From Pseudoalteromonas shioyasakiensis (GTDB taxonomy: Bacteria; Pseudomonadota; Gammaproteobacteria; Enterobacterales; Alteromonadaceae): DNA of 64,000 bases. The stretch spans positions 1,570,001 to 1,634,000 of the forward strand of contig NZ_CP077770.1 in NCBI RefSeq assembly GCF_019134595.1. The letters are read 5' to 3'. A program made the position numbers and the translations under genes. Below, in pieces: positions 1 to 64,000 of the stretch (within the stretch, counting starts at the first letter, position 1; every line of letters begins with the position of its first letter). Under the pieces are notes generated by a model that was not told the origin of the DNA, searched no databases, and saw only the letters and a list, made by a program, of their open reading frames with translations.

Positions 1-28
1 CGCGAAGTATTTATCTTCGCGATTTTTT
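1..28 (+). terminator. Intrinsic terminator of a gene left of the window
   Basis: Seven-base stem CGCGAAG/CTTCGCG with a short A/T loop, followed by ATTTTTT. It must end transcription of a gene outside the window. It is nearly the same sequence as the terminator at 1941-1971. Confidence 0.75.
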
Positions 29-317
29 AAATCCTGCGAGCAAGGTTCACCAAGTTATAAAATAGAGTTTTTAGTTAATGTTTATCTTAATTTAATACCG
101 CTTAGTGATAAAGTTTTATTCTTAATGCAGTAAAGCCTGAGTTGTTATTATTTCCCACCTTTTTGTCTAATTATCAAAAGTTTCTGATTGTATTTAATCT
201 ACGGAAGCCTAAAATCAACGTGAACATAATTTATACGCAGTTTTATTAATGATTAATAATTTATTTATCATTTTTACTAGTGATAAAGTTTTGATTAATT
301 CTTCAGGTGAAAATACA
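29..317. other. AT-rich intergenic region with a 15-bp direct repeat
   Basis: No credible gene is seen here. The region carries two exact copies of TAGTGATAAAGTTTT, at 103-117 and 278-292. The second copy lies about 25 bases before the translation start at 318. No clear sigma-70 promoter could be fixed in this very AT-rich stretch. Confidence 0.5.
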
Positions 318-1913
318 ATGAAAAAATCTATCCTATCTGTATTGATGGTATGCGGATCAGTTGCTGCTGATGCTTCGGCAACTAGCTGTACAGGCGAGCT
401 CTATGGTATTAACTCTGGTCGAGGTCATTTAGGCGTTGTTTTTTCGCTTGATGAACAAGCTCAAACAGCAGCTATTCATTCAAAAGCGAAGTTTTCTTCA
501 GCAGCAATGGCGTTCGATAGTACTCGTAATCGTTTATACTATGTTTCAGCCCCACGAGCTTTAACTTATAAGCTAGATCCGAGCTCTTTGAACTTATCAG
601 ATGATGAATTAAAAGACTTACCAATTAAAGGCGAAAAGTATAAATATACTAAACTAGCTTTTGTTGACATGGAAACAGGCGAGCATACAGAAGTTGCTCG
701 AACAAGCCCGATGACTCGATTAGCATATGACCCAAACCGTGATGTTATTTACGGCTCTAAAGGCAGTAAGTTCTATGTTATTTATCCAGATTCTGGTGAA
801 ACCCAATTTGTAGGCAATATGACTGGTTACGGAAGTAGCTTAGATATTTTCCGTGGTGATATGGTTGTTAAAAATGGTGAAGTCTATTTAGTGTCTGCAA
901 CCAGTATTTTCTCTTTGGACCTTTCTACACTTACGTTATCGAAAAAGTCTGAACATGGCTTAACAACTGTAACGGGTGCAGCACTTGATCAAAATGGTGA
1001 GCTCCTTATTTCTCGCGAAGTAATAAACGATCAAGGTAATTACAATATAACTAAGCTTTATAAAGCGTCGATTGAAACGGGGAAAACATGTGCAATGGGT
1101 ACTTACCCTATGCGTATTAACGATTTGGCACTTAATACATTAAAACCAGTTGCGTGTTATGCCCAGCCAACCTGTAGCACGGGTGCAGAGTCGTTTGTTA
1201 TCACGAGTATTGATAAACAACGAAAAGCGACTTGGCAAAATTATACAATGAATGCTTATTTATTTGATAAGCCAATAGCAAAACTGACTAGTTCTGCAAA
1301 CTTTGGTGAAGGTGGAATTGTAAATAAAACACTTTCAATTAATCATGATTTTGCAGCTGCCAATTCTATTACAGAAGCAGCTATTGATTCTTATGATACA
1401 GATATCTTTTTTGTAGGAAGCTTTAACGATACAGATTTCACCGATGCTGAACTCTCAGAGCTTTACAATTGGTCAAAAAAATCAGGAAACGTCACTATTA
1501 TTGCCGCTGATCCGGATATGCCTAATGAAAAAGTGTATGCGAAATGGGGTTATACGGTTACACGTGATGGTTATGTAGATGGTCCAAATACACAAAACCC
1601 TGATGGTGTGGGTACTCAAGCTCAACAAGCTATTTTTGCTGGCCCTTTTGGTGGTGTCACAAGTTTTTATCAAGCAGGTGGTGCTAAAGGGTATTTTTCT
1701 GAGATGCCTGCAGGTACACAAGTCTTAGCAATTAATCAAGATGGCTTGCCTACGATTGTTATGGACTCAGAAACTGGCGATATTCTTCTATCTGATAACG
1801 GTATAGTTAACTCGCAAAATAAAGAAGGTAATTATACTGACGGAACAGCAGTTTCAAGCATGACTGAACGTTTATTTATGAACTTAATTAATTTCGCCAG
1901 CGAAATTGAGTAA
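318..1913 (+). CDS. Secreted two-domain protein, function unknown
   Basis: The reading frame is open from 249, but I start it at ATG 318. AGGTGA lies seven bases before it, and the protein then begins with a typical signal peptide (MKKSILSVLMVCGSVAADASA). The mature protein is about 510 residues. Residues about 25-290 have repeated short strands with phrases such as LYGINSGRG, AFDSTRNRLYYV and LAYDPNRDVIYGS, which suggests a beta-propeller. Residues about 300-531 look like an alpha/beta fold of the class I glutamine-amidotransferase or ThuA type (DTDIFFVGSFNDTDFTDAEL, then GNVTIIAADPD), but no catalytic Cys-His pair is obvious. The gene stands alone between two near-identical terminators. It is exported; its function cannot be named. 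Confidence 0.7.
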   Translation: MKKSILSVLMVCGSVAADASATSCTGELYGINSGRGHLGVVFSLDEQAQTAAIHSKAKFSSAAMAFDSTRNRLYYVSAPRALTYKLDPSSLNLSDDELKDLPIKGEKYKYTKLAFVDMETGEHTEVARTSPMTRLAYDPNRDVIYGSKGSKFYVIYPDSGETQFVGNMTGYGSSLDIFRGDMVVKNGEVYLVSATSIFSLDLSTLTLSKKSEHGLTTVTGAALDQNGELLISREVINDQGNYNITKLYKASIETGKTCAMGTYPMRINDLALNTLKPVACYAQPTCSTGAESFVITSIDKQRKATWQNYTMNAYLFDKPIAKLTSSANFGEGGIVNKTLSINHDFAAANSITEAAIDSYDTDIFFVGSFNDTDFTDAELSELYNWSKKSGNVTIIAADPDMPNEKVYAKWGYTVTRDGYVDGPNTQNPDGVGTQAQQAIFAGPFGGVTSFYQAGGAKGYFSEMPAGTQVLAINQDGLPTIVMDSETGDILLSDNGIVNSQNKEGNYTDGTAVSSMTERLFMNLINFASEIE

Positions 1914-1940
1914 GCTTAATATATAAATTATTATATAAAA

Positions 1941-1971
1941 ATCGCGAAGTATTTTTGCTTCGCGATTTTTA
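1941..1971 (+). terminator. Intrinsic terminator of the secreted-protein gene
   Basis: Stem ATCGCGAAG/CTTCGCGAT with an eight-base loop, then TTTTTAT. It lies 27 bases after the stop at 1913. The sequence is almost the same as the terminator at 1-28. Confidence 0.85.
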
Positions 1972-1988
1972 TATTTAACTATGATTTT

Positions 1989-2387
1989 TTACCAACAGCC
2001 TGTGAGGGTGCTTTTCACTCTATTAGTGTGCTGCTTAACAAGTAAATAATTAACACCAACAAGCAATGTATGGCTGATTGCTAATATTATTAACCATGAC
2101 GAAAAGTCATGTGTTAATTGATTAATTGTTAACATGCTAATTAGCATTAAAACTAACGATGAATTTAACGCAGTTTGTAGCAACTGCTTAAAACGTAAAT
2201 GTTTCCAGCGACTCCAAACAACCAAAAATAATCCGGCAGTTGGGAGGGCAATTAAAATACATTCAAATATAGTAACGATTAATTGCGCACTTTGATAAGC
2301 TGAATCAGTTGTTGCCCCCTGTGAATGACTTGAACTCAGTGCAATCAAGCCAAGCACTAAAGCGGTAAACATATTTTTAATATTCAT
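1989..2387 (-). CDS. Small membrane protein, unrecognised
   Basis: 132 residues. The N-terminus (MNIKNMFTALVLGLIALSSSHSQGA) reads as a cleavable signal peptide or first membrane helix. At least three further hydrophobic segments follow, around residues 36-58, 72-90 and 94-115, separated by short basic loops (SRWKHLRFKQ, KQHTNRVK). It is most likely an inner-membrane protein. It lies 47 bases downstream of recN on the same strand, where E. coli has bamE, but it has no lipobox and does not resemble BamE. The Shine-Dalgarno sequence is weak, so the exact start is uncertain. Confidence 0.6.
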   Translation of the reverse strand: MNIKNMFTALVLGLIALSSSHSQGATTDSAYQSAQLIVTIFECILIALPTAGLFLVVWSRWKHLRFKQLLQTALNSSLVLMLISMLTINQLTHDFSSWLIILAISHTLLVGVNYLLVKQHTNRVKSTLTGCW

Positions 2388-2434
2388 TTCTAAAATCTAA
2401 CCAACTTAAACTCTCAACAGTATTAATTATTTAC

Positions 2435-4108
2435 TTATGCATGTGCGCTAATAAGTTCTTTAGCATTCGCTCTTGCCATTTTACTAATGTTGTCGCCAGC
2501 AAGTAGTCGGGCAATTTCATCGATACGGCCATCTTTTGACAGTTTATTCATATGCGTAAATGTTTCGCCGTTTGCAATTTCTTTGGCTACAAAAAATTGT
2601 TGATGTCCAGAACTTGCAACCTGTGGCAAGTGAGTTACACAAATAACTTGGGTCGATTTACCTAATTGGCGCAATAGCTTGCCGACTGCAGAAGCAGTAG
2701 GGCCTGAAATACCCACATCAACTTCATCGAAAATAAGAGTCGGCGTTGTAACACGCTGAGCAATAATTACCTGAATAGCTAAACTAATCCGCGATAACTC
2801 ACCACCAGAAGCCACTTTAGACAGTGCTTGCATCGGTTGACCCGGGTTGGTCGATACCAAGAACGATACAGTATCAAAACCCATTGCACTTGGTGCTTTA
2901 TCGCTAGTTTGTTGAATATCAATCGCAAACTTGCCGTTTTCCATCGATAAATTCGCCATGCTATCACTAATTAACTGGTTAAGCGTATCTGCGTAGCTAT
3001 GACGGCTTTCACTCAACAATTGAGCGGCATGCTTATATTGCTCAAGGGCATCGCTGATTTCGTTTTCAAGTGCAACAAGGCGGTCGCTGTTATAACTAAT
3101 TGATGCTAATTCTTCTGCGATTGATTGGTGAAACTCAACGAGCTCCTCTGGTTTGATGTGATGTTTACGGGCAAGGTCCATAGCACCGGTTAAACGAGTT
3201 TCAACTTCGTCTAAGCGAGCGGGGTCTAAGTCGGTAACATCAACATAACTGCGTATCTCGCGGCTTGCTTCTTCAACTTGAACGGCAGCTTCACTCAGTA
3301 GAGATGCTATGCTAGATAAGCTTTCATCGTAGCTTGCTAGCTCTGCAAATTGTTGAGCACTATGCTGCAACAATGAACATGCACTTTGCTCATCGCTTTC
3401 GTATAAGAGTTGTAACTCACGCTGACATGATTCTAAGATTGTTTGGCTATGGCTTAGTTTATGATGCTCAGTTTCAATCTCTTCAAACTCACCCGGTTGC
3501 AGAGCAAATTCATCAAGTTCGGCTACTTGATACTCAAGTAATTGCTTTTGAGCTGCCTGTTGCTGCTGTTGTTGTTCAAGCTGGTTAAATTCTTTGAGTA
3601 ATGCTTGGTAAGCTTTGTAGCGCTCTTTAACATCAGTTAATAGCTTATTGTGGCCAGCATAGGCATCAAGCAGATGTAACTGATGTTCAGCTTTTAATAA
3701 ATGCTGATGGGCGTGTTGTCCATGGATAGAAATTAAATACTGACCTAACTCTTTTAATTGTGCAGCGGTAACTGAGCTGCCATTGATATAGCTTTTGCTA
3801 CGGCCATTTTTGCAAATAACACGGCGTAGTAAACATTCACCTTCGTTGTTTGAAAGCAAATGTTGCTCTAAAAAGTGTTGGGCAAGAGGGAGTTGGCTTA
3901 TATCAAACTGTGCACATATTTCTGCACGATCAGTACCAGGGCGAACGGCACCAGCATCTGCACGTTCACCTAAGCATAAAGAGAGGGCATCAATTGCAAT
4001 TGATTTACCTGCGCCTGTTTCACCTGTAATGGCTGTCATACCACTGTGCCACTCAGTACTTAAATTACTTACAATGGCAAAATTTTTAATTTCTAACCCG
4101 ATTAACAT
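2435..4108 (-). CDS. recN: DNA repair protein RecN
   Basis: SMC-like ATPase used in double-strand-break repair, acting with RecA on damaged DNA. The 557-residue length is normal. The N-terminus has the RecN opening MLIGLEIKNFAIVSNL, then Walker A GETGAGKSIAIDAL near residues 29-42. A long central coiled coil follows, with a run of glutamines (QQQQQQ) near residue 180. The C-terminal head has the signature region KVASGGELSRISLAIQ, Walker B PTLIFDEVDVGISG and the switch histidine in VICVTHLPQVAS. It is transcribed away from the hypothetical gene at 4177-4740 and nadK upstream. recN-nadK next to grpE is a conserved gammaproteobacterial arrangement. No LexA box was identified in the 68-base gap upstream. 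Confidence 0.97.
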   Translation of the reverse strand: MLIGLEIKNFAIVSNLSTEWHSGMTAITGETGAGKSIAIDALSLCLGERADAGAVRPGTDRAEICAQFDISQLPLAQHFLEQHLLSNNEGECLLRRVICKNGRSKSYINGSSVTAAQLKELGQYLISIHGQHAHQHLLKAEHQLHLLDAYAGHNKLLTDVKERYKAYQALLKEFNQLEQQQQQQAAQKQLLEYQVAELDEFALQPGEFEEIETEHHKLSHSQTILESCQRELQLLYESDEQSACSLLQHSAQQFAELASYDESLSSIASLLSEAAVQVEEASREIRSYVDVTDLDPARLDEVETRLTGAMDLARKHHIKPEELVEFHQSIAEELASISYNSDRLVALENEISDALEQYKHAAQLLSESRHSYADTLNQLISDSMANLSMENGKFAIDIQQTSDKAPSAMGFDTVSFLVSTNPGQPMQALSKVASGGELSRISLAIQVIIAQRVTTPTLIFDEVDVGISGPTASAVGKLLRQLGKSTQVICVTHLPQVASSGHQQFFVAKEIANGETFTHMNKLSKDGRIDEIARLLAGDNISKMARANAKELISAHA

Positions 4109-4176
4109 ACTGTTTATCCATCCAGCTAATTAACTGTTAATTTATACAGTGTTTTCGGGTTTTGCAAATTAAATTT

Positions 4177-4740
4177 TTATGCTTTGCTTAATTCTGACTG
4201 CTGAGTTATTTGAGTCGAATCATCTGGCGCTTGTGTGCTCTGGGCTGGCGACTGATCGTCTTGTAAATCGGTGGGGGGCTGATATTTAATTACTTCAATG
4301 AGTGATGGTAGGGTTTCTTGGTAAAAGGCTTTGTTGTATTCAATGCCATTATAAGGAAGTTCGGCCATAAAATACTGTAATCTGTCTGCAAGCTGATCAA
4401 TATGCTCTGGACTCTGTGCTTTACTGGCTTCCATCATGATTGTATTTATAAGTAGATCGCTGATGTACTCAAGATAAACGAGGTTTTCTTCATTGTGGGC
4501 TTGCACTACAAAGTAATTGCTAGTGATCATGCTCAAACGCGAGATGTTCTTCGGACGAATGATTTTCCCTTCGCTGAAATCAATTAACTTGTCTTTAAAA
4601 TCATTATTGATTTCTTTTACTCGTTGATTAAAACGTTTTTTTTCAGCTTCAATAGCCTTACGACGGTTGCTCTCAACCATCCAGTAACAACCTAGCAAGG
4701 TGATAAGTAATAACAGAGCAAGAAAAACGATATAGCTCAT
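4177..4740 (-). CDS. Single-pass membrane protein, unrecognised
   Basis: 187 residues. It has one N-terminal membrane helix (about residues 3-23, MSYIVFLALLLLITLLGCYWMV) followed by a basic, helical cytoplasmic stretch (ESNRRKAIEAEKKRFNQRVK) and a mainly alpha-helical body. The tail is rich in Gln, Ser, Asp and Pro (DDQSPAQSTQAPDDSTQI) and is probably disordered. It lies between nadK and recN on the same strand, so it may be co-transcribed with recN 68 bases downstream. The single N-terminal anchor and coiled-coil neck suggest a structural or scaffold role, but this is only inference. Confidence 0.6.
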   Translation of the reverse strand: MSYIVFLALLLLITLLGCYWMVESNRRKAIEAEKKRFNQRVKEINNDFKDKLIDFSEGKIIRPKNISRLSMITSNYFVVQAHNEENLVYLEYISDLLINTIMMEASKAQSPEHIDQLADRLQYFMAELPYNGIEYNKAFYQETLPSLIEVIKYQPPTDLQDDQSPAQSTQAPDDSTQITQQSELSKA

Positions 4741-4823
4741 TTCGCCTTAGAATCCTTAAAAAAGTACAGCATTAAGTTTGATTATTTTGCGCTATTCAAT
4801 CTGCCTTGGCAATCAATTGAGAT

Positions 4824-4850
4824 AAAAAAGCCGCTTAAAATAAGCGGCTT
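4824..4850 (-). terminator. nadK terminator that contains the nadK stop codon
   Basis: Perfect ten-base stem AAGCCGCTTA/TAAGCGGCTT with a three-base loop. On the minus strand it is followed by TTTTTTA. The left arm encodes the last residues of NadK and the stop codon lies inside the hairpin. Confidence 0.85.
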
Positions 4851-5719
4851 CCCCAGTTCAACTTTTTCCTTAATACATTGTAGTAAGAGTATTCTTTAGG
4901 GTGGATCAAGCGTAGACGCTTATCTGCTTTTTTTATCACCACTTCGTCACCAGGTAATACAGCTAAAACCACATGACTATCGCAGCTCACTTGCAGGCTG
5001 TCGGTATTTTCAAGACTAAGCTTTAAGCGTACTTCGTTATCGGCATCAACCACCAGAGGGCGGCTTGATAGAGTATGCGGGAACATAGGCACAAGTGATA
5101 TCGCGTTTAACTCAGGGGTCAAAATAGGCCCGCCACCAGATAATGAATAAGCAGTTGAGCCGGTCGGTGTTGAGACAATTAAACCGTCTGAGCGTTGCGA
5201 GAATACAAAGTCGTTATTAATAAATGCTTCAAACTCAATCATATGAGCCACTTTATCGGCATGAAGTACTGCTTCATTCACTGCCAAGTTTGCACTTTTA
5301 AGTTCGGCGTGACGATATACTTCAACTTCAAGCAGGAAGCGCTTTTCTTCGAGGAACTGGCCACTTAGCACTTGTTCAAGGCTAGCTTCGAAACCTTCTG
5401 GGTTTAAGTCGGTTAAAAAGCCTAAGTTGCCACGGTTTACACCAATTACGGCAACATCAAAACGCGCTAAAACTCTTGCTGCGCCAAGCATATTGCCATC
5501 ACCCCCGACGACTATGGCTAAGTCTGCACGTTCACCTAAATCTACCAATTTAACTAGGTTTTCTTGGGGAAGGTCTTCAAGTTGGCGGCCGGTGCGCTGT
5601 TCTACTAGCACTTCAAAACCTAAGGCTCGCAAAAATGTGTGCAGGCGAGCAAGTGTGGTAGCTGCCCCGCTGTGATTAGGTTTGCCAATTAAACCTATGG
5701 TTTTAAACGGTGAATCCAT
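4835..5719 (-). CDS. nadK: NAD kinase
   Basis: Phosphorylates NAD to NADP with ATP in the cytoplasm. 294 residues, the family's usual length. Diagnostic motifs are GGDGN in [16 protein letters not shown] (about residues 70-85), NLGFLTDL, the conserved NEAVLH, and the glycine-rich [16 protein letters not shown] (about 175-190). The start at 5719 gives the normal N-terminus [19 protein letters not shown]. It is divergent from the HrcA-like gene. Its 3' end is folded into its own terminator. Confidence 0.97.
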
Positions 5720-5781
5720 GTTATTTGCACTTAAACTTTCATATCGCTAGATTACATTAAAAATTAATGCTTTGAAAATAA

Positions 5782-5808
5782 CTTGAAATAAACTTGCTGC
5801 GCCCAAAT
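5782..5808 (+). promoter_or_regulatory. Candidate sigma-32-type promoter upstream of the HrcA-like gene
   Basis: CTTGAAA at 5782-5788 matches the sigma-32 -35 consensus exactly. Twelve bases later, GCCCAAAT (5801-5808) matches six of eight positions of CCCCATNT. The spacing is at the short end. It lies 32 bases before the start codon. This is a candidate from pattern matching only. Confidence 0.4.
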
Positions 5809-5839
5809 ATCCACAGGCAAGTACCAAGATGTATAAATT

Positions 5840-6784
5840 ATGAAATTAAATCCGCGTGACCAACAAATTTTTTCAGCTGTAATGAGCCTTTACTGTAACG
5901 GTGAAGGTCAGCCTGTTGCCTCTACCCGTATTGCCAAACAAAAAGGCATGGCGGTATGCTCAGCGACTGTGCGCAATGCAATGGCTCGGCTAGAAAAAGT
6001 GGGCTTACTCTATTCACCGCATACTTCAGCTGGCCGCGTACCTACCAATGCTGGGTTTGATTATTGGCTTACTGAGTTTTTTGCTCTGCCTGAAATCGCA
6101 ACATATTGGCAGCCAGAGCAAGCACAATTAGTTGAGCTCGCCCATGGTTTGAGTCAGCGCTATAAAGTGTGTTGTTGTGTGGGCTTACCTCAAGTCAGCT
6201 CACAGCTAGTATTTCGAGTAGAGGTGCTTGATTTTGATGGTAGCAATTGGCTTATTCTACTGATAGATAGAGCAGGGCAAAGCCATAATATTTGTATTAG
6301 TAAACCAGCAGATTCATCCGATGCCGTTCGTTACCAGTTTGCAACTTGGCTTAACACTGTATTTAGCCAGCAAACCTTAATGGAAGGCTTATATCGAATG
6401 CAGGCAATGGCGGGCACTGCACCACATAATTGCCATGACTCTTTAACACAATGGACTCGGCAATTAAGTCAAAAGCTCGGCTCAGACAACAGCATTGTGG
6501 TAGGTGAAAACTACCTTTACCGCCAAGTTGATTGCCAAACCAGTTTAAACATTGGTGTATCGTTTTTAAATTTTGTTGAAGATAAACTCGCATTTAAAAA
6601 TGGGATATCGGTGTTAAACACAGAGCAATTGCCATTTACCGACTGTAATGAGTTGATGGTGATCAGCGTTCCTTATTTTAATAACCATGAATACCAGAGC
6701 CGATTTTGCGTAATTTGTCCAAAATCAGCGCAAATAGAAGCAATCATCCAAGAATTTAAGTTAATCGGCTCATCAGCCTCTTGA
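5840..6784 (+). CDS. hrcA: HrcA-like heat-shock repressor
   Basis: 314 residues, slightly shorter than usual HrcA (about 340). The N-terminal winged helix, residues 5-75, follows the HrcA pattern closely: a helix with GQPVAST, then SATVRNAMARLEKVGLLYSPHTSAGRVPT, matching the HrcA signature ATIRNxMxxLExxGLxxxPHTSAGRxPT. The rest, about 90-314, is divergent, as this family's effector region often is, so its response to GroEL/ES is not assured. HrcA normally binds the CIRCE inverted repeat upstream of groE or dnaK operons. No CIRCE (TTAGCACTC and its complement) was seen near this gene or grpE. The 3' end overlaps the grpE promoter. No strong ribosome-binding site is visible before the ATG. Confidence 0.8.
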   Translation: MKLNPRDQQIFSAVMSLYCNGEGQPVASTRIAKQKGMAVCSATVRNAMARLEKVGLLYSPHTSAGRVPTNAGFDYWLTEFFALPEIATYWQPEQAQLVELAHGLSQRYKVCCCVGLPQVSSQLVFRVEVLDFDGSNWLILLIDRAGQSHNICISKPADSSDAVRYQFATWLNTVFSQQTLMEGLYRMQAMAGTAPHNCHDSLTQWTRQLSQKLGSDNSIVVGENYLYRQVDCQTSLNIGVSFLNFVEDKLAFKNGISVLNTEQLPFTDCNELMVISVPYFNNHEYQSRFCVICPKSAQIEAIIQEFKLIGSSAS

Positions 6785-6808
6785 ATCTTTTAATTCAATC
6801 CCCATAAT
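6780..6808 (+). promoter_or_regulatory. Sigma-32 (heat-shock) type promoter of grpE
   Basis: CTTGAATC at 6780-6787 and CCCCATAAT at 6800-6808, with 14 bases between CTTGAA and CCCCAT. This fits the sigma-32 consensus CTTGAAA-N(11-16)-CCCCATNT well. The -35 element overlaps the stop codon of the HrcA-like gene, and the start codon of grpE is 34 bases past the -10. Confidence 0.75.
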
Positions 6809-6842
6809 TACCGCAGTTGTAAAGAATTGGAGCATGTAAGCT

Positions 6843-7451
6843 ATGTCTGAGCAGACAAAATCACCAGAGCAAGAAGTTGAACTAAACGAAGAATTTGAAC
6901 AAATGCAAGCTGAAGTAGAAGCTGCAGAAAAAGCGGCTGAACAAGTTGACGGCGAAGAAATGAGCCCTGAAGCTGAAATCGCACTACTACACAGCGAATT
7001 AGAAGCGGCTAAACAAACGATCAACGATCAAAAAGACAGTGTTGTTCGTGCTGCTGCAGATGTTGAGAACATGCGTCGTCGTGCCGCTCAAGATGTAGAA
7101 AAAGCGCATAAGTTTGCACTTGAAAAGTTTGCTAACGAATTACTACCTGTTATCGATAACCTAGAGCGTGCGATTGAGTTTTCTGATAAAGAAAATGAGC
7201 AGCTTAAGCCTGTGCTTGAAGGTATCGAAATGACTGTTAAGAGCTTTAATGATGCGGTATCAAAATTCGGTGTTGAAATTGTTAACCCACAGGGTGAACA
7301 ATTTAACCCTGAATTCCATCAAGCAATGTCAATTCAGCCAAGCAATGATGTAGCGCCTAATACTGTTCTTGCAGTAATGCAGAAAGGTTATACATTAAAT
7401 GGCCGTTTATTACGCCCTGCAATGGTTATGGTATCAAAAGAAGCTGAATAA
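6843..7451 (+). CDS. grpE: Nucleotide exchange factor GrpE
   Basis: Co-chaperone that drives ADP release from DnaK. 202 residues, normal length. The first 60 residues are acidic and helical ([26 protein letters not shown]). The long dimerising helix carries the family stretch [40 protein letters not shown]. The C-terminal beta domain contains [21 protein letters not shown] and [29 protein letters not shown] lies about ten bases before the ATG. Expression is probably heat-inducible through the promoter at 6780-6808. dnaK and dnaJ are not next to it. Confidence 0.97.
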
Positions 7452-7470
7452 GTTTTAAAGAGATATAAAA

Positions 7471-7499
7471 AATGCCTGTTAATTACAGGCATTTTTTTT
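7471..7499 (+). terminator. grpE terminator
   Basis: Stem AATGCCTGT/ACAGGCATT with a TAATT-type loop followed by a run of T. It lies between the convergent grpE and MFS genes. Confidence 0.85.
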
Positions 7500-7517
7500 A
7501 CCAATTATGTTAAGTAT

Positions 7518-8708
7518 TTAACTCGTTTGGTATCGTTTCCGATGCCAAAGCTGCACGAGTAAGATAAGTATGAGTGCACTGAACATCATCGCAGAAAATG
7601 GAATGGCACTTTGTGGTTGAACAAAAGCAAGGATAGGCCCAACTAAAGCGCCACTGCCGAATCTCAGGGTACCAATAACAGCTGTTGCAGTCCCTGACTT
7701 TTCCTCAAATTGCATAAGTATTAATGAGTCTGCATTACTGGCGACAATACCCAAGCTCATCATCAATGGTGCGATGGTGGCAACGATAAAATACAGCGAT
7801 AAATGCATCACACTGAATAACAACAATGCCCCACCAGACACAAAGCCAATACCTAGCCCAATAAATAACAGTTTACGAGAACCTAAGCGCGGCACTAAAC
7901 GTGTATTCATAAAGTTACCGAACATTAAAGCCAGCACGTTAAAGGCGAATAACACACCGAACAATTGCTCATCTACTTTGAAGAAATCGAGATATACATA
8001 AGGTACCGATGTTAAAAAGCAAAAGAATGCGAATGAGGCAAACATTGAACTGGCAATATCGGCAAGGGCACTCCGACGGGAAAATACCGTTTTATAACTA
8101 TTAAAGAACAGTGCCAAGCCACGTTGCTGACTTTTAAAGATTGGAATATCGATTAAATGAATTTGCACCAAAGCTAAAATGGCAAAACTGTAAGCAGCTA
8201 ATGCGATGAAAATAACCTGCCATGTTGAAACTCCCATGATCAATGAGCCTAGAGTAGGGGCAATTAAGGGGGCAACCATCATGATCATCGATACATAAGA
8301 CATGCCTTTGGCGGTGTTCTCTCGGTAAATATGGCGAATAATACCCGGCACTACGACTGTCGCAGCGGCACCTGTGAATGCTTGCACGGCTCTTAAAGAC
8401 CAAAATAATTCGATGTTAGTACAAAATGCCAGTGCTAATGAGCTGATGCCAAATAGCGCTAAACCCACCTTTGCGAGTAATCGCCTACCAAGTTCATCGG
8501 CTATCGGGCCAAAAAACAACATACCCAAGGCATAACCCGCCAAATAAATACTGAGTGATATTTGTACATTTGGCATGGTAGTTTGCAAGTCGTTGGCAAT
8601 CACCAACATTGCCGGTAAATATAAATCAATTGCTAAAGGCGTAATCGCGACAATACTTGCCAGTAAAGGTAATAAAATGCGTTTATTTAAAGTCTCAGGG
8701 GAAGGCAT
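7518..8708 (-). CDS. Bcr/CflA family multidrug exporter (MFS)
   Basis: 396-residue major facilitator protein with about 12 membrane helices, in the drug:H+ antiporter-1 subgroup that includes Bcr and CflA. Family marks are the first-helix motif ITPLAIDLYLPAML, MFS motif A as FGPIADELGRRLLAKVG (about residues 66-82), and helix-5 motif C near APTLGSLIMG. It probably exports chloramphenicol- or bicyclomycin-like compounds or small metabolites; the substrate cannot be read from sequence. It is convergent with grpE and divergent from the M48 protease gene, with no local regulator gene. Confidence 0.85.
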   Translation of the reverse strand: MPSPETLNKRILLPLLASIVAITPLAIDLYLPAMLVIANDLQTTMPNVQISLSIYLAGYALGMLFFGPIADELGRRLLAKVGLALFGISSLALAFCTNIELFWSLRAVQAFTGAAATVVVPGIIRHIYRENTAKGMSYVSMIMMVAPLIAPTLGSLIMGVSTWQVIFIALAAYSFAILALVQIHLIDIPIFKSQQRGLALFFNSYKTVFSRRSALADIASSMFASFAFFCFLTSVPYVYLDFFKVDEQLFGVLFAFNVLALMFGNFMNTRLVPRLGSRKLLFIGLGIGFVSGGALLLFSVMHLSLYFIVATIAPLMMSLGIVASNADSLILMQFEEKSGTATAVIGTLRFGSGALVGPILAFVQPQSAIPFSAMMFSALILILLVQLWHRKRYQTS

Positions 8709-8857
8709 TGTTTACTCATTCATCAAACATTAGGTCACTATTGTAGCAGTGTGAGTCACTGTGGTGAACTTAGTTTGCCTGCTAAGTAAAAGAATTAACT
8801 AAATGATAACAACAGAGCGGGTGATTGTTCATTTTCATATAAAATTAAGCAATGCTT

Positions 8858-8866
8858 TGCTATATT
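8858..8866 (+). promoter_or_regulatory. Candidate extended -10 promoter of the M48 protease gene
   Basis: TGCTATATT, a TGn-extended -10 element, lies 34 bases before the ATG at 8901. No good -35 is seen 17 bases upstream, which is common for extended -10 promoters. Confidence 0.4.
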
Positions 8867-8900
8867 AGCCACAATTGCACTAAGTATTTGAAGGACTAGT

Positions 8901-9698
8901 ATGAAAAAGTTAATCATGGCAGTGTTAGCCTCCGCTGTTTTAGCTGGCTGTAAAACCTCTCCAACAGGGCGTACACAAATCGCGCTTTATTCAGACCAAC
9001 AAATGAGCCAAATGGGTCAAGCAAGCTTTGCTGAAATGAAAAAAACACAGCCTGTTAATACCGACCCTGGCGTCAATGCTTATGTGAAATGTATTGCCGA
9101 TGATGTTATTGCCGTTTTACCTAATGAGTATGCAAAGCAGTCTTGGGAAGTTGTTGTGTTTGAAGAAGACTCAGCAAACGCATTTGCATTACCGGGGGGT
9201 TATATTGGCGTTCATACAGGTTTATTAAAAGTTGCTGTAAATCAAGATCAGTTGGCAACGGTACTAGGTCACGAAGTTGCACACGTTATTGCTGAGCACT
9301 CTAATGAGCGTGTATCACAAAACGCACTGTTACAAACAGGTCTGCAAGTTGGTGGTGCAGCGCTTGATATGGGTAATGTGCAATATCGCGGCGAAATTAT
9401 GCAAGCCTTAGGCTTAGGCGCGCAGTATGGTGTTGTTTTACCATTTAGCCGCTCACATGAATCAGAAGCAGATATTGTTGGCTTAGATTTAATGGCAAAA
9501 GCAGGGTTTAACCCAGAGCAATCAGTGTCGCTTTGGCAAAATATGAGTGCAGCTGGTAGTAGCGGTACACCTGAGTTCATGTCGACTCACCCAGCACCGG
9601 GTAACCGCATCAAAGAGCTTCAAAAGCACATGTCGGATGCATTAAAATCCCAGCAAGCTGCCAAAGCAAAAGGCAAAACCCCACAGTGTAAACTGTAA
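8901..9698 (+). CDS. M48 family metalloprotease, lipoprotein
   Basis: 265 residues. The N-terminus (MKKLIMAVLASAVLAGC) has a lipobox LAGC, with the acylated cysteine at 17. A serine is not at +2, and the following Lys-Thr does not suggest inner-membrane retention, so an outer-membrane periplasmic location is likely. The catalytic zinc motif HExxH is present in VLGHEVAHVIAEHSNERVS (about residues 117-135), and the third ligand is in SHESEADIVGLDLM (about 185-198). This matches the LoiP/YggG and BepA-type M48 peptidases involved in outer-membrane protein quality control. There is no TPR tail as in BepA, so LoiP-like is the closer fit. It is followed by its own terminator. Confidence 0.92.
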   Translation: MKKLIMAVLASAVLAGCKTSPTGRTQIALYSDQQMSQMGQASFAEMKKTQPVNTDPGVNAYVKCIADDVIAVLPNEYAKQSWEVVVFEEDSANAFALPGGYIGVHTGLLKVAVNQDQLATVLGHEVAHVIAEHSNERVSQNALLQTGLQVGGAALDMGNVQYRGEIMQALGLGAQYGVVLPFSRSHESEADIVGLDLMAKAGFNPEQSVSLWQNMSAAGSSGTPEFMSTHPAPGNRIKELQKHMSDALKSQQAAKAKGKTPQCKL

Positions 9699-9722
9699 AC
9701 CTACACTACTGATTACGCTTTT

Positions 9723-9753
9723 AAAAAGGCTAAAAACTATTTTTAGCCTTTTT
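9723..9753 (+). terminator. Terminator after the M48 protease gene
   Basis: AAAAAGGCTAAAA/TTTTTAGCCTTTTT, a stem of about 13 bases rich in A/T at its base, with a T run at the 3' end. Confidence 0.85.
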
Positions 9754-9779
9754 AAATTAAACCAAATAGGTTATCAAGG

Positions 9780-11693
9780 ATGAAACGAATAACTTTATTG
9801 GCTATCGCTGCTATGCTAGCTATGGCTACCACTTACTATGTATTGAAAACTGAGAAGGATGTAGCTAATAAATCCAAAAAAGCTGTTAATACATCGACAG
9901 TTATACGTTCTTTACCACAAAACTCCGAAAAGCCTCAAAGCACCACATTAAAAAAAACTTATACTAAACGCTCGTTTCCAACAAATACACCTGATCAACA
10001 GCAGTGTATAGATTTAAGGAGCAAACAAAATCGTCTCCAAAATGACTATTATGATGATATTGAGCTAGTCGCATCAAACGCCTTTAAAAATGGCTACACT
10101 GCAGAGCAAGTAGCAAATGCGATATGGTCTACTTCAAGTTGGTCGCCGGCACAAGTTTGGTATAAGAAAGCAATAATACATGAAGCTGTAACAAAGCTAA
10201 TGCCTAGTATAAAATTACTTCCAAATAACCAGCAATTCCTAGATCAATATACTTTCGTCAATAAAGAAAATTCACCTATAAAAAAAGTAGTTGATTATTC
10301 CGAGTCATTAGATGAAATTTGGCAAGGATTACCTTCTAAGGCGCTTACTTTAAAAGCTACATCCACGAATACTTCACCTGTTGAAGTTGTTAATGAGATT
10401 GAACGAATTTTTTCACAGTTCCCTTATGACATACTCAATAATAGACATATTTCTCCATTACAATCCGTTTTAAGCCATTTAGTCACAAAAAAAAGAATTC
10501 CAGCAGCAATTATGTTGTTACAACAATACCCGGGTTTGGCATTTTCAGAGGTTATTTTTGATAATGAAGCTGCAACTTCGCTTCTTAGTATTATTGGTAA
10601 TGAAGGCTATGAAATTGACGATCCGCAAACTTACCGACATTTTTTGGAGTTGTCTGGGGTTACTGAAAAAGATATTTACTATCAGGATATTAGTCATCCG
10701 CTTTTTAATAATAAAGAGATTAAAATAGCGGTGAAAAAATTAAGTGATAAAGGTATTAATGTTAACTTAATCTCAGCAACTGATTTGGCAAAGCCAGAAC
10801 CTATATTGCAATTAAATATTAAAGCAGATGAATTGACAGAAGCTGAAGCACGTAGTTTAGATAAATGCAATGCAACAAAGCAGTGGCTTGAAGAACGTCA
10901 ATTCAGCTTAGATGATCTAGATATCTATACAAGAGATTCATTTACTGACTTGGTAAGATCATCACCTGAATTTAGCTTTTGTGAACGTAACCGGCAGCCA
11001 GAAAATTTGCCAACTATAAAAAGCCAGTTTACTCGCACAAATCAGTTGATCAACCAAACGGTAGCTAATCAAGGTATCTCAATTGAAGAGCTTGATTTAA
11101 TGACTTTAGAATTACCTGAATTACTACCTGAAACTAATTCAGTGTTGGGGGTCATCCTAGCTCGTGATTATTTAAAGGCAACTTCATTAAGTAAGCAGGA
11201 AATTATAACGAAGCTTAGTAATGCCGGGTTTAAACCGTCAGATGGTGACTTGGCATTGTTTTCGGGGTTAGCTAAATTAAAAGGGTATACCATTTGGCTT
11301 GATAGTATACCTTTTGAAAAGCCAGAGTATGTTAAAGGGATTTTAAATGAATTTGCCAGTAATGGAATATTTGAACCATTTTCCAAACTTAGCAGTGCTT
11401 ACCCAGAAGTTGAATTTGACCGAGATACAGAGCTAGACCCGTTTTATTTTTTTATAAAAAACTATTCAAATATGTCATTATTCTTTGGTGATATTAGTGC
11501 CCAAGAAAAGAAAGACAATACAGCATTTATAAACTATTTTAAGAGCCAAGGTGTGGAAGTTAAACCTCAGCACATGCGGGCAGTATTTGAACGGAAAAAA
11601 TCTGAGCCAGACGCATATGATGCACTGACCAAGCATTTTCCGCAGCTAAAAGTCGAAATTTTAGATGACTACTTTTCGTTAGACTGCCTATAA
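9780..11693 (+). CDS. Large exported or membrane-anchored protein, unrecognised
   Basis: 637 residues. The N-terminus (MKRITLLAIAAMLAMATTYYVLKTEKD) is a membrane anchor or signal peptide. Residues about 28-70 are basic and Ser/Thr-rich, probably a flexible linker. The rest looks largely alpha-helical, with segments such as SPLQSVLSHLVTKKRIPAAI that faintly recall ankyrin-like helical repeats, but no repeat period could be established. Four cysteines stand out (in QQQCID, LDKCNA, SFCERN and the penultimate residue), which would suit disulfides outside the cytoplasm. AGG lies nine bases before the ATG. It stands alone between two terminators and its codon use looks more A/T-rich than its neighbours, so recent acquisition is possible. 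No function is proposed. Confidence 0.65.
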   Translation: MKRITLLAIAAMLAMATTYYVLKTEKDVANKSKKAVNTSTVIRSLPQNSEKPQSTTLKKTYTKRSFPTNTPDQQQCIDLRSKQNRLQNDYYDDIELVASNAFKNGYTAEQVANAIWSTSSWSPAQVWYKKAIIHEAVTKLMPSIKLLPNNQQFLDQYTFVNKENSPIKKVVDYSESLDEIWQGLPSKALTLKATSTNTSPVEVVNEIERIFSQFPYDILNNRHISPLQSVLSHLVTKKRIPAAIMLLQQYPGLAFSEVIFDNEAATSLLSIIGNEGYEIDDPQTYRHFLELSGVTEKDIYYQDISHPLFNNKEIKIAVKKLSDKGINVNLISATDLAKPEPILQLNIKADELTEAEARSLDKCNATKQWLEERQFSLDDLDIYTRDSFTDLVRSSPEFSFCERNRQPENLPTIKSQFTRTNQLINQTVANQGISIEELDLMTLELPELLPETNSVLGVILARDYLKATSLSKQEIITKLSNAGFKPSDGDLALFSGLAKLKGYTIWLDSIPFEKPEYVKGILNEFASNGIFEPFSKLSSAYPEVEFDRDTELDPFYFFIKNYSNMSLFFGDISAQEKKDNTAFINYFKSQGVEVKPQHMRAVFERKKSEPDAYDALTKHFPQLKVEILDDYFSLDCL

Positions 11694-11730
11694 AATTTGT
11701 ATTACTAAAAATTTATTTACGAATACTAAA

Positions 11731-11762
11731 CTGCGAAATAATTAGCTATTTCGCAGTTTTTT
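11731..11762. terminator. Bidirectional terminator between convergent genes
   Basis: Stem CTGCGAAATA/TATTTCGCAG with a six-base loop. T-rich sequence follows on the plus strand and the preceding AAA gives a short T run on the minus strand. Confidence 0.8.
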
Positions 11763-11769
11763 AGACTGT

Positions 11770-12552
11770 TTAAAACGTCCACTCAACGTGAAGTTGTGGT
11801 ACTGACTCAGTTGTGTCTGTACCTAGCTTGTTGTGCCAGTATTGCCACTCAAGGCCTAGCAGTAAGGTGTTTTCCTTCATGCTCATTGCATGACCTAAAT
11901 CCCACGTAATGATTGGCTGCGCTAAAATCCACGCTTTAACGTCTTCGCCAAATTCATTTTCACGCTCAGCAATGTATTCTACGTGGCCCGTTACGTTGAA
12001 CTTTTGTGAGCCAATAGTAAATGGGTAGCCCCAAGCAACATCAATCATCCAGCTGTTTGTTTCAGTTGGTGCACCACCGCGTGCTACGCCTTCACTGTCA
12101 TCGATGTAAGCGGTAAATAAAGTAGATAAAAAGCTAAAGCCCGGTGCTTGCCAGCTAAGCTTTACACCTGGTAAATACTTAAGAACTTTAGAGTCGCCTG
12201 CGGCATTAAAACCTGCCGTTAAACCTACATCAGCAATTGCGCCGTATGAAAAATCACTGCCAGAGATTTTTGATAAGCTAAATGTTGAATACCACTCGCC
12301 GTAAAAGTCTTTATCTTGATAGCCATCTTGACGGTCGTCATTGCTGTAATCAATAAAAAAGAAGTTGTCGCCATAGTCATAACCAGACGCATGCTGTAGT
12401 GATACAACCGTGGTATTTGACTTAGTTAATGAAAACGGGTTTTTGTGTTCACCGTTATTAACGTGTAATTGCGTAGAGCTCCAATTAGCGGCATAGCTCG
12501 AAGTACTTACTGCACAAAGCGCAGCAACAGAAAGGATCTTTTTCAAGTTCAT
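11770..12552 (-). CDS. Tsx-like nucleoside-specific outer-membrane channel
   Basis: 260 residues with a signal peptide (MNLKKILSVAALCAVSTSSYA). The body alternates short beta strands and ends in aromatic WTF, the terminal Phe typical of outer-membrane barrels. Segments YGDNFFFIDYSNDD, FYGEWYSTFSLSKISG and the closing LLLGLEWQYWHNKLG match the Tsx/OmpK channel family, which passes nucleosides. It lies 92 bases downstream of the NhaC-type antiporter gene on the same strand but has its own extended -10 promoter beside a perfect palindrome. Sodium-coupled or nucleoside-linked cooperation with the antiporter is only a guess. Confidence 0.85.
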   Translation of the reverse strand: MNLKKILSVAALCAVSTSSYAANWSSTQLHVNNGEHKNPFSLTKSNTTVVSLQHASGYDYGDNFFFIDYSNDDRQDGYQDKDFYGEWYSTFSLSKISGSDFSYGAIADVGLTAGFNAAGDSKVLKYLPGVKLSWQAPGFSFLSTLFTAYIDDSEGVARGGAPTETNSWMIDVAWGYPFTIGSQKFNVTGHVEYIAERENEFGEDVKAWILAQPIITWDLGHAMSMKENTLLLGLEWQYWHNKLGTDTTESVPQLHVEWTF

Positions 12553-12592
12553 ATCTCAATATTGATGGTGTAAAGGGGGATACAAAGGTTGG

Positions 12593-12601
12593 ATTATAGC
12601 A
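12593..12601 (-). promoter_or_regulatory. Extended -10 promoter of the tsx-like gene
   Basis: On the minus strand, TGCTATAAT is a perfect extended -10. It directly follows the palindrome at 12601-12626. No -35 match is present, as the spacer region is taken up by the palindrome. Confidence 0.55.
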
Positions 12602-12626
12602 GATACGCCCATATTTGGGCGTATCT
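12601..12626. repeat. Perfect inverted repeat between nhaC and the tsx-like gene
   Basis: Ten-base arms AGATACGCCC/GGGCGTATCT with a six-base A/T centre. No T run follows on either strand, so it is a poor intrinsic terminator. Its position just upstream of the -10 of the tsx-like gene suits an operator, or a hairpin stabilising the nhaC mRNA end. Confidence 0.55.
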
Positions 12627-12644
12627 TGAGAAAAATTATTTAAC

Positions 12645-13958
12645 TTATGCTTTATTTCGGCGTAAGCAAATTACTGCAACGGCAGTAAAGGCAAGAATAA
12701 AGCAGTAGTAAGAAGAGGTAGAGACTTCCCATGGGCTAATTTTGAAGGTTGCGCCGAGTAGAAGTGCTTGTGCGCCATACGGCAATGAGCCTTGCGTTAC
12801 ACAAGCAAAAATATCAAGTAAGCTTGCTGAACGCTTTCCTGTAATTTCACCATCATCTGCTAATTTTTTAGCAATTGGGCCTGCAACAATAATAGACACG
12901 GTATTATTGGCAATACATAAGTTACTAGTCATAACCAGTGCCGCAATACCTAATTGATCAGCTACTTTACGGTGCCATTTTGCAATGATTTTTGTAATTG
13001 CTTGAATTTTGTTAGCAATATAATCAAGACCACCATTAATACGGATAAACTCTGAAAGGCCGCCAATAAACATCGATAGCAAGAAAATCTCCTGCATATC
13101 AGTAAAGCCTTTATAAACATCTTTTACAAAGCTTGCACCTTCATAGCTGCCAGTAAAGCCCATAAGTGCAGCGAATATTATACCGCTAAACAGCACCACG
13201 AATACGTTAAAGCCCATTACCGCTAGCACTAAGATAAAGGCATAAGGTAACACTAATAAAATATCGAAGTCTTGTGTCTCTACAGCTTCTGCAGCAGGCG
13301 TTAAGAAGAATAACAAGCCGATAGTTAATGCCGCAGCAGGTAAGGCGATTTTTAAGTTCTCACGGAATTTATCTTTCATTTCACAGCCCTGCGTGCGGGT
13401 TGCAGCAATAGTTGTGTCAGAGATGATTGATAAGTTATCACCAAACATGGCACCCGATACAATCGTGCCTGCCATCAGTGATGGATCTATGCCTGTTTTT
13501 TGAGCGACAGCATAAGCAATCGGGCCAATCGCACCGATAGTACCCATTGAAGTACCCATTGCAGTTGACACTACCGCAGCAATTAGAAATAACCCTGGTA
13601 GTAATAAAGCGGGCGGAATAAGTGATAAACCCGCATTAACAACGGCATCAACACCACCGGTTGCACCAGCAACCGCAGAAAACGCACCGGCAAGCAGATA
13701 AATCAAACACATAGTGATGATGTTGCTATGGCCCGCACCTTTAATAAAGGTTTCAACACTGTGGTTGATGGTATTTTTGTTTAAGATAAACGCCAGCATG
13801 ATGGCAGGTAAAATTGCCACAGGGGCAGGCAATTGATAGAAGGCGTAATCGACACCTTGAGACTGTAAGTATAAGCCAGCGCCTAAAAATAAGCCGACAA
13901 ACACCAAAAGCGGCAGCAAAGAAAGTTTTGCTTTTGTTTTATTAAATGATGGCTGCAT
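12645..13958 (-). CDS. nhaC: Na+/H+ antiporter, NhaC family
   Basis: About 437 residues with roughly 11-12 membrane helices. The frame is open to 13997, but GAGGA lies five bases before the ATG ending at 13956-13958, so translation probably begins MQPSFNKTKAKLSLL. An ATG directly before it is also possible. NhaC-family marks include STAMGTSMGTIGAIGPIAYAVAQKTG, SGAMFGDNLSIISDTTIAATRTQGCEM, and the helix NLCIANNTVSIIVAGPIAKKLAD. Members exchange Na+ for H+, and some related proteins carry organic anions or amino acids, so the substrate is not fixed. A marine sodium-dependent lifestyle would suit an antiporter. The upstream leader appears structured. Confidence 0.88.
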   Translation of the reverse strand: MQPSFNKTKAKLSLLPLLVFVGLFLGAGLYLQSQGVDYAFYQLPAPVAILPAIMLAFILNKNTINHSVETFIKGAGHSNIITMCLIYLLAGAFSAVAGATGGVDAVVNAGLSLIPPALLLPGLFLIAAVVSTAMGTSMGTIGAIGPIAYAVAQKTGIDPSLMAGTIVSGAMFGDNLSIISDTTIAATRTQGCEMKDKFRENLKIALPAAALTIGLLFFLTPAAEAVETQDFDILLVLPYAFILVLAVMGFNVFVVLFSGIIFAALMGFTGSYEGASFVKDVYKGFTDMQEIFLLSMFIGGLSEFIRINGGLDYIANKIQAITKIIAKWHRKVADQLGIAALVMTSNLCIANNTVSIIVAGPIAKKLADDGEITGKRSASLLDIFACVTQGSLPYGAQALLLGATFKISPWEVSTSSYYCFILAFTAVAVICLRRNKA

Positions 13959-13999
13959 CATATTCCTCGTTAGATAACCAATAACACAGCCAAACACTT

Positions 14000-14068
14000 C
14001 TTTTAGCTGTATTTAGTTGTGTCTAAAAGACAACAACAGCGCCCGCAAGCCAAAGACCAAATCGGCGC
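14000..14068 (-). ncRNA. Possible structured 5' leader of nhaC
   Basis: On the minus strand the leader contains a GC hairpin, GCGCC/GGCGC (arms at 14064-14068 and 14039-14043), and further down CTTTTAG/CTAAAAG (arms at 14023-14029 and 14000-14006). GTTGT/ACAAC in between offers an alternative pairing. I do not recognise it as a known riboswitch class. This is inference from pairing only. Confidence 0.3.
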
Positions 14069-14238
14069 AAAGGAAGAAGTTTAAATGTATAGATGGCTAA
14101 ATGCAAAGACTATCTGTTATTATTGTTGTTCTATTAATAAATCTAAAATTAGCTCTGTATTTTTTATAAGCTAACCTGACTATTACATGAGTTTTCGATA
14201 AAATCCAGCCAGCTAAGAAGAATAGATAAGGTAACTAT

Positions 14239-15036
14239 ATGAACCGCATAGGTGTATTTGGCGCAAACGGCCGCATGGGGCTTGCACTTTTAGAAGCTGT
14301 CTCAAAAAAAGATGACGCAACATTAACGGGCGCGTACGTACGCGAGAATTCGCCACTTTTAGATATAGCGGTTAATCAATTAAACAGCGCTGCATCAGCA
14401 GCTATAACATTTAGTAAAGAAACCGACATAAAAGATGCTGATGTATTGATTGATTTCACCTTACCAGCAGGAATGCGCAACCACCTAAAAACAGCGGTCG
14501 AAAAAAATATCGCCATGGTAATTGGTACTACGGGCCTTAACCAAGATGATCTTGATGCGCTTAATGATGCGGCGAAACACATTCCGATTGTTTTTGCCCG
14601 CAACTATAGCGTAGGTGTGAATTTACTGCTTAACTTAGTGCAGACTGCGGCTGTGAAGTTTGGCGATGATATGGATATCGAAATATTTGAAGCTCATCAT
14701 CGTCATAAAATCGATGCACCATCAGGAACTGCATTGGCAATTGGTGAGGCAATTGCCGAGGCAAAAGGTTGGCAGCATGATGAAGTCGCGCGTTTTGATA
14801 GAAGCAATGACGAACACGCAAAATCACAAAATGAAATCGGTTATTCAGTCATGAGAGGCGGAGATATAGTAGGTGAACACACCGCATATTTCGCAACTTC
14901 TGGCGAAAGGCTAGAATTAACTCATAAAGCAAGTTCAAGAATGACCTTCGCATTAGGTGCTGTAAGAGCTGCGGGCTGGTTGAAAAATAAACCAGCAGGA
15001 CTTTATGACATGCAAGATGTGCTTGACTTGAAGTAG
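14239..15036 (+). CDS. dapB: 4-hydroxy-tetrahydrodipicolinate reductase
   Basis: NAD(P)H-dependent reductase of the diaminopimelate/lysine pathway, cytoplasmic, normally a tetramer. 265 residues. The N-terminal Rossmann motif is GVFGANGRMGLALLEA (about residues 5-20), followed by DVLIDFTLPAGMRNHLKTAVE and IVFARNYSVGVNLL. The substrate-binding motif E-A-H-H-R-H-K-I-D-A-P-S-G-T-A lies near residues 153-167. It is followed by the carAB leader, in the dapB-carA-carB order found in many gammaproteobacteria. It shares the lysine theme with lysC at 43839, but no lysine riboswitch is seen before dapB. Confidence 0.97.
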   Translation: MNRIGVFGANGRMGLALLEAVSKKDDATLTGAYVRENSPLLDIAVNQLNSAASAAITFSKETDIKDADVLIDFTLPAGMRNHLKTAVEKNIAMVIGTTGLNQDDLDALNDAAKHIPIVFARNYSVGVNLLLNLVQTAAVKFGDDMDIEIFEAHHRHKIDAPSGTALAIGEAIAEAKGWQHDEVARFDRSNDEHAKSQNEIGYSVMRGGDIVGEHTAYFATSGERLELTHKASSRMTFALGAVRAAGWLKNKPAGLYDMQDVLDLK

Positions 15037-15060
15037 TTTAGTTTCTTTTTTGGCAGTTTC

Positions 15061-15078
15061 AGTGAATTTTTAGTTAAT
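15061..15078 (+). promoter_or_regulatory. Candidate ArgR box upstream of carA
   Basis: AGTGAATTTTTAGTTAAT fits the 18-base ARG box pattern wnTGAATwwwwATTCAnw on the left half exactly and at three of five core positions on the right. It lies about 60 bases upstream of a possible -10 (TAGAAT, 15135-15140). A second adjacent box is not convincing. ArgR control of carAB is well established in enterics. Confidence 0.45.
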
Positions 15079-15166
15079 AACGCTTATTTTTACTATTTTA
15101 TTAATTAAGGTTAGATCTGAAAGTTAATTTACTGTAGAATAGCGCCAATTTGCCAAAAATTCATAA

Positions 15167-15247
15167 ATGCGTGTTTCCAATCGCTATAAACGGGCAGTAG
15201 AGCAAATGACTTTACTCCCGTTTTTTACTGTTAGGAGGTTAACTTGA
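15167..15247 (+). CDS. carAB leader peptide, 26 residues, arginine-rich
   Basis: Short reading frame from ATG 15167 to TGA 15245-15247. It reads [13 protein letters not shown], then [13 protein letters not shown]. Five of the 26 residues are arginine. The frame runs straight through the terminator hairpin at 15188-15226, the Arg-9 CGG codon sits in its 5' arm, and the stop overlaps the TTG start of carA in TTGA. This is the layout of translation-coupled attenuators such as pyrL ahead of pyrBI, where ribosome position decides whether the terminator forms. The arginine codons could alternatively sense charged tRNA-Arg. No strong Shine-Dalgarno sequence is seen before the ATG, which is the main weakness. 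Confidence 0.5.
15188..15226 (+). terminator. Attenuator-type terminator in the carAB leader
   Basis: Outer stem AAACGGG (15188-15194)/CCCGTTT (15217-15223) and inner stem AGTAGAG (15196-15202)/CTTTACT (15210-15216, one G-U pair), loop CAAATGA, followed by TTTTTT ending at 15226. It is only seven bases before AGGAGG of carA, so it terminates the leader rather than dapB alone. Confidence 0.75.
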
Positions 15248-16380
15248 CTAAATCCGCTCTGTTAGTCCTAGAAGACGGCACAGTGTTTCGCGGTACTGCA
15301 ATCGGCGCTGACGGCATGTCAGTCGGTGAAGTAGTATTCAATACGTCTATGACTGGTTATCAAGAAATTTTGACTGACCCTTCATACGCGGAACAAATCG
15401 TAACTTTGACGTACCCACATATCGGTAATACGGGTACTAACAGCGAAGACGAAGAAGCGGGTCAAATCTGGGCTAAAGGCCTAGTGATCCGTGATTTGCC
15501 ACTGCTAGCAAGTAATTTCCGTAACGAGCAATCGTTAAGTGATTACTTAAAAGAACGCAATATCTTAGGTATTGCTGACATCGACACTCGTAAATTAACA
15601 CGTATCTTACGTGATAAAGGCGCTCAAAATGGTTGTATCATTGCAGGCGACGAGTTAGATGAGAATAAAGCGCTTGAAGCTGCGCAAGCCTTCCCAGGCT
15701 TAAAAGGCATGGATTTAGCAAAAGTTGTCTCAACCAAGGAAAATTTTGAGTGGCGCGAATCAAGCTGGACGTTAGGTTCAGGCTTTAAAACGCTAGAAGC
15801 AGCAGACGAGAAGTTCCACGTTGTTGCTTATGACTTCGGTGTTAAACGTAATATCTTACGTATGTTAGTTGACCGCGGTTGTAAATTAACTGTTGTTCCT
15901 GCACAAACATCTGCAGAAGACGTACTGGCATTAAACCCAGACGGTATCTTCTTATCAAATGGCCCAGGCGACCCTGAGCCGTGTACATACGCGATTGAAG
16001 CAATTAAAACTTTCCTAGAAACAGACACGCCAATTTTTGGTATCTGTTTAGGTCACCAATTACTTGCACTTGCTTCAGGTGCACAAACGGTGAAAATGAA
16101 GTTTGGTCACCACGGTGGTAACCACCCAGTTAAAGACCTTGACCGCAATGTTGTAATGATCACAGCGCAAAACCACGGTTTCGCAGCTGACGAAGCAACA
16201 TTACCAGCGAATTTACGTGCAACTCACGTATCATTATTCGATGGCACGCTACAAGGTATTCACCGCACAGATAAGCCTGCATTTAGCTTCCAAGGTCACC
16301 CTGAAGCAAGCCCAGGCCCACATGATGCGGCGCCATTATTTGACCACTTCATCGATTTGATGCAAGCACGTTCTAACTAA
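15244..16380 (+). CDS. carA: Carbamoyl-phosphate synthase small (glutaminase) subunit
   Basis: Hydrolyses glutamine and passes ammonia to CarB for carbamoyl phosphate, the shared precursor of arginine and pyrimidines. 378 residues. It starts at TTG 15244 with AGGAGG five bases upstream; the N-terminus [17 protein letters not shown] aligns with other CarA proteins, and E. coli carA also uses TTG. The class I amidotransferase domain has the nucleophile in [15 protein letters not shown] (Cys near residue 266) and the His/Glu pair in [14 protein letters not shown]. carB begins 17 bases after the stop. Control is probably by the leader attenuator and a candidate ArgR site. Confidence 0.98.
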
Positions 16381-16396
16381 TTTAACCGGAGTAACA

Positions 16397-19300
16397 ATGC
16401 CAAAACGTACCGACATAAAAAGCATTCTTATCTTAGGCGCAGGCCCGATCGTAATCGGTCAAGCTTGTGAATTTGACTACTCTGGTGCACAAGCGTGTAA
16501 AGCACTACGAGAAGAAGGCTTTCGAGTAATTCTTGTAAACTCGAACCCTGCAACTATCATGACTGACCCTGAAATGGCGGATGCGACGTACATCGAACCA
16601 ATTCACTGGGAAGTGGTAGAGAAAATCATTGAAAAAGAAAAGCCAGATGCAGTACTGCCTACTATGGGTGGTCAAACAGCATTAAACTGTGCGCTTGATT
16701 TAGATAAGCACGGCGTACTGGCAAAACACGGTGTTGAGCTAATCGGTGCAACTGCTGATGCAATCGATAAAGCTGAAAACCGTGAGCGTTTTGACGTAGC
16801 AATGAAGAACATTGGTCTTGAGTGTCCGCGTGCAGAAATCGCTCACTCAATGGAAGAAGCACACGATGTACTTAGCCGCATCGGTTTCCCATGTATCATT
16901 CGTCCATCATTCACTATGGGTGGTACCGGTGGTGGTGTTGCATACAACCAAGAAGAATTTGATGAAATTTGTGAGCGTGGTTTAGATTTATCACCAACAA
17001 ATGAACTTTTAATCGATGAATCATTAATCGGTTGGAAAGAGTACGAAATGGAAGTTGTTCGTGACAAAAACGACAACTGTATCATCGTATGTTCTATCGA
17101 AAACTTTGATCCTATGGGTGTTCACACAGGTGACTCAATCACGGTTGCACCAGCGCAAACACTAACTGATAAAGAATACCAAATCATGCGTAATGCATCG
17201 ATGGCGGTACTTCGTGAAATCGGTGTTGAAACAGGTGGTTCAAACGTACAGTTTGGTGTGAATCCAGTTGATGGCCGTATGGTTATCATCGAGATGAACC
17301 CTCGTGTATCTCGTTCGTCTGCACTCGCATCAAAAGCAACGGGCTTCCCAATTGCGAAAATCGCAGCAAAACTAGCTGTAGGTTACACGCTTGATGAGCT
17401 ACAAAACGACATCACTGGCGGTAAAACACCAGCGTCTTTCGAGCCGTCAATCGACTACGTTGTTACTAAGATCCCACGTTTTAACTTCGAAAAATTCGCA
17501 GGTTCAAACGACCGCCTAACAACACAGATGAAATCTGTGGGTGAAGTTATGGCAATTGGTCGTAACCAACAAGAGTCACTGCATAAAGCATTACGTGGCC
17601 TTGAAGTAGGCGCAACGGGCTTCAACCCAATTGTTGCCCTTGATGATCCGAAAGCGAAAGAAAAAATCATCCGTGAATTACGTGAGCCAGGTGCTGAGCG
17701 TATTTGGTATGTAGCAGATGCAATGCGTCACGGAATGAGCGTAGAAGAAGTTTTCGAACTAACTAAGATTGACCCTTGGTACCTAGTACAAATCGAAGAC
17801 ATCTTAAAAGACGAAGCAACAATCAGCGAAGTTGGTATGGCTGGTTTAAATGCTGAGTTCTTACGTAAGCTTAAGCGTAAAGGTTTCGCTGATGCGCGTA
17901 TCGCAGAAATTGCCGGTGTCTCTGAAGCAGAAATTCGTAAGAAGCGTCACCAGTTAGATATCGTGCCTGTTTACAAGCGCGTTGATACCTGTGCTGCCGA
18001 ATTTAGCTCAGACACAGCTTACATGTACTCAACTTATGATGAAGAGTGTGAAGCGAACCCATCTGACAAAGATAAAATCATGGTAATCGGTGGTGGCCCT
18101 AACCGTATCGGTCAAGGTATTGAATTCGATTACTGCTGTGTTCACGCAGCATTAGCTTTACGTGAAGACGGCTACGAAACAATCATGGTTAACTGTAACC
18201 CTGAAACTGTTTCAACTGACTACGATACATCTGATCGTTTATTCTTCGAGCCAATCACGCTAGAAGATGTACTAGAAATCGTACGCGTTGAAAAGCCAAA
18301 AGGTGTTATCGTTCAGTACGGTGGTCAAACACCACTGAAACTTGCTCGTGAACTTGAAGCGAATGGTGTGCCAGTTATTGGTACTTCACCTGATGCAATC
18401 GACCGTGCAGAAGACCGTGAGCGTTTCCAACAACTTGTTGAGCGTCTAAACCTTCTTCAGCCAGAGAATGCAACAGTAACTTCAATGGAAGAAGCGATTG
18501 TTAAGTCTGCTGAAATTGGCTTCCCACTGGTTGTACGTCCTTCGTACGTACTAGGTGGTCGCGCGATGGAAGTGGTTTATGATGAAGACGATTTACGTCG
18601 TTACATGACTGAAGCAGTATCAGCGTCAAATGAAGCGCCTGTACTACTTGACCACTTCTTAGATAACGCAATCGAAGTTGACGTTGATGCTATCTGTGAC
18701 GGTGAGCAAGTAATCATCGGTGGTATCATGGAGCACATTGAGCAAGCAGGTGTTCACTCAGGTGACTCAGCGTGTTCATTACCAGCTCACTCACTAACTG
18801 CTGAAGTACAAGACGTAATGCGTAAGCAAGTGACAGATATGGCACTAGAGCTTGGCGTAGTAGGTCTAATGAATACACAGTTTGCTGTGAAAGACGGTAA
18901 AGTTTACTTAATCGAAGTCAACCCACGTGCTGCGCGTACAGTACCGTTTGTTTCTAAAGCGACAGGTATCGCACTTGCTAAAGTAGCGGCACGTTGTATG
19001 GCGGGTCAGTCGCTAGCAAGCCAAGGTATTACAAAAGAAGTAATCCCTCCTTACTACAGCGTAAAAGAAGTGGTACTGCCATTTGCTAAGTTCCAAGGTG
19101 TTGACCCAATCCGTGGCCCAGAAATGCGCTCAACGGGTGAGGTAATGGGTGTTGGTGAAACTTTCGCCGAAGCATTCGCTAAAGCACAATTAGGTGCAAG
19201 CAACACTTTACCACGCGGTGGTCGCGCGTTACTATCGGTACGCAACAGTGACAAACCACGTATCGTTGAACTAGCTAAAACCATGACTGATCTTGGTTTC

Positions 19301-19615
19301 GAGCTAGATGCGACAGGTGGCACTGCAAAAGCACTTGAAGAAGCAGGCATTGCAGTTCGTCGCGTGAATAAAGTATACGAAGGTCGTCCTCATATTCTTG
19401 ATAGAATTAAAAATGGTGAATACAGCTACATTGTAAACACTACTGAAGGCCGCCAAGCGATTGAAGATTCGAAGGTGTTACGTCGTGGTGCGTTACAGCA
19501 TAAGACTAACTACACAACGACTCTGAACGCGGCATTTGCTAACTGTACTGCAAACCAAGCAGACGACCGTAGCAAGGTGACGTCAGTTCAGGAACTACAT
19601 CAGCGAATGAACTAA
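16397..19615 (+). CDS. carB: Carbamoyl-phosphate synthase large subunit
   Basis: Makes carbamoyl phosphate from bicarbonate, ammonia and two ATP, in complex with CarA. 1072 residues, the normal length. Two homologous ATP-grasp halves are visible: the first begins [21 protein letters not shown] (about residues 10-30), and the second has [22 protein letters not shown] (about 558-580). Each half carries a metal/ATP motif, [20 protein letters not shown] and [20 protein letters not shown]. The C-terminal MGS-like allosteric domain, which binds UMP and ornithine in E. coli, holds [21 protein letters not shown] precedes the ATG. Confidence 0.98.
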
Positions 19616-19624
19616 GGAAATGTG

Positions 19625-19649
19625 CCAAGGGCGAGGCAATCGCCCTTGG
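19625..19649 (+). repeat. Perfect GC-rich hairpin between carB and greA
   Basis: Ten-base arms CCAAGGGCGA/TCGCCCTTGG with loop GGCAA. ATTAAG follows rather than a T run, so full intrinsic termination is unlikely. It could stabilise the carAB 3' end, mark a processing site, or reduce read-through into greA. Confidence 0.65.
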
Positions 19650-19666
19650 GATTAAGTGAGAATAAT

Positions 19667-20143
19667 ATGCAATCAATTCCGATGACAGTTCGTGGTGCAG
19701 CATTACTGCGCGAAGAACTTAACGAATTAAAAACAGTTACCCGTCCAAAAATCGTTGCTGATATCGCTGAAGCACGTGAGCACGGTGATTTGAAAGAAAA
19801 CGCTGAATACCATGCTGCTCGTGAGCAACAAGGTTTCTGCGAAGGCCGTATTCAAGAAATTGAAGCGAAGCTTTCAAATGTGCAAATCATTGATGTAACT
19901 AAAATGCCTAATACAGGTAAAGTTATTTTTGGCACAACGGTTACTATCGTTAATGTTGAAACCGATGCTGAAGTAAAATACCGAATCGTAGGCGATGACG
20001 AAGCAGATATCAAAAACAATCTGATCTCTGTTAACTCACCAATCGCGCGTGGTTTAATTGGTAAAGAGGTAGATGATGCCGTTATCATTAAAACACCAAA
20101 CGGTGAAGTAGAGTACGAAATCATTGAAGTTGAGTATATTTAG
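19667..20143 (+). CDS. greA: Transcript cleavage factor GreA
   Basis: Rescues backtracked RNA polymerase by stimulating transcript cleavage. The frame is open from GTG 19622, but that region forms a hairpin. ATG 19667 gives the usual 158-residue protein, starting [18 protein letters not shown]. The N-terminal coiled coil holds the acidic tip in [28 protein letters not shown] (about residues 35-62), where Asp-Leu-Lys-Glu-Asn-Ala-Glu-Tyr is diagnostic. The C-terminal FKBP-like domain has [19 protein letters not shown]. It follows carB closely and may share its transcript in part. Confidence 0.96.
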
Positions 20144-20163
20144 TAGCTTAACCAAGCATTGAG

Positions 20164-20193
20164 AAAAACCGCAGTTCATACTGCGGTTTTTTT
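20164..20193 (+). terminator. greA terminator
   Basis: AAAACCGCAG/CTGCGGTTTT with loop TTCATA and a run of seven T. Confidence 0.9.
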
Positions 20194-20261
20194 ATGCCTG
20201 TTTACAGGCGTGAATTTATTCGGTACGTTGGCTACAAGACAGTCGTAATGAAGGAGTAATA

Positions 20262-21305
20262 ATGGCGAAAATTCAGTATCCTAAACCGCTTGAGCTAGGT
20301 GATAAAATAGCCATATGTGCTTTTTCATCTGGTGTTGATAAAGCCTTTCATGAGCGCTTAGACATAGTACTTAATGGCTTAACAGCCAAAGGTTTTACTG
20401 TTATTGAAGGTGCCTGCTTACGTCAGTCACACAACAGTGCAAAGCAACGTGCTGATGAGCTAATGCAGTATTTAACTGATGATTCAATCGCAGCCATCAT
20501 GCCGCCATGGGGGGGCGACCTCACCATGGAAATTTTACCTCTTCTGGATTTCAATGCCATAAGTAAAGCAAGGCCTAAATGGTTGGTTGGCTTTTCAGAT
20601 ATCAGCACGTTTGCATGTGCATTAACAACTCGTTGTGGCTGGGCAACCTTGCACGCTGCAAATTTAATGCAAATTCATCCTGACGATCCCGATGTTTATT
20701 TAGCAAATATATTCAGTGCCATGTCACTTGAAGAAAAACAGCAACTGCATCAAGTCGCGTCGCCTTTTTATCAGCAAAAACCTATTGATTATAAAGCTAA
20801 GCCTGAGGCTCAATTTGACTATACCGCTCCAAGCCAATGGCGCTGTATTAACTATAAAGATAAACGCCAAATTGAAGTGTCTGGGCGCTTAATTGGCGGC
20901 TGTTTAGATACGTTAGGTCTGTTGTTACCCTCAAATTACTATTCATTGCATGAATTTAAAAAGCAGTATGCGCCTGAGGGGTTAATTTTATACCTAGAAA
21001 ATGCAGAGCTTAGTCCGATGGCCCTTGCACGTTGTTTGTTATCGTTAAAGTTGAATAATGTTTTTACTGATGTAAATGCGGTGGTATTTGGCCGCAGCCC
21101 TGCAATTAATAACGACTGCTACTTTGATGAATACCAAGCAATAGAGCTCGCATTTAAAGGTAATTTATTCCCAGTTATCGTTGATGCCGACATTGGCCAC
21201 GTAGCCCCAAATTTAGCACTAATAAATGGAGCTGTTGCCACAATAACAGCAGATTTGTGTGAAGGTATGGCGAGTAATGTGGTTGTGAAGACTGACCTAA
21301 AATAA
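20262..21305 (+). CDS. S66 family peptidase (MccF/LD-carboxypeptidase-like)
   Basis: 347 residues, cytoplasmic, no signal peptide. The S66 fold is clear: MPPWGGDLTMEILPLLDF, then WLVGFSDISTFACAL with the nucleophilic serine in GFSD (near residue 112), a later glutamate in YLENAELSPMALARCLLSL and the histidine in DADIGHVAPNLALINGAVATI. The family includes LdcA, which trims murein tetrapeptides, and MccF, which cleaves microcin C-like aminoacyl adenylates. Length and the LENAELSP segment favour the MccF-like branch. No microcin genes are nearby, so recycling or detoxification cannot be decided. AAGGAG precedes the ATG. Confidence 0.85.
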   Translation: MAKIQYPKPLELGDKIAICAFSSGVDKAFHERLDIVLNGLTAKGFTVIEGACLRQSHNSAKQRADELMQYLTDDSIAAIMPPWGGDLTMEILPLLDFNAISKARPKWLVGFSDISTFACALTTRCGWATLHAANLMQIHPDDPDVYLANIFSAMSLEEKQQLHQVASPFYQQKPIDYKAKPEAQFDYTAPSQWRCINYKDKRQIEVSGRLIGGCLDTLGLLLPSNYYSLHEFKKQYAPEGLILYLENAELSPMALARCLLSLKLNNVFTDVNAVVFGRSPAINNDCYFDEYQAIELAFKGNLFPVIVDADIGHVAPNLALINGAVATITADLCEGMASNVVVKTDLK

Positions 21306-21307
21306 CA

Positions 21308-21335
21308 ATTATGCAGGCCAAGCCTGCATAATCTT
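21308..21335. terminator. Terminator between convergent S66 and nitroreductase genes
   Basis: Perfect 11-base stem ATTATGCAGGC/GCCTGCATAAT with loop CAA. A short TCTTT follows on the plus strand and a T-rich stretch on the minus strand, so it may act both ways. Confidence 0.7.
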
Positions 21336-21341
21336 TAGGCT

Positions 21342-21998
21342 TTAAACTACAGTAATCACCGCATCTTTATCTAAACGTGATTTTGGTAATGCAGCATTAT
21401 AATCTTGCTCTGGCTCGTGATAACCAATAGCGAGTGCCACCTCACATACATAACCATCTAACTCATCAGCGAATAGCTCACCGAGCAAGTCTTTATCGAC
21501 ACCTTCCATCGGTGTTGAATCTAAACCTAAACGAGCCACTGTATGCATAGTATTACCTAATGCAATGTAGGTTTGAGCTTTAGTCCAAGCGGCGTTAACA
21601 CCTTGCTCATCAGTATTTAAATCAACAAAGGCGAATGCGCCAAATGCTTGCTCTTTGTTTTCTGCTTTTGTACGACCGTTAGCAATATCGGCATCAATTA
21701 CTTTTTCATAATCATCACGTTTATAGCTTGGGTTATAAGCAAATAAAATGGTGTGTGATGCCGCTTTTGCATGAACTTGATTAAACTGAAACTTATTTGC
21801 AAAACTATCATGCAAACGCTGTTTACCTTGCTCTGATTCAATTACCACAAATTTCCATGGCTGAGAATTAATAGACGATGGCGATAAGCGTAATGCTTCT
21901 AAAATCACAGCTAAGTCTGCTTGGCTAATTTGTTTTGAAGCGTCGTAACGTTTACTTGTATAACGGCGTTGTAAGTCAGAAATGATTGGGTGTGTCAT
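21342..21998 (-). CDS. NAD(P)H nitroreductase, NfsB-like
   Basis: FMN-dependent oxidoreductase of about 218 residues. The frame is open to 22022, but GGGAGC lies six bases before the ATG at 21998, giving MTHPIISDLQRRYTSKRYDA, the normal nitroreductase N-terminus. FMN-binding features are RYTSKRYD, LRLSPSSINSQPWKFVVIES and MEGVDKDLLGELF. It resembles oxygen-insensitive nitroreductases and dihydropteridine reductases that reduce nitroaromatics or quinones. It is divergent from a LysR gene, 102 bases away, which may regulate it. Confidence 0.9.
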   Translation of the reverse strand: MTHPIISDLQRRYTSKRYDASKQISQADLAVILEALRLSPSSINSQPWKFVVIESEQGKQRLHDSFANKFQFNQVHAKAASHTILFAYNPSYKRDDYEKVIDADIANGRTKAENKEQAFGAFAFVDLNTDEQGVNAAWTKAQTYIALGNTMHTVARLGLDSTPMEGVDKDLLGELFADELDGYVCEVALAIGYHEPEQDYNAALPKSRLDKDAVITVV

Positions 21999-22100
21999 GA
22001 TTTGCTCCCGCATGTATAACAATTAGGTGCAGTTTACGCTTTGCATACTTTGCGATAAAGCGCATAATCGAATAAACATTATCAAAAATTTTTAGTTAAT

Positions 22101-23039
22101 ATGTTGGTTGAAGATCTCAAATTAATCCTCAAGGTTGCTGAGTTTCGTAGCATTACAACTGCGGCAGCCAAATTAGACATGCGAGCCGCTACCGCCAGCG
22201 CTGCTATTAAACGTGTTGAAGCAGCGCTGGGTGCTGAGTTATTTGTTCGTACTACTCGTCATTTGCGTTTATCTGCGGCAGGAGAGCGCTTTTTGCCTCA
22301 GTGTCAGCAAGCGGTGCTGATGCTTGAGCAAGCGACACTCGCGTTAAAAGGTGAGCATGATGAAATCGAAGGGGAGCTAAGAGTCGCATTATCTTCAGAC
22401 TTAGGCCGTAATATTATTATTCCTTGGTTAGATGAGTTGCTTGATGAGTATCCAAAGCTGAGTATGCGCCCGCATATTAGCGATAGTAATGTCGACTTTT
22501 ATCGAGACTCCGTTGATTTTGCACTTAGGTATGGCTCGCCATCCGACTCAAATTTATATGGCTTTAAAATTTGTAATGTTCCGCGGCTGTTATGTGCAAC
22601 CCCAGAATACATTGCCGAACATGGCGCGCCGACACATCCAGATGAATTAAATCAGTATCAAGGCCTATTTTATCAACTGCAAGATATCATCAATAATGTC
22701 TGGGAATTTACCGATGGAACCGAGCGTTTTAAGGTGAAAATGCAAGGCCGTCGAGCTTCTAATGATGGCGATTTGGTAAGGCGTTGGTGTGTGGCTGGTA
22801 AAGGCCTAGCGGTTAAATCATGTATTGATATCAGTGATGATTTATTAAGTGGGCGGGTAGTGCCAGTGATGCAAAATTATCCTCACTTATGTGCAGAGCT
22901 TTGGCTTATATGCCCAAGTCGACAATCCATTACACCCGCGGTTCGTCTAGTGCGTGATATATGCCGAGAAAAAACCAAGGCGATCCTCAATCAACTGATT
23001 GAAAAAGGCATATTAGATAAGCGGGTACTCGATAACTAA
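22101..23039 (+). CDS. LysR family transcriptional regulator
   Basis: 312 residues. The N-terminal winged helix (residues 1-60) has the LysR pattern FRSITTAAAKLDMRAATASAAIKRVEAALGAELFVRTTRHLRLSAAGERF. The effector domain (about 90-300) has VDFALRYGSPSDSNLYGFKICNVPRLLCATPEYI, as in the large subgroup that includes AaeR- and DsdC-like regulators of oxidoreductases. Divergent placement from the nitroreductase gene suggests that gene as a target. The effector is unknown. No strong ribosome-binding site lies before the ATG. Confidence 0.9.
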   Translation: MLVEDLKLILKVAEFRSITTAAAKLDMRAATASAAIKRVEAALGAELFVRTTRHLRLSAAGERFLPQCQQAVLMLEQATLALKGEHDEIEGELRVALSSDLGRNIIIPWLDELLDEYPKLSMRPHISDSNVDFYRDSVDFALRYGSPSDSNLYGFKICNVPRLLCATPEYIAEHGAPTHPDELNQYQGLFYQLQDIINNVWEFTDGTERFKVKMQGRRASNDGDLVRRWCVAGKGLAVKSCIDISDDLLSGRVVPVMQNYPHLCAELWLICPSRQSITPAVRLVRDICREKTKAILNQLIEKGILDKRVLDN

Positions 23040-23091
23040 TTATTTTAGGTATAGAATAGCTGAGCTTTTTCATCTTATTGATTAAGCAACA

Positions 23092-23229
23092 TTCTCAGGG
23101 CGGGGTGAAATTCCCCACCGGCGGTATACTTTGAATTTAAGTGAGCCCGCGAGCGCTTTAACTTCGGTTAAAGGTCAGCAGATCTGGTGAGAGGCCAGAG
23201 CCGACGGTGATAGTCCGGATGAAAGAGAA
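23092..23229 (+). ncRNA. FMN riboswitch (RFN element) of ribB
   Basis: Classic RFN core: TTCTCAGGGCGGGGTGAAAT, TTCCCCACCGGCGGTA, a stem with AGCCCGCGAGCG, GGTCAGCAGATCTGGTGAGA, GCCAGAGCCGACGGT and ATAGTCCGGATGAAAGAGAA. The P1 arms TTCTC (23092-23096) and GAGAA (23225-23229) pair. FMN binding should turn off ribB. Confidence 0.97.
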
Positions 23230-23261
23230 AGATGATGTAGAAAATCTATAAAACAGTAATT

Positions 23262-23285
23262 GGCTGCCTGCGGGTGGTCTTTTTT
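23262..23285 (+). terminator. Candidate terminator of the FMN riboswitch
   Basis: GGCTGCC (23262-23268)/GGTGGTC (23273-23279) can form seven pairs, three of them G-U, with loop TGCG, followed by TTTTTT. It lies 33 bases after the aptamer, where an expression platform is expected. Confidence 0.6.
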
Positions 23286-23340
23286 GCTGTGCCTTTCAAT
23301 GTCCTGAATCTTTTCATATTTAATTTAATAGGTATTAAAA

Positions 23341-24000
23341 ATGATGATTCAGTCTTCTTTACTCAGCCAATTTGGCGAACCACTTGAACGCGTTGAACGT
23401 GCTATTGCTGCCTTGCAGCAAGGTGAAGGCGTACTTGTAGTAGATGACGAAAACCGTGAAAACGAAGGTGATTTTGTGTATTCAGCACAGCACCTGACCA
23501 CAGAGCAAATGGCCATGATGATCCGTGAAGGTAGCGGTATTGTGTGTCTTTGCATGGGCGATGAGCGTGTTAAACAGCTTGATTTACCACAAATGGTTGA
23601 GCATAACACCAGCCAGAACAAAACAGCGTATACAGTGACCATTGAAGCTAAAACGGGCGTGACAACCGGCGTTTCAGCAGCTGATCGTGTAACCACCATT
23701 AAAGCGGCAACAGCAGACAATGCAAAGCCTGAAGATTTATCTCGCCCAGGACATGTGTTTGGACTGCGTGCACAAACGGGTGGTGTATTAGTTCGCCGTG
23801 GCCATACTGAGGCATCGGTTGATTTAATGCAGTTAGCTGGTTTAACACCGTTTGGTGTTATTTGTGAATTAACGAATCCAGATGGTTCAATGGCTCGCTT
23901 GCCGGAAGTAAGCAAGTTTGCCAGTGAGCACAACATGCCCGTTGTTTCGATTGAAGATTTAGTTGCTTATATCCAAGCAACGCAAAAACAGGCGTGTTAA
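23341..24000 (+). CDS. ribB: 3,4-dihydroxy-2-butanone-4-phosphate synthase
   Basis: Converts ribulose 5-phosphate to the four-carbon precursor of riboflavin. 219 residues, the length of stand-alone RibB; there is no RibA domain fused. Active-site motifs are [18 protein letters not shown] (about residues 33-50, metal-binding Glu/Asp), the stretch [15 protein letters not shown], and [30 protein letters not shown] with its conserved Arg-x-Gly-His-Thr-Glu. It is controlled by the FMN riboswitch 112 bases upstream. Confidence 0.97.
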
Positions 24001-24027
24001 AAGCTTTAAGCTGAAAGTAAAAAAGTG

Positions 24028-24049
24028 AGGCCACTATTTGTGGCCTTTA
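24028..24049. terminator. Terminator between convergent ribB and serine hydrolase genes
   Basis: AGGCCAC/GTGGCCT with loop TATTT. TTTAATT follows on the plus strand and a T run (CACTTTTTT) on the minus strand. Confidence 0.75.
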
Positions 24050-24050
24050 A

Positions 24051-25493
24051 TTATTTTAATTTCTCAATTGCCTGTTTAGCACTTTCACTGTCAGGATTAA
24101 GTTTTAACGCACTTTTGTAACTTGTTAATGCTTTTTGTTTATCACCAGCTGCTAAATATGCTTCACCTAAACTGTCAAATGTATTTGCTGATTTTGGATA
24201 AGATTGATTATTGAGTTCAAACACTGTTATTGCCGCGTCTAGCTCATTCATCTGCATCAATTCATAGCCAAAGTAGTTTAGCGACCTTTCTCTAGGCGTA
24301 TTACCCTCACTCACCATTTGCTGATAGGTATTCTTCAGTCCAGCAATACCTTCACGTTTAAATACGTTATAAAGTTTACTATCTACATGCTCTGTCGCAT
24401 TTTCGTAGGGTTTGCCATAGTAGATTGCAAGTAAGCCATTAGTCATGGGGGTGAGTGGCGCACCACCTGTATTATTTAAAATGATAACCAGTAATTTGTC
24501 TTCGATTATTCTACTTATAAATGCATTAAAACCATTGATACCACCGCCATGTTGAATACGTGTTAGGGGTTTTCCGTAGGTGCTTTTATCAAGGTTTGTT
24601 ACTTCCCAACCAAGCGCATAATTTCTTTGCTCAGAAACGTGATACATCTGCTTCTTATACTCTTTGTTCAATAACTTATCCGTGTAGAGAGCTTGATCCC
24701 ATTTTAGTAAATCTCGTGCTGTTGAGTACATAGACCCAGCAGCATACGGGATAGACATATCTAAATAATCAGTATTGCTATAACCTGCTAGGCCATTGTC
24801 GTAACCCGATACGCGAAATTTAATGATTTTATTGTGAGAATCATAGCCTGTATCCTTCATATCGAGTGGATCTAAAATATTCTTCTGTAATACGTCTTGA
24901 TATTTTTGACCTGTTACCTTTTCGATTACCGCACCCAAAATAAAGTAGCCAGAATTGCTATAACGAAATTCAGTGCCGGGTTCGAACATGAGATCATCAC
25001 TACATAGCAAGCGAATAAATTCATCAACACTGTAAGGGTTTCGGCTGAACTCATCACGAAACGATTTTGCCTGAGTATAATTTCCAAGACCAGAGGTGTG
25101 ATTAAGTATTTGGCGAAGGGTAATTTTAGTGGCTATATCTTGTCTGTAATCAGGGAGATATGTTGCAAGGTGATCATCGAGTTTAAGTTTACCATCTTGT
25201 GCCAATTGTAGGATTAGCATGGCGGTAAATTGTTTGGTAATTGAACCAATTCTAAATTTACTTTTATCACTATGCTTTAAATCCCATTCAAAGTTTGCAT
25301 AGCCAACGCTTTGTTCAAATAGTACTTTTCCATCTTTTGCAACTAACACATTGCCATTAAACTGCTTGAAGTTATGAAAGCCATTAATAAAGTCAGCCAT
25401 CTCCGCTTGCATGTTTTGGCTATATGCGAGGCTTGAAATTGCGAGTAAATAAAAAACTACAAGCAATCTTAATTTCTTAAAGAATATGTTCAT
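24051..25493 (-). CDS. Serine beta-lactamase-like hydrolase with C-terminal TPR
   Basis: 480 residues with an N-terminal signal peptide (about 1-25, ending SLAYS). The penicillin-binding/class C beta-lactamase fold shows SxxK as S84-ITK87, the YxN motif as Y178-SN180 and HGG at about 315-317. Residues about 400-480 form a TPR pair (YPKSANTFDSLGEAYLAAGDKQKALTSYKSALKLNPDSESAKQAIEKL). Such proteins (Pfam Beta-lactamase, PF00144) include D-aminopeptidases, esterases and peptidoglycan hydrolases; few are true resistance enzymes. It lies 22 bases after an alpha/beta hydrolase lipoprotein gene and probably forms an operon with it. The substrate is unknown. Confidence 0.88.
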   Translation of the reverse strand: MNIFFKKLRLLVVFYLLAISSLAYSQNMQAEMADFINGFHNFKQFNGNVLVAKDGKVLFEQSVGYANFEWDLKHSDKSKFRIGSITKQFTAMLILQLAQDGKLKLDDHLATYLPDYRQDIATKITLRQILNHTSGLGNYTQAKSFRDEFSRNPYSVDEFIRLLCSDDLMFEPGTEFRYSNSGYFILGAVIEKVTGQKYQDVLQKNILDPLDMKDTGYDSHNKIIKFRVSGYDNGLAGYSNTDYLDMSIPYAAGSMYSTARDLLKWDQALYTDKLLNKEYKKQMYHVSEQRNYALGWEVTNLDKSTYGKPLTRIQHGGGINGFNAFISRIIEDKLLVIILNNTGGAPLTPMTNGLLAIYYGKPYENATEHVDSKLYNVFKREGIAGLKNTYQQMVSEGNTPRERSLNYFGYELMQMNELDAAITVFELNNQSYPKSANTFDSLGEAYLAAGDKQKALTSYKSALKLNPDSESAKQAIEKLK

Positions 25494-25515
25494 TGCTGTC
25501 CTTGTTATTTGTTGG

Positions 25516-26478
25516 TTACATTAATCGGTGTAAAACCTCATTGCGCATGGCTTGGTTGATAAGGCTTACCATTCTGGTGTGGTCTAAATTACTGTAATGC
25601 ACAACAGATACACTCTTATTTTGAAGTGCTAGCCAATAACCAGCGGGGCTTATTGGGTCTGCGTTACTAACGTAGAGTGTTGTTCTATTAGCTGATTGTT
25701 TGCCGTTCAGTAGGGCGATTAAATCAAGCTGTGACTCATCAATACCACTGTCTTGAATTACATCTTTTGCTGCGTTTTTAAAATCATCATCTTCGACAAA
25801 GTAGCTTAAGGATGGGTGATAATTTTTAGCTACCGACATTAATGCAGTGTTAAAATGCACAATTGGTGCAACCATTATTTGTTGATTTACATTAGGCATT
25901 TGCTTTGCAAGTTGCATAGCAGCAATACTGCCCATTGAATAACTTAAAATATCAATTTGTTGGTATTGGTTGGTATTTAAAAAATGCTTTAGTACATCAA
26001 GACTGTTTAAACCAAATTTGAATTCACTATACTGATTGCTCGCAGGCATTAGGATGACATCTTTGCCAGTAAAATGGCTTAGCCAACGAGCTTGAAAACT
26101 ATAAATCAAACTACTCACACCATAACCTGGGAATACTATAATCGCTGAATCGTTTTTCTGTTTGGCACCATTTATAGAGGTCAAAGTTGTTTCAAATGTT
26201 TCCATTTCCTCTTTTGATTTAAGTTGAAAAGTTATGCCAAATTGTTCACCTTGCTCAAAATATTCGATTAAATCATTATGGGAAAATATTCTACCTGCTA
26301 AACATTCATGTGTAGTGTTACATGTTTTGTGAGGTATGCCTTCGTAAACGGTATTCAACATTGGGTCGTCAGGGCCACCGTAAGATATCTCTTGTACAGG
26401 TTGAGTGATTTGATAAGCAATAAAACTCTGACAACCACTGAGGACTGAAATATAAAAAATGCAGAGGATAAAGCGCAT
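25516..26478 (-). CDS. Alpha/beta hydrolase-like lipoprotein
   Basis: 320 residues. The N-terminus (MRFILCIFYISVLSGC) ends in a lipobox LSGC, so it is membrane-anchored by lipid. The body follows an alpha/beta-hydrolase order: strand IVFPGYGVSSLIYSF, the nucleophile elbow in IDILSYSMGSIAAMQL (S-Y-S-M-G in place of GxSxG), a possible acid in SNADPISPAG and a histidine in NLDHTRMVS near the end. The first Gly of the elbow is Ser here, a mild departure from the motif. It is upstream of the TPR serine hydrolase on the same strand. A lipase, esterase or thioesterase role at the envelope is plausible but unproved. Confidence 0.72.
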   Translation of the reverse strand: MRFILCIFYISVLSGCQSFIAYQITQPVQEISYGGPDDPMLNTVYEGIPHKTCNTTHECLAGRIFSHNDLIEYFEQGEQFGITFQLKSKEEMETFETTLTSINGAKQKNDSAIIVFPGYGVSSLIYSFQARWLSHFTGKDVILMPASNQYSEFKFGLNSLDVLKHFLNTNQYQQIDILSYSMGSIAAMQLAKQMPNVNQQIMVAPIVHFNTALMSVAKNYHPSLSYFVEDDDFKNAAKDVIQDSGIDESQLDLIALLNGKQSANRTTLYVSNADPISPAGYWLALQNKSVSVVHYSNLDHTRMVSLINQAMRNEVLHRLM

Positions 26479-26587
26479 AATTCCCTTTTTGTTATTGTAG
26501 TATTTCCATTAATCACAACAACTTACCAATCAAGCAGTAATAATGCAATTGGATAATATTTATTCAAGGGTTATATGGAGCTTGCAA

Positions 26588-27451
26588 TTACCACCTAGCG
26601 GTAAATCCACGATTATCTATGTGAACAAAACCACCGTGGTGGGAGGCGGGTTTATAGCGGCCAATACCGCCAGTATAGCGACTGTGTTTTTGAAATTTTT
26701 CGAACGCCTTATAAAGCACATCAACATCAGCAATCGTTAGTTTACCATCGCCATTTAAATCGTCCATTCGGCCATCACCATCTTCGTCTATATAAAGGTC
26801 AAAGGCATCGCCATATTGGTGTCGGCTGTGTTTACCATTACCAATTGAGCGATTGTAATGGGGGGTTCTATAGCCGCTGATAAAGGCAAATTTGCTTACT
26901 TTAATCCCTTCATTTTGTACAAACGTGAGCAGCTCTTCGAGCATCAACAAGCCATCGTTGTTGACATAAAGATACTTTGGAAAGCCACTCACTTGCTTAC
27001 AAATTACATTTTTAACTTGCACATGAGGAGTCAGCTGGCGTGTTAGGTCTTTCTCAAAAATTTCTATAAACCCGTTTGGCGCACTGTATTGTGTGTAGCC
27101 TTTATAAGGTGCAGGGTATAGGCCTATTTGGTAATTATTCAACTGCTTATTGTTGGCATTGAATGGCTTTTTTACTATAACGAGTACCTGTTTGAGGGTA
27201 ATATTGTTGCTCAATACTAGGTTATAAAACCCTGCATTTTCTGGGGCATAAACGGCAATGCTATTTGGCCCTAACCGCTCTGTCTCAACATCTGATACTG
27301 CAGTTGGAGCAAAATCAGCCGTGTTATCAAGTATTAGCACTTGTTTTGCATCAAGTACTAGGCTGTGCAGCGAGTCAGTTAATTCAATAGCAGCAACAGA
27401 GCATGTAGTTAACGCTAAGCACACACTTAAAATAATACGGCTGAAATACAT
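26588..27451 (-). CDS. M15-type (YcbK/DUF882-like) peptidase with EF-hand insert
   Basis: 287 residues with a signal peptide (MYFSRIILSVCLALTTCSVA). Residues about 25-95 look like a beta domain. The peptidase core has SGYRTPHYN and the zinc motif SRHQYGDAFD (SxHxxGxAxD, His 211 and Asp 218), and the last ligand is in HHGGFVHID (His near 277). Between these lies an insert at about 222-250 with two calcium-loop patterns, DEDGDGRMDD and DLNGDGKLTIAD, as in EF-hand or dockerin repeats. The gene is eight bases after ldtD, matching the E. coli ycbB-ycbK pairing. It probably acts on peptidoglycan in the periplasm, with calcium helping to fold or switch it. Confidence 0.85.
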   Translation of the reverse strand: MYFSRIILSVCLALTTCSVAAIELTDSLHSLVLDAKQVLILDNTADFAPTAVSDVETERLGPNSIAVYAPENAGFYNLVLSNNITLKQVLVIVKKPFNANNKQLNNYQIGLYPAPYKGYTQYSAPNGFIEIFEKDLTRQLTPHVQVKNVICKQVSGFPKYLYVNNDGLLMLEELLTFVQNEGIKVSKFAFISGYRTPHYNRSIGNGKHSRHQYGDAFDLYIDEDGDGRMDDLNGDGKLTIADVDVLYKAFEKFQKHSRYTGGIGRYKPASHHGGFVHIDNRGFTARW

Positions 27452-27459
27452 AGTGACCT

Positions 27460-29076
27460 CTAAATTGTATTGTTTGCTAATGGCGTGGTGAGTGCTTTTA
27501 ATAACGCGCCATCACGATTATAAACGTCGGTATAAAATTGTAGGCCCTCGTCGTTACCCGCAACGGTCCAATACATTAAAAGTACGTCTAGCGGTTTTGA
27601 TAAGCTGACTTTTTTAGTTTCTTTTGCCGCAATGGCGTCATCAATTTCACTACGGCTCCAATTATCTGATGTTTCTAATATTTTCTCAGCTAAGGTGAAG
27701 GGGTCATCAACTCTGACACAGCCGTGGCTAAATGCACGTTGGTCTTGCTGGAATAAACTTTTTGCAGGGGTATCGTGCAAATAGATTGAGTATTTATTTG
27801 GGAACATAAACTTGATTTGCCCTAATGAATTATTCTCTGAAGGCTGTTGTACAAACCAATACGGGAAGTTTTTGCGGCTAGCATTCGGCCAATCAATACT
27901 CTCGCTATCAACTGGGTTACGGCGACTATCAACCACAACAAAGTCTTTCTCGTTTAAGTAGTTTGGGTTTTCTTTCATTTTTTTGATGATGCCACCTGAA
28001 ATACTCCGCGGTACTGTCCACGTTGGATTCATCACGATATAGCTCATTTGCCCTTTAAATATTGGGGTTTTGGTGTAGTTTCTGCCTACAACTACATTGG
28101 TTTGCCATTTTAATTTATTGTCTTCAAATAAATACAGCAAATAGCCTGCGATATTTACCACTAAGAAGCGCTCTGTAAGGGTATTATCAACCCAACGAAT
28201 ACGCTCTAGGTTCACTAAAATATCATCAACATATTCACTGTAATCTTTATTGAGTAGTTTTAAAGTGGCGTTGCCAATCACACCGTCATCAGCAACTTGA
28301 TGCGCATTTTGAAAGCGTTTAACTGCTGCTACTAGCTCATCGTTATAATCCGTGGCGTCACTGTTACTGCCTTCAAAATACTTTAGTCGTTTTAACTTTT
28401 GTCTTAAAAGCGGAACTGCTGGGTCTGATTCGCCGGGTTTTAATACTTTGTTTTGCAGTGCGAAGTCTGGTAACTCGCCAGTGGCATCAAGCTCTCGGTA
28501 AAACACGAGGGCGTCTTTTAAGCGCTTATAATGAGGTAAAACAGGCTTGAGGTTTTCAAGTCCCTTATCAAGGCTTTTGGATTTTACATGTTTAAGTAAT
28601 GAGGCCGCTGCGGCATCTGGGCTGACATCAAACTGTTCATAGTTCCATGTGGCTGCTAGTTGTTTTGGGTTTACTTTTCCGCGAATTAAGTGTTTTGCAT
28701 AGGTCATGACTGCATCTGTCATTAGTACATCAAACTGGGCTTTGACGGCATCCGCTCCGCGTTTATCTATTTCGTTGATCAGCGCCATTAATGTATCAAA
28801 GTGATAGTCGTTAGGAGATAGCCCTTCAAGTTCTGCTTGCGCAATTAAGTTGAGCGCTTGCTTGGCATATTTTGCGTTGTCCCATACTCGTTCAAAATTA
28901 TTTGCTTTATAGGTGGCAACGGTCATTTCAGGGGAGTGGATTTGTTGTCTTTCTATACTGTGAGACTCACCAATCAGAATAGGCTCAAGCTGTTGTTGTA
29001 AGTATTGGTTTTCGGCCAGCACAGGCATACAAATGGATAAACAACTAACCAAAGCTGTGTAGCGTAGAATTTTCAT
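27460..29076 (-). CDS. ldtD: L,D-transpeptidase, YcbB/LdtD-like
   Basis: Forms 3-3 peptidoglycan cross-links in the periplasm. 538 residues with a signal peptide (ending VLA). The order is a scaffold region, a peptidoglycan-binding domain near 215-275 (DPAVPLLRQKLKRLKYF, AVKRFQNAHQVADDGVIGNATLKLLN), then the YkuD catalytic domain from about 295. This begins RFLVVNIAGYLLYLFEDNK and holds GRNYTKTPIF, VMNPTWTVPRSI, a His in YLHDTPAKSLF and the nucleophile in FSHGCVRVDDP. The capping-loop insert between TWTVP and HDTP fits YcbB. It is co-transcribed with the M15-type peptidase. Confidence 0.93.
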   Translation of the reverse strand: MKILRYTALVSCLSICMPVLAENQYLQQQLEPILIGESHSIERQQIHSPEMTVATYKANNFERVWDNAKYAKQALNLIAQAELEGLSPNDYHFDTLMALINEIDKRGADAVKAQFDVLMTDAVMTYAKHLIRGKVNPKQLAATWNYEQFDVSPDAAAASLLKHVKSKSLDKGLENLKPVLPHYKRLKDALVFYRELDATGELPDFALQNKVLKPGESDPAVPLLRQKLKRLKYFEGSNSDATDYNDELVAAVKRFQNAHQVADDGVIGNATLKLLNKDYSEYVDDILVNLERIRWVDNTLTERFLVVNIAGYLLYLFEDNKLKWQTNVVVGRNYTKTPIFKGQMSYIVMNPTWTVPRSISGGIIKKMKENPNYLNEKDFVVVDSRRNPVDSESIDWPNASRKNFPYWFVQQPSENNSLGQIKFMFPNKYSIYLHDTPAKSLFQQDQRAFSHGCVRVDDPFTLAEKILETSDNWSRSEIDDAIAAKETKKVSLSKPLDVLLMYWTVAGNDEGLQFYTDVYNRDGALLKALTTPLANNTI

Positions 29077-29232
29077 AGCTATGTCCTTATAACGTATTTA
29101 GTAATTTCTTGAATTGTTTCTTTTTTGCTCATTTAAGCTTAGCAAAACAATACGATTTATAGGAACATATTTTTAAATAAAAAACGCTTGGCAAATTTAT
29201 TGCCAAGCGTTCGGTTGGGATCTTGAGAGGGC

Positions 29233-32200
29233 TTAATTACTGGTTGTTTGTAATTTTGCTTCTGGCTCTGCTTTTTTACCTCTTAGCTTGCTAATTAAGC
29301 GTTTAAAGTCTTCTAACGCGACGTACTGACAAGGGATTAAAATAAGCGTAATGACCGTTGCAAATAACACCCCGAATGCTAGAGATACAGCCATTGGGAT
29401 AACGATTTTTGCTTGTAAGCTTGTTTCCATAATGATTGGTAATACACCAATAAAGGTCGTTATTGAGGTCAGTAATATCGCTCTAAAACGGCGGGCACCG
29501 GCTTGCATTACAGCCTCTTTGATTGCAACACCTTCAGCGCGAGCTTTATTGACAAAGTCGACCATCACTAGCGAGTCGTTTACGACCACACCTGCAACCG
29601 CGATAATACCAAATACCGATAAGCTACTCATTGTCATACCTAAAATCATATGACCGAACATTGCACCAATTACACCGAATGGAATTACCGACATGATAAT
29701 AAATGGCTGTGAGTACGAGCGTAGTGGAATAGCAAGTAACGCAAAGATAATCATCATTGATAAAGCAAAATCACGTACTTGTTCTGCCACACTATCCATT
29801 TCTTCTTGAATACGACCTGCCACATTACTTTCTACACCTGGGTAGCTTTTCAGTAGGCTAGGTAAGTATTCGTCACGAATTTCTTTTGCAATGGCAAATG
29901 GTTCAGCTTGGTCAGTATTAACCGCAGCCCAAACGTTTACAGTACGTTTAGCGTTTTCACGGCGAATACGGTTTACACCATCAACAATGTTAACTTTAGC
30001 AACTTCAGCAAGTGGTACTTCAACACCCGTTGGCGTAATGATACGTGCATCTGTGATGTCACTTACTGCGTTTCGTGATTCACGAGGGTAGCGGATCATT
30101 ACTTTGATCTCTTCACCGTCACGTAAAATACGTTGTGCTTCTAAACCGTAGTAGCTAAAGCTAACTTGTGATGCCACATCCGATAGGGTTAAACCTAAGC
30201 TGTAAGCAAGCGGTTTAAGTTCAAGTTGAACCTCGTCAGTTGCAGATTGTAATGAGTCATTTACATCACCTACGCCTTGCATGCTATTTAGCTTTTCTTT
30301 TAACTTAGCAGCAACTTCTTTGAGCTTATTGATATCTTTGCCTTCTAAGCGAAAGCTAACATCACCGTCATCACGGCCGCCATTCATGATACTGTCTTCA
30401 ATATTAAGCGTTTTCACACCTGGCAATGGTGGCATTTGTTCGCGCCACATTGCACTTAATTGGAAGGTATCAATAGGGCGTAAGTCTGGTTCAACCAAAA
30501 TCGCCATAATGCGTGCACTTGTACGACCGCGTAAACTAACCGATAAATCGCGGATCATCGCTTGACCATATTGCTCTTCAAGTTGCTTATCGACATCTAA
30601 AATCAGCTTTTCAATTGTTTGCGCTGTCTCAAGGGTTGCTTGCTCAGACGAAGATAAGTTCATTTCAACTGAGATACGTGGGAAATCATGTGGAATTTTA
30701 GGGTTCGCAACAAATTTCACTAAACCACCAGCGAACATACCGCCACTAACAATAAGTACACAGATAAAGCCAACAATTACGGTGTAACGGTAATGAATAC
30801 AGCGACCAATAAATGGTGTGTAGTAATTATCAACAAAGTTCTTGAGGCCTTTATCCATACCTAAACGTAAGCGATGTAATGGATTTTTAGGGTTCGCAGG
30901 TTTATTTTTCATGGCTGCTAAGTGAGCCGGTAAAATTAGTTTTGACTCAATTAGTGAGAAAATTAAACATAGGATAATTACACCACCAATGGCTTTAGAA
31001 AACGCAGAGCCAGGGCCTGATGCCAGTGTTTGTGGTAAAAATGCGGCAATCGTGGTTAACACCCCAAAGGTTGCAGGAATCGCAACGCGTTTTACGCCGC
31101 GTACTACGTTATCTAGGCTGTGACCATGCTTTTCAATTTCAGCACTGGCAGACTCACCGACGACGATAGCATCATCAACGACTATCCCGAGCACCAGTAT
31201 AAACGCGAATAAAGAAGCTAAGTTAACAGTAATATCTATAAAGCCCAGTGGCATCATTAAAAATGCACCTAGGAATGACACAGGTAAGCCCATCATTACC
31301 CAAAACGCTAAGCGTAGTGGCAAGAATAGGGCTAGAACCACCATTACTAAAATACCACCCCACACCATGTTGTCGATCATCATGTTTAGACGACCTTCAA
31401 GGTAGTAAGTTAAATCAACAATCGGTGATAGTTTTACACCAGCAGGAAGCTGTGGCGCTTTATCTGCAAGGTATTTTTTTAATACCGCAGCAACTTTAGT
31501 GATGTCTTGATCTTTCGACGCATTTACTTCAAAAGTCAGTGAGTTTTTACCGTTGTACTTAGAGTATTGTAAGCCTTCTTCAAAACCGTCGTTAATTGTT
31601 GCTACATCACCTAAGAAAACTTGTGCACCATCTGGTAAGTGTAATAAAGGCAGATTTTCGAACTCTTTACCACGATACGCTTGGTTTTCAACACGCATCG
31701 AAATATAGCCATTTTCAGAGCGAATTTGGCCTGCTGACATATTGGCAGAGAAACTGCGAACGGCTGTGGCAATATCACGGAAAGTTAAACCATACTCACG
31801 TAGTTTATCTGGGCTGATTTCAATGCCAATTTCGTAGTTTAAGCCACTGTAAAAGTTGACCAAGTTAATTTGTGGTAAAGCTTGTAGCTCATCTTTTATG
31901 TCGTTACCAAGCTCTTTGAGCTGGTAGTTACTCATATCGCCATACAGCGCGAGTATCATAACTTCTTGCTCAAACTTTTCACGGCGAACAATTGGGCGTT
32001 CCATCTCAGCAGGGAAGGTATTGATTGAATCAACCTGCATTTTGATTTCATCGAGTACTTCTTGAGGGTCGTACTTTTCTTCAATTTCTATCCAAGCTTG
32101 TGAAAAACCACGGTTCGAATAGGTAATTAAACGTTTAATGCCTTCGAGACCTTCTAAAGACTCTTCGACCTTAATGGTGATGCCTTCTTCTACCTCTTGC

Positions 32201-32385
32201 GGCGCAGCCCCCGGATAAACAGCTTGAATACTGATCCAGTTACTTTCAAATTGTGGGAACATTTGCTTACGCACCGACATTGCTGTCAATAAGCCACCCA
32301 CTAAAATGAAAATCATAAGTAAGTTTGCTGCAACTGGGTTGCGTGCAAACCAGGCAATAAGCCCTTTTTCTCTGTGCGTGGTCAT
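29233..32385 (-). CDS. RND efflux pump inner-membrane transporter
   Basis: 1050 residues, proton-driven exporter of the HAE-1/AcrB type. It opens with GLIAWFARNPVAANLLMIFILVGG (helix 1) and has two large periplasmic loops and 12 membrane helices. The proton-relay aspartates lie in ILVLGIVVDDAIVVGE (helix 4), and a second copy of the internal repeat appears in GIIAVAGVVVNDSLVMVDFVN (helix 10). The loop motif FPQFESNWISIQAVYPGAAPQEVEE is typical. It starts three bases after the adaptor gene, and GAGGAA for its start lies in the adaptor's last codons. No outer-membrane TolC partner gene is present here, so it probably uses a TolC elsewhere. The substrates are unknown. Confidence 0.95.
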   Translation of the reverse strand: MTTHREKGLIAWFARNPVAANLLMIFILVGGLLTAMSVRKQMFPQFESNWISIQAVYPGAAPQEVEEGITIKVEESLEGLEGIKRLITYSNRGFSQAWIEIEEKYDPQEVLDEIKMQVDSINTFPAEMERPIVRREKFEQEVMILALYGDMSNYQLKELGNDIKDELQALPQINLVNFYSGLNYEIGIEISPDKLREYGLTFRDIATAVRSFSANMSAGQIRSENGYISMRVENQAYRGKEFENLPLLHLPDGAQVFLGDVATINDGFEEGLQYSKYNGKNSLTFEVNASKDQDITKVAAVLKKYLADKAPQLPAGVKLSPIVDLTYYLEGRLNMMIDNMVWGGILVMVVLALFLPLRLAFWVMMGLPVSFLGAFLMMPLGFIDITVNLASLFAFILVLGIVVDDAIVVGESASAEIEKHGHSLDNVVRGVKRVAIPATFGVLTTIAAFLPQTLASGPGSAFSKAIGGVIILCLIFSLIESKLILPAHLAAMKNKPANPKNPLHRLRLGMDKGLKNFVDNYYTPFIGRCIHYRYTVIVGFICVLIVSGGMFAGGLVKFVANPKIPHDFPRISVEMNLSSSEQATLETAQTIEKLILDVDKQLEEQYGQAMIRDLSVSLRGRTSARIMAILVEPDLRPIDTFQLSAMWREQMPPLPGVKTLNIEDSIMNGGRDDGDVSFRLEGKDINKLKEVAAKLKEKLNSMQGVGDVNDSLQSATDEVQLELKPLAYSLGLTLSDVASQVSFSYYGLEAQRILRDGEEIKVMIRYPRESRNAVSDITDARIITPTGVEVPLAEVAKVNIVDGVNRIRRENAKRTVNVWAAVNTDQAEPFAIAKEIRDEYLPSLLKSYPGVESNVAGRIQEEMDSVAEQVRDFALSMMIIFALLAIPLRSYSQPFIIMSVIPFGVIGAMFGHMILGMTMSSLSVFGIIAVAGVVVNDSLVMVDFVNKARAEGVAIKEAVMQAGARRFRAILLTSITTFIGVLPIIMETSLQAKIVIPMAVSLAFGVLFATVITLILIPCQYVALEDFKRLISKLRGKKAEPEAKLQTTSN

Positions 32386-32388
32386 GGC

Positions 32389-33576
32389 TTATTCCTCTTT
32401 TAACGCTAACTGCGTTGTTGGCACACTCAGTGTTGCGTCATCTAGCTTAACCGCCATGCCTTCAGTTGGGTATTCAAGTGCCGAGGTAATAAGTTGCTCA
32501 CCGTTAGCAAGGCCATTATCGGCGATCACCATGCCATTTTGTTCGCGAATGATGTTAAGTGTTTTAAAGGTAAGCGTTTCGCCATCTTGTAAAACAGCGA
32601 CTTTTTTGTCTTTAACTAAATGGTGCGGAACAACAATCGCATTATCCAGCGCTCGGCCTTCGATAGTGGCATTAATGTATGAGCCAAAACGTAATGGCTG
32701 CTTTTGCTCATAAGGCGTTGCTACTTGCGCTACCAAGTAATTCATGCGACTACGTTGGTCCACAACTCCTTCGCTACGTACGATAGTTGCTTGCCAGGTT
32801 GTTTGTTTACCTGCAAATTCAGCGTTAATTGATACGCTGGCGCCAATACCTTGGTTATTTAGGTATTGCAGATCTTTATCTGCTACAGGTAAACGAATTT
32901 CAGCCAATGACGTTGAGCTCAGACTACCAAAGCTGTTACCTGGGTTTACTACACTGCCTAAACTAATTAGTCGCTCGTCAATAATCGCATCGTAAGGCGC
33001 TTTAATGTATGTGCGCTCAAGATTACGTTTTGCGCGTTTTACACTCGCTTGCGCAGCGCGGTAACTTGCAAGTTTTTCAGCAAGTTGTGGTTTACGTAAA
33101 TAAAGCTCAGATGGAATAACTTGGTTTGAGTCACCTTTGATGCGGTCCCACTCAGCTTGCGCAACTGACACCTGTGCACGTTCTATCTCAAGCGCTGAGC
33201 TTGCTTGTGCCAAACCGGCTTCAGCTTCAATGAGTGCCGCTTCGTAATCATTTGGGTCAATACGTGCTAGAATGTCGCCTTGCTTAACAAATCCACCTTG
33301 TACGAATTGATCTGATAACGACACAACCTGACCACTCACTTGCGCAACAAGCTCAGTTTGGTTTTTAGGTTTAACGATACCGTATGATTTTACATCAAGG
33401 GTAATAGCGTCAAAGCTTAACGGTTTGATTGATACAAGCGGGCGCAGATCTTGTTCTGGTTTTTCGACTGGCGGTTGCTTCATAGAGGCAAATGCGAATG
33501 CCATTCCAAGTCCGCCGACTAATACGGCGATAGGGAGAATGATTTGTTTTTTACTAGCCACGGGATAGTCCCTCAC
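32389..33576 (-). CDS. RND periplasmic adaptor (membrane fusion protein)
   Basis: 395 residues. The N-terminal membrane anchor (KKQIILPIAVLVGGLGMAFAFA) carries no lipobox. The HlyD/AcrA order is visible: the half-lipoyl motif near residue 75 (VAQVSGQVVSLSDQFVQGGFVKQGDILARIDPNDYEAAL), a helical hairpin with alanine-rich heptads (about 105-170), the second lipoyl half (RTYIKAPYDAIIDERLISLGSVVNPG) and a beta-barrel with membrane-proximal domain. It precedes the RND transporter gene in the same operon and links it to an outer-membrane channel. Confidence 0.93.
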   Translation of the reverse strand: MRDYPVASKKQIILPIAVLVGGLGMAFAFASMKQPPVEKPEQDLRPLVSIKPLSFDAITLDVKSYGIVKPKNQTELVAQVSGQVVSLSDQFVQGGFVKQGDILARIDPNDYEAALIEAEAGLAQASSALEIERAQVSVAQAEWDRIKGDSNQVIPSELYLRKPQLAEKLASYRAAQASVKRAKRNLERTYIKAPYDAIIDERLISLGSVVNPGNSFGSLSSTSLAEIRLPVADKDLQYLNNQGIGASVSINAEFAGKQTTWQATIVRSEGVVDQRSRMNYLVAQVATPYEQKQPLRFGSYINATIEGRALDNAIVVPHHLVKDKKVAVLQDGETLTFKTLNIIREQNGMVIADNGLANGEQLITSALEYPTEGMAVKLDDATLSVPTTQLALKEE

Positions 33577-33707
33577 GGTTGACGGTAATTAAAAATAAAT
33601 TTGATAGGCTAAGCATACGCAATAAAGTGTTTACAAGGCGTTTGAAGATGTAACAAACCATTACACATATTACAAAGGCGCTACAAAGGTTCTATAAGAG
33701 GTACTCA

Positions 33708-33968
33708 ATGACAGATAAAATGGCATGTAGATTAGGCTGTGGCGCCTGTTGTATTGCACCCAGTATTAGCTCACCGATCCCAGGAATGCCCAACGGCAAA
33801 GCAGCGGGGGAGCGCTGTATTCAACTTGATGATAATAACCTATGTAAATTATTTGGTGATGAATCAAGGCCTAAGGTGTGTAGTGACTTTTCTGCTACCA
33901 TAGATGTATGTGGCACCACCAATGAACAAGCACTTTATTTAATTACTGAACTTGAGCAAATGACTTAA
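33708..33968 (+). CDS. YkgJ-type zinc/iron cysteine-cluster protein
   Basis: 86 residues. The N-terminal C7-x3-C11-x2-C14-C15 cluster (MACRLGCGACC) is followed by cysteines in GERCIQLDDNNLCKLF and RPKVCSDF, the order of the YkgJ/UPF0153 family, which is predicted to hold a Zn or Fe-S centre. The biochemical role of the family is not established. AGAGG lies upstream of the ATG. It is divergent from the RND adaptor gene, 131 bases away. Confidence 0.88.
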   Translation: MTDKMACRLGCGACCIAPSISSPIPGMPNGKAAGERCIQLDDNNLCKLFGDESRPKVCSDFSATIDVCGTTNEQALYLITELEQMT

Positions 33969-34110
33969 AAAGATTAAACCATTAACACTTTTTAACGGTT
34001 ACTGGGATCAGTTGTGTTTTATAGCTTAAGTTTTCTTCATGGTATTTAAAAATAATAAAGAACGACTTGTCTGTTTTAGAATACAACCAACAATACTTGC
34101 GAAATTAACT

Positions 34111-34713
34111 ATGAAAATACATGTAATCATTTATTTACTCTTAGCAAGCTCATTTACTTATGCAATACCACTGCAAGTCAAACTTGATCACAGCTCAGAA
34201 ACTCAATTGCATACTAATCAACAACTCGTTGCTGCTTTGAAAGCAGGTAATAAAGATCAGTTTTTAAAAGCGTTAGCTGCTGGCGCTGATCCAAATTATC
34301 AAATTAATCAATCAAGTAATGTGCTTAGCCTAGCCGCAATTAATCTCGAGGCAGACTTTTTAAATGTGTTACTTCAAAAGGGCGGCAACCCGAACAGTTT
34401 CAGAGTGTCTGCAAGACGACATTTAATTTTTGAAGTATTAGGGCCAGATAGAATAGAGCACCTAAGAACTTTACTTAAGTTTTCTCCAAAACTAGATGTT
34501 AAGGATGGCACAGGCTCAACACCATTAATTTATGCTGCTATATTGAGTAACTACACTGCGATGAAGTTACTAATTGAAAAAGGCGCAGACACGTCTCTTA
34601 AAAATAATTTTGGCTATGATGTTTTGAAGGTTTTAGAAGATAACGCGACACGAGAATGTCATCAATCTGAGTGCTCGCAACTAAATGAAGTGAAACAGAT
34701 TATTATGAAATAA
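34111..34713 (+). CDS. Exported ankyrin-repeat protein
   Basis: The frame opens at 34039, but ATG 34111 gives a proper signal peptide (MKIHVIIYLLLASSFTYA) and a 200-residue protein. The mature part has about four ankyrin repeats: LVAALKAGNKDQFLKALAAGADPN, LSLAAINLEADFLNVLLQKGGNPNS, the less regular LIFEVLGPDRIEHLRTLL and TPLIYAAILSNYTAMKLLIEKGADTSLKNNFGYD. Ankyrin repeats bind protein partners; the partner is unknown. It appears monocistronic. No ribosome-binding site of note is seen before 34111. Confidence 0.8.
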   Translation: MKIHVIIYLLLASSFTYAIPLQVKLDHSSETQLHTNQQLVAALKAGNKDQFLKALAAGADPNYQINQSSNVLSLAAINLEADFLNVLLQKGGNPNSFRVSARRHLIFEVLGPDRIEHLRTLLKFSPKLDVKDGTGSTPLIYAAILSNYTAMKLLIEKGADTSLKNNFGYDVLKVLEDNATRECHQSECSQLNEVKQIIMK

Positions 34714-34727
34714 TTAATAGTCCTCAA

Positions 34728-34757
34728 CGAAAAAATGCCAGTCAATTGACTGGCATT
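34728..34757 (-). terminator. Terminator of the TonB-dependent receptor gene
   Basis: Palindrome AATGCCAGTCAA/TTGACTGGCATT. On the minus strand it runs into TTTTTTCG. It may also serve the ankyrin gene on the plus strand. Confidence 0.85.
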
Positions 34758-34768
34758 GTTGTTTTTGC

Positions 34769-36607
34769 TTACCACGTATAGGTAGCGCTTAGCGTATATT
34801 GTTCGCCGCGACCAGGGGTACCCGGGACTTCTTCGAAAGATTCATCCCAAATGTTGTCAGCTGCAAAGGTTACAAACACATTGTCAAGCTGGGCTGGGGT
34901 GAATTTTAGCGTTAACTGCGTGAAGAAGGCTTCATCATCAGAGCTACGTAAGCGGTTACTATGTTGCTTACGCCATTCGTTATCGATACGCAGCTCAAGC
35001 ACATCCATTGGCTGCCATACTGCACCCAGTGTCACACGGTGATCAGGGTAGTTAAGCGCATAAAAGCTCGCATCAATATCTTCTGTACCATAATCTTCTG
35101 ATTTTTCTAAATAGGTGTAGCTGGCAATCAACTCAGCGCTTTCAAACGATTTATTCGCTAAAAACTCAACGCCTAAGGTGTCTATATCAACCGGGTTTGC
35201 AAAACGTGCTGAGGTTGCATCAAAGCGATATGTCCAATCTGTCAGGTTTTTATCTTTACGGTAGAAAATAGCTGAATCTAAACGCCATGAAGACTGTTCA
35301 ATCAGTAAACCTAGCTCAAGGTTATCGGTGGTTTCGCGCTCAAGGCTGTAGTTACTTCTGAATAATCCGCCCGTTTCACTGCCGCCGATGGCGGTATAAC
35401 CGGGAACTTGTGTTGCCTCGGCGTATGACGCATACCAGGTATGTTCACTGCCATTTTGATGAGCTACTTTCAGGCTTGCATCGGCAATAAATGAGGTATC
35501 AGAGCTATCACGGTTCGTATCATCAAATGTAGCACCAACACGTAAAGTAAGCTCTTTGTTCGCTGTAAGGGCTGCTTTGTACTCAGGCAAGATACTTAGC
35601 TTGGTGTAATTACGTGATGTAAAGTTGTTTTCAAGAGACGTTGATTCAATTTCATCAGCAATAAATTGCCCAGCATAATTAATTGCATAGTGGTCATTTA
35701 AACGGTGATGTCCAGAGAGTGCCAATGACTTAACCGTGGTTTCGTGAAACGCTTCAAAAATAGCTGGGTTTTCACGAGACAAAACATAATGGTCGTTATG
35801 TTTACGATAATAGCCAGTCACTTCAAAGGTATTGCTCTCACCATACACTTGCTTGTGGTTAAGCATGAAAAGCTTGGTTTCAAGGTCTTCGGTTTCATTA
35901 AAATTAAATGGCGTGTATAGATTTGGCCAACCAAAAAACTTCTCTTGGCTTCCGAACATTAAATCAGTTTGTGAGGTAGAGCTTGCAAGTTGAATACGCG
36001 CTGAGGCACGTTCAAAGTCGTGGTCGCCATTATCAATTGAGCCATCACTTTTTGAGTGCGAGTATTCCCCTTCAAAACCTAATCGCAAATCAGGTTTGCT
36101 ATCAAGCTTTTGGCTATGAGCAGCATGAATACTTTGCAAATTAAAGCCATTCGTACCTGTGCCAAGTGAAACACTACCGGTACTCGTGATAGGGCGCCAA
36201 CCAAATGAAACCGTACCAACCGAGCTATTCATTCCATAAACGGCATTATCAGCACCTGTAAGTACTGAAGGGCCTGTTAGCATCTGCGGCGCAATTGGAA
36301 TTTCAGCAAAGTAGTGACCAGATTGAGGGTCAAATAACGTACTGCTACCAACACGAAAGCCAGTATTTTCAAAGATACCACCACGAATGGTGACATCAGC
36401 TTGTGCTTCAGCCATATTACGCGATTGCAAATCGACACGTGGGTCATATTCTAAGTTTGATACCGGCGCATCAAAGGTACCAACAGGTTCTTTATTTGCG
36501 GTTGCTGAAACTTCAACGGTGATTTGTTCAATATTGTTGGTGTCTTCTGCTAACACTGAGCAAGTGACGAATAAAGCGGGAAGTGTAAGCTGTACTGCGC
36601 GTACCAT
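34769..36607 (-). CDS. TonB-dependent outer-membrane receptor
   Basis: 612 residues, signal peptide ending VLA. A likely TonB box is in NNIEQITVEVSA just after cleavage. The plug domain (about 40-170) has ADVTIRGGIFENTGFRVGS and the typical VLTGADNAVYGMNSSVGTVSF. The C-terminal beta-barrel ends in a strand finishing YTLSATYTW. The length is similar to BtuB (614 in E. coli), but I see no cobalamin riboswitch upstream and no Fur-box-like sequence, so the ligand is unknown. It is a lone gene with its own terminator. Confidence 0.92.
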   Translation of the reverse strand: MVRAVQLTLPALFVTCSVLAEDTNNIEQITVEVSATANKEPVGTFDAPVSNLEYDPRVDLQSRNMAEAQADVTIRGGIFENTGFRVGSSTLFDPQSGHYFAEIPIAPQMLTGPSVLTGADNAVYGMNSSVGTVSFGWRPITSTGSVSLGTGTNGFNLQSIHAAHSQKLDSKPDLRLGFEGEYSHSKSDGSIDNGDHDFERASARIQLASSTSQTDLMFGSQEKFFGWPNLYTPFNFNETEDLETKLFMLNHKQVYGESNTFEVTGYYRKHNDHYVLSRENPAIFEAFHETTVKSLALSGHHRLNDHYAINYAGQFIADEIESTSLENNFTSRNYTKLSILPEYKAALTANKELTLRVGATFDDTNRDSSDTSFIADASLKVAHQNGSEHTWYASYAEATQVPGYTAIGGSETGGLFRSNYSLERETTDNLELGLLIEQSSWRLDSAIFYRKDKNLTDWTYRFDATSARFANPVDIDTLGVEFLANKSFESAELIASYTYLEKSEDYGTEDIDASFYALNYPDHRVTLGAVWQPMDVLELRIDNEWRKQHSNRLRSSDDEAFFTQLTLKFTPAQLDNVFVTFAADNIWDESFEEVPGTPGRGEQYTLSATYTW

Positions 36608-36726
36608 CTAAAACTCTCTTGATTTTGTTTAATCTGGGGTAGTGGGCTAGTTAGGCGCACTGAAAACTGCGGGTATTGTATCTGAATCACTGAGTTATAC
36701 CACTCCAACCAGATTTAAGCAGGCAA

Positions 36727-36751
36727 TAAAAAACCGCGCTAATTGCGCGGT
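36727..36751 (-). terminator. Terminator of the DUF4136 lipoprotein gene
   Basis: ACCGCGC/GCGCGGT with a five-base loop. On the minus strand it is followed by TTTTTATT. Confidence 0.85.
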
Positions 36752-36770
36752 CTTTTAACTAAAAAGGTGT

Positions 36771-37325
36771 TTAGTTTTGATTAATCGATTGCGGTGGGAA
36801 GTTACTTAGAATGTTAGCAACAGTCTCTTTGATAACTTCAGTGCGCTTTTCAGGTGATTGGTTCTTTTGCAAACGACCTTCTTTAGCGCCACGCCAAACT
36901 AATTGGTTAGAAGCACGGTCTACCACGTCTAGAATTAACGTACCCACTTCGTATTCGCGAGCAGTTGTTTGCGTGTTGTAACCCATACCCCAGTAATTCC
37001 AGCGTGCGCCGTAACCCACGTTAAAGGTATCAACATCAATTTTTGTATCAACTGAGGCATGATAGTTAATCAGTACATCTGCTTGTGCTAAATCAACTAG
37101 CTTCATACCGCTTTTTTCAAGTTCAGCATTAACAGCTTCACGAACGCGTTTTTCCATTAAAGGACTAATTTGGTAGTTCGCTACGTTTTTAGTCAAGCTG
37201 GCATTAGGTACCCAAGAGAAGGTTTTATAATTACTAAAATCTGCTGATTTGTCGTAATCCCAATCAGGCGTTTTAGCACAAGCCGCTAAAAATAATACAG
37301 CCGTCGCGATTAATAAGTTCTTCAT
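36771..37325 (-). CDS. DUF4136 lipoprotein
   Basis: 184 residues. The lipobox is LAAC in MKNLLIATAVLFLAAC. The body has the DUF4136 pattern: an early DYDKSADFSNYKTFSWV, then MEKRVREAVNAELEKSGMKLV, ADVLINYHASVDTK, and late VGTLILDVVDRASNQLVWRGAKEGRL. It is probably an envelope lipoprotein of unknown role. It lies 163 bases downstream of mksB on the same strand with its own apparent start region. It is not a MksG/JetD nuclease. Confidence 0.85.
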   Translation of the reverse strand: MKNLLIATAVLFLAACAKTPDWDYDKSADFSNYKTFSWVPNASLTKNVANYQISPLMEKRVREAVNAELEKSGMKLVDLAQADVLINYHASVDTKIDVDTFNVGYGARWNYWGMGYNTQTTAREYEVGTLILDVVDRASNQLVWRGAKEGRLQKNQSPEKRTEVIKETVANILSNFPPQSINQN

Positions 37326-37488
37326 ATTGTTTGCTCCTTGGCAAAAATTCCACTACTTGATTGATAACATAACACAAATAATACTCAACTGAATGATTAT
37401 TTAAAGACTATGGCACATTTACAAAAAAGTACTGTAATAGTTTGTAAACATAGTCATCCTTGACTGAATCAATGATTAATTTTAGTAA

Positions 37489-40275
37489 TTAAGCAGTGTG
37501 TTCCACTTCTATCCAATCTTTTTCATCGACCCAGTTTTGTGCACCATCTTTAACAGTACGAATAGGGACAATGTAATCACAGCTAACTTGTGGTTTAACT
37601 GAGGCAAAAATCGGCACAAAGCCAAAGCTAAGAGCGGTTTCGATAATTGCTTTTTGGTTTTGTGGGTCGATATCGGCTGCTTCATCGATATAAATCGGAA
37701 TACGATACAAGTTTTGTTCTTGGTCGCTTAATAAGTAACGAATAAACAGCATGCCACACAGTAGCTTAATGGTAATACGAGTACCGTTAGAGCCGGCTGA
37801 ATCGATTTTTTCGAAGTGTTCAGTTTCGCCAGCACGGTTTACTACCTCAAAACGAATATCAAATAAGTCGGTCAGAGTTAAACCCGCTTTTTCAGAGGCT
37901 AGCTTAATCAAATGATCTTTCGCTTCGTTTACCGCAGACTCGCTATAAGGCTCTTGGCTTAATAGGTCTAGGGTATCGCCTTGCTCAAACTGATTTGAGG
38001 TACTGATAATTGTATCAATGCTATCAACCAACATCTTGCGCGGAATAACATTAATTTTGAATGCTTGAAGGTTAGAAATCCGATGCTGACTAATGCCTTT
38101 ATTAAAGCTGTTCATTTCACGGCGTAGGCGGTCTAAGTCTTCACGCAAGCCCTTAATGGTGGCGGCCACTTCGGTTAATGCAACTCGGCCTTGACGCTCA
38201 ACGGCATCGCGCTCGTTATCAATGTTATGAAACGCGCTAATAAGCTTTTCGTATTTAGTAAACTCATCGTTTTCGTTATCAAATTTAGTAATCCCCGCAT
38301 TGTAGATATGCAGGTAGGTGTTACGTACGTTGATATCAAAGTTACGTAGCTCTTGGCAGTCTTTATTAAAGTGATGAATGAGGTCGCTCAAGTTATCAAA
38401 ATCAATACTGATTTCAATCATATATGGAGTGACTTTGCCTGAGTAAAAATCAAGTGTGTGATCAATACGTTCTGATTTAACTTGGCGTAAACGGTCAGCT
38501 TGGCGGGCAAGCAAATCTTTTTTCGATTTGATAATTGAGCGACGATCGCTAATTGAGCCACTGTTCTTTTGAATGTCTTGCAGATAGTCGTCAACTTGTT
38601 CGCGCTCTGCATTTAATTGCTCTTTTAGCAGAGTTTGTGCATCGACAGATTGCTGCATCACTTCAAATTGTTCAAAGCGTTTTAATGCTTCTTCTGAGGC
38701 CATTAGCTCATCATATAAGGCGTCTTTTTCTTTTTGCTTTTCGGCGACATTAGCAGCGACTTCGCGCTGCTGTTTAAACTCTTTCAGTGAGTTTTCAAGA
38801 GCAGCAAGTTGCGCGGTTAATTGCTCTTTATTTTCGCCCGTTTGCATTTGCACTGGGCTTAGCTTTTTAAGTTTAATCGTCGCGCCAGGAAGAGTCAGTA
38901 CACCACCTTTTACGTTAGCCGATAATTGTTCTAAAAACTCACCAAAAGCATCTTCGTCTGTTATCTCAACATCACCATTGCTGGTGGTGGCAAACGATAA
39001 GATATCTGGGTTTAGAATACGCGAAATTTCTTCAACTTCTTTTAAAGACAAATCTTCACGCATACGGGTGAATAGGTTGAACTCGAGGTTCTTTAACTGC
39101 AGTTTTAAGCTCTTAATTTGCTTTTGTGTTTCGCTAATACGGTAATCTAGCGTGTGCAAGCTTTGACCTTGAGCACTGCTTAATGAATGCGATAGCGATT
39201 CATAATCTTGTTTAAGTTGCGTAAGGCTTACTTTTAAAGTGGCTTTGTTAACTAGTTCAAACTCAGATTTAAGTGCTCGATAGTCTAAAAACCACTGTTC
39301 AATTTGAGTTTGTTTACGTTCAATATCGCGCGATTGCTGAATATACAGCTGCTGCTTTTGGTCGAACTCGTGCTTTTCGTGTTCGATATCCTCAAGGGCA
39401 ATATTTAGCTCAGAGAGTTGCTCTTGTTGATAGGTTTCAAAGTCAATCAGTGCTTGGTCAATTTTTGGCGCATAGGCTGCAAGTTTGCCTTTTAAAACCG
39501 TTTGGTTTTCAAGCATAGATTCAAGGGCCGCGATAGGCTCTTGCATTGACTCAAGGGCTTTTAATTCACGTTTAGCGCGATTCACTTTATCGAATGAACG
39601 TCGCCACACTTCATAAAAGTCGACCCGTGAGTTTGACATATGACGCTCAAATACACGTAGCATAAAGCGTTTAACATCACTGGCACCTAACTTATGCAAG
39701 TTAAGAATACGGCGGAAAATTTCTTTGTAAATTGCTGAATCTTGCACGTTATTGAGGGGGATCATCTTTAAGTTGATATCGCCATCAAACGGCGTTGCGC
39801 CACCAGTGAGTAGGGCGTTTAGCTCTTGCGCTTTTAATTCAATAGGATTGAAACCTTGCTCTTTTAAGTGATTAAAAAGCTTGGTAAATTTTACAATGGT
39901 TTTGCCTTGAGTGTAGTGTTCAAGGTTCAACTTACCTTGGTAGCAAAAAAACTGATGCGCATATCCGGCAATTTTACCAAGGCCGGCAACACCAATCACC
40001 ACAGGGCCATTAGGTAGGTCAGCTTCGAGTAAAATATAGGATTGATCTGACGAAAAGTAGAATTTTCTGGTTTCATCTAAATCGTGGCCATCCCATTCTG
40101 TTAAACGTAAATCATTAATCAATGGAAATTGCAGGGCATTAATTACCGAGCTTTTACCGGTATTATTTGGTGCACAAATAGAGCTACTTTTATCCAGTGG
40201 GATCACGCATTTTGCATAGCCTGCGGTATTTAAAAGCGCAAGTTTGCTGAGTCCGTATAGGCTTTGGCTTTGCAT
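37489..40275 (-). CDS. mksB: MksB, SMC-like ATPase of an MksBEF condensin
   Basis: 928 residues, the size range of MksB and JetC rather than the larger MukB. Walker A is APNNTGKS at about residues 35-42. Two long coiled-coil arms (about 235-430 and 490-750) flank a short hinge-like region. The C-terminal head has a signature-like AGSNGTRITIKLLCGM and Walker B IPIYIDEAADIDPQ (about 859-872). SMC dimers with kleisin MksF and MksE load on DNA and organise chromosomes or recognise plasmids (Wadjet). The ATG overlaps the mksE stop by one base (TAATG), so the two are translationally coupled. No mksG/jetD nuclease gene follows. Confidence 0.88.
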   Translation of the reverse strand: MQSQSLYGLSKLALLNTAGYAKCVIPLDKSSSICAPNNTGKSSVINALQFPLINDLRLTEWDGHDLDETRKFYFSSDQSYILLEADLPNGPVVIGVAGLGKIAGYAHQFFCYQGKLNLEHYTQGKTIVKFTKLFNHLKEQGFNPIELKAQELNALLTGGATPFDGDINLKMIPLNNVQDSAIYKEIFRRILNLHKLGASDVKRFMLRVFERHMSNSRVDFYEVWRRSFDKVNRAKRELKALESMQEPIAALESMLENQTVLKGKLAAYAPKIDQALIDFETYQQEQLSELNIALEDIEHEKHEFDQKQQLYIQQSRDIERKQTQIEQWFLDYRALKSEFELVNKATLKVSLTQLKQDYESLSHSLSSAQGQSLHTLDYRISETQKQIKSLKLQLKNLEFNLFTRMREDLSLKEVEEISRILNPDILSFATTSNGDVEITDEDAFGEFLEQLSANVKGGVLTLPGATIKLKKLSPVQMQTGENKEQLTAQLAALENSLKEFKQQREVAANVAEKQKEKDALYDELMASEEALKRFEQFEVMQQSVDAQTLLKEQLNAEREQVDDYLQDIQKNSGSISDRRSIIKSKKDLLARQADRLRQVKSERIDHTLDFYSGKVTPYMIEISIDFDNLSDLIHHFNKDCQELRNFDINVRNTYLHIYNAGITKFDNENDEFTKYEKLISAFHNIDNERDAVERQGRVALTEVAATIKGLREDLDRLRREMNSFNKGISQHRISNLQAFKINVIPRKMLVDSIDTIISTSNQFEQGDTLDLLSQEPYSESAVNEAKDHLIKLASEKAGLTLTDLFDIRFEVVNRAGETEHFEKIDSAGSNGTRITIKLLCGMLFIRYLLSDQEQNLYRIPIYIDEAADIDPQNQKAIIETALSFGFVPIFASVKPQVSCDYIVPIRTVKDGAQNWVDEKDWIEVEHTA

Positions 40276-40820
40276 TAGTCGTCATCTCCTAGGTAGGTTT
40301 CTTCGTTTACTTCCATTAATGCATCGATATAACGATAAATAGGTGCTTGCAGCATAAAGCCGTTTTCTACTTCGCGAGCCAGACCTAAACGCACCATACG
40401 TAAGTAGACGTCTTTGCGTAAATCTGAGCCTGAGAAGATTTCTAATTGATCAAACAGGTGCTTGTTGATTTGCACTAAGGTTTGCATTAGTTCAAGGTCG
40501 TTTACTTCGTCAAACAAAGCACGCATTGGATCTTTACCTGTATTGGCATAGTGCTCAATCAAGATGTAGATAGTCAGTGCGATGGCACGCGAAATTTTAC
40601 CCATATTTGGGGTGCTTTCATCACTGCCAAAATAGTAATAGCCACGGCTATCATGTTGCAGGTCATGGCCAAGGGCGTTAAATAACGCGCGATAAGCATC
40701 AATGTGTTGGTCAAGCTCTTGCCACATCAGCGTGTCTTGTTCGCTAATGTGGTAGCCTGATGTGAGCTTTTTATTAATAGCTTGCAGATGCGTTAAATCA
40801 TCTAAATTAATATCTGTCAT
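40275..40820 (-). CDS. mksE: MksE, condensin accessory subunit
   Basis: 181 residues, mainly alpha-helical with winged-helix character. It fits the MukE/MksE/JetB position and length between the kleisin and SMC genes. Visible features are ISEQDTLMWQELDQHIDAYRALFNALGHDL, YFGSDESTPNMGKISRAIALTIYILIEHY and YLRMVRLGLAREVENGFMLQAPIYRYIDALMEV, the last like a wing with its recognition helix. The family binds the kleisin dimer and DNA. It starts two bases after the mksF stop and overlaps mksB by one base. Confidence 0.85.
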   Translation of the reverse strand: MTDINLDDLTHLQAINKKLTSGYHISEQDTLMWQELDQHIDAYRALFNALGHDLQHDSRGYYYFGSDESTPNMGKISRAIALTIYILIEHYANTGKDPMRALFDEVNDLELMQTLVQINKHLFDQLEIFSGSDLRKDVYLRMVRLGLAREVENGFMLQAPIYRYIDALMEVNEETYLGDDD

Positions 40821-40822
40821 GG

Positions 40823-42097
40823 TTATTGCTCTGTTGCTTTTTTATCGTCAGCAATCGATGAGTTAAATGGGTAAAGAGAGAAGTGTTGCTGGGCAATTTT
40901 TATTTTTACTTTCTCTTGGCTTTGGCTGATTTCAAGGTCGCCATCGCTAATTAATTTTTGATACAAGAACAGCATTTCGTCAGCCTCTAGATCTGGGTAG
41001 CTTTCATCTAAGAAACTAAGAAGCGGCTGAGCTTTTTTGCTGGCTTTTTTAAAGCGTTTTCTAAATTGTGTTTTAACGTCGTTATAATCAGGAATATGCG
41101 GGCTTAGATAGGCGGGCACATCATCATGTTCTGGTAGTTGATATTCATCGTGCTCAAAGTCAACTAAACCTGCCATATAGGCAACGATATGACGTTGCTG
41201 ACCAAGTGAAAAGCGTTGCGCGTCTGAGACAAAGTTAGGCTGTACTGCACTTAACATGTTATCGACGCCATTTTTACGCACTAAACCAAGCACTTTAGCC
41301 GCTTGGCGAGTAATTAGGTTGTTGCGTCGTAACTCTTCACGTAGTGGCATCAACATATCGGCGCTTTTACGTAAACTTTCACGACCAACTAAATGCATTT
41401 CTAAAATACGGGTACGTAATTGCTCTAGCATGCGCTTGTCTTGATATGATTTACCAAGGCGGTCAATTTGCTCTATTTGCGCGCTAATTTGCGCTTCGAT
41501 GGTATTAAAGCAAGCGTGGAAGTCACCACGAATATCCACCATTTCAAGCATAGGCTCGATGTATTCATCAAACGCTTCAATTACAGCCTGGTAGCGTTTT
41601 TGCAGTGATTGCACCGCGTTGTCTGCTTTCGCTTGCTCAACAATATTTAAAATTGCGTTTTCATTGTGGGCAAACAGTTTCATTATTTTGCGTACCCGAT
41701 CATCCATAATGCGGCTAAAGCGGCGAAGCTCGTCGTAATCTTCAATTTCACCGGCTTTAGCAAGGCGATTACCAAGGCGAGCTAAATCATCAACGAGCAC
41801 GCTAATTTCTTGGGCAAGACCTAAGTGTTCTTCTTGCAGCAAGAAAGTCGCAAAATCGGCGATCGCGCGGTTTATTTCTAACTGTGATGATTTTGCTAGT
41901 GGAATGATAATATCTTGATTCAATAAACGATTTGTTTCTTTATAAATGCGTTCATTTGACCATGAAGGTTGTTTTTGTTTTATCGCATTTTGTACGTCTT
42001 TCAAGCTGAAATCAGCCATCTTAAAACGTTTAAATAGCAGTTCTAACACCCCCCAATGTTCAGTAAGGGTATTTAATAACTTTTTAGCTGGGATCAT
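40823..42097 (-). CDS. mksF: MksF, kleisin subunit of the condensin
   Basis: 424 residues, helical throughout. The N-terminal winged helix may be MADFSLKDVQNAIKQKQPSWSNERIYKETNRLLNQDIIIPL (about 27-70). A long coiled-coil middle follows (LAQEISVLVDDLARLGNRLAKAGEIEDYDELRRFSRIMDD). The C-terminal part ends with SDGDLEISQSQEKVKIKIAQQHFSLYPF. It is first in the F-E-B order seen for Pseudomonas mks operons. It is divergent from nhaD with 148 bases between. Identity rests on operon order and fold rather than on a sharp motif. Confidence 0.82.
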   Translation of the reverse strand: MIPAKKLLNTLTEHWGVLELLFKRFKMADFSLKDVQNAIKQKQPSWSNERIYKETNRLLNQDIIIPLAKSSQLEINRAIADFATFLLQEEHLGLAQEISVLVDDLARLGNRLAKAGEIEDYDELRRFSRIMDDRVRKIMKLFAHNENAILNIVEQAKADNAVQSLQKRYQAVIEAFDEYIEPMLEMVDIRGDFHACFNTIEAQISAQIEQIDRLGKSYQDKRMLEQLRTRILEMHLVGRESLRKSADMLMPLREELRRNNLITRQAAKVLGLVRKNGVDNMLSAVQPNFVSDAQRFSLGQQRHIVAYMAGLVDFEHDEYQLPEHDDVPAYLSPHIPDYNDVKTQFRKRFKKASKKAQPLLSFLDESYPDLEADEMLFLYQKLISDGDLEISQSQEKVKIKIAQQHFSLYPFNSSIADDKKATEQ

Positions 42098-42245
42098 AAG
42101 GCTCCAGTAAATTCAGACTTTGGTGTTAGCGATTAGTATTAAATTATGTAATTGAGAATAGTTTTATGCTTTCTATGCTGCTAGAATCCGCGCCGAAACA
42201 CTCGACTTACAATTTTTACATTATTATAAAGGTTGTTCAAACACC

Positions 42246-43496
42246 ATGGTAACCCCACTTATCCTAACCCTGATAGCGGTGGCATTTTTGCTTATCGTTA
42301 TAGAGGATATTATCCATGTAAACAAGGCCAAAACGACGCTTTTTTTTGGCACTTTATGCTGGATTATCTTATTTATCTCTCCAATTCATGGGCAAAGCCC
42401 AGAAACCATACAACATCAACTGGATCACAACATATTAGAAATCGCGACTTTGTGGCTGTTTTTAATGGCTGCGATGACCTTTGTAGCCTATTTAAACTCT
42501 AAAGGTTTTATCCAGAATATTGTTCATAAAATTATGCCAAATCAAATCAGTGAACGAAAGCTGATGTTTCTGATTGGTGGTTTTGCGTTTTTATTTTCAT
42601 CAATATCAGACAACATAACTGCTACTCTTATCTCGCTTGCGGTGGTGATGTCACTTAAGTTAGATCCTAAAAAATTAATAAAATATGCGACCTTAATTGT
42701 ATTTAGTGTTAACTCGGGTGGGGTGTCGTTGATCACGGGTGATGTTACAACCCTTATGATTTTCTTAGACGAAAAAGTCACTATTGCTAATCTACTATTA
42801 TTAATTGCCCCTGCACTGACAAGTGTTGCTCTGCTCGCGGCGATGTTGTCGGTGGGTATGTCGGGTAATGTTGTGTTTGAAAAGCAAGCAGCTCGTCGTA
42901 TCGAAAAAACAGATATAACCATTGCGGTTATCTTCTTCTCTACCATCATAGCCACGTTAACTTTAAGCGTACTTTACAGTGTACCACCGCTATTAACCTT
43001 TTTATTTGGTTTATCACTGATGTTTTTGGTTGCACAATTTTTAATGCGCAAAAAAGACGTCAACAAAAAAATCATCGATTATATTCGTGAAATTGAATAC
43101 GACACCTTATTGTTCTTCGTTGGTGTGTTATTGCTGGTTGGTGCATTAAAAGAAGTGGGCATGCTTGCTAAATTTACTCACTTATATGAGTTGATGGCAC
43201 CGGAATATGCCAACTACTTGATGGGGCTATTATCAGCGGCGGTAGATAACGTACCTCTCACTGCAGCACTTTTAAAAGCTGATATTGTGATGAGCCCTCA
43301 GCAATGGCTGTCGTTTACTTACGCAACAGGGGTCGGTGGTTCAATGCTTATTATCGGCTCTGCGGCAGGTATTATTGCCATGAGTAAGGTTAAGGCACTG
43401 ACCTTTATGAGCTATCTTAAAATGTCGGTTTATTTACTAATTGCTTATACCGTTGGTTATTACGGTTCGCACTTAGCGGGCAGTTTAATTTCATAA
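42246..43496 (+). CDS. nhaD: Na+/H+ antiporter NhaD
   Basis: 416-residue inner-membrane protein with about 11-13 helices. NhaD/ion-transporter marks include FAFLFSSISDNITATLISLAVV, IVFSVNSGGVSLITGDVTTLMIFL and the C-terminal SAAVDNVPLTAALLKADI, where the paired SDN/DN aspartates bind cations. The start at ATG 42246 gives a hydrophobic first helix (MVTPLILTLIAVAFLLIVIED). It exports Na+ or Li+ in exchange for protons at alkaline pH, a useful role in seawater. It is followed by its own terminator and then the lysC riboswitch. Confidence 0.93.
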   Translation: MVTPLILTLIAVAFLLIVIEDIIHVNKAKTTLFFGTLCWIILFISPIHGQSPETIQHQLDHNILEIATLWLFLMAAMTFVAYLNSKGFIQNIVHKIMPNQISERKLMFLIGGFAFLFSSISDNITATLISLAVVMSLKLDPKKLIKYATLIVFSVNSGGVSLITGDVTTLMIFLDEKVTIANLLLLIAPALTSVALLAAMLSVGMSGNVVFEKQAARRIEKTDITIAVIFFSTIIATLTLSVLYSVPPLLTFLFGLSLMFLVAQFLMRKKDVNKKIIDYIREIEYDTLLFFVGVLLLVGALKEVGMLAKFTHLYELMAPEYANYLMGLLSAAVDNVPLTAALLKADIVMSPQQWLSFTYATGVGGSMLIIGSAAGIIAMSKVKALTFMSYLKMSVYLLIAYTVGYYGSHLAGSLIS

Positions 43497-43534
43497 AACA
43501 ACTTGACAGCTAGACGTCTAAACGTTAACTTTCG

Positions 43535-43566
43535 AAGCCTGCTTTTAACAGCAGGCTTTGTTATTT
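43535..43566 (+). terminator. nhaD terminator
   Basis: AAGCCTGC/GCAGGCTT with loop TTTTAACA, then TGTTATTTT. Confidence 0.8.
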
Positions 43567-43589
43567 TAACCAGGTGTTAACTTAACATT

Positions 43590-43752
43590 CAGAAGAGGTG
43601 CGATACTTAGGTAATTAATGTGAGGTGACGAACGCCGATGACCATTAATGAGGGAAGTACTCGCCGAGAAAATTAACCGGACGTCACGGTTATTTTTCGG
43701 TTTATGGGGCTGAATCCTCAAAACTGTCACCAAACTAGGTGGAGAGCTTCTG
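43590..43752 (+). ncRNA. Lysine riboswitch (L box) of lysC
   Basis: P1 arms CAGAAG (43590-43595) and CTTCTG (43747-43752). The conserved core is visible as AGAGGTGCG, AGGGAAGTACTCGCCGAGAA, GGGGCTGAATCC, AACTGTCACC and GGTGGAGAGCTTCTGG. Lysine binding should lower expression of lysC. Confidence 0.95.
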
Positions 43753-43808
43753 GCATGGACTACTCTTTATTTTCAAAGCACCCCCTTGCCGAGTTCTTCT
43801 TGAATTAC

Positions 43809-43833
43809 TGTGGATAGTTTTCCACAAAAGGAG
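43809..43833 (+). promoter_or_regulatory. Hairpin next to the lysC Shine-Dalgarno sequence
   Basis: TGTGGA (43809-43814)/TCCACA (43821-43826) lies two bases before AAGGAG (43828-43833). No T run follows, so the riboswitch expression platform may act on translation rather than on termination. The region 43753-43808 offers alternative pairings with P1 (CTTCTT). Confidence 0.4.
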
Positions 43834-43838
43834 ACGAC

Positions 43839-45218
43839 ATGAATACCCAATTAGCCGCCAACACAAAATCAGATTACGTTGTTGCAAAATTTGGTGGCAC
43901 CAGTGTAGCTAACTTTGATGCTATGAGCCGCTGTGCAGAAATTATTTGTGCTGATAATCAAGTGCGTATTGTTGCTGTGAGTGCCAGTGCTGGCGTGACC
44001 AATCATTTAGTTGCATTGTGTAAAGCTGATTTGAGTGCGGTTGAGCGTGATGAGCACATTACCGGCGTAGTCGCCATTCAAGAAGCAATTTTGGCAGAGC
44101 TGTCGCTTGATGCTGATCTAGCACATGGCTTTAATGAAACGCTTAAGGCTTTTCAAACTTTGGCATCAGAAGGGGTTAAGTCAGCAGCTGAGCAAGATGA
44201 GCTACTGAGCTTTGGTGAGCGTTTATCATCGTATTTGTTCACTCAAGTTTTACGTGGTCAAGGTCTTGATGCGGTGCGTTTTGATGTACGTAAGGTGCTA
44301 AAAACAGATAGCCAATTTGCTAAAGCAACACCTAATGTTGCAGCAACCGCTGCGGCTGCTAAAGAGCATTTAGTACCGCTACTTGATGAGCAAGTTGTGG
44401 TAACTCAAGGCTTTATTGGAAGCAATGAACATAATCAAACAACGACTTTAGGGCGTGGTGGTTCAGATTACAGTGCTGCATTACTCGCTGAAGCAATTAA
44501 CGCAAAAAGCGTGCATATTTGGACCGATGTTGTGGGTATTTTCAGTACTGATCCGCGTTTATGCGCTAAAGCAAGCCCAATTGCTCGCTTAAGCTTTGAT
44601 GAAGCGGCAGAAATGGCCACGTTTGGAGCAAAAGTACTGCACCCTGCAACCATTTTACCTGCAAGCCGTAGCCATATTAGTGTGTTTGTTGGTTCAAGCC
44701 GTGAACCACAATTAGGCGGTACATGGATTGAAAAAGAAAAGTCTCAGCAACCAGGTATTCGTGCCGTAACACAGCGTAAAAACCAAATTCTGTTAACGGT
44801 TAAAAGCCCTGAAATGCTCCTAGCGAGTGGTTTCTTAGCGCGTGTTTTCACCATTTTAAGTGAGTTTAATATTTCGGTTGATTTGGTTACTACCTCCGAG
44901 ATCAGTGTTGCAATCACTTTAGATAACGCACCAAATGCATCACGCCCTGAGCTTGATCAAGCTTGTTTAGATAAGCTTTCTGAGTTTTGTCATGTGTCGG
45001 TTGAGAATAACTTAACGCTGGTGGCTTTAATTGGTTCTGAAATTCAATTACGTCAGCAAGAAATGAACTTAATGCAGGTATTGAGTGATTTTAATATTCG
45101 TTTAATTTGCCACGGTGCAAGTAAACATAACCTGTGCTTCTTAGTTGAGCAAAGTGAGTCAGATGAAGTCGTGCAGGCTATTCACAGCCGACTATTAGAA
45201 AGCCAAGTCGCGGCGTAA
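43839..45218 (+). CDS. lysC: Lysine-sensitive aspartate kinase III
   Basis: First step from aspartate to lysine, threonine and methionine. 459 residues. Kinase motifs are VAKFGGTSVANFDAMSRCAEI (about 14-34), VVTQGFIGSNEHNQTTTLGRGGSDYSAALLAEA and WTDVVGIFSTDPRLCAKA. Two ACT regulatory domains follow (ILLTVKSPEMLLASGFLARVFTIL and LTLVALIGSEIQLRQQEMNLMQVL). It is a single kinase with no homoserine dehydrogenase fusion, which together with the lysine riboswitch marks it as LysC. Its last 24 bases overlap the end of the opposite-strand transferase gene. Confidence 0.97.
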   Translation: MNTQLAANTKSDYVVAKFGGTSVANFDAMSRCAEIICADNQVRIVAVSASAGVTNHLVALCKADLSAVERDEHITGVVAIQEAILAELSLDADLAHGFNETLKAFQTLASEGVKSAAEQDELLSFGERLSSYLFTQVLRGQGLDAVRFDVRKVLKTDSQFAKATPNVAATAAAAKEHLVPLLDEQVVVTQGFIGSNEHNQTTTLGRGGSDYSAALLAEAINAKSVHIWTDVVGIFSTDPRLCAKASPIARLSFDEAAEMATFGAKVLHPATILPASRSHISVFVGSSREPQLGGTWIEKEKSQQPGIRAVTQRKNQILLTVKSPEMLLASGFLARVFTILSEFNISVDLVTTSEISVAITLDNAPNASRPELDQACLDKLSEFCHVSVENNLTLVALIGSEIQLRQQEMNLMQVLSDFNIRLICHGASKHNLCFLVEQSESDEVVQAIHSRLLESQVAA

Positions 45219-45932
45219 GTCGTTAAAATTAATAAAAGAGCACTGCCAGTCAGTGCTTTTTTGTGCCACAACACTTATATCAAAGCCTTCAACAGAGTTA
45301 CTACGCGCGCTGAAATTATGTTTGCTCAATTCTTCAAATACATTAGGAGCAAGTAGTTTCGCTATCGGCTGAGCACTTGCTTTGGCAAGCGCTTCTTTTA
45401 ATGTCCAAATTCTAAAAAAGCACTGTGCCTGTTCATCGGGAGCGTCAAAACGGCTAATTAAGTCAACTTCATCTTGATGATAAAAATGCTTAGCGAGTTT
45501 GAGAAAAGGGCGAGGCTTACTGCTTTGTTCAATATCAAAACCAAATAGCTGCTGTTCAGGGTTAAGGGCTGCGCCAATTAAACCATTTGAATGTGATAAA
45601 CAAGCCCACACAGGTTCTCTGCGTTTTGTATGTAACTTGAGTTTACTGTCTTTGTCATCAAACTGGCTCGATATTTCATTGAGGGCTAAATCATCACTAG
45701 GGTAAGCATGTTGATACAAATACTTTAACGTTAGGCGAGTCGCTAAGTACTCTTGCTTGGCGCTAGGAACTTTTCGTTTTTCAAGCACACTTAATTCAAA
45801 CTCACTGAGTAATTTATCAACGGGTAAACTTGCAACATCAATACGTGCCGCATCCATAAGCATAATTTTTTTGGCCGTTGTTTGGCTTTGCTGCTCGATG
45901 ATAAGAGTGTTCGAAAAGTAGTGACTGCTCAT
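45195..45932 (-). CDS. 4'-phosphopantetheinyl transferase, Sfp-like
   Basis: 245 residues. Moves phosphopantetheine from CoA to carrier proteins. Family motifs are the substrate segment RREPVWACLSHSNGLIGAAL, the metal site FGFDIEQ (Asp-x-Glu, about residues 137-143), and FFRIWTLKEALAKA (WxxKEA, about 187-200). The length and the W-S/T-x-K-E motif put it in the Sfp/AcpT class rather than AcpS. No polyketide, NRPS or PUFA synthase genes are in the window, so its target is elsewhere, or it is a general enzyme. It is convergent and overlapping with lysC. Confidence 0.88.
   Translation of the reverse strand: MSSHYFSNTLIIEQQSQTTAKKIMLMDAARIDVASLPVDKLLSEFELSVLEKRKVPSAKQEYLATRLTLKYLYQHAYPSDDLALNEISSQFDDKDSKLKLHTKRREPVWACLSHSNGLIGAALNPEQQLFGFDIEQSSKPRPFLKLAKHFYHQDEVDLISRFDAPDEQAQCFFRIWTLKEALAKASAQPIAKLLAPNVFEELSKHNFSARSNSVEGFDISVVAQKSTDWQCSFINFNDLRRDLAF
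45236..45262 (+). terminator. lysC terminator inside the transferase gene
   Basis: AAAGAGCACTG/CAGTGCTTTT with loop CCAGT and a T run. It lies downstream of lysC but within codons near the end of the opposite-strand phosphopantetheinyl transferase gene. Confidence 0.75.
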
Positions 45933-46080
45933 GGTTTAACGCTTACACGAAGGCTCGTATTTAGTTTTGTTTATTTTTACAGCAGATGCACATTTATAGG
46001 CACGAACAAACGCAAATAGTTTACGCAGTTGACTGTAATTATGGTTTAATGAGGAAAAATAATAACAGATTTGTAGATGT

Positions 46081-47406
46081 ATGGCACAAGTTCGTGACGG
46101 CTTTCAAAGTCGATTAGGTTTCGTTTTAGCAGCTTCTGGTGCAGCGGTAGGTTTAGGTAATATTTGGGGCTTTCCAACACAAGCGGCAAACCATGGCGGC
46201 GGTGCATTTTTACTCGTTTACTTCATTGTTATCTTCTTATTAGCGCTTCCGGCTCTTTATACTGAGCTGTATTTAGGCCACCAAGCGCAAGCGAATCCAG
46301 TAAAAGCATTATCTAATGCATGGCAAGACACAGCACCTAAAGTGGGAGCCGCAGCAGGCTATATTGGCCTATTTGGTGCGGTTGTGATGTTAAGCTTTTA
46401 TTCGATAGTTGCAGGGTGGATGCTGGCTTATGCGCTTGAGCCAGTCGCAAGCTTCTTTGGTTTTACTGAGTTAAGTAATTTTTTCCACAGTGACTCCATG
46501 GCGCGCAATTTTGTGTTTACACCGCTGATGCTTATTCTTACTGCGAGTATTATTTTAAAAGGCGTTAAATCAGGTATCGAAACTTGGTCACGTCGCTTAA
46601 TGCCATTATTGCTAGTGTTATTAGTGGCGTTAATTGCTTATATCGCTACCTTAGACGGTGCGATGGATGGTTTCGCAGCCTACTTAGTGCCAGATTTTAG
46701 TCAAATTCTTGATGCAAACTTAATTATTGCGGCAATGGGACAAGCGTTCTTTTCATTGTCGTTAGGTGTTGGTTGTATGATGGTTTACGGCTCTTATTTA
46801 AAACCAGATGCCAACCTGCCTAAACTAACCGGTACTGTGGCACTGCTTGATACCGGTGTAGCCTTTTTAGCGGGTTTATTGATTATTCCGGCTATTTTTG
46901 TTGCCCAACATAACGGTGTAGAGGTATTTAGCGGCGGTAAATTGGTTGGTGAAGGGCAGTTAATTTTTGCGATTTTACCTGAACTGTTTAGCACGATGGG
47001 CCAAGTGGGTTTACTCGTTGGCTTATTATTCTTTGTTTTAATGTCGATTGCCTCAGTGACATCAACCATCTCATCGACCGAAATTCCAGTGGCATTTTTA
47101 GTTGAGAATCACAGTGTAGAGCGTAAAAAAGCGACCATATTTGTAACGCTGATCGTGTTTATTGCCTCATCACTTATTATCTTAAACTTTGACTGGTTAT
47201 TTGGTTTAGTTATTATGGTGCTTACACAGTACCAATTACCTTTGATGGGACTGTTCTATTTCATTACTGTTGGCTGGTTATGGCAGCGCGGTAATAAATT
47301 GCATCAAGTATCGAGCGGCCCTCATTATTGGTTTGCCCAGTACATTCGCTTTGTGTGCCCGTTATTAATGACGGCGGTATTTGTCAATGTGGCGTTGTTG
47401 AAATAG
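46081..47406 (+). CDS. Sodium-dependent transporter, NSS (SNF) family
   Basis: 441 residues, about 11 membrane helices. The helix-1 signature is FQSRLGFVLAASGAAVGLGNIWGFPTQAANHGGGAFLLVYF, with the sodium-site Gly/Asn/Trp residues of the family. ILKGVKSGIETWSRRLMPLL and MGQAFFSLSLGVGCMMVYGSYL (helix 6, unwound region) also match. Bacterial members, such as LeuT and TnaT, import amino acids with Na+. The substrate is not readable. It lies alone, divergent from the transferase gene. Confidence 0.93.
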   Translation: MAQVRDGFQSRLGFVLAASGAAVGLGNIWGFPTQAANHGGGAFLLVYFIVIFLLALPALYTELYLGHQAQANPVKALSNAWQDTAPKVGAAAGYIGLFGAVVMLSFYSIVAGWMLAYALEPVASFFGFTELSNFFHSDSMARNFVFTPLMLILTASIILKGVKSGIETWSRRLMPLLLVLLVALIAYIATLDGAMDGFAAYLVPDFSQILDANLIIAAMGQAFFSLSLGVGCMMVYGSYLKPDANLPKLTGTVALLDTGVAFLAGLLIIPAIFVAQHNGVEVFSGGKLVGEGQLIFAILPELFSTMGQVGLLVGLLFFVLMSIASVTSTISSTEIPVAFLVENHSVERKKATIFVTLIVFIASSLIILNFDWLFGLVIMVLTQYQLPLMGLFYFITVGWLWQRGNKLHQVSSGPHYWFAQYIRFVCPLLMTAVFVNVALLK

Positions 47407-47412
47407 AAACTC

Positions 47413-47440
47413 GAGTTGCGAGTTGCGAGTTGCGAGTTGC
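47413..47440 (+). repeat. Four tandem copies of GAGTTGC
   Basis: Exact heptanucleotide repeat at 47413, 47420, 47427 and 47434, starting six bases after the transporter stop codon. A partial further unit (TAGTT) follows. It is non-coding. Confidence 0.9.
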
Positions 47441-47467
47441 TAGTTTTAAGTGAAAAGACAAAAAGTA

Positions 47468-47500
47468 AAAGGCGTGGGGTTTAAACCTCACGCCTTTTTT
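47468..47500. terminator. Bidirectional terminator, transporter / LDH genes
   Basis: AAAAGGCGTG/CACGCCTTTT with an inner GGTTTAAACC, then TTTT on the plus strand and an A run upstream that reads as T on the minus strand. Confidence 0.88.
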
Positions 47501-47519
47501 AATTTAACGTGCGCTTGCT

Positions 47520-48506
47520 TTAAATAACTTCGTTAGTTAGTGGTAAGCCTTGGCTTATTTCATTGGCACTTTGTAATGTGGTGCAGGCGATTTCGCTAAG
47601 TGCTTCTTGGGTGAAGAAGCCTTGGTGACCTGTTACTAAAACATTCGGAAAGCTAATAAGGCGTGAAAATATATCGTCTTGCATGATTTCTTCACGATGA
47701 TCTTTAAAGAATAACTCTGACTCTTGCTCGTACACATCAAGGCCTAGGTGTCCGAGCTTTTTAGACTTAAGCGCTTGAATACATGCTTGAGTATCAAGAA
47801 GTGCACCACGAGAGGTATTAATCAGCATGACACCATCTTTCATTTTCTCAAATGCGCTAGCATCAATTAAATGATGGGTGTGCTCGTTGAGCGGACAATG
47901 CAATGAAATGACATCACTTTGGGTAAGCAATGTGTCTAAATCGCATAGGGTGTAAGGGCCTTCACCAGCCATAGGGTCGCACACGAGTACCTTAGCTCCA
48001 AAGCCATTTAAGATATTAACCAGCGCTAAACCGATTTTGCCGCAGCCTATAATCCCAATAGTTTTTTTAAACAGATTAAAACCAAGTAAACCGTTTAAAT
48101 CAAAGTTACCTTCACGTACGCGGTTAAAGGCTTTATGGGTTTTTCGGTTGAGCGTTAGCATGAGTGCAATACAATGCTCTGCTACTGCTTCTGGGCTATA
48201 TGCAGGGACGCGGCAAACCTTGATGTTATGCTCTTTGGCAGCATCAAGGTCTACATTATTGAAGCCTGCACAGCGTAATAAAATTGCTTTAATGCCAACA
48301 GCCGCCATATCGGCAATGACGTGTTTGTCGACCGTATCGTTTACAAACACGCACACTGCATCGAAACCTTGGCAGAGGGGCGTGGTATTGCTGTTTAAGG
48401 ATTGCTCAAAATAACTGAGCGAAACAGACTCAGCGTATTCAGTTAGATTCCTTTCAAAAAACGGTTGCTCATACTTTTGCGCACTGAATAAGGCCAGTTT
48501 CATCAT
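47520..48506 (-). CDS. ldhA: D-lactate dehydrogenase-like 2-hydroxyacid dehydrogenase
   Basis: 328 residues. NAD-dependent reductase of the D-isomer 2-hydroxyacid family; length and sequence are close to fermentative LdhA. The NAD site is TIGIIGCGKIGLALVNIL (about 143-160). Active-site features are the Arg in LINTSRGALLDT, the Glu in YEQESELFF and the His in VTGHQGFFTQEAL. The start lies inside the glutathione peroxidase gene, overlapping it by 38 bases, so the two are co-transcribed. MMK gives two possible starts one codon apart. Confidence 0.9.
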   Translation of the reverse strand: MMKLALFSAQKYEQPFFERNLTEYAESVSLSYFEQSLNSNTTPLCQGFDAVCVFVNDTVDKHVIADMAAVGIKAILLRCAGFNNVDLDAAKEHNIKVCRVPAYSPEAVAEHCIALMLTLNRKTHKAFNRVREGNFDLNGLLGFNLFKKTIGIIGCGKIGLALVNILNGFGAKVLVCDPMAGEGPYTLCDLDTLLTQSDVISLHCPLNEHTHHLIDASAFEKMKDGVMLINTSRGALLDTQACIQALKSKKLGHLGLDVYEQESELFFKDHREEIMQDDIFSRLISFPNVLVTGHQGFFTQEALSEIACTTLQSANEISQGLPLTNEVI

Positions 48507-48984
48507 TTAAATTACTCTCTATCACCATTTTGAGGGTTTCGGGTTTGGTGCGCGGGGCATATCGCGCAACGAGTTGACCCTCTGAGTTTATAAGAAATTT
48601 GGTGAAATTCCATTTAATTGCGCGGTTTTGTGCAATTCCACGGGTATGACACTTTAAATAATTAAATAACGGGTGGGCGTCTGGGCCGTTGACTAACACC
48701 TTGTTAAAAATAGGAAAGCTGACATCAAAGTGTTGCTGATAAAAGGCATTAAGCTCATTGCCATCAAGTGGCTCATTGTGGCCAAATTGATTGCAGGCAA
48801 AACCGAGTATGGTAAAACCTTGCTGTTTATATTCTTGATACAGCTTTTCAAGGCTTGCCATTTGCACTGAAAAATTACATTTGCTGGCAATATTGACGAT
48901 AAGCGCTGTTTTTCCTTGTAACGATTCAAGGCTAAAGTTTTCACCAGAAGCTAGTTGGGCATTGAAACGATATATACTATCCAT
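48469..48984 (-). CDS. Glutathione peroxidase family protein
   Basis: 171 residues, thioredoxin fold. The peroxidatic cysteine lies in VNIASKCNFSVQM (about residue 36), the Gln in GFACNQFGHNEP and the Trp in AIKWNFTKFLI, giving the Cys-Gln-Trp triad of BtuE/GPx enzymes. The usual SKCGxT reads SKCNFS here, an unusual Gly-to-Asn change next to the catalytic cysteine. These enzymes reduce peroxides, usually with thioredoxin in bacteria. It is upstream of the lactate dehydrogenase gene and overlaps it. Confidence 0.92.
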   Translation of the reverse strand: MDSIYRFNAQLASGENFSLESLQGKTALIVNIASKCNFSVQMASLEKLYQEYKQQGFTILGFACNQFGHNEPLDGNELNAFYQQHFDVSFPIFNKVLVNGPDAHPLFNYLKCHTRGIAQNRAIKWNFTKFLINSEGQLVARYAPRTKPETLKMVIESNLNDETGLIQCAKV

Positions 48985-49098
48985 GTTTTACCTGTGTGTT
49001 TTTAAACGGTTTAAATGAACTTTTTTTCATTCGCTTTTTAGTTATTCGGTTGAGATAATGAAATTGTTACTAATTTATCACTCAAATAGGTCAGTTTT

Positions 49099-49980
49099 AT
49101 GTCAATGAAAGTCGCCTTCATCGGATTAGGTGTAATGGGTTACCCAATGGCGGGTCACCTTGCCAACGCAGGTCACACCGTGACAGTTTACAACCGCACA
49201 ACGGCTAAAGCGCAAAAGTGGGTATCAGAGTATCAAGGTGAATACGCTGAAACACCAAGTGAAGCAGCAAAAGGGGCTGATATCGTTTTCATGTGCGTAG
49301 GCAATGATGATGATTTACGTTCAGTTGTTTATGGTGAAAATGGTGTGCTGGCAAGCATGCATGAGGGCAGCTATTTAGTTGACCACACTACAACGTCGGC
49401 TGAAGTGGCACGTGAAGTGGGTGCTCAAGCGAAACTACAAGGTATCGCATTTTTAGATGCGCCGGTTTCTGGCGGTCAAGCAGGGGCAGAAAATGGTGTA
49501 TTAACCGTGATGGCTGGTGGCGACGAAGCTGATTTTAATGTTGTTCAACCTGTTATGGCTGCTTTTAGCCGTTTTAGCCAATTATTAGGTGAAGTAGGTT
49601 CTGGTCAACTTTGTAAAATGGTAAATCAAATTTGTATTGCTGGTGTGGTACAAGGCTTGGCTGAGGGTTTACACTTTGCAAAACAAGCTGGCCTTGATGG
49701 TGAAAAAGTAATTGAAACCATCTCTAAAGGCGCAGCAGGCTCATGGCAGATGGAAAACCGCTACAAAACAATGTGGGCTGGCGAATACGAGTTTGGTTTC
49801 GCTGTTGATTGGATGCGTAAAGATTTAGGCATCGCTTTGGATGAGGCAAAGGCAAACGGCGCAACTTTGCCGATGACGGCAACAGTTGATCAATATTACG
49901 CCGATGTGCAAGCGTTAGGTGGCGGTCGCTACGACACATCTAGTTTATTAGCACGTATCGAAGCGTTACATAAAAAGTAA
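49099..49980 (+). CDS. Beta-hydroxyacid dehydrogenase (3-hydroxyisobutyrate dehydrogenase-like)
   Basis: 293 residues. The N-terminal Rossmann signature is VAFIGLGVMGYPMAGHLANAGHTVTVYNRT (about residues 5-34). The substrate motif is DAPVSGGQAGAENGVLTVMAGG (about 119-140), and the catalytic lysine is in GSGQLCKMVNQI (about 170-180). Family members include 3-hydroxyisobutyrate dehydrogenase, tartronate semialdehyde reductase and GLYR-type succinic semialdehyde reductases. No valine-degradation genes are adjacent, so the exact substrate stays open. Confidence 0.9.
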   Translation: MSMKVAFIGLGVMGYPMAGHLANAGHTVTVYNRTTAKAQKWVSEYQGEYAETPSEAAKGADIVFMCVGNDDDLRSVVYGENGVLASMHEGSYLVDHTTTSAEVAREVGAQAKLQGIAFLDAPVSGGQAGAENGVLTVMAGGDEADFNVVQPVMAAFSRFSQLLGEVGSGQLCKMVNQICIAGVVQGLAEGLHFAKQAGLDGEKVIETISKGAAGSWQMENRYKTMWAGEYEFGFAVDWMRKDLGIALDEAKANGATLPMTATVDQYYADVQALGGGRYDTSSLLARIEALHKK

Positions 49981-49987
49981 TATCCAT

Positions 49988-50018
49988 AAAAAACGCGACA
50001 ATGATTGTCGCGTTTTTT
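49988..50018. terminator. Strong bidirectional terminator
   Basis: Fifteen-base perfect inverted repeat AAAAAACGCGACAAT/ATTGTCGCGTTTTTT around a single G, between convergent genes. Confidence 0.92.
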
Positions 50019-50019
50019 A

Positions 50020-51465
50020 TTACATGCTTTGTGCGTAATTGTACAAGGCTTTTAATATATGCAGATTTTTCTCGTTATCATCATTTTCATGAGCCAGATT
50101 TTCAAGGGTGATCATGAAATCTTGGCCACTGATCGACGGGCCATCTTCACCGTGCATTAGCTTGTTTTGGCAATACTGGCGCCATTTTGCTAATTCATCT
50201 TGGCTAAGGGTGTCTGGCCAGTTTCGAGCGCGGTATCTAAATAACAAGGTAGCAAACTTATTATCATCAAAATCAAGCTGCATTGAGGCTAATTGCTCAG
50301 GGCTTGCATCTCGAATTATGGCAAATTTAGCTTTATCGGCATGGCTGGTAAAGCCATCATAAAGTTGATAATCAGGGTTAGTGGTTTCGCCATAATCACG
50401 CTGTTCGTTAAACACTTCGGTGACTTTGTCGCGAAGTTCTGAGTTGGCTTTTAAAATAGCGAGATTTTGTAAGCATTTTTCGCGGTCAATACCTAAACGC
50501 GATGCGTTCTCTGGCAACAAGGTTTTTGCTGGTGCAAGAATAGGGCACTTATTTAAATGCACGAGTTTTAAGCCTACCGGTGCTTCGTCTTCGCCAAGGT
50601 CGCTGTGTTTTGTGTAAAGGCGAGTGCGTAGATCTTCAACTGATAAATCTAATAAAACTTGCGGATCTTCAGTTAAATTAAAGCAAATAATGGCGTTTTT
50701 ATTGACTGGGTGAAAGCTCATTGGTGCAATCCAGCTGGTGCAGCCTTGGCTTGCCGGAATTCGTGACGAGGTGTGTACCAGTGGTGTCATGTTAAATACA
50801 TCAACTAAATCGGCCAGTGCTTTTTTAGAGCGTAAGCTAAAGAAAAACTGATACAACTTTGGTTGTTTTTCTTTTATTAATTTTGCCAGCGCTATGGTTG
50901 CTGTTACATCACTTAAAGCATCGTGAGCGGCAGCGTGTTCAATGCCATTGGCAACGGTTAAGTGCTCGAGCTTAAAGCTTGGTGTACCGTCTTCTTTAAG
51001 CGGCCACTCAATGCCTTCTGGGCGTAGTGCATAACAGGCACGCACTAAATCAATAATATCCCAGCGGCTATTATTGTTTTTGTATTCACGCTCGTATGGG
51101 TCATAAAAGTTACGATATAAGCTGTAACGTGTGACTTCATCATCAAAACGAATACTGTTATAGCCCGCAACACAGGTATTAGGTTGGCTAAATTCAGCAT
51201 GGATCTTTGCCATAAACTCAGCTTCAACTAAGCCTTTTTGCATCGCAACTTGCGGGGTAATACCCGTTATTAAACACGCTTCAGGGTGGGGCAAGTAATC
51301 GGCAGCTGGCTTGCAATACTCAATTAACGGCTCACCAATAATATTCAAATCGAGATCGGTACGAATACCTGCAAATTGACTCGGGCGGTCCTTTTGCGGG
51401 CTTGCGCCAAATGTTTCGTAGTCGTGCCAATAAATTGTTGGTTGCTGTTGTTCTGGATATGCCAT
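50020..51465 (-). CDS. sbcB: Exodeoxyribonuclease I
   Basis: 3'-5' exonuclease on single-stranded DNA, acting in mismatch repair and recombination. 481 residues, the family's usual length (E. coli 475). The DEDDh nuclease domain has exo I in IYWHDYETFGASPQKDRPSQFAGIRTD (about 9-36), exo II near CVAGYNSIRFDDEVTRYSLYRNFYDPY and exo III in HAAAHDALSDVTATIALAKLI. The C-terminal ExoI-specific domain contains DPQVLLDLSVEDLRTRLYTK. It is monocistronic and convergent with the dehydrogenase gene. Confidence 0.96.
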   Translation of the reverse strand: MAYPEQQQPTIYWHDYETFGASPQKDRPSQFAGIRTDLDLNIIGEPLIEYCKPAADYLPHPEACLITGITPQVAMQKGLVEAEFMAKIHAEFSQPNTCVAGYNSIRFDDEVTRYSLYRNFYDPYEREYKNNNSRWDIIDLVRACYALRPEGIEWPLKEDGTPSFKLEHLTVANGIEHAAAHDALSDVTATIALAKLIKEKQPKLYQFFFSLRSKKALADLVDVFNMTPLVHTSSRIPASQGCTSWIAPMSFHPVNKNAIICFNLTEDPQVLLDLSVEDLRTRLYTKHSDLGEDEAPVGLKLVHLNKCPILAPAKTLLPENASRLGIDREKCLQNLAILKANSELRDKVTEVFNEQRDYGETTNPDYQLYDGFTSHADKAKFAIIRDASPEQLASMQLDFDDNKFATLLFRYRARNWPDTLSQDELAKWRQYCQNKLMHGEDGPSISGQDFMITLENLAHENDDNEKNLHILKALYNYAQSM

Positions 51466-51730
51466 GCATTAAACCTTGCTAAGCGTCGGGCCGCTTTGAC
51501 TTATTTTTTGAATTAACAGAATTATGGCATAGAGCCTAGCTAGTTTATAGAGCTAAACGGTTTGATACTGTTCAGCGTACGTTTTGCATACACGGTTAGT
51601 ATAAAAAATGGCCTAACGATTTAATTTTATGCTTATATAGGGTCTAGTCGTTAGTTTTTACCCAAATTTGTATTTTAGTGGCTCGGTATTTGCTAACGAA
51701 AACTATCTTTAACAATGAAGGAACAAAAAA
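51466..51730. promoter_or_regulatory. Regulatory region before the repeat-peptide gene, with CTAACGA motifs
   Basis: The 7-base CTAACGA occurs at 51613-51619 and 51692-51698, and as its complement TCGTTAG at 51648-51654. The three copies span 86 bases. A weak -10 (TATTTT, 51671-51676) lies between the second and third. The motifs look like binding sites for a dimeric or repeated regulator. No other gene is seen here. Confidence 0.4.
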
Positions 51731-51907
51731 ATGACTTTATCAGCTTTATTACTATCTACTTTAGCATTCGACGCAGCACCAGCTCCTAGCTTTGATACTA
51801 CAAAACTTCAAGGCTCTGGTGGAATCGTAATCATTAAAGAAAAGAAAAAGGAAGAGCTACAAGGTTCTGGTGGAATAGTGATTATTAAAGAAAAAAAACC
51901 TAACTAA
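51731..51907 (+). CDS. 58-residue peptide with two identical 14-residue repeats
   Basis: ATG 51731 follows AAGGA at the right distance, and a strong terminator lies 20 bases after the stop. The N-terminus (MTLSALLLSTLAFDAAPAPS) resembles a short signal sequence or a leader. Then LQGSGGIVIIKEKK occurs twice, at residues 26-39 and 43-56, 17 residues apart. At DNA level the two 42-base copies (51806-51847 and 51857-51898) differ at six positions, all synonymous third positions. This shows that the peptide repeat, not the DNA, is being kept. No family is recognised. It may be a secreted small protein, a binding or adhesive peptide, or a precursor processed into two like products; no processing enzymes are adjacent. 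Confidence 0.75.
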   Translation: MTLSALLLSTLAFDAAPAPSFDTTKLQGSGGIVIIKEKKKEELQGSGGIVIIKEKKPN

Positions 51908-51926
51908 ACAATAGACTATTCAAAAT

Positions 51927-51953
51927 AACCAGCTCAAACAGCTGGTTTTTTTT
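51927..51953 (+). terminator. Terminator of the repeat-peptide gene
   Basis: AACCAGCT/AGCTGGTT with a short CAAAC loop, then TTTTTT. Its strength supports 51731-51907 as a separate transcript. Confidence 0.9.
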
Positions 51954-51995
51954 GCTACATAGTAATATCCTTATGCTTGGTGTGAAGGGTAAACT

Positions 51996-52583
51996 ATGTT
52001 TGAATACTTAGCAGAATTATACAACAAGGCATTATTGGTCAGTGAAAACAGAGAAGTGTTTTCATATCAAGTACTCATATCATTGTCTTACCTCTTAGCC
52101 CTCATATTTTCAATGATACGAGCAGTAAAAGATAAAGAGTTATTTAGTGACTTTTTAACAATAGCTGTTGTCGTCACGAAATACATGCTTACAACATTAT
52201 TAATGGAATATGCATTGACTTATATTCAAGAAAATCATGCAGTTGATAATGTTCAGAATGTTTATCTTGGTTTAAGCGCTACTTCATTGTTTAGTATGTA
52301 TGTGCTTGCAAAGCTCCATGAAAAGTTTAGTTATAAGTTTGGCTTGCTATTCTTTTGCGTAATTAAGCTAACAGTAGTTCTTTCAATAGCTCACTTTATT
52401 CTTTGGTTTAAGTTTGTTGTGTTAGACATACAAGCTGAACACGCCTACATACACTACATGTATAGCTTTATTGTGCTCTATATAAGTATTGTGCTTGCTG
52501 TAGTGATGTTGTTCCCAGGCCTTTTGAAAACGAAATTAAAACTTTTGCTTAGTCCAAGCTGGCCGTTTGGAACAAAAAATTAA
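51996..52583 (+). CDS. Multi-pass membrane protein, unrecognised
   Basis: 195 residues with about five membrane helices, including VLISLSYLLALIFSMIRAV, FLTIAVVVTKYMLTTLLMEYAL, LSATSLFSMYVLAKL, FGLLFFCVIKLTVVLSIAHFI and YSFIVLYISIVLAVVMLFPGLL. The start at 51996 is followed by a soluble helix. No family is recognised. It lies 88 bases after the repeat-peptide gene on the same strand, but a strong terminator lies between them, so separate transcription is likely. Confidence 0.6.
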   Translation: MFEYLAELYNKALLVSENREVFSYQVLISLSYLLALIFSMIRAVKDKELFSDFLTIAVVVTKYMLTTLLMEYALTYIQENHAVDNVQNVYLGLSATSLFSMYVLAKLHEKFSYKFGLLFFCVIKLTVVLSIAHFILWFKFVVLDIQAEHAYIHYMYSFIVLYISIVLAVVMLFPGLLKTKLKLLLSPSWPFGTKN

Positions 52584-52695
52584 CATGAATTTATGATGCT
52601 TTTCAGTCTCATACCATCATTTATAATGCTTTTTCCTGATGTATTACGGACCAAGTTTGGGTGTATAGTAACATTTAGTTTACCGAGGGATCGTA

Positions 52696-53076
52696 ATGCT
52701 TGAACTAATTTACATAGCCATTGCCGTTTTAGCTGTCTTGCTGATTGCAAGTACATGGCTAATAGCGCGAAAAAATATCTTCGAAGATCAAATCAGGTCT
52801 AAATCTGTTGAGGTTGTTTGGTGCACGTTACAAGCCGAGCATGAACCAGATATCAGCAAAGCAATTAAACTATTCAATAAAGCTGAACAACTAAAGAGCG
52901 AAATAGCCACTTTAATGGGCAATTCACCGCACGCTGCACATTTTAAATTAGCAGAACCGAGCGGGCTTGATAGCGATAAAATAAAGGAGTTATCGCTTGG
53001 GGAGCTGCAGCGATACTACGATAAGCAAAACAACATATCTGACATTTACAATAAAATGTACAAAGGTAAGAATTAG
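52696..53076 (+). CDS. Small single-pass membrane protein, unrecognised
   Basis: 126 residues. The N-terminal membrane helix is LIYIAIAVLAVLLIASTWLIA, followed by a cytoplasmic helical part with KAIKLFNKAEQLKSEIATLMGNSPHAAHF. GAGGG lies before the ATG. No family is recognised. It is convergent with the CI-like gene, with 12 bases between their ends. Confidence 0.55.
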   Translation: MLELIYIAIAVLAVLLIASTWLIARKNIFEDQIRSKSVEVVWCTLQAEHEPDISKAIKLFNKAEQLKSEIATLMGNSPHAAHFKLAEPSGLDSDKIKELSLGELQRYYDKQNNISDIYNKMYKGKN

Positions 53077-53100
53077 TAAAAAGCCAGGTTATTTAACCTG
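53077..53100 (-). terminator. Terminator overlapping the stop of the CI-like gene
   Basis: CAGGTTA/TAACCTG with a two-base centre. On the minus strand GCTTTTTAC follows. The stop codon at 53089-53091 lies in the stem. Confidence 0.7.
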
Positions 53101-53508
53101 ACTTTGTATTTGTAGCTCATTTTCTATTTGTTTTAGCTGAATGTCAGCAAGTTGCTTAAGCGCTTCTTGTGTTTGGTTTTCACCCTTAATTATCCCTGCC
53201 ATTGATAGCTTTTTTATACTCTTGATAATACCGTTACTCACTGCTTCTAATACCGGCCCATCGAGTGTAGCTGTGGTTTGGTTATTACCATTAAGTAGTG
53301 AATCAAAGCTAACCTCAGAAGCTTTAGCCACTTTATCAATTAACTCATAAGGCACAGCTGCAAGCTCAATACTTTGCTCACAAAAGCCAAGTTGTAATGA
53401 TAAATGTTGCTCTAATTCTAAATTATTTCGCACCTGGCAAAGCGTACATAAGCGCATAAAAATATCACTTACATGCTGTTGCTCAGTGCTGAGCGTTTGA
53501 TTGAACAT
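53089..53508 (-). CDS. Small protein with a degenerate CI-repressor-like helix-turn-helix
   Basis: The frame runs to 53673 but the upstream part overlaps the permease gene. ATG 53508 has AGGA six bases before it and gives 139 residues starting MFNQTLSTEQQ. Residues about 12-70 (CQVRNNLELEQHLSLQLGFCEQSIEL, then VPYELIDKVAKASEVSFDSLLNG) match the pattern of phage CI-type helix-turn-helix domains (…VPYELLxxxAxxxGVSxDWLLxG). The tail (KQLADIQLKQIENELQIQSQV) is a short coiled coil. It may be a DNA-binding or regulatory protein; no phage genes are around it. Confidence 0.6.
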   Translation of the reverse strand: MFNQTLSTEQQHVSDIFMRLCTLCQVRNNLELEQHLSLQLGFCEQSIELAAVPYELIDKVAKASEVSFDSLLNGNNQTTATLDGPVLEAVSNGIIKSIKKLSMAGIIKGENQTQEALKQLADIQLKQIENELQIQSQVK

Positions 53509-53591
53509 AGCATGTCCTTGCACTGCTTTTTTATTTATATTAAACGACTTTTTTAAAAATCTCATGCATAAAGTGATAGTTATCGAATTTT

Positions 53592-54533
53592 TTAACTCAT
53601 ATACAATGCTATTTGATGATACAAGCCAATTCCTAGTAATACATTGAAAGGAAAGGTAATGCCTAAAGAACATAACATGGCTAAGCCTATATCAGCATCA
53701 GGAATAGCTGCTTTTATAGCGGCTGGAGCTGCAATATAAGAGGCACTTGCAACTAGGCTTGCTAATATCACTACCGAGCCCAGCTCTAGTTGAAGGGCTG
53801 TACCCACACAGACGCCGATGGCTCCTAATAGGTTAGGTGTTATAAGTGCAAATAATGCTAAACGCCAATGATGCCATGGAATAGGGCGTAGTGTTTGTGC
53901 GGCCATTAAACCCATTTCGAGCAAGAATAACGCTAATACAACTTTAAAGCTGTTTGTTAACAGGCTAGTTACTTGGCTGCCTTGTTGTGTGCCGTACATC
54001 ATGCCAATAATCACACCACCTACAAGCAGGATCACGCTTTTGTTAGTGAGTGTTTCATGCCACAGCGCTTTTAGTGATAGGTTTTGCCCAGAACCATTTC
54101 CAAGACGACGGAATAGTAATAAACCAACGATGATGGCCGGTAATTCAAGCATTACTAAATAAAGCGTAACTTCAGCACCAACATTTAGAGAGTTCGATTC
54201 GGCATAAGCTAAAGCAACGGCAAATGTCCCCGCGCTTACTGAGCCGTAATGGGCGGCAATACTTGCGCTATTAGCAACAGAGAGTTTTAGCAATTTGTTT
54301 AAAACAGGGTACAGCATTAATGGTATTAAGCCCCCAAGCAGTAACACAGCGCCCATTTCGGGTAAGAGTTGCCAATGTAAATTGCCATGCAGCACCATAC
54401 CACCTTTTAAGCCAATGGTGAGCATTAGCAATAGGCTAAGGGTTTCATAGGTTGCTTGCGGAATTTTTAAGTCAGAGCGAAGTAATCCGGCTGTCAGTCC
54501 TAAAACAAAAAACATTACAACAATATCAGGCAC
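53592..54533 (-). CDS. SbtA-type sodium-dependent bicarbonate permease
   Basis: 313 residues, about ten membrane helices, smaller than cyanobacterial SbtA. The family pattern is seen in YETLSLLLMLTIGLKGGMVL, NSASIAAHYGSVSAGTFAVALAYAES and ILASLVASASYIAAPAAIKAAIPDADIGLAMLCSLGITFPFNVLLGI (second half of the repeat). It would import bicarbonate with Na+, useful for carboxylases and carbamoyl-phosphate synthesis. It is divergent from a LysR regulator of the CbbR/CmpR type. No SbtB-like PII gene is nearby. Confidence 0.85.
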   Translation of the reverse strand: MPDIVVMFFVLGLTAGLLRSDLKIPQATYETLSLLLMLTIGLKGGMVLHGNLHWQLLPEMGAVLLLGGLIPLMLYPVLNKLLKLSVANSASIAAHYGSVSAGTFAVALAYAESNSLNVGAEVTLYLVMLELPAIIVGLLLFRRLGNGSGQNLSLKALWHETLTNKSVILLVGGVIIGMMYGTQQGSQVTSLLTNSFKVVLALFLLEMGLMAAQTLRPIPWHHWRLALFALITPNLLGAIGVCVGTALQLELGSVVILASLVASASYIAAPAAIKAAIPDADIGLAMLCSLGITFPFNVLLGIGLYHQIALYMS

Positions 54534-54613
54534 TTTGTTCTCCTCTAGGTTAAAAGCGCTGCTATTCTAGATAAAAATTCACATAGTAAATAATTAAATA
54601 AGTGATAGCATCT

Positions 54614-54631
54614 TATAGATAATCATCTATA
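54614..54631. promoter_or_regulatory. Inverted repeat in the permease/LysR gap, likely LysR operator
   Basis: TATAGAT/ATCTATA with a four-base centre. It contains the T-N11-A form typical of LysR sites. It ends 12 bases before the ATG at 54643 and would suit autoregulation and control of the divergent permease. Confidence 0.5.
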
Positions 54632-54642
54632 GGTCGGGTTTT

Positions 54643-55593
54643 ATGGACTTAAGACATATTTCTTTTCGCTTACTAGAAGTGTTTATGTGTGTGGTAAAAA
54701 CGCGCTCTATCAGTGAAACAGCAAGGCAGTTACACTTAACGCAACCAACTGTATCGCAACAAATTAAACGCTTGCAAGAAACAGTTAATGAGCCATTAGT
54801 GATGGTTAACCAGCAGCGCATTCATGTTACTGAAGCAGGCTTTGCGTTGTTTCAAACTTGTCAGCAGGTGTTTGGTCATTTTGATGATTATCAAGATTAC
54901 TTAGCTGAGCTTAGAGGCGGTGAGCGTGGACGCTGTAAAATAGCCATGGTTAACACCGCACAATATATTTTGCCTAAGTTACTCGGCCCGTATAGTAATT
55001 TACATCCGCACGTTGAATTGCCACTCGAGATAGGCAATCGTGCTGAGGTGCTTGCCCGATTTGAAAGAGGCGAAGACGATATTTATGTATTTAGTCACCC
55101 CCCTTCGTTAGAACACGCAAAAGCGGGGCGGTTTTTACAAAATCCTTTGGTATTTATTGCGGCAAATAACCATAAGCTTGCGAGTAAAAGTCATGTAACT
55201 TTACATGACTTAGTGAGTGAACGTTTTTTACTTCGCGAGCCAGGTTCAGCTACGCGAATGCTGTTTGAGAGTGAACTACAAAGCCGAGGTTTTGTCCTAA
55301 GCAACACAGTACAAATGGCGAGTAACGAGGCTATTCGTGTTGCTGTTGGCTCAGGAATGGGGCTGGGTGTTGTTTCGCGCCATGTATTGCCACCTCACGA
55401 TACGAGTTTTTGCATGCTAGATGTTGAAGATGTGAATTTGGCCAGCCATTGGTATTTTGTGGTGCGCACCGATCGCCATTTATCACATGCAGCGCGCAAC
55501 TTTTTAAAATTTGCCCAACTGAACTTAGAGCAATGCTTAGATAAACAGTGGGTGACCAATGAGCTAAGCCAGCTAAATGAGAGCTTAAATTAA
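54643..55593 (+). CDS. LysR regulator, CbbR/CmpR-like
   Basis: 316 residues. The LysR winged helix is at residues 1-65 (ISFRLLEVFMCVVKTRSISETARQLHLTQPTVSQQIKRLQETVNEPLV). The effector domain follows with LLREPGSATRMLFESELQSRGF and ASNEAIRVAVGSGMGLGVVSRHVL, phrases shared with CbbR and CmpR, the regulators of carbon-fixation and inorganic-carbon uptake genes. Its divergent placement from an SbtA-type permease supports a bicarbonate-supply role. Residues before the effector domain (QQRIHVTEAGFALF) are normal. Confidence 0.9.
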   Translation: MDLRHISFRLLEVFMCVVKTRSISETARQLHLTQPTVSQQIKRLQETVNEPLVMVNQQRIHVTEAGFALFQTCQQVFGHFDDYQDYLAELRGGERGRCKIAMVNTAQYILPKLLGPYSNLHPHVELPLEIGNRAEVLARFERGEDDIYVFSHPPSLEHAKAGRFLQNPLVFIAANNHKLASKSHVTLHDLVSERFLLREPGSATRMLFESELQSRGFVLSNTVQMASNEAIRVAVGSGMGLGVVSRHVLPPHDTSFCMLDVEDVNLASHWYFVVRTDRHLSHAARNFLKFAQLNLEQCLDKQWVTNELSQLNESLN

Positions 55594-55610
55594 ACTAACA
55601 AGTTGTTGCG

Positions 55611-56753
55611 TTAAAATGCCATGGTCACAACCTGATTACGGCCATTTAACTTCGCTTTGTATAAGCCTTTGTCGGCCTCAGCCAGTAACTCGTTAACATT
55701 ATTTGTGCCTGATTTATGGGTGATAATACCGATACTGATAGACAGGTTTATTTCATGGTCATTGTGCACAAAGCTATCATTATGAATGGCTAAACGAATT
55801 CGCTCTGATAAGATTTCTCCTTGAGCTTGGCTTGTGTTGGGTAGTATCACTGCAAACTCTTCACCGCCAATCCTAGCCACTAAATCGTGCTCACGTAGCT
55901 GGCTTTTAATCTTTTTAGCAACCCACTTTAGTGCTTCATCACCCGTTTCGTGACCATGCTGATCATTAACTCTCTTGAAGAAATCGATATCTATCATCAA
56001 AGCGCAAAGTTTTGTTAGATTGTTATTTGCTTGTTCTAAATAATTGTTACTAACACTAATAAACGCTCGACGATTCAATAAACCGGTTAGCGAATCACGG
56101 TTTGCAAGGTCACTCAGTACCTGCTCATGCTCTAAGAACATCATTAATGGCCAGATCATGGCGGTTAGTGTGGTAATAACAATATGGCTGATGAGAATAA
56201 CAGCTAATACTTGTTTCAAGTCTGTTTGCAATAAACCTAGGTAATCACTAAGCAGTAGTGAAAACTGGATCACCATAATCAAAGCGTGAATGACGAAGCA
56301 CAACTTGAGTAATACTAAATGCATGATGCGGTTAACATGCAACTTCCTTAGCGCGAAAGCTGCATAGCTAAAACAAGCTGCAATTATGGCTGTTGTGATT
56401 AACTGGCTAAATGGTGAATCAAAAACAAGAAGTAATATTACAGCAGCTAAAACTAAGACATATGCACATATATTTTGACACATTTTGTCTGATTGGCTGT
56501 AAGCATGAATACCTAGTATGGCTGCTAAGGGAGCTGAAATTATAAGTAAATCAGCTAGATAATGTGTAATTAGAGGAAAGTCGATAAAAATACGCAGAGA
56601 AGCTGCTATTTGTGCGCATACAAATATGAGACACGAGCTACCCCAATATAAATAACTTGATTGTTGTCTTAAAAAATACAAAGACAATAAGAACGCCCCA
56701 ATAATCACATTCAATAAAATTGAAATGCTGATTATGGTGGGTAAATGCATCAT
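55611..56753 (-). CDS. Membrane diguanylate cyclase (GGDEF)
   Basis: 380 residues. About six or seven membrane helices fill residues 1-205. The GGDEF domain follows from about 215, with DSLTGLLNRRAFISV, IDIDFFKRVNDQHGHETGDEALKWVA and the active loop RIGGEEFAVILPN (GGEEF, active form). An inhibitory I-site RxxD (REHD) lies five residues before GGEEF. It should make cyclic di-GMP and be subject to product inhibition. The membrane part resembles no named sensor that I recognise. Confidence 0.93.
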   Translation of the reverse strand: MMHLPTIISISILLNVIIGAFLLSLYFLRQQSSYLYWGSSCLIFVCAQIAASLRIFIDFPLITHYLADLLIISAPLAAILGIHAYSQSDKMCQNICAYVLVLAAVILLLVFDSPFSQLITTAIIAACFSYAAFALRKLHVNRIMHLVLLKLCFVIHALIMVIQFSLLLSDYLGLLQTDLKQVLAVILISHIVITTLTAMIWPLMMFLEHEQVLSDLANRDSLTGLLNRRAFISVSNNYLEQANNNLTKLCALMIDIDFFKRVNDQHGHETGDEALKWVAKKIKSQLREHDLVARIGGEEFAVILPNTSQAQGEILSERIRLAIHNDSFVHNDHEINLSISIGIITHKSGTNNVNELLAEADKGLYKAKLNGRNQVVTMAF

Positions 56754-56834
56754 GACTTTCCCTGAAGAATCACTCGACTAAAATCTGTTTAATTATTATG
56801 TATTAGTTAGGTATTAGCAACCCATACAATGTAA

Positions 56835-57728
56835 CTATAATTTTAAACTCTCTAATGCTGGTTTTAATGTTGGGTAATGGAAGCGGTAATTATGGCTAAG
56901 TAGTTTATTAGGGAGTACAAATTGACCATGAAGCAGAAGATCAGACATCTCTCCCATCATCAGCTTTAATACCCAGCTAGGCATACGCAACATGGCAGGA
57001 CGTGAAATCACACTCGCTAATGTTTGACTAAATTCATTATTATCAACAGGGTTTGGCGCAGTGGCGTTGATTGGACCGTGAATCTCTTGATGTGAAAGCA
57101 CAAATAGGATTAGTTGGATCATGTCGTCAATGTGGATCCACGACATTCCTTGTTTACCATGGCCTAATGGACCACCTAAGCCAAATTTAAATGCTGGCAG
57201 CATTTTACCTAAAGCACCACCTTGTTTTGCCAATACAATACCTGTTCGAAGCAAGCATACTCGGGTTTTGTCAGAGTGTGCTTTTGTTGCTGCATGCTCC
57301 CAGTCACGGCAAAGAACATGGCTAAATTCAGGATAAATATCATTAAAGCTTTCATCAATTGGCTGGTTTTCTTGGCGGCCATAAAAGCCAATTGCACTGC
57401 CAGAAATGAATGTATGAGGGGGGGATTCACAACGATCAATGGCTTTAGTGATCTGTAAAGTAAGGTTAATTCGGCTATTCAGTAAAGTACGTTTTTGCGA
57501 CTCGCTCCAGCGTTTATTGACTATTGGTTCACCTGCTAAATTAATAACAGCGTCAATCTCTTCAAAATTAACTTCATCGAGTGATTTAACTGTGTGTACT
57601 TGATGAGTCAGTATGACCGCGGCTTGAATAGGGTTGCGTGTTAGCACAGTAACCTTGTGGTGATTCAATAAAAAAGGGCACAAATGTCTACCAATGAGGC
57701 CTGTTCCACCAGTTAATAAAATATGCAT
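56835..57728 (-). CDS. TIGR01777-family epimerase (YfcH/SulA-like NAD-binding protein)
   Basis: 297 residues. The N-terminal Rossmann site is MHILLTGGTGLIGRHLCPFL. Family features are VINLAGEPIVNKRWSESQKRTLLNSRINLT, FISGSAIGFYG, LRTGIVLAKQGGALGKMLPAFKFGLGGPLG and SWIHIDDMIQLI. YfcH-like proteins are extended SDR-type enzymes with an unknown substrate. It is on the same strand as the two GGDEF genes but shares no obvious role. Confidence 0.9.
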   Translation of the reverse strand: MHILLTGGTGLIGRHLCPFLLNHHKVTVLTRNPIQAAVILTHQVHTVKSLDEVNFEEIDAVINLAGEPIVNKRWSESQKRTLLNSRINLTLQITKAIDRCESPPHTFISGSAIGFYGRQENQPIDESFNDIYPEFSHVLCRDWEHAATKAHSDKTRVCLLRTGIVLAKQGGALGKMLPAFKFGLGGPLGHGKQGMSWIHIDDMIQLILFVLSHQEIHGPINATAPNPVDNNEFSQTLASVISRPAMLRMPSWVLKLMMGEMSDLLLHGQFVLPNKLLSHNYRFHYPTLKPALESLKL

Positions 57729-57826
57729 AGTGCTACCTTAATTTATATGTTGTGTATTTTTTATACATAGCGATGAGTGTTTTTGCAAATTTATACGTAT
57801 AAAGCAGTAATTTAGATTAGTCATTC

Positions 57827-59116
57827 TTAATGACTATTTTGGTAGATGTGAAAGCCATTTTTTGACTCATGTTTTGCTTTGTACATTGCTTGATCAGCAA
57901 GTTTGATTAGATGTTGATGATCTAGGCTGTGATCTGGAGCAAGGGCTACCCCAATACTTAATGAAATATCTAATGTGAGTTGTTCGAGTACAAATGGATT
58001 ATCAAAACATGCCAATAAATGCGCTATCATCGCATTCACGTATCTGTATTTAGCGATATTATGTGTAATTATGACGAATTCATCTCCCCCATAACGATAC
58101 ACATCATCATCGGCTCTAACTGATGACGTAATCCGTTTTGCGGTTTCAATAAGAACTTGGTCACCAATTAAATGGCCGTATTCAACATTGAGTTGCTTAA
58201 ATTTATTTATATCTATAAATATAACAGCCAGTTTATTGTCTTCAGAGCAAGTAGTAATGGCTTGTTTTAATGCAGGTTTTAACTCTGTACGATTCAAAAC
58301 ACCTGTTAGATGATCATGACAGGCTTGAAAATTTAACTTACTCGTTCGCTTATAAATGATGTCACTCATGCGTGCAAAGCGTTTTAACACATAGCCAATT
58401 TCATCATGGCTATTAATCGTCAACGTTTTTGGTTTTTCGCCTTTTTCTAGTTGTTTAGTGTTTTCAATTAGCAACTTGAGAGGTTTAAAAAGCTTTGAGT
58501 TTATATAAAAAGCGCAAAAGAATAACAAGATGACCATTAATGGTATTTGCAAAGTTACGAAGCGAGTTATAAATAGTTTGTTTTTTTGGTAGTCAGCATT
58601 TTGTTGTTCTAACTTGGCAAGCTCAGTATTTTGAAACAGTAAAATATGCTCGCGGATTTGGTCCATATACTGTTTACCCTCATTAGTTAACACAATCGCT
58701 TTAGCTTCTTCGAGGGCATATGGCGTGCCTTGCATTACAAGTGTGACAGTTAACGCTAACTCTGCTAATTTTTTGTCGACCAGCTCATCAATTTCAGTAA
58801 GAGTGTTTTGTTGTTCGGGGTTACTTAGCGTTAGCTTATTGATAGTCAAAAAATGTTGTTTAACTTGTTCAAGTGCTACGTAGTAGGGTTCTAAATAGTT
58901 GAGGTCTTGAGTTAATAAATAACCACGTTGCCCAGTTTCTGCGTTCGTTATTTGATTGTAGAGTTTTTCAGATTCATCGAGCACATCATGAGTATGGATC
59001 ACCGCCTCAAGCTTAGCCTGACCTTGCTTATCTAATACATAGATAATGAAGGTATTGGCAACTACCACTAAAAAAATAGTGGAAAGTAGAAGGATAAATT
59101 TAGCTCTCAGCGACAT
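57827..59116 (-). CDS. CHASE3-HAMP-GGDEF diguanylate cyclase
   Basis: 429 residues. The N-terminal membrane helix is FILLLSTIFLVVVANTFIIYVL. A CHASE3-type extracellular sensor fits residues about 38-180 (VLDESEKLYNQITNAETGQRGYLLTQDLNYLEPY), followed by a second helix (about 185-205) and HAMP (LKLLIENTKQLEKGEKPKTL). The GGDEF domain has LTGVLNRTELKPALK, IDINKFKQLNVEYGHLIGDQVLI and YRYGGDEFVIITHN. An I-site RADD lies five residues before GGDEF. It is an active, feedback-inhibited cyclase reporting an extracytoplasmic signal. Confidence 0.93.
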   Translation of the reverse strand: MSLRAKFILLLSTIFLVVVANTFIIYVLDKQGQAKLEAVIHTHDVLDESEKLYNQITNAETGQRGYLLTQDLNYLEPYYVALEQVKQHFLTINKLTLSNPEQQNTLTEIDELVDKKLAELALTVTLVMQGTPYALEEAKAIVLTNEGKQYMDQIREHILLFQNTELAKLEQQNADYQKNKLFITRFVTLQIPLMVILLFFCAFYINSKLFKPLKLLIENTKQLEKGEKPKTLTINSHDEIGYVLKRFARMSDIIYKRTSKLNFQACHDHLTGVLNRTELKPALKQAITTCSEDNKLAVIFIDINKFKQLNVEYGHLIGDQVLIETAKRITSSVRADDDVYRYGGDEFVIITHNIAKYRYVNAMIAHLLACFDNPFVLEQLTLDISLSIGVALAPDHSLDHQHLIKLADQAMYKAKHESKNGFHIYQNSH

Positions 59117-59332
59117 TGAAATAGAGATAGCCTATAATCATTAACTTGTAGGATTAAAGTATTGACCAATCATCGAACTTTGCCAATATATCAACAAGAA
59201 ACGGCTGTTTTAATGATATCTCATGATGTTTTTAATGGAATTTGCTTCTTTAGGCTGTTTTAAGTGTGCGCTCAGTAATTTATTGATATGCTAACTTGAA
59301 CTAGAAGCAGTTTTAAGTGACAAGGAGTGACT

Positions 59333-61351
59333 GTGAACTTTCTGCGCCAATTCCACGATATTGTATCTAATCAAGAAATTGATTTTTCAGATAAAGTAAT
59401 CAAGTTACTAGAATTTGGTTTAGATGTATTTAATCTCGATTTCGCGATTGTGAGCCGCGTTGATGACAAGCTCTATACGGTCATTCATGTGGTGGCGCCT
59501 GATGATGCAATCCCTGTTGGTACGCAATTCGATGTGGAAGGAACCTATTGTGCTCACACCCTTAAAGCTAATAAGGCGCTTTCATTTCATCATGCCTCAA
59601 ATAGTCGGATTGCACAGCACCCTTGTTATGTAAATTTTCAACTCGAGTCTTACATTGGCGCGCCTATTTTTGTTGGCAAAAAGGTTTTCGGCACAGTTAA
59701 CTTCTCAGCGCCGAATGTATCAAAACCTTTTAGTGAAGAGTCTCACGATTATGTAGAGTTATTTGCTCAGTGGTTAGGCAACGAAATAGCACGCAATGCT
59801 TCTTCAGAACGGTTAATAAAAAAGAACTACATGCTGGCGCAAGTTGAAGAAGTTGCTCGAATAGGTTCTTGGGAGTTCGACTTGCTAGAAAATAAGCTGT
59901 ACTGGAGCAAGCAAACTAAAGCAATCCATGAAGTGCCCGTCGATTATTCTCCAAACATTGAAACCGCCATTGAGTTTTATAAAGAAGGTGAAAGTCGAGG
60001 TGCAATACAACAAGTTGTTCAAGAAGCAATTGAGCAAGGCAAGAATTGGAATATAGAAGTAGAGCTAGTTACAGCAAAGGGCAATAGTATTTGGGTATCT
60101 ACTTATGGTGAAGCCGAGTGTGAAAACGGGCAATGCGTTCGTTTAATAGGTACTTTTCAAGATGTAACTAAAGAGGTGTTACTTCGTGAAGAGCTTAAAA
60201 AGCAAAAAGCGGATGCTGAGCGTACACTTGAAGACCGAAGTATCTTGCTGGCTAAGATTAGCCATGAACTACGCACACCATTAAATGGCATTACAGGCAT
60301 GCTAACGACTTTACTTTATGAAAAGTCAGAGCAAAAGCGAGAAGAAAAACTCAAAGTTGCCCTTCGCAGTGCTGATATCTTATTAAATATAATAAATGAA
60401 GTGCTCGATTTTTCTAAAATAAATCATGGTGAACTGAAATTAGAGCCTAGTCACTTTTTACTAAAAACAGTTTTTGTTGACTTAGCGTCGTTATATTTAC
60501 CTTTATATCAAGAAAAGAATCTTAATTTTGACGTCGATATTGATATAAGTGAAGAGTGTTGGACTTACTGTGATAACACCCGACTCACTCAAATTGCGTC
60601 TAACTTACTGAGTAATGCTTTAAAGTTTACCGAGCAAGGCACTATTAAGTTATACGTATCTGCGAGGGTTCAAAATGACGATGTCATACTGAATTTAAAG
60701 GTTTCTGATACGGGCATAGGCATGACAGAAACCTTCATGAAGTCATTGTTTTCACCATTTACCCAAGAGCAAACTAAAGACCGAAAAAAGGGGGGAACTG
60801 GGCTTGGCCTTGCAATAGTGAAAGAGCTTATTGACTACATGGGTGGAACAATAAAGGTTAGTAGCGAATTCCAAAAAGGCAGTTGTTTTGATATTCAACT
60901 ACCTCTGAAGCTAGGGCAGCCACAATCACATGATACGCTACATGCCTCTGATATCGACTTTTCAACATTGCCTTTATCGATACTGGTTGTTGATGATAAC
61001 CAAATTAACCGCTTTGTGTTAAAAGCACACCTAGAAAAGTTAGGCTTAACGGCCGATTATGCCTGCGATGGTATTGATGCGATAAATAAGTGCAAGCAAA
61101 ACAAATACAATCTGATTTTTATGGATTGCGTAATGCCAGAAATGGATGGCATTGAAGCAACACGTATTTTAAGAGATGAGCAAATTTGCCCAACTGATAC
61201 AACTTATATTATTGCTTTAACAGCAAATACTTCTGCAGATGATAAAGCAGCTTGCAAACAAGCTGGAATGGATTTATTTGTTTCAAAGCCTGTAAAAAAT
61301 ACGGCTATTGAGCAAGCAATTGTGTCAGCTAAAGAACATTTTTTAATGTAA
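59333..61351 (+). CDS. Soluble hybrid histidine kinase (GAF-PAS-HisKA-HATPase-REC)
   Basis: The frame opens at GTG 59327, but AAGGAG overlaps that codon. GTG 59333 is five bases past it and is the likelier start, giving 672 residues. There are no membrane helices. The order is a GAF domain (about 20-160), a PAS domain (about 175-285, with VEEVARIGSWEFDLLENKLYWS), HisKA with the phospho-His in KISHELRTPLNGITGML (about 303), an HATPase with NLLSNALKF, SDTGIGMTE and GGTGLGLAIVKELID, and a C-terminal receiver (ILVVDDNQINRFVLKAHL, LIFMDCVMPEMDGIEAT, VSKPVK). No output domain is fused. It is followed by a solute-binding protein gene. Confidence 0.95.
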   Translation: MNFLRQFHDIVSNQEIDFSDKVIKLLEFGLDVFNLDFAIVSRVDDKLYTVIHVVAPDDAIPVGTQFDVEGTYCAHTLKANKALSFHHASNSRIAQHPCYVNFQLESYIGAPIFVGKKVFGTVNFSAPNVSKPFSEESHDYVELFAQWLGNEIARNASSERLIKKNYMLAQVEEVARIGSWEFDLLENKLYWSKQTKAIHEVPVDYSPNIETAIEFYKEGESRGAIQQVVQEAIEQGKNWNIEVELVTAKGNSIWVSTYGEAECENGQCVRLIGTFQDVTKEVLLREELKKQKADAERTLEDRSILLAKISHELRTPLNGITGMLTTLLYEKSEQKREEKLKVALRSADILLNIINEVLDFSKINHGELKLEPSHFLLKTVFVDLASLYLPLYQEKNLNFDVDIDISEECWTYCDNTRLTQIASNLLSNALKFTEQGTIKLYVSARVQNDDVILNLKVSDTGIGMTETFMKSLFSPFTQEQTKDRKKGGTGLGLAIVKELIDYMGGTIKVSSEFQKGSCFDIQLPLKLGQPQSHDTLHASDIDFSTLPLSILVVDDNQINRFVLKAHLEKLGLTADYACDGIDAINKCKQNKYNLIFMDCVMPEMDGIEATRILRDEQICPTDTTYIIALTANTSADDKAACKQAGMDLFVSKPVKNTAIEQAIVSAKEHFLM

Positions 61352-61473
61352 GAAATAGTAGTTTGTGAATACTCGGCTTAGAAAAATCATTGCTGGCTAA
61401 ATGAGTAGTTATTTTAGGCAATTTTCAAATTTAACCTATACTTTTAACGGGTTTAATATGTTGGAAATACTAA

Positions 61474-62742
61474 ATGGGCTACTCAGATAACCGCCGAGAC
61501 TTTTTAAAAACATTAGGTGTTGGTGCTGTGGCTTCAACACTTGCCTTTAAAGCTCCCTATGTATTCGCTAAGAATACTCCCACAATTAGGGTAATGGGCA
61601 CACATGTTACTTTGCAAGAAGAACTCAGGCAAAAAGCCATGCTTGAGCTGGGTATTAATATTGAATTTACCCCGATGGGCAGTGCTGCGGTGTTGCAAAA
61701 AGCTGCGGCAGATCCTAGTAGCTTTGACTTATATGAGCAATGGTCAGATTCAATTAATATTCTTTGGCAAGCAGGTGCCATTCAACCTATCGAAACAGAG
61801 CGCCTTACCTATTGGGATGAAATCAATCCACTCTCTAAAACAGGTAAAATTGTGCCTGATGCCAAGTTAGGCGCTGGTGACTCACCCAACAAACTTCTTT
61901 ACGTGCAAGCAGATGGAACGCTTGCGACTACACCAAGCGATGCAATTAGTTTCTTGCCTTACGTGCATAATGTTGACTCGTTTGGCTACAACACACAATT
62001 TATAGAGCAGGGCACTCCTTACGAAACTGAGTCTTGGTCTTGGTTACTCGATGAAAAGAATAAAGGTAAGGTTGCGCTTGTTAATGCGCCAACAATCGGT
62101 ATTTTTGATGCTGCTCTGGCTGCCGAAGCGCAGGGGCTGATGAAGTTTAGAGATATGGGCAATATGAGTATTAGCGAAATTGACCAGCTATTTGCAATTT
62201 TACTGCAAAAGAAAAGGCAAGGTCATTTTGCTGGCTTTTGGACTTCGGTACCGCAGTCGGTCGACTTTATGAAAATGAAACGCGTCACTATTCAAAGTAT
62301 GTTTTCGCCCGGTGTTAGTGCCTGCAAAGGGCAAGGTATCCCGGTTGTTTATGCTTCACCCAAAGAAGGTTATCGTGCTTGGCACGGGGTTATGTGCTTA
62401 TCAGCTAATACACAGGGACATGTTAAAGATGCAGCCTATGAATACATGAATTGGTGGCTTTCTGGCTATCCAGGCGCATTTATCGCAAGACAAGGTTATT
62501 ACATTTCTAATCCTGAGCGGAGTCAGCCTCTTATGTCAAAAGCAGAATGGCAATATTGGTATGAAGGGCAAGAAGCACCCATAGATTTACGCGGAACAGA
62601 CGGAAAAATATCTGTTCAAGCGGGTCAAGCTCGCGATGGAGGAAGCTATATCAAGCGATTTTCGAATATAGCTGTGTGGAATACGGTTATGCCGAATTAT
62701 GATTATAGTTTAGATAAATGGTATGAGTTGTTGAACTCATAA
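61474..62742 (+). CDS. Tat-exported extracellular solute-binding protein
   Basis: 422 residues. The N-terminus has a twin-arginine signal, NRRDFLKTLGVGAVASTLAF (Arg 7 and Arg 8). The mature part follows the PotD/YdcS-type fold: TIRVMGTHVTLQEELRQKA, FDLYEQWSDSINILWQAGAIQPIE, SFGYNTQFI, NKGKVALVNAPTIGIFDAALA and EYMNWWLSGYPGAFIARQGYYISNPE. No ABC permease or ATPase gene is adjacent. Instead a membrane kinase gene begins ten bases after the stop, so this protein probably presents a small ligand to that kinase. The ligand is unknown; polyamine or carboxylate binding is only suggested by the family. Confidence 0.88.
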   Translation: MGYSDNRRDFLKTLGVGAVASTLAFKAPYVFAKNTPTIRVMGTHVTLQEELRQKAMLELGINIEFTPMGSAAVLQKAAADPSSFDLYEQWSDSINILWQAGAIQPIETERLTYWDEINPLSKTGKIVPDAKLGAGDSPNKLLYVQADGTLATTPSDAISFLPYVHNVDSFGYNTQFIEQGTPYETESWSWLLDEKNKGKVALVNAPTIGIFDAALAAEAQGLMKFRDMGNMSISEIDQLFAILLQKKRQGHFAGFWTSVPQSVDFMKMKRVTIQSMFSPGVSACKGQGIPVVYASPKEGYRAWHGVMCLSANTQGHVKDAAYEYMNWWLSGYPGAFIARQGYYISNPERSQPLMSKAEWQYWYEGQEAPIDLRGTDGKISVQAGQARDGGSYIKRFSNIAVWNTVMPNYDYSLDKWYELLNS

Positions 62743-62751
62743 GGAGTTACA

Positions 62752-64000
62752 TTGCTAACCATTTTTTCTAGGTCTTTAGCAGCCAAGGTGTTATTGGCAT
62801 TGACACTCGTTTTACTTGTAATGGGGGCGAGTTACTTTGTCTTGAACAAGCGATTGCAAAGAATTGAAACATCTTTTAACGATATAAGCCGCATTAGTAA
62901 TTATGCCGTGGGTATACTTCGTATAAATAAAGATATTGTTGAAATGCAGCGTGATATTTCAGTTTATGGATTCTCAGGCAGTAAAACCGTATTTAGTAAA
63001 ATAATAGAGAACTTTGAAAGTATAAAAGCACGTTTAGAAAGTGTTGATTTGAAAAGTGATGAACTTGAAAGCCAAGTTTATTTAAATTCAATGACACAGC
63101 TGATTTCACGGTACGGTGAAAATCTAGATGTGCTTGCCAAGCGTTATGAAATAAAAACAGAGCTCACTGACGTTGAGTTACCGCAAATCTATTTAGCAGC
63201 TATTAATGAATTAACCAACCTCAAATTAACTGCGACTACCAATGAAGAGAAGTTGGCTATTACTGAACATCTTAATGTATGGCATGAATTACATCGTGAT
63301 GCCTCTTTGTTTCTTGCCAAAAAAGATTATTCTAAAAGAGCAGCGGTTAATAAGGCGCTGGCTATTTTATCAAATCAGTCACAAACCAACACTGATCTAA
63401 GTAATAACCGTGAACATGCGAAAACATATAAACAGGCTTTTTCGAGAGGTGTGCAGGCTAACCGAAACTATTTAAGCTTGGTTAATGTTGTTATGGCTGG
63501 CGATGCTATAGAGTTCGGTACCCTTGCAGATAAACTAAGAGAGCAATCCCTAGAAAAATTGCAAAAGATTAAAAGTGAAGCGCAAGAAACAGTAATAAAA
63601 ACAGATCAAACTCTGCGTTTTCTTGCTGTTGGTGTAGTTATCTACATTATCGTGCTTGCAATCTATTTCCACCTGCATATATCGCGTGCAATTACACGTT
63701 TAACCACAAGTTTTCAATACTTCTTAGCTGGTGATTTATCAGCTCCTATTTATGATTTAAAGCGTAACGATGAAATTGGTGTGCTTGCAACTGCGGCAGA
63801 TAGATTTCGGGTGTTAAGCCAAGACCTTACCCAAGCCAAGAAAACGGCAGAACACACCACCAAGGTGAAATCAGAGTTTTTGGCAAATATGAGCCATGAA
63901 ATTAGAACCCCTATGAATGGCATTTTAGGAATGGCGCGGCAGTTGAGTCGTACCAGTTTGTCTCATGAACAAATGAAGATGCTTAATATTATACAATCTT
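62752..64000 (+). CDS. Membrane histidine kinase, truncated by the window end
   Basis: Starts at TTG 62752, five bases after AAGGAG, which overlaps the stop of the solute-binding protein gene. The frame is open to the window end (416 residues and a partial codon). Membrane helix 1 is about residues 8-29 (AAKVLLALTLVLLVMGASYFVL), followed by a helical periplasmic domain to about 285, helix 2 (FLAVGVVIYIIVLAIYF) and HAMP (SRAITRLTTSFQYFLAGDLS). HisKA follows with the phospho-His in FLANMSHEIRTPMNGILGMA (about 380). The layout is like TorS-type kinases that read a partner binding protein. Confidence 0.9.
   Translation, partial: MLTIFSRSLAAKVLLALTLVLLVMGASYFVLNKRLQRIETSFNDISRISNYAVGILRINKDIVEMQRDISVYGFSGSKTVFSKIIENFESIKARLESVDLKSDELESQVYLNSMTQLISRYGENLDVLAKRYEIKTELTDVELPQIYLAAINELTNLKLTATTNEEKLAITEHLNVWHELHRDASLFLAKKDYSKRAAVNKALAILSNQSQTNTDLSNNREHAKTYKQAFSRGVQANRNYLSLVNVVMAGDAIEFGTLADKLREQSLEKLQKIKSEAQETVIKTDQTLRFLAVGVVIYIIVLAIYFHLHISRAITRLTTSFQYFLAGDLSAPIYDLKRNDEIGVLATAADRFRVLSQDLTQAKKTAEHTTKVKSEFLANMSHEIRTPMNGILGMARQLSRTSLSHEQMKMLNIIQS

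Follow-up and report, generated by a model that had tools for sequence, protein, structure and literature searches.

Why should a 58-residue peptide of Pseudoalteromonas shioyasakiensis carry the same repeat, LQGSGGIVIIKEKK, twice, and with what does such a peptide act? We examined this question in a 64,000-nucleotide stretch of the genome (hereafter, the window), in which a first-pass annotation had described a small peptide gene whose two repeats are kept by selection. The peptide gene (PEP) belongs to a four-gene module that also encodes a membrane protein with five transmembrane helices (TM195), a protein with a single transmembrane helix (TM126) and a CI-like helix-turn-helix (HTH) protein. 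The first-pass annotation had overlooked these three partners, the copies of the module in phages, and the joint exchange of the repeats and TM195. The features of the module in the window are as follows.

51718..51723, + strand: PEP ribosome-binding site AAGGAA (Shine-Dalgarno pattern in 23/23 distinct relatives' coding sequences)
51731..51907, + strand: PEP, twin-repeat peptide gene, 58 aa (translation and homologue searches)
51731..51784, + strand: hydrophobic PEP leader, codons 1-18, common to alleles that differ downstream (the first difference to locus L102 after 51619 is at 51783)
51806..51847, + strand: repeat 1, 42 bases, LQGSGGIVIIKEKK (copy comparison)
51857..51898, + strand: repeat 2, 42 bases, LQGSGGIVIIKEKK (copy comparison)
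51927..51947, + strand: terminator hairpin between PEP and TM195, 8 pairs and then a T run (in 22/23 distinct genes)
51996..52583, + strand: TM195, 195 aa, five hydrophobic helices, the partner following repeat type
52696..53076, + strand: TM126, one N-terminal hydrophobic helix and a polar remainder with ELSLGEL, not following repeat type
53089..53508, - strand: CI-like HTH protein, 139 aa from the relatives' ATG, 34% identical to a Pfam-matched phage homologue

PEP is a real gene found on chromosomes and in phages

The open reading frame at 51731-51907 on the + strand encodes MTLSALLLSTLAFDAAPAPSFDTTKLQGSGGIVIIKEKKKEELQGSGGIVIIKEKKPN (58 aa). Re-translation and comparison of the copies reproduced the two occurrences of LQGSGGIVIIKEKK and the six silent third-position differences reported between them: the copies start 17 codons apart, and the six differences within their 42 bases all lie at third codon positions and are all silent (p ~5e-4 in a transition-weighted single-change model with ~28% of changes silent). 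The ribosome-binding site and terminator-like hairpin described earlier are likewise present in the window, and their patterns are kept in 23/23 and 22/23 distinct relatives' coding sequences, respectively, with L090 as the exception for the CCAGC...GCTGG stem and T run. The N-terminus, previously called signal-like, is plausible as such in being hydrophobic and ends in AAPA, but read by eye it is atypical in having no positive charge ahead of the hydrophobic stretch. A structured RNA family is unsupported for the locus, with 0 Rfam matches at gathering score in 51400-53800.

The protein database search returned 34 proteins at E <= 1.8e-7, including the window's own, and one further insignificant match. 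Across the genus, PEP had 18 convincing loci in 16 of 108 genomes (E <= 5.3e-22), while 51/108 genomes give a match once the limit is relaxed to 0.5. Across the order, 11 of 394 genomes match at E 0.1, of which only the window's own is convincing and the next best (0.003) falls in long open reading frames; the corresponding search with TM195 found only the window's own, to which a wider profile added one weak match (E 0.009). Six viral contigs carry PEP and the TM195 scan added four more, with PEP present in 9/9 viral contigs bearing TM195. Searches of named phage records by tblastn gave no match for PEP or TM195, named plasmids gave none for TM195, and viral-contig scans using both divergent TM195 relatives returned nothing. 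PEP and TM195 have no family in Pfam, NCBIfam, PHROGs or PADLOC (best PHROGs match only E 0.18 or worse), and a literature search of limited depth found no account of this gene family. Judged by the 33 other database proteins, the 18 genus loci and the phage copies, PEP is a real gene, as had been claimed.

The module keeps its order across three genomic contexts

Of 24 loci that were compared, 23 have the order PEP, terminator, TM195 and TM126, followed by the CI-like HTH gene facing them, and the remaining locus (L082) ends at PEP. PEP lies upstream of TM195 in 18/18 genus loci of the family. TM195 reads as N-out by the positive-inside rule, and its variation extends beyond the predicted periplasmic loops. 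Its AlphaFold model is fair (pLDDT 80.6) and had no significant structural match in the PDB or among viral proteins (best viral match E 0.73, probability 0.99, a phage protein of unknown function); the TM195 profile also had no match among PDB sequences. The window's TM195, TM126 and CI-like protein gave no Pfam match, and the phage homologue L081, 34% identical to the CI-like protein, matches Phage_CI_repr (PF07022, E 3.8e-5, above its cut-off). None of the four proteins matched the anti-phage defence models of PADLOC, and neither an export system nor a protease or kinase was recognised for the module.

The module occurs in three contexts: on the chromosome between sbcB and the gene of an Sbt_1 (bicarbonate) transporter (SbtA); on ~50 kb contigs with a divergent serine recombinase and ParA, one of which (G066:C12) was read whole and has capsid and portal genes; and adjoining a phage integrase (L101/L172 and L104/L173). 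All 13 window-clade genomes examined carry it. SbtA had a match in 61/108 genomes, and among the best 30 SbtA loci the module accompanies every one of the 13 whose SbtA identity is 91% or more, whereas 16 of the other 17 have no module within 1.5 kb and one (L200) ends too near to judge. In G003 a ~38 kb prophage (phage integrase, P2-type replication protein and terminase; L138, L139) lies between sbcB and PEP, and therefore this intergenic region serves as an integration site; in G082 the same interval holds ~4.5 kb of other genes. By eye, a palindrome near CTCTAGGGTTTACCCTAAAG lies ~60-110 bases upstream of PEP in the phage loci L081, L083, L084, L085 and L086, between the serine recombinase and PEP, and none was seen upstream of the window's PEP. 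This palindrome might be an operator or a crossover site.

The two repeats vary between genes and match within genes

Among 46 distinct two-repeat proteins we found 23 distinct repeat-pair types (over nine residues), of which 12 are identical pairs, with a consensus of roughly Lx[GN][ST]GGI[VI]I..PKKK. The repeat pair is retained in homologues elsewhere. Within-gene repeat identity is 0.949 for the 46 proteins (0.918 over distinct pairs) versus 0.698 when permuted, and 0/20000 permutations reach the observed value. The silent versus replacement comparison proposed earlier was extended to the copies in 23 distinct coding sequences drawn from 28 loci, which differ at 98 silent nucleotides versus 6 replaced codons of 207, where ~27% of random changes are expected to be silent. 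Because silent sites differ to this extent, recent duplication or gene conversion as the sole cause of repeat identity is out for most genes; the 9-codon copies of L085 are identical in DNA, so conversion can occur. The silent divergence and the ratio of 98 to 6 therefore indicate that both copies have been held to one type in the long term, though not absolutely, with two proteins (P0022 and P0026) having two clearly different repeat types inside one peptide. Three single-repeat variants (P0021, P0023 and P0034), all from contigs < 1 kb, may be collapsed assemblies.

The earlier proposal of purifying selection on the peptide sequence is thus upheld in that selection acts, but not in that the repeat sequence is fixed, as the 23 types demonstrate. 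Since the repeat sequence varies while both copies diversify in step within a gene, this looks like selection for copies that match each other and a partner rather than plain conservation.

The repeat half of PEP and TM195 are exchanged together

Distances between repeats track those between TM195 sequences (Mantel r=0.75, p=0.0001 for 13 chromosomal loci, and 0.57 over 21 loci, with related loci not being independent), and do not correlate with those of the leader (0.07), TM126 (0.00), CI (0.02) or SbtA (0.02). In the TM195 tree, chromosomal sequences cluster according to repeat type, and N[ST]GG types from phages and chromosomes fall together, while the TM126 tree groups by context, and three loci (L097, L098 and L100) have almost the same TM126 with three repeat types. 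L085 shares the nine-residue type of the window, yet its TM195 groups with those of phages, and the remaining ten chromosomal TM195 form one clade; therefore, context matters too. Comparison of the chromosomal loci delimited two further features in the window.

51783..52615, + strand: exchangeable cassette of about 830 bp, the repeat half of PEP and TM195, delimited against L102 (G073)
52599..52697, + strand: stump in the TM195-TM126 interval, C-terminal part of a different TM195 allele (profile positions 162-194) of N[ST]GG type

The window and L102 are identical over 51620-51782, diverge over 51783-52615 and then agree at every base up to 52725. Scored in 60-base steps, the block itself shows 0-68% identity, the step spanning its right edge 73%, and the sequence outside it 88-100%. 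Base-by-base comparison places the first differences of L091 and L093 from the window at 51814 and 51832, within repeat 1, and much of the C-terminal third of TM195 is common to the window, L091 and L093. In these comparisons, the repeat half and TM195 behave as an exchangeable cassette between near-identical flanks. The TM195 stump is found in 10/13 chromosomal loci, and in the other three (L100, L102 and L103, of N[ST]GG types) the TM195 to which it corresponds is intact and overlaps TM126. In the simplest reading of this pattern, N[ST]GG would be the older resident at the chromosomal site, and other types would have replaced it.

As the repeats adjoin TM195, a single recombination block links both and requires no contact between their products. 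Two points speak for function: the block ends lie at the leader/repeat boundary and at the TM195 terminus or close to it, and the two halves of PEP have different histories. The pattern of a polymorphic peptide/partner specificity system, in which the specificity part and its partner are exchanged together and correlate while the output is shared, is found here at the level of sequence.

Distant relatives and look-alike sets

Distant TM195 homologues were found in two further sets, again beside small proteins that carry the motif seen in PEP. In L144 (G070), a TM195 homologue (E 1.3e-27) accompanies a 65-aa peptide with a signal that looks classical by eye and four GG-V-I-type repeats, including GSGGIVI, and the next gene encodes an N-terminal membrane segment, an LSLGEL motif and an AraC-type HTH (PF12833, 35.2 bits, cut-off 33.6). 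This LSLGEL protein has a short and weak motif link to TM126, with an hhalign probability of 10%. A search for homologues of the L144 peptide returned, apart from the query, a single insignificant match. In L145 (G044), a 73-aa protein with LQSGGIVLVPKK occurs with a TM195 homologue (E 6.7e-19), a small membrane protein and a CI-type HTH (PF07022). Beside a weaker set in L161 (E 2.4e-6, wider profile) there is a 47-aa peptide with GAGILPPKKK, and at L155:58-2171 three tandem genes for hydrophobic proteins of 171-214 aa, one weakly TM195-like (E 0.003), follow a 56-aa open reading frame with GARGGGTLEPRKGE. For these weak TM195 candidates, L155 and L161, alignment was uninformative.

A second set has the same layout and is unrelated in sequence, with a Gly-rich peptide of 35-39 aa (GG..GVEPP.. 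end), a hydrophobic protein of 182-183 aa and a protein of 114 aa.

L172:3200-4248, L173:3549-4610, L205:3580-4655 and L206:2691-3766: second set, immediately following the module in two phage loci and occurring by itself in phages C5a and ACA1

In the Pseudoalteromonas phages C5a and ACA1 (KY045851 and OR438928) the set corresponds to gp5-gp7, with the same order of a small Gly-rich peptide (39 aa) and hydrophobic proteins of 183 and 114 aa, located in the immunity region and without a named function in GenBank; its relatives directly after the PEP module are those of L172 and L173. Homology of this triad to the PEP module is unsupported, as profile comparison gave 1.1% and 0.3% for the 183-aa protein versus TM195 and 0.3% for the 114-aa protein versus TM126. 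In the available part of the ACA1 paper, gp4 is described as an SOS-type protease domain standing on its own, and the main text makes no mention of gp5 or gp6 (PMC10612066). A stand-alone S24/LexA-like protease gene recurs beside the peptide/membrane sets (L145:3074-3484, L173:1219-1590 and L205:2897-3265), assigned by Pfam for L145, by GenBank annotation for C5a and by eye for L173.

Discussion

The above analyses suggest a polymorphic locus for an exported peptide and its membrane partner, most likely serving cell-cell (or phage-phage) peptide signalling with TM195 as the receptor, a reading to which we give a probability of about 50%. The hydrophobic leader would insert PEP in the inner membrane or carry it across, and the repeat half would be the ligand, the two copies possibly being released as two equal units. 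TM195 would recognise its own repeat type, and the signal would be relayed to transcription by TM126 and the CI-like HTH protein, neither of which tracks the type. Diversity could then arise when repeats and TM195 are replaced as a unit while leader, TM126 and regulator stay in place. We infer all four steps, from export and processing to binding and signalling, from the sequences.

The main rival is a bacteriocin or short-range toxin, in which the cationic repeat peptide would harm kin, TM195 would confer immunity specific to the type and the cassette would be the polymorphic pair. Joint exchange of a peptide and its neighbour with stumps left over is what polymorphic toxin loci display, and the repeats of PEP are rich in lysine. 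A note within the GenBank record of ACA1 also states, for gp5 of the same layout, that HHpred weakly detects TIGR01847, a cleavage/export signal. We nevertheless consider this explanation unlikely: PEP, C5a gp5 and the other small peptides tested matched 0 NCBIfam families, among them the double-glycine leader (TIGR01847 or similar) that marks class II bacteriocins, no dedicated exporter was seen beside the module, and a membrane protein and an HTH protein that are independent of the allele fit signalling better. Signalling is preferred over toxin/immunity mainly because the HTH is joined to a membrane segment in L144.

Somewhat less probable is phage exclusion or lysis/lysogeny control inside the cell, by which a membrane complex of PEP and TM195 would block rivals or set the CI-like switch; the types would reflect which rivals are encountered, and no signal would pass between cells. 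The copies on capsid/portal contigs (G066:C12) and beside a phage integrase (L172), the CI-like HTH partner, and the position of the analogous C5a/ACA1 triad between an S24-type protease and the immunity repressor are all in keeping with it, whereas the chromosomal module stands in 13/13 clade genomes mostly without adjoining phage, and PADLOC gave no match. Self-pairing repeats (hairpin or amyloid-like stacking), with copies matching in order to pair together and TM195 hitch-hiking, are very doubtful, since despite the beta-prone GGIVII and two short strands at the repeats (30-35 and 47-52) in the AlphaFold model of PEP, that model is of low confidence (pLDDT 59, pTM 0.25) and self-pairing leaves unexplained the association of N[ST]GG types with a single TM195 clade in chromosomal and phage loci.

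Peptide signalling with TM195 as the receptor can be compared with known systems. In agr of staphylococci and comQXP of bacilli, a polymorphic peptide and its membrane partner are exchanged together and the output is common to the types. The PEP repeats and TM195 are similarly exchanged together with an output part common to types, but the module differs in having no histidine kinase, AgrB/ComQ-like modifying enzyme or response regulator, in its repeats within the peptide, and in being Gram-negative and phage-borne; no histidine kinase or AgrB-type Pfam domain was found in TM195, TM126 or the CI-like protein, and the flanks are sbcB and the bicarbonate transporter gene. Arbitrium/RRNPP systems combine a phage small peptide, a cognate partner and a lysogeny-type regulator, in which peptide and partner diversify together and the receptor is a cytoplasmic TPR protein. 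The PEP module resembles them in its small peptide, cognate partner, lysogeny-type regulator in phages and joint diversification, and differs in its Gram-negative host and in TM195, a multi-helix membrane protein rather than a cytoplasmic TPR receptor; the TPR and HTH receptor of RRNPP/arbitrium was not found, as no Pfam family was detected in TM195, TM126 or the CI-like protein. By analogy, the PEP locus would work like a polymorphic agr/comQXP without the kinase, and like arbitrium with a membrane partner.

Fungal alpha-factor-type precursors processed by KEX2 carry repeated units in one precursor, with known processing sites; the repeated units are as in PEP, although the system is eukaryotic. 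In the phage modules described by Silpe et al. 2023, a transcription factor activates expression of a neighbouring small protein, which in turn inactivates the repressor (PMC10432266). These modules share with PEP a phage-borne small open reading frame adjoining a transcription factor, and differ in that the words "membrane" and "secreted" are absent from the text as available, while the membrane partner of the PEP module varies with the peptide.

More tentatively, and with lower confidence than for the reading above, the module could represent an undescribed form of peptide communication in a Gram-negative genus and its temperate phages, built from an exported twin-repeat peptide, a five-helix receptor, a single-helix transducer and a CI-like or AraC-type regulator, in which peptide types are swapped as cassettes and which the host chromosome would have taken over. 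Even if the locus encodes a toxin and its immunity protein, it represents a polymorphic peptide family without a match in any curated library searched. The natural allele swaps in similar backgrounds (G073 versus the window genome, and G004, G082 and G081 with almost the same TM126) offer ready-made specificity experiments. If communication is indeed its role, the phage-borne system would be the membrane-receptor counterpart of arbitrium, and the genus would provide a genetically simple and testable peptide-type polymorphism in Gram-negative marine bacteria that is common to host chromosomes and phages.
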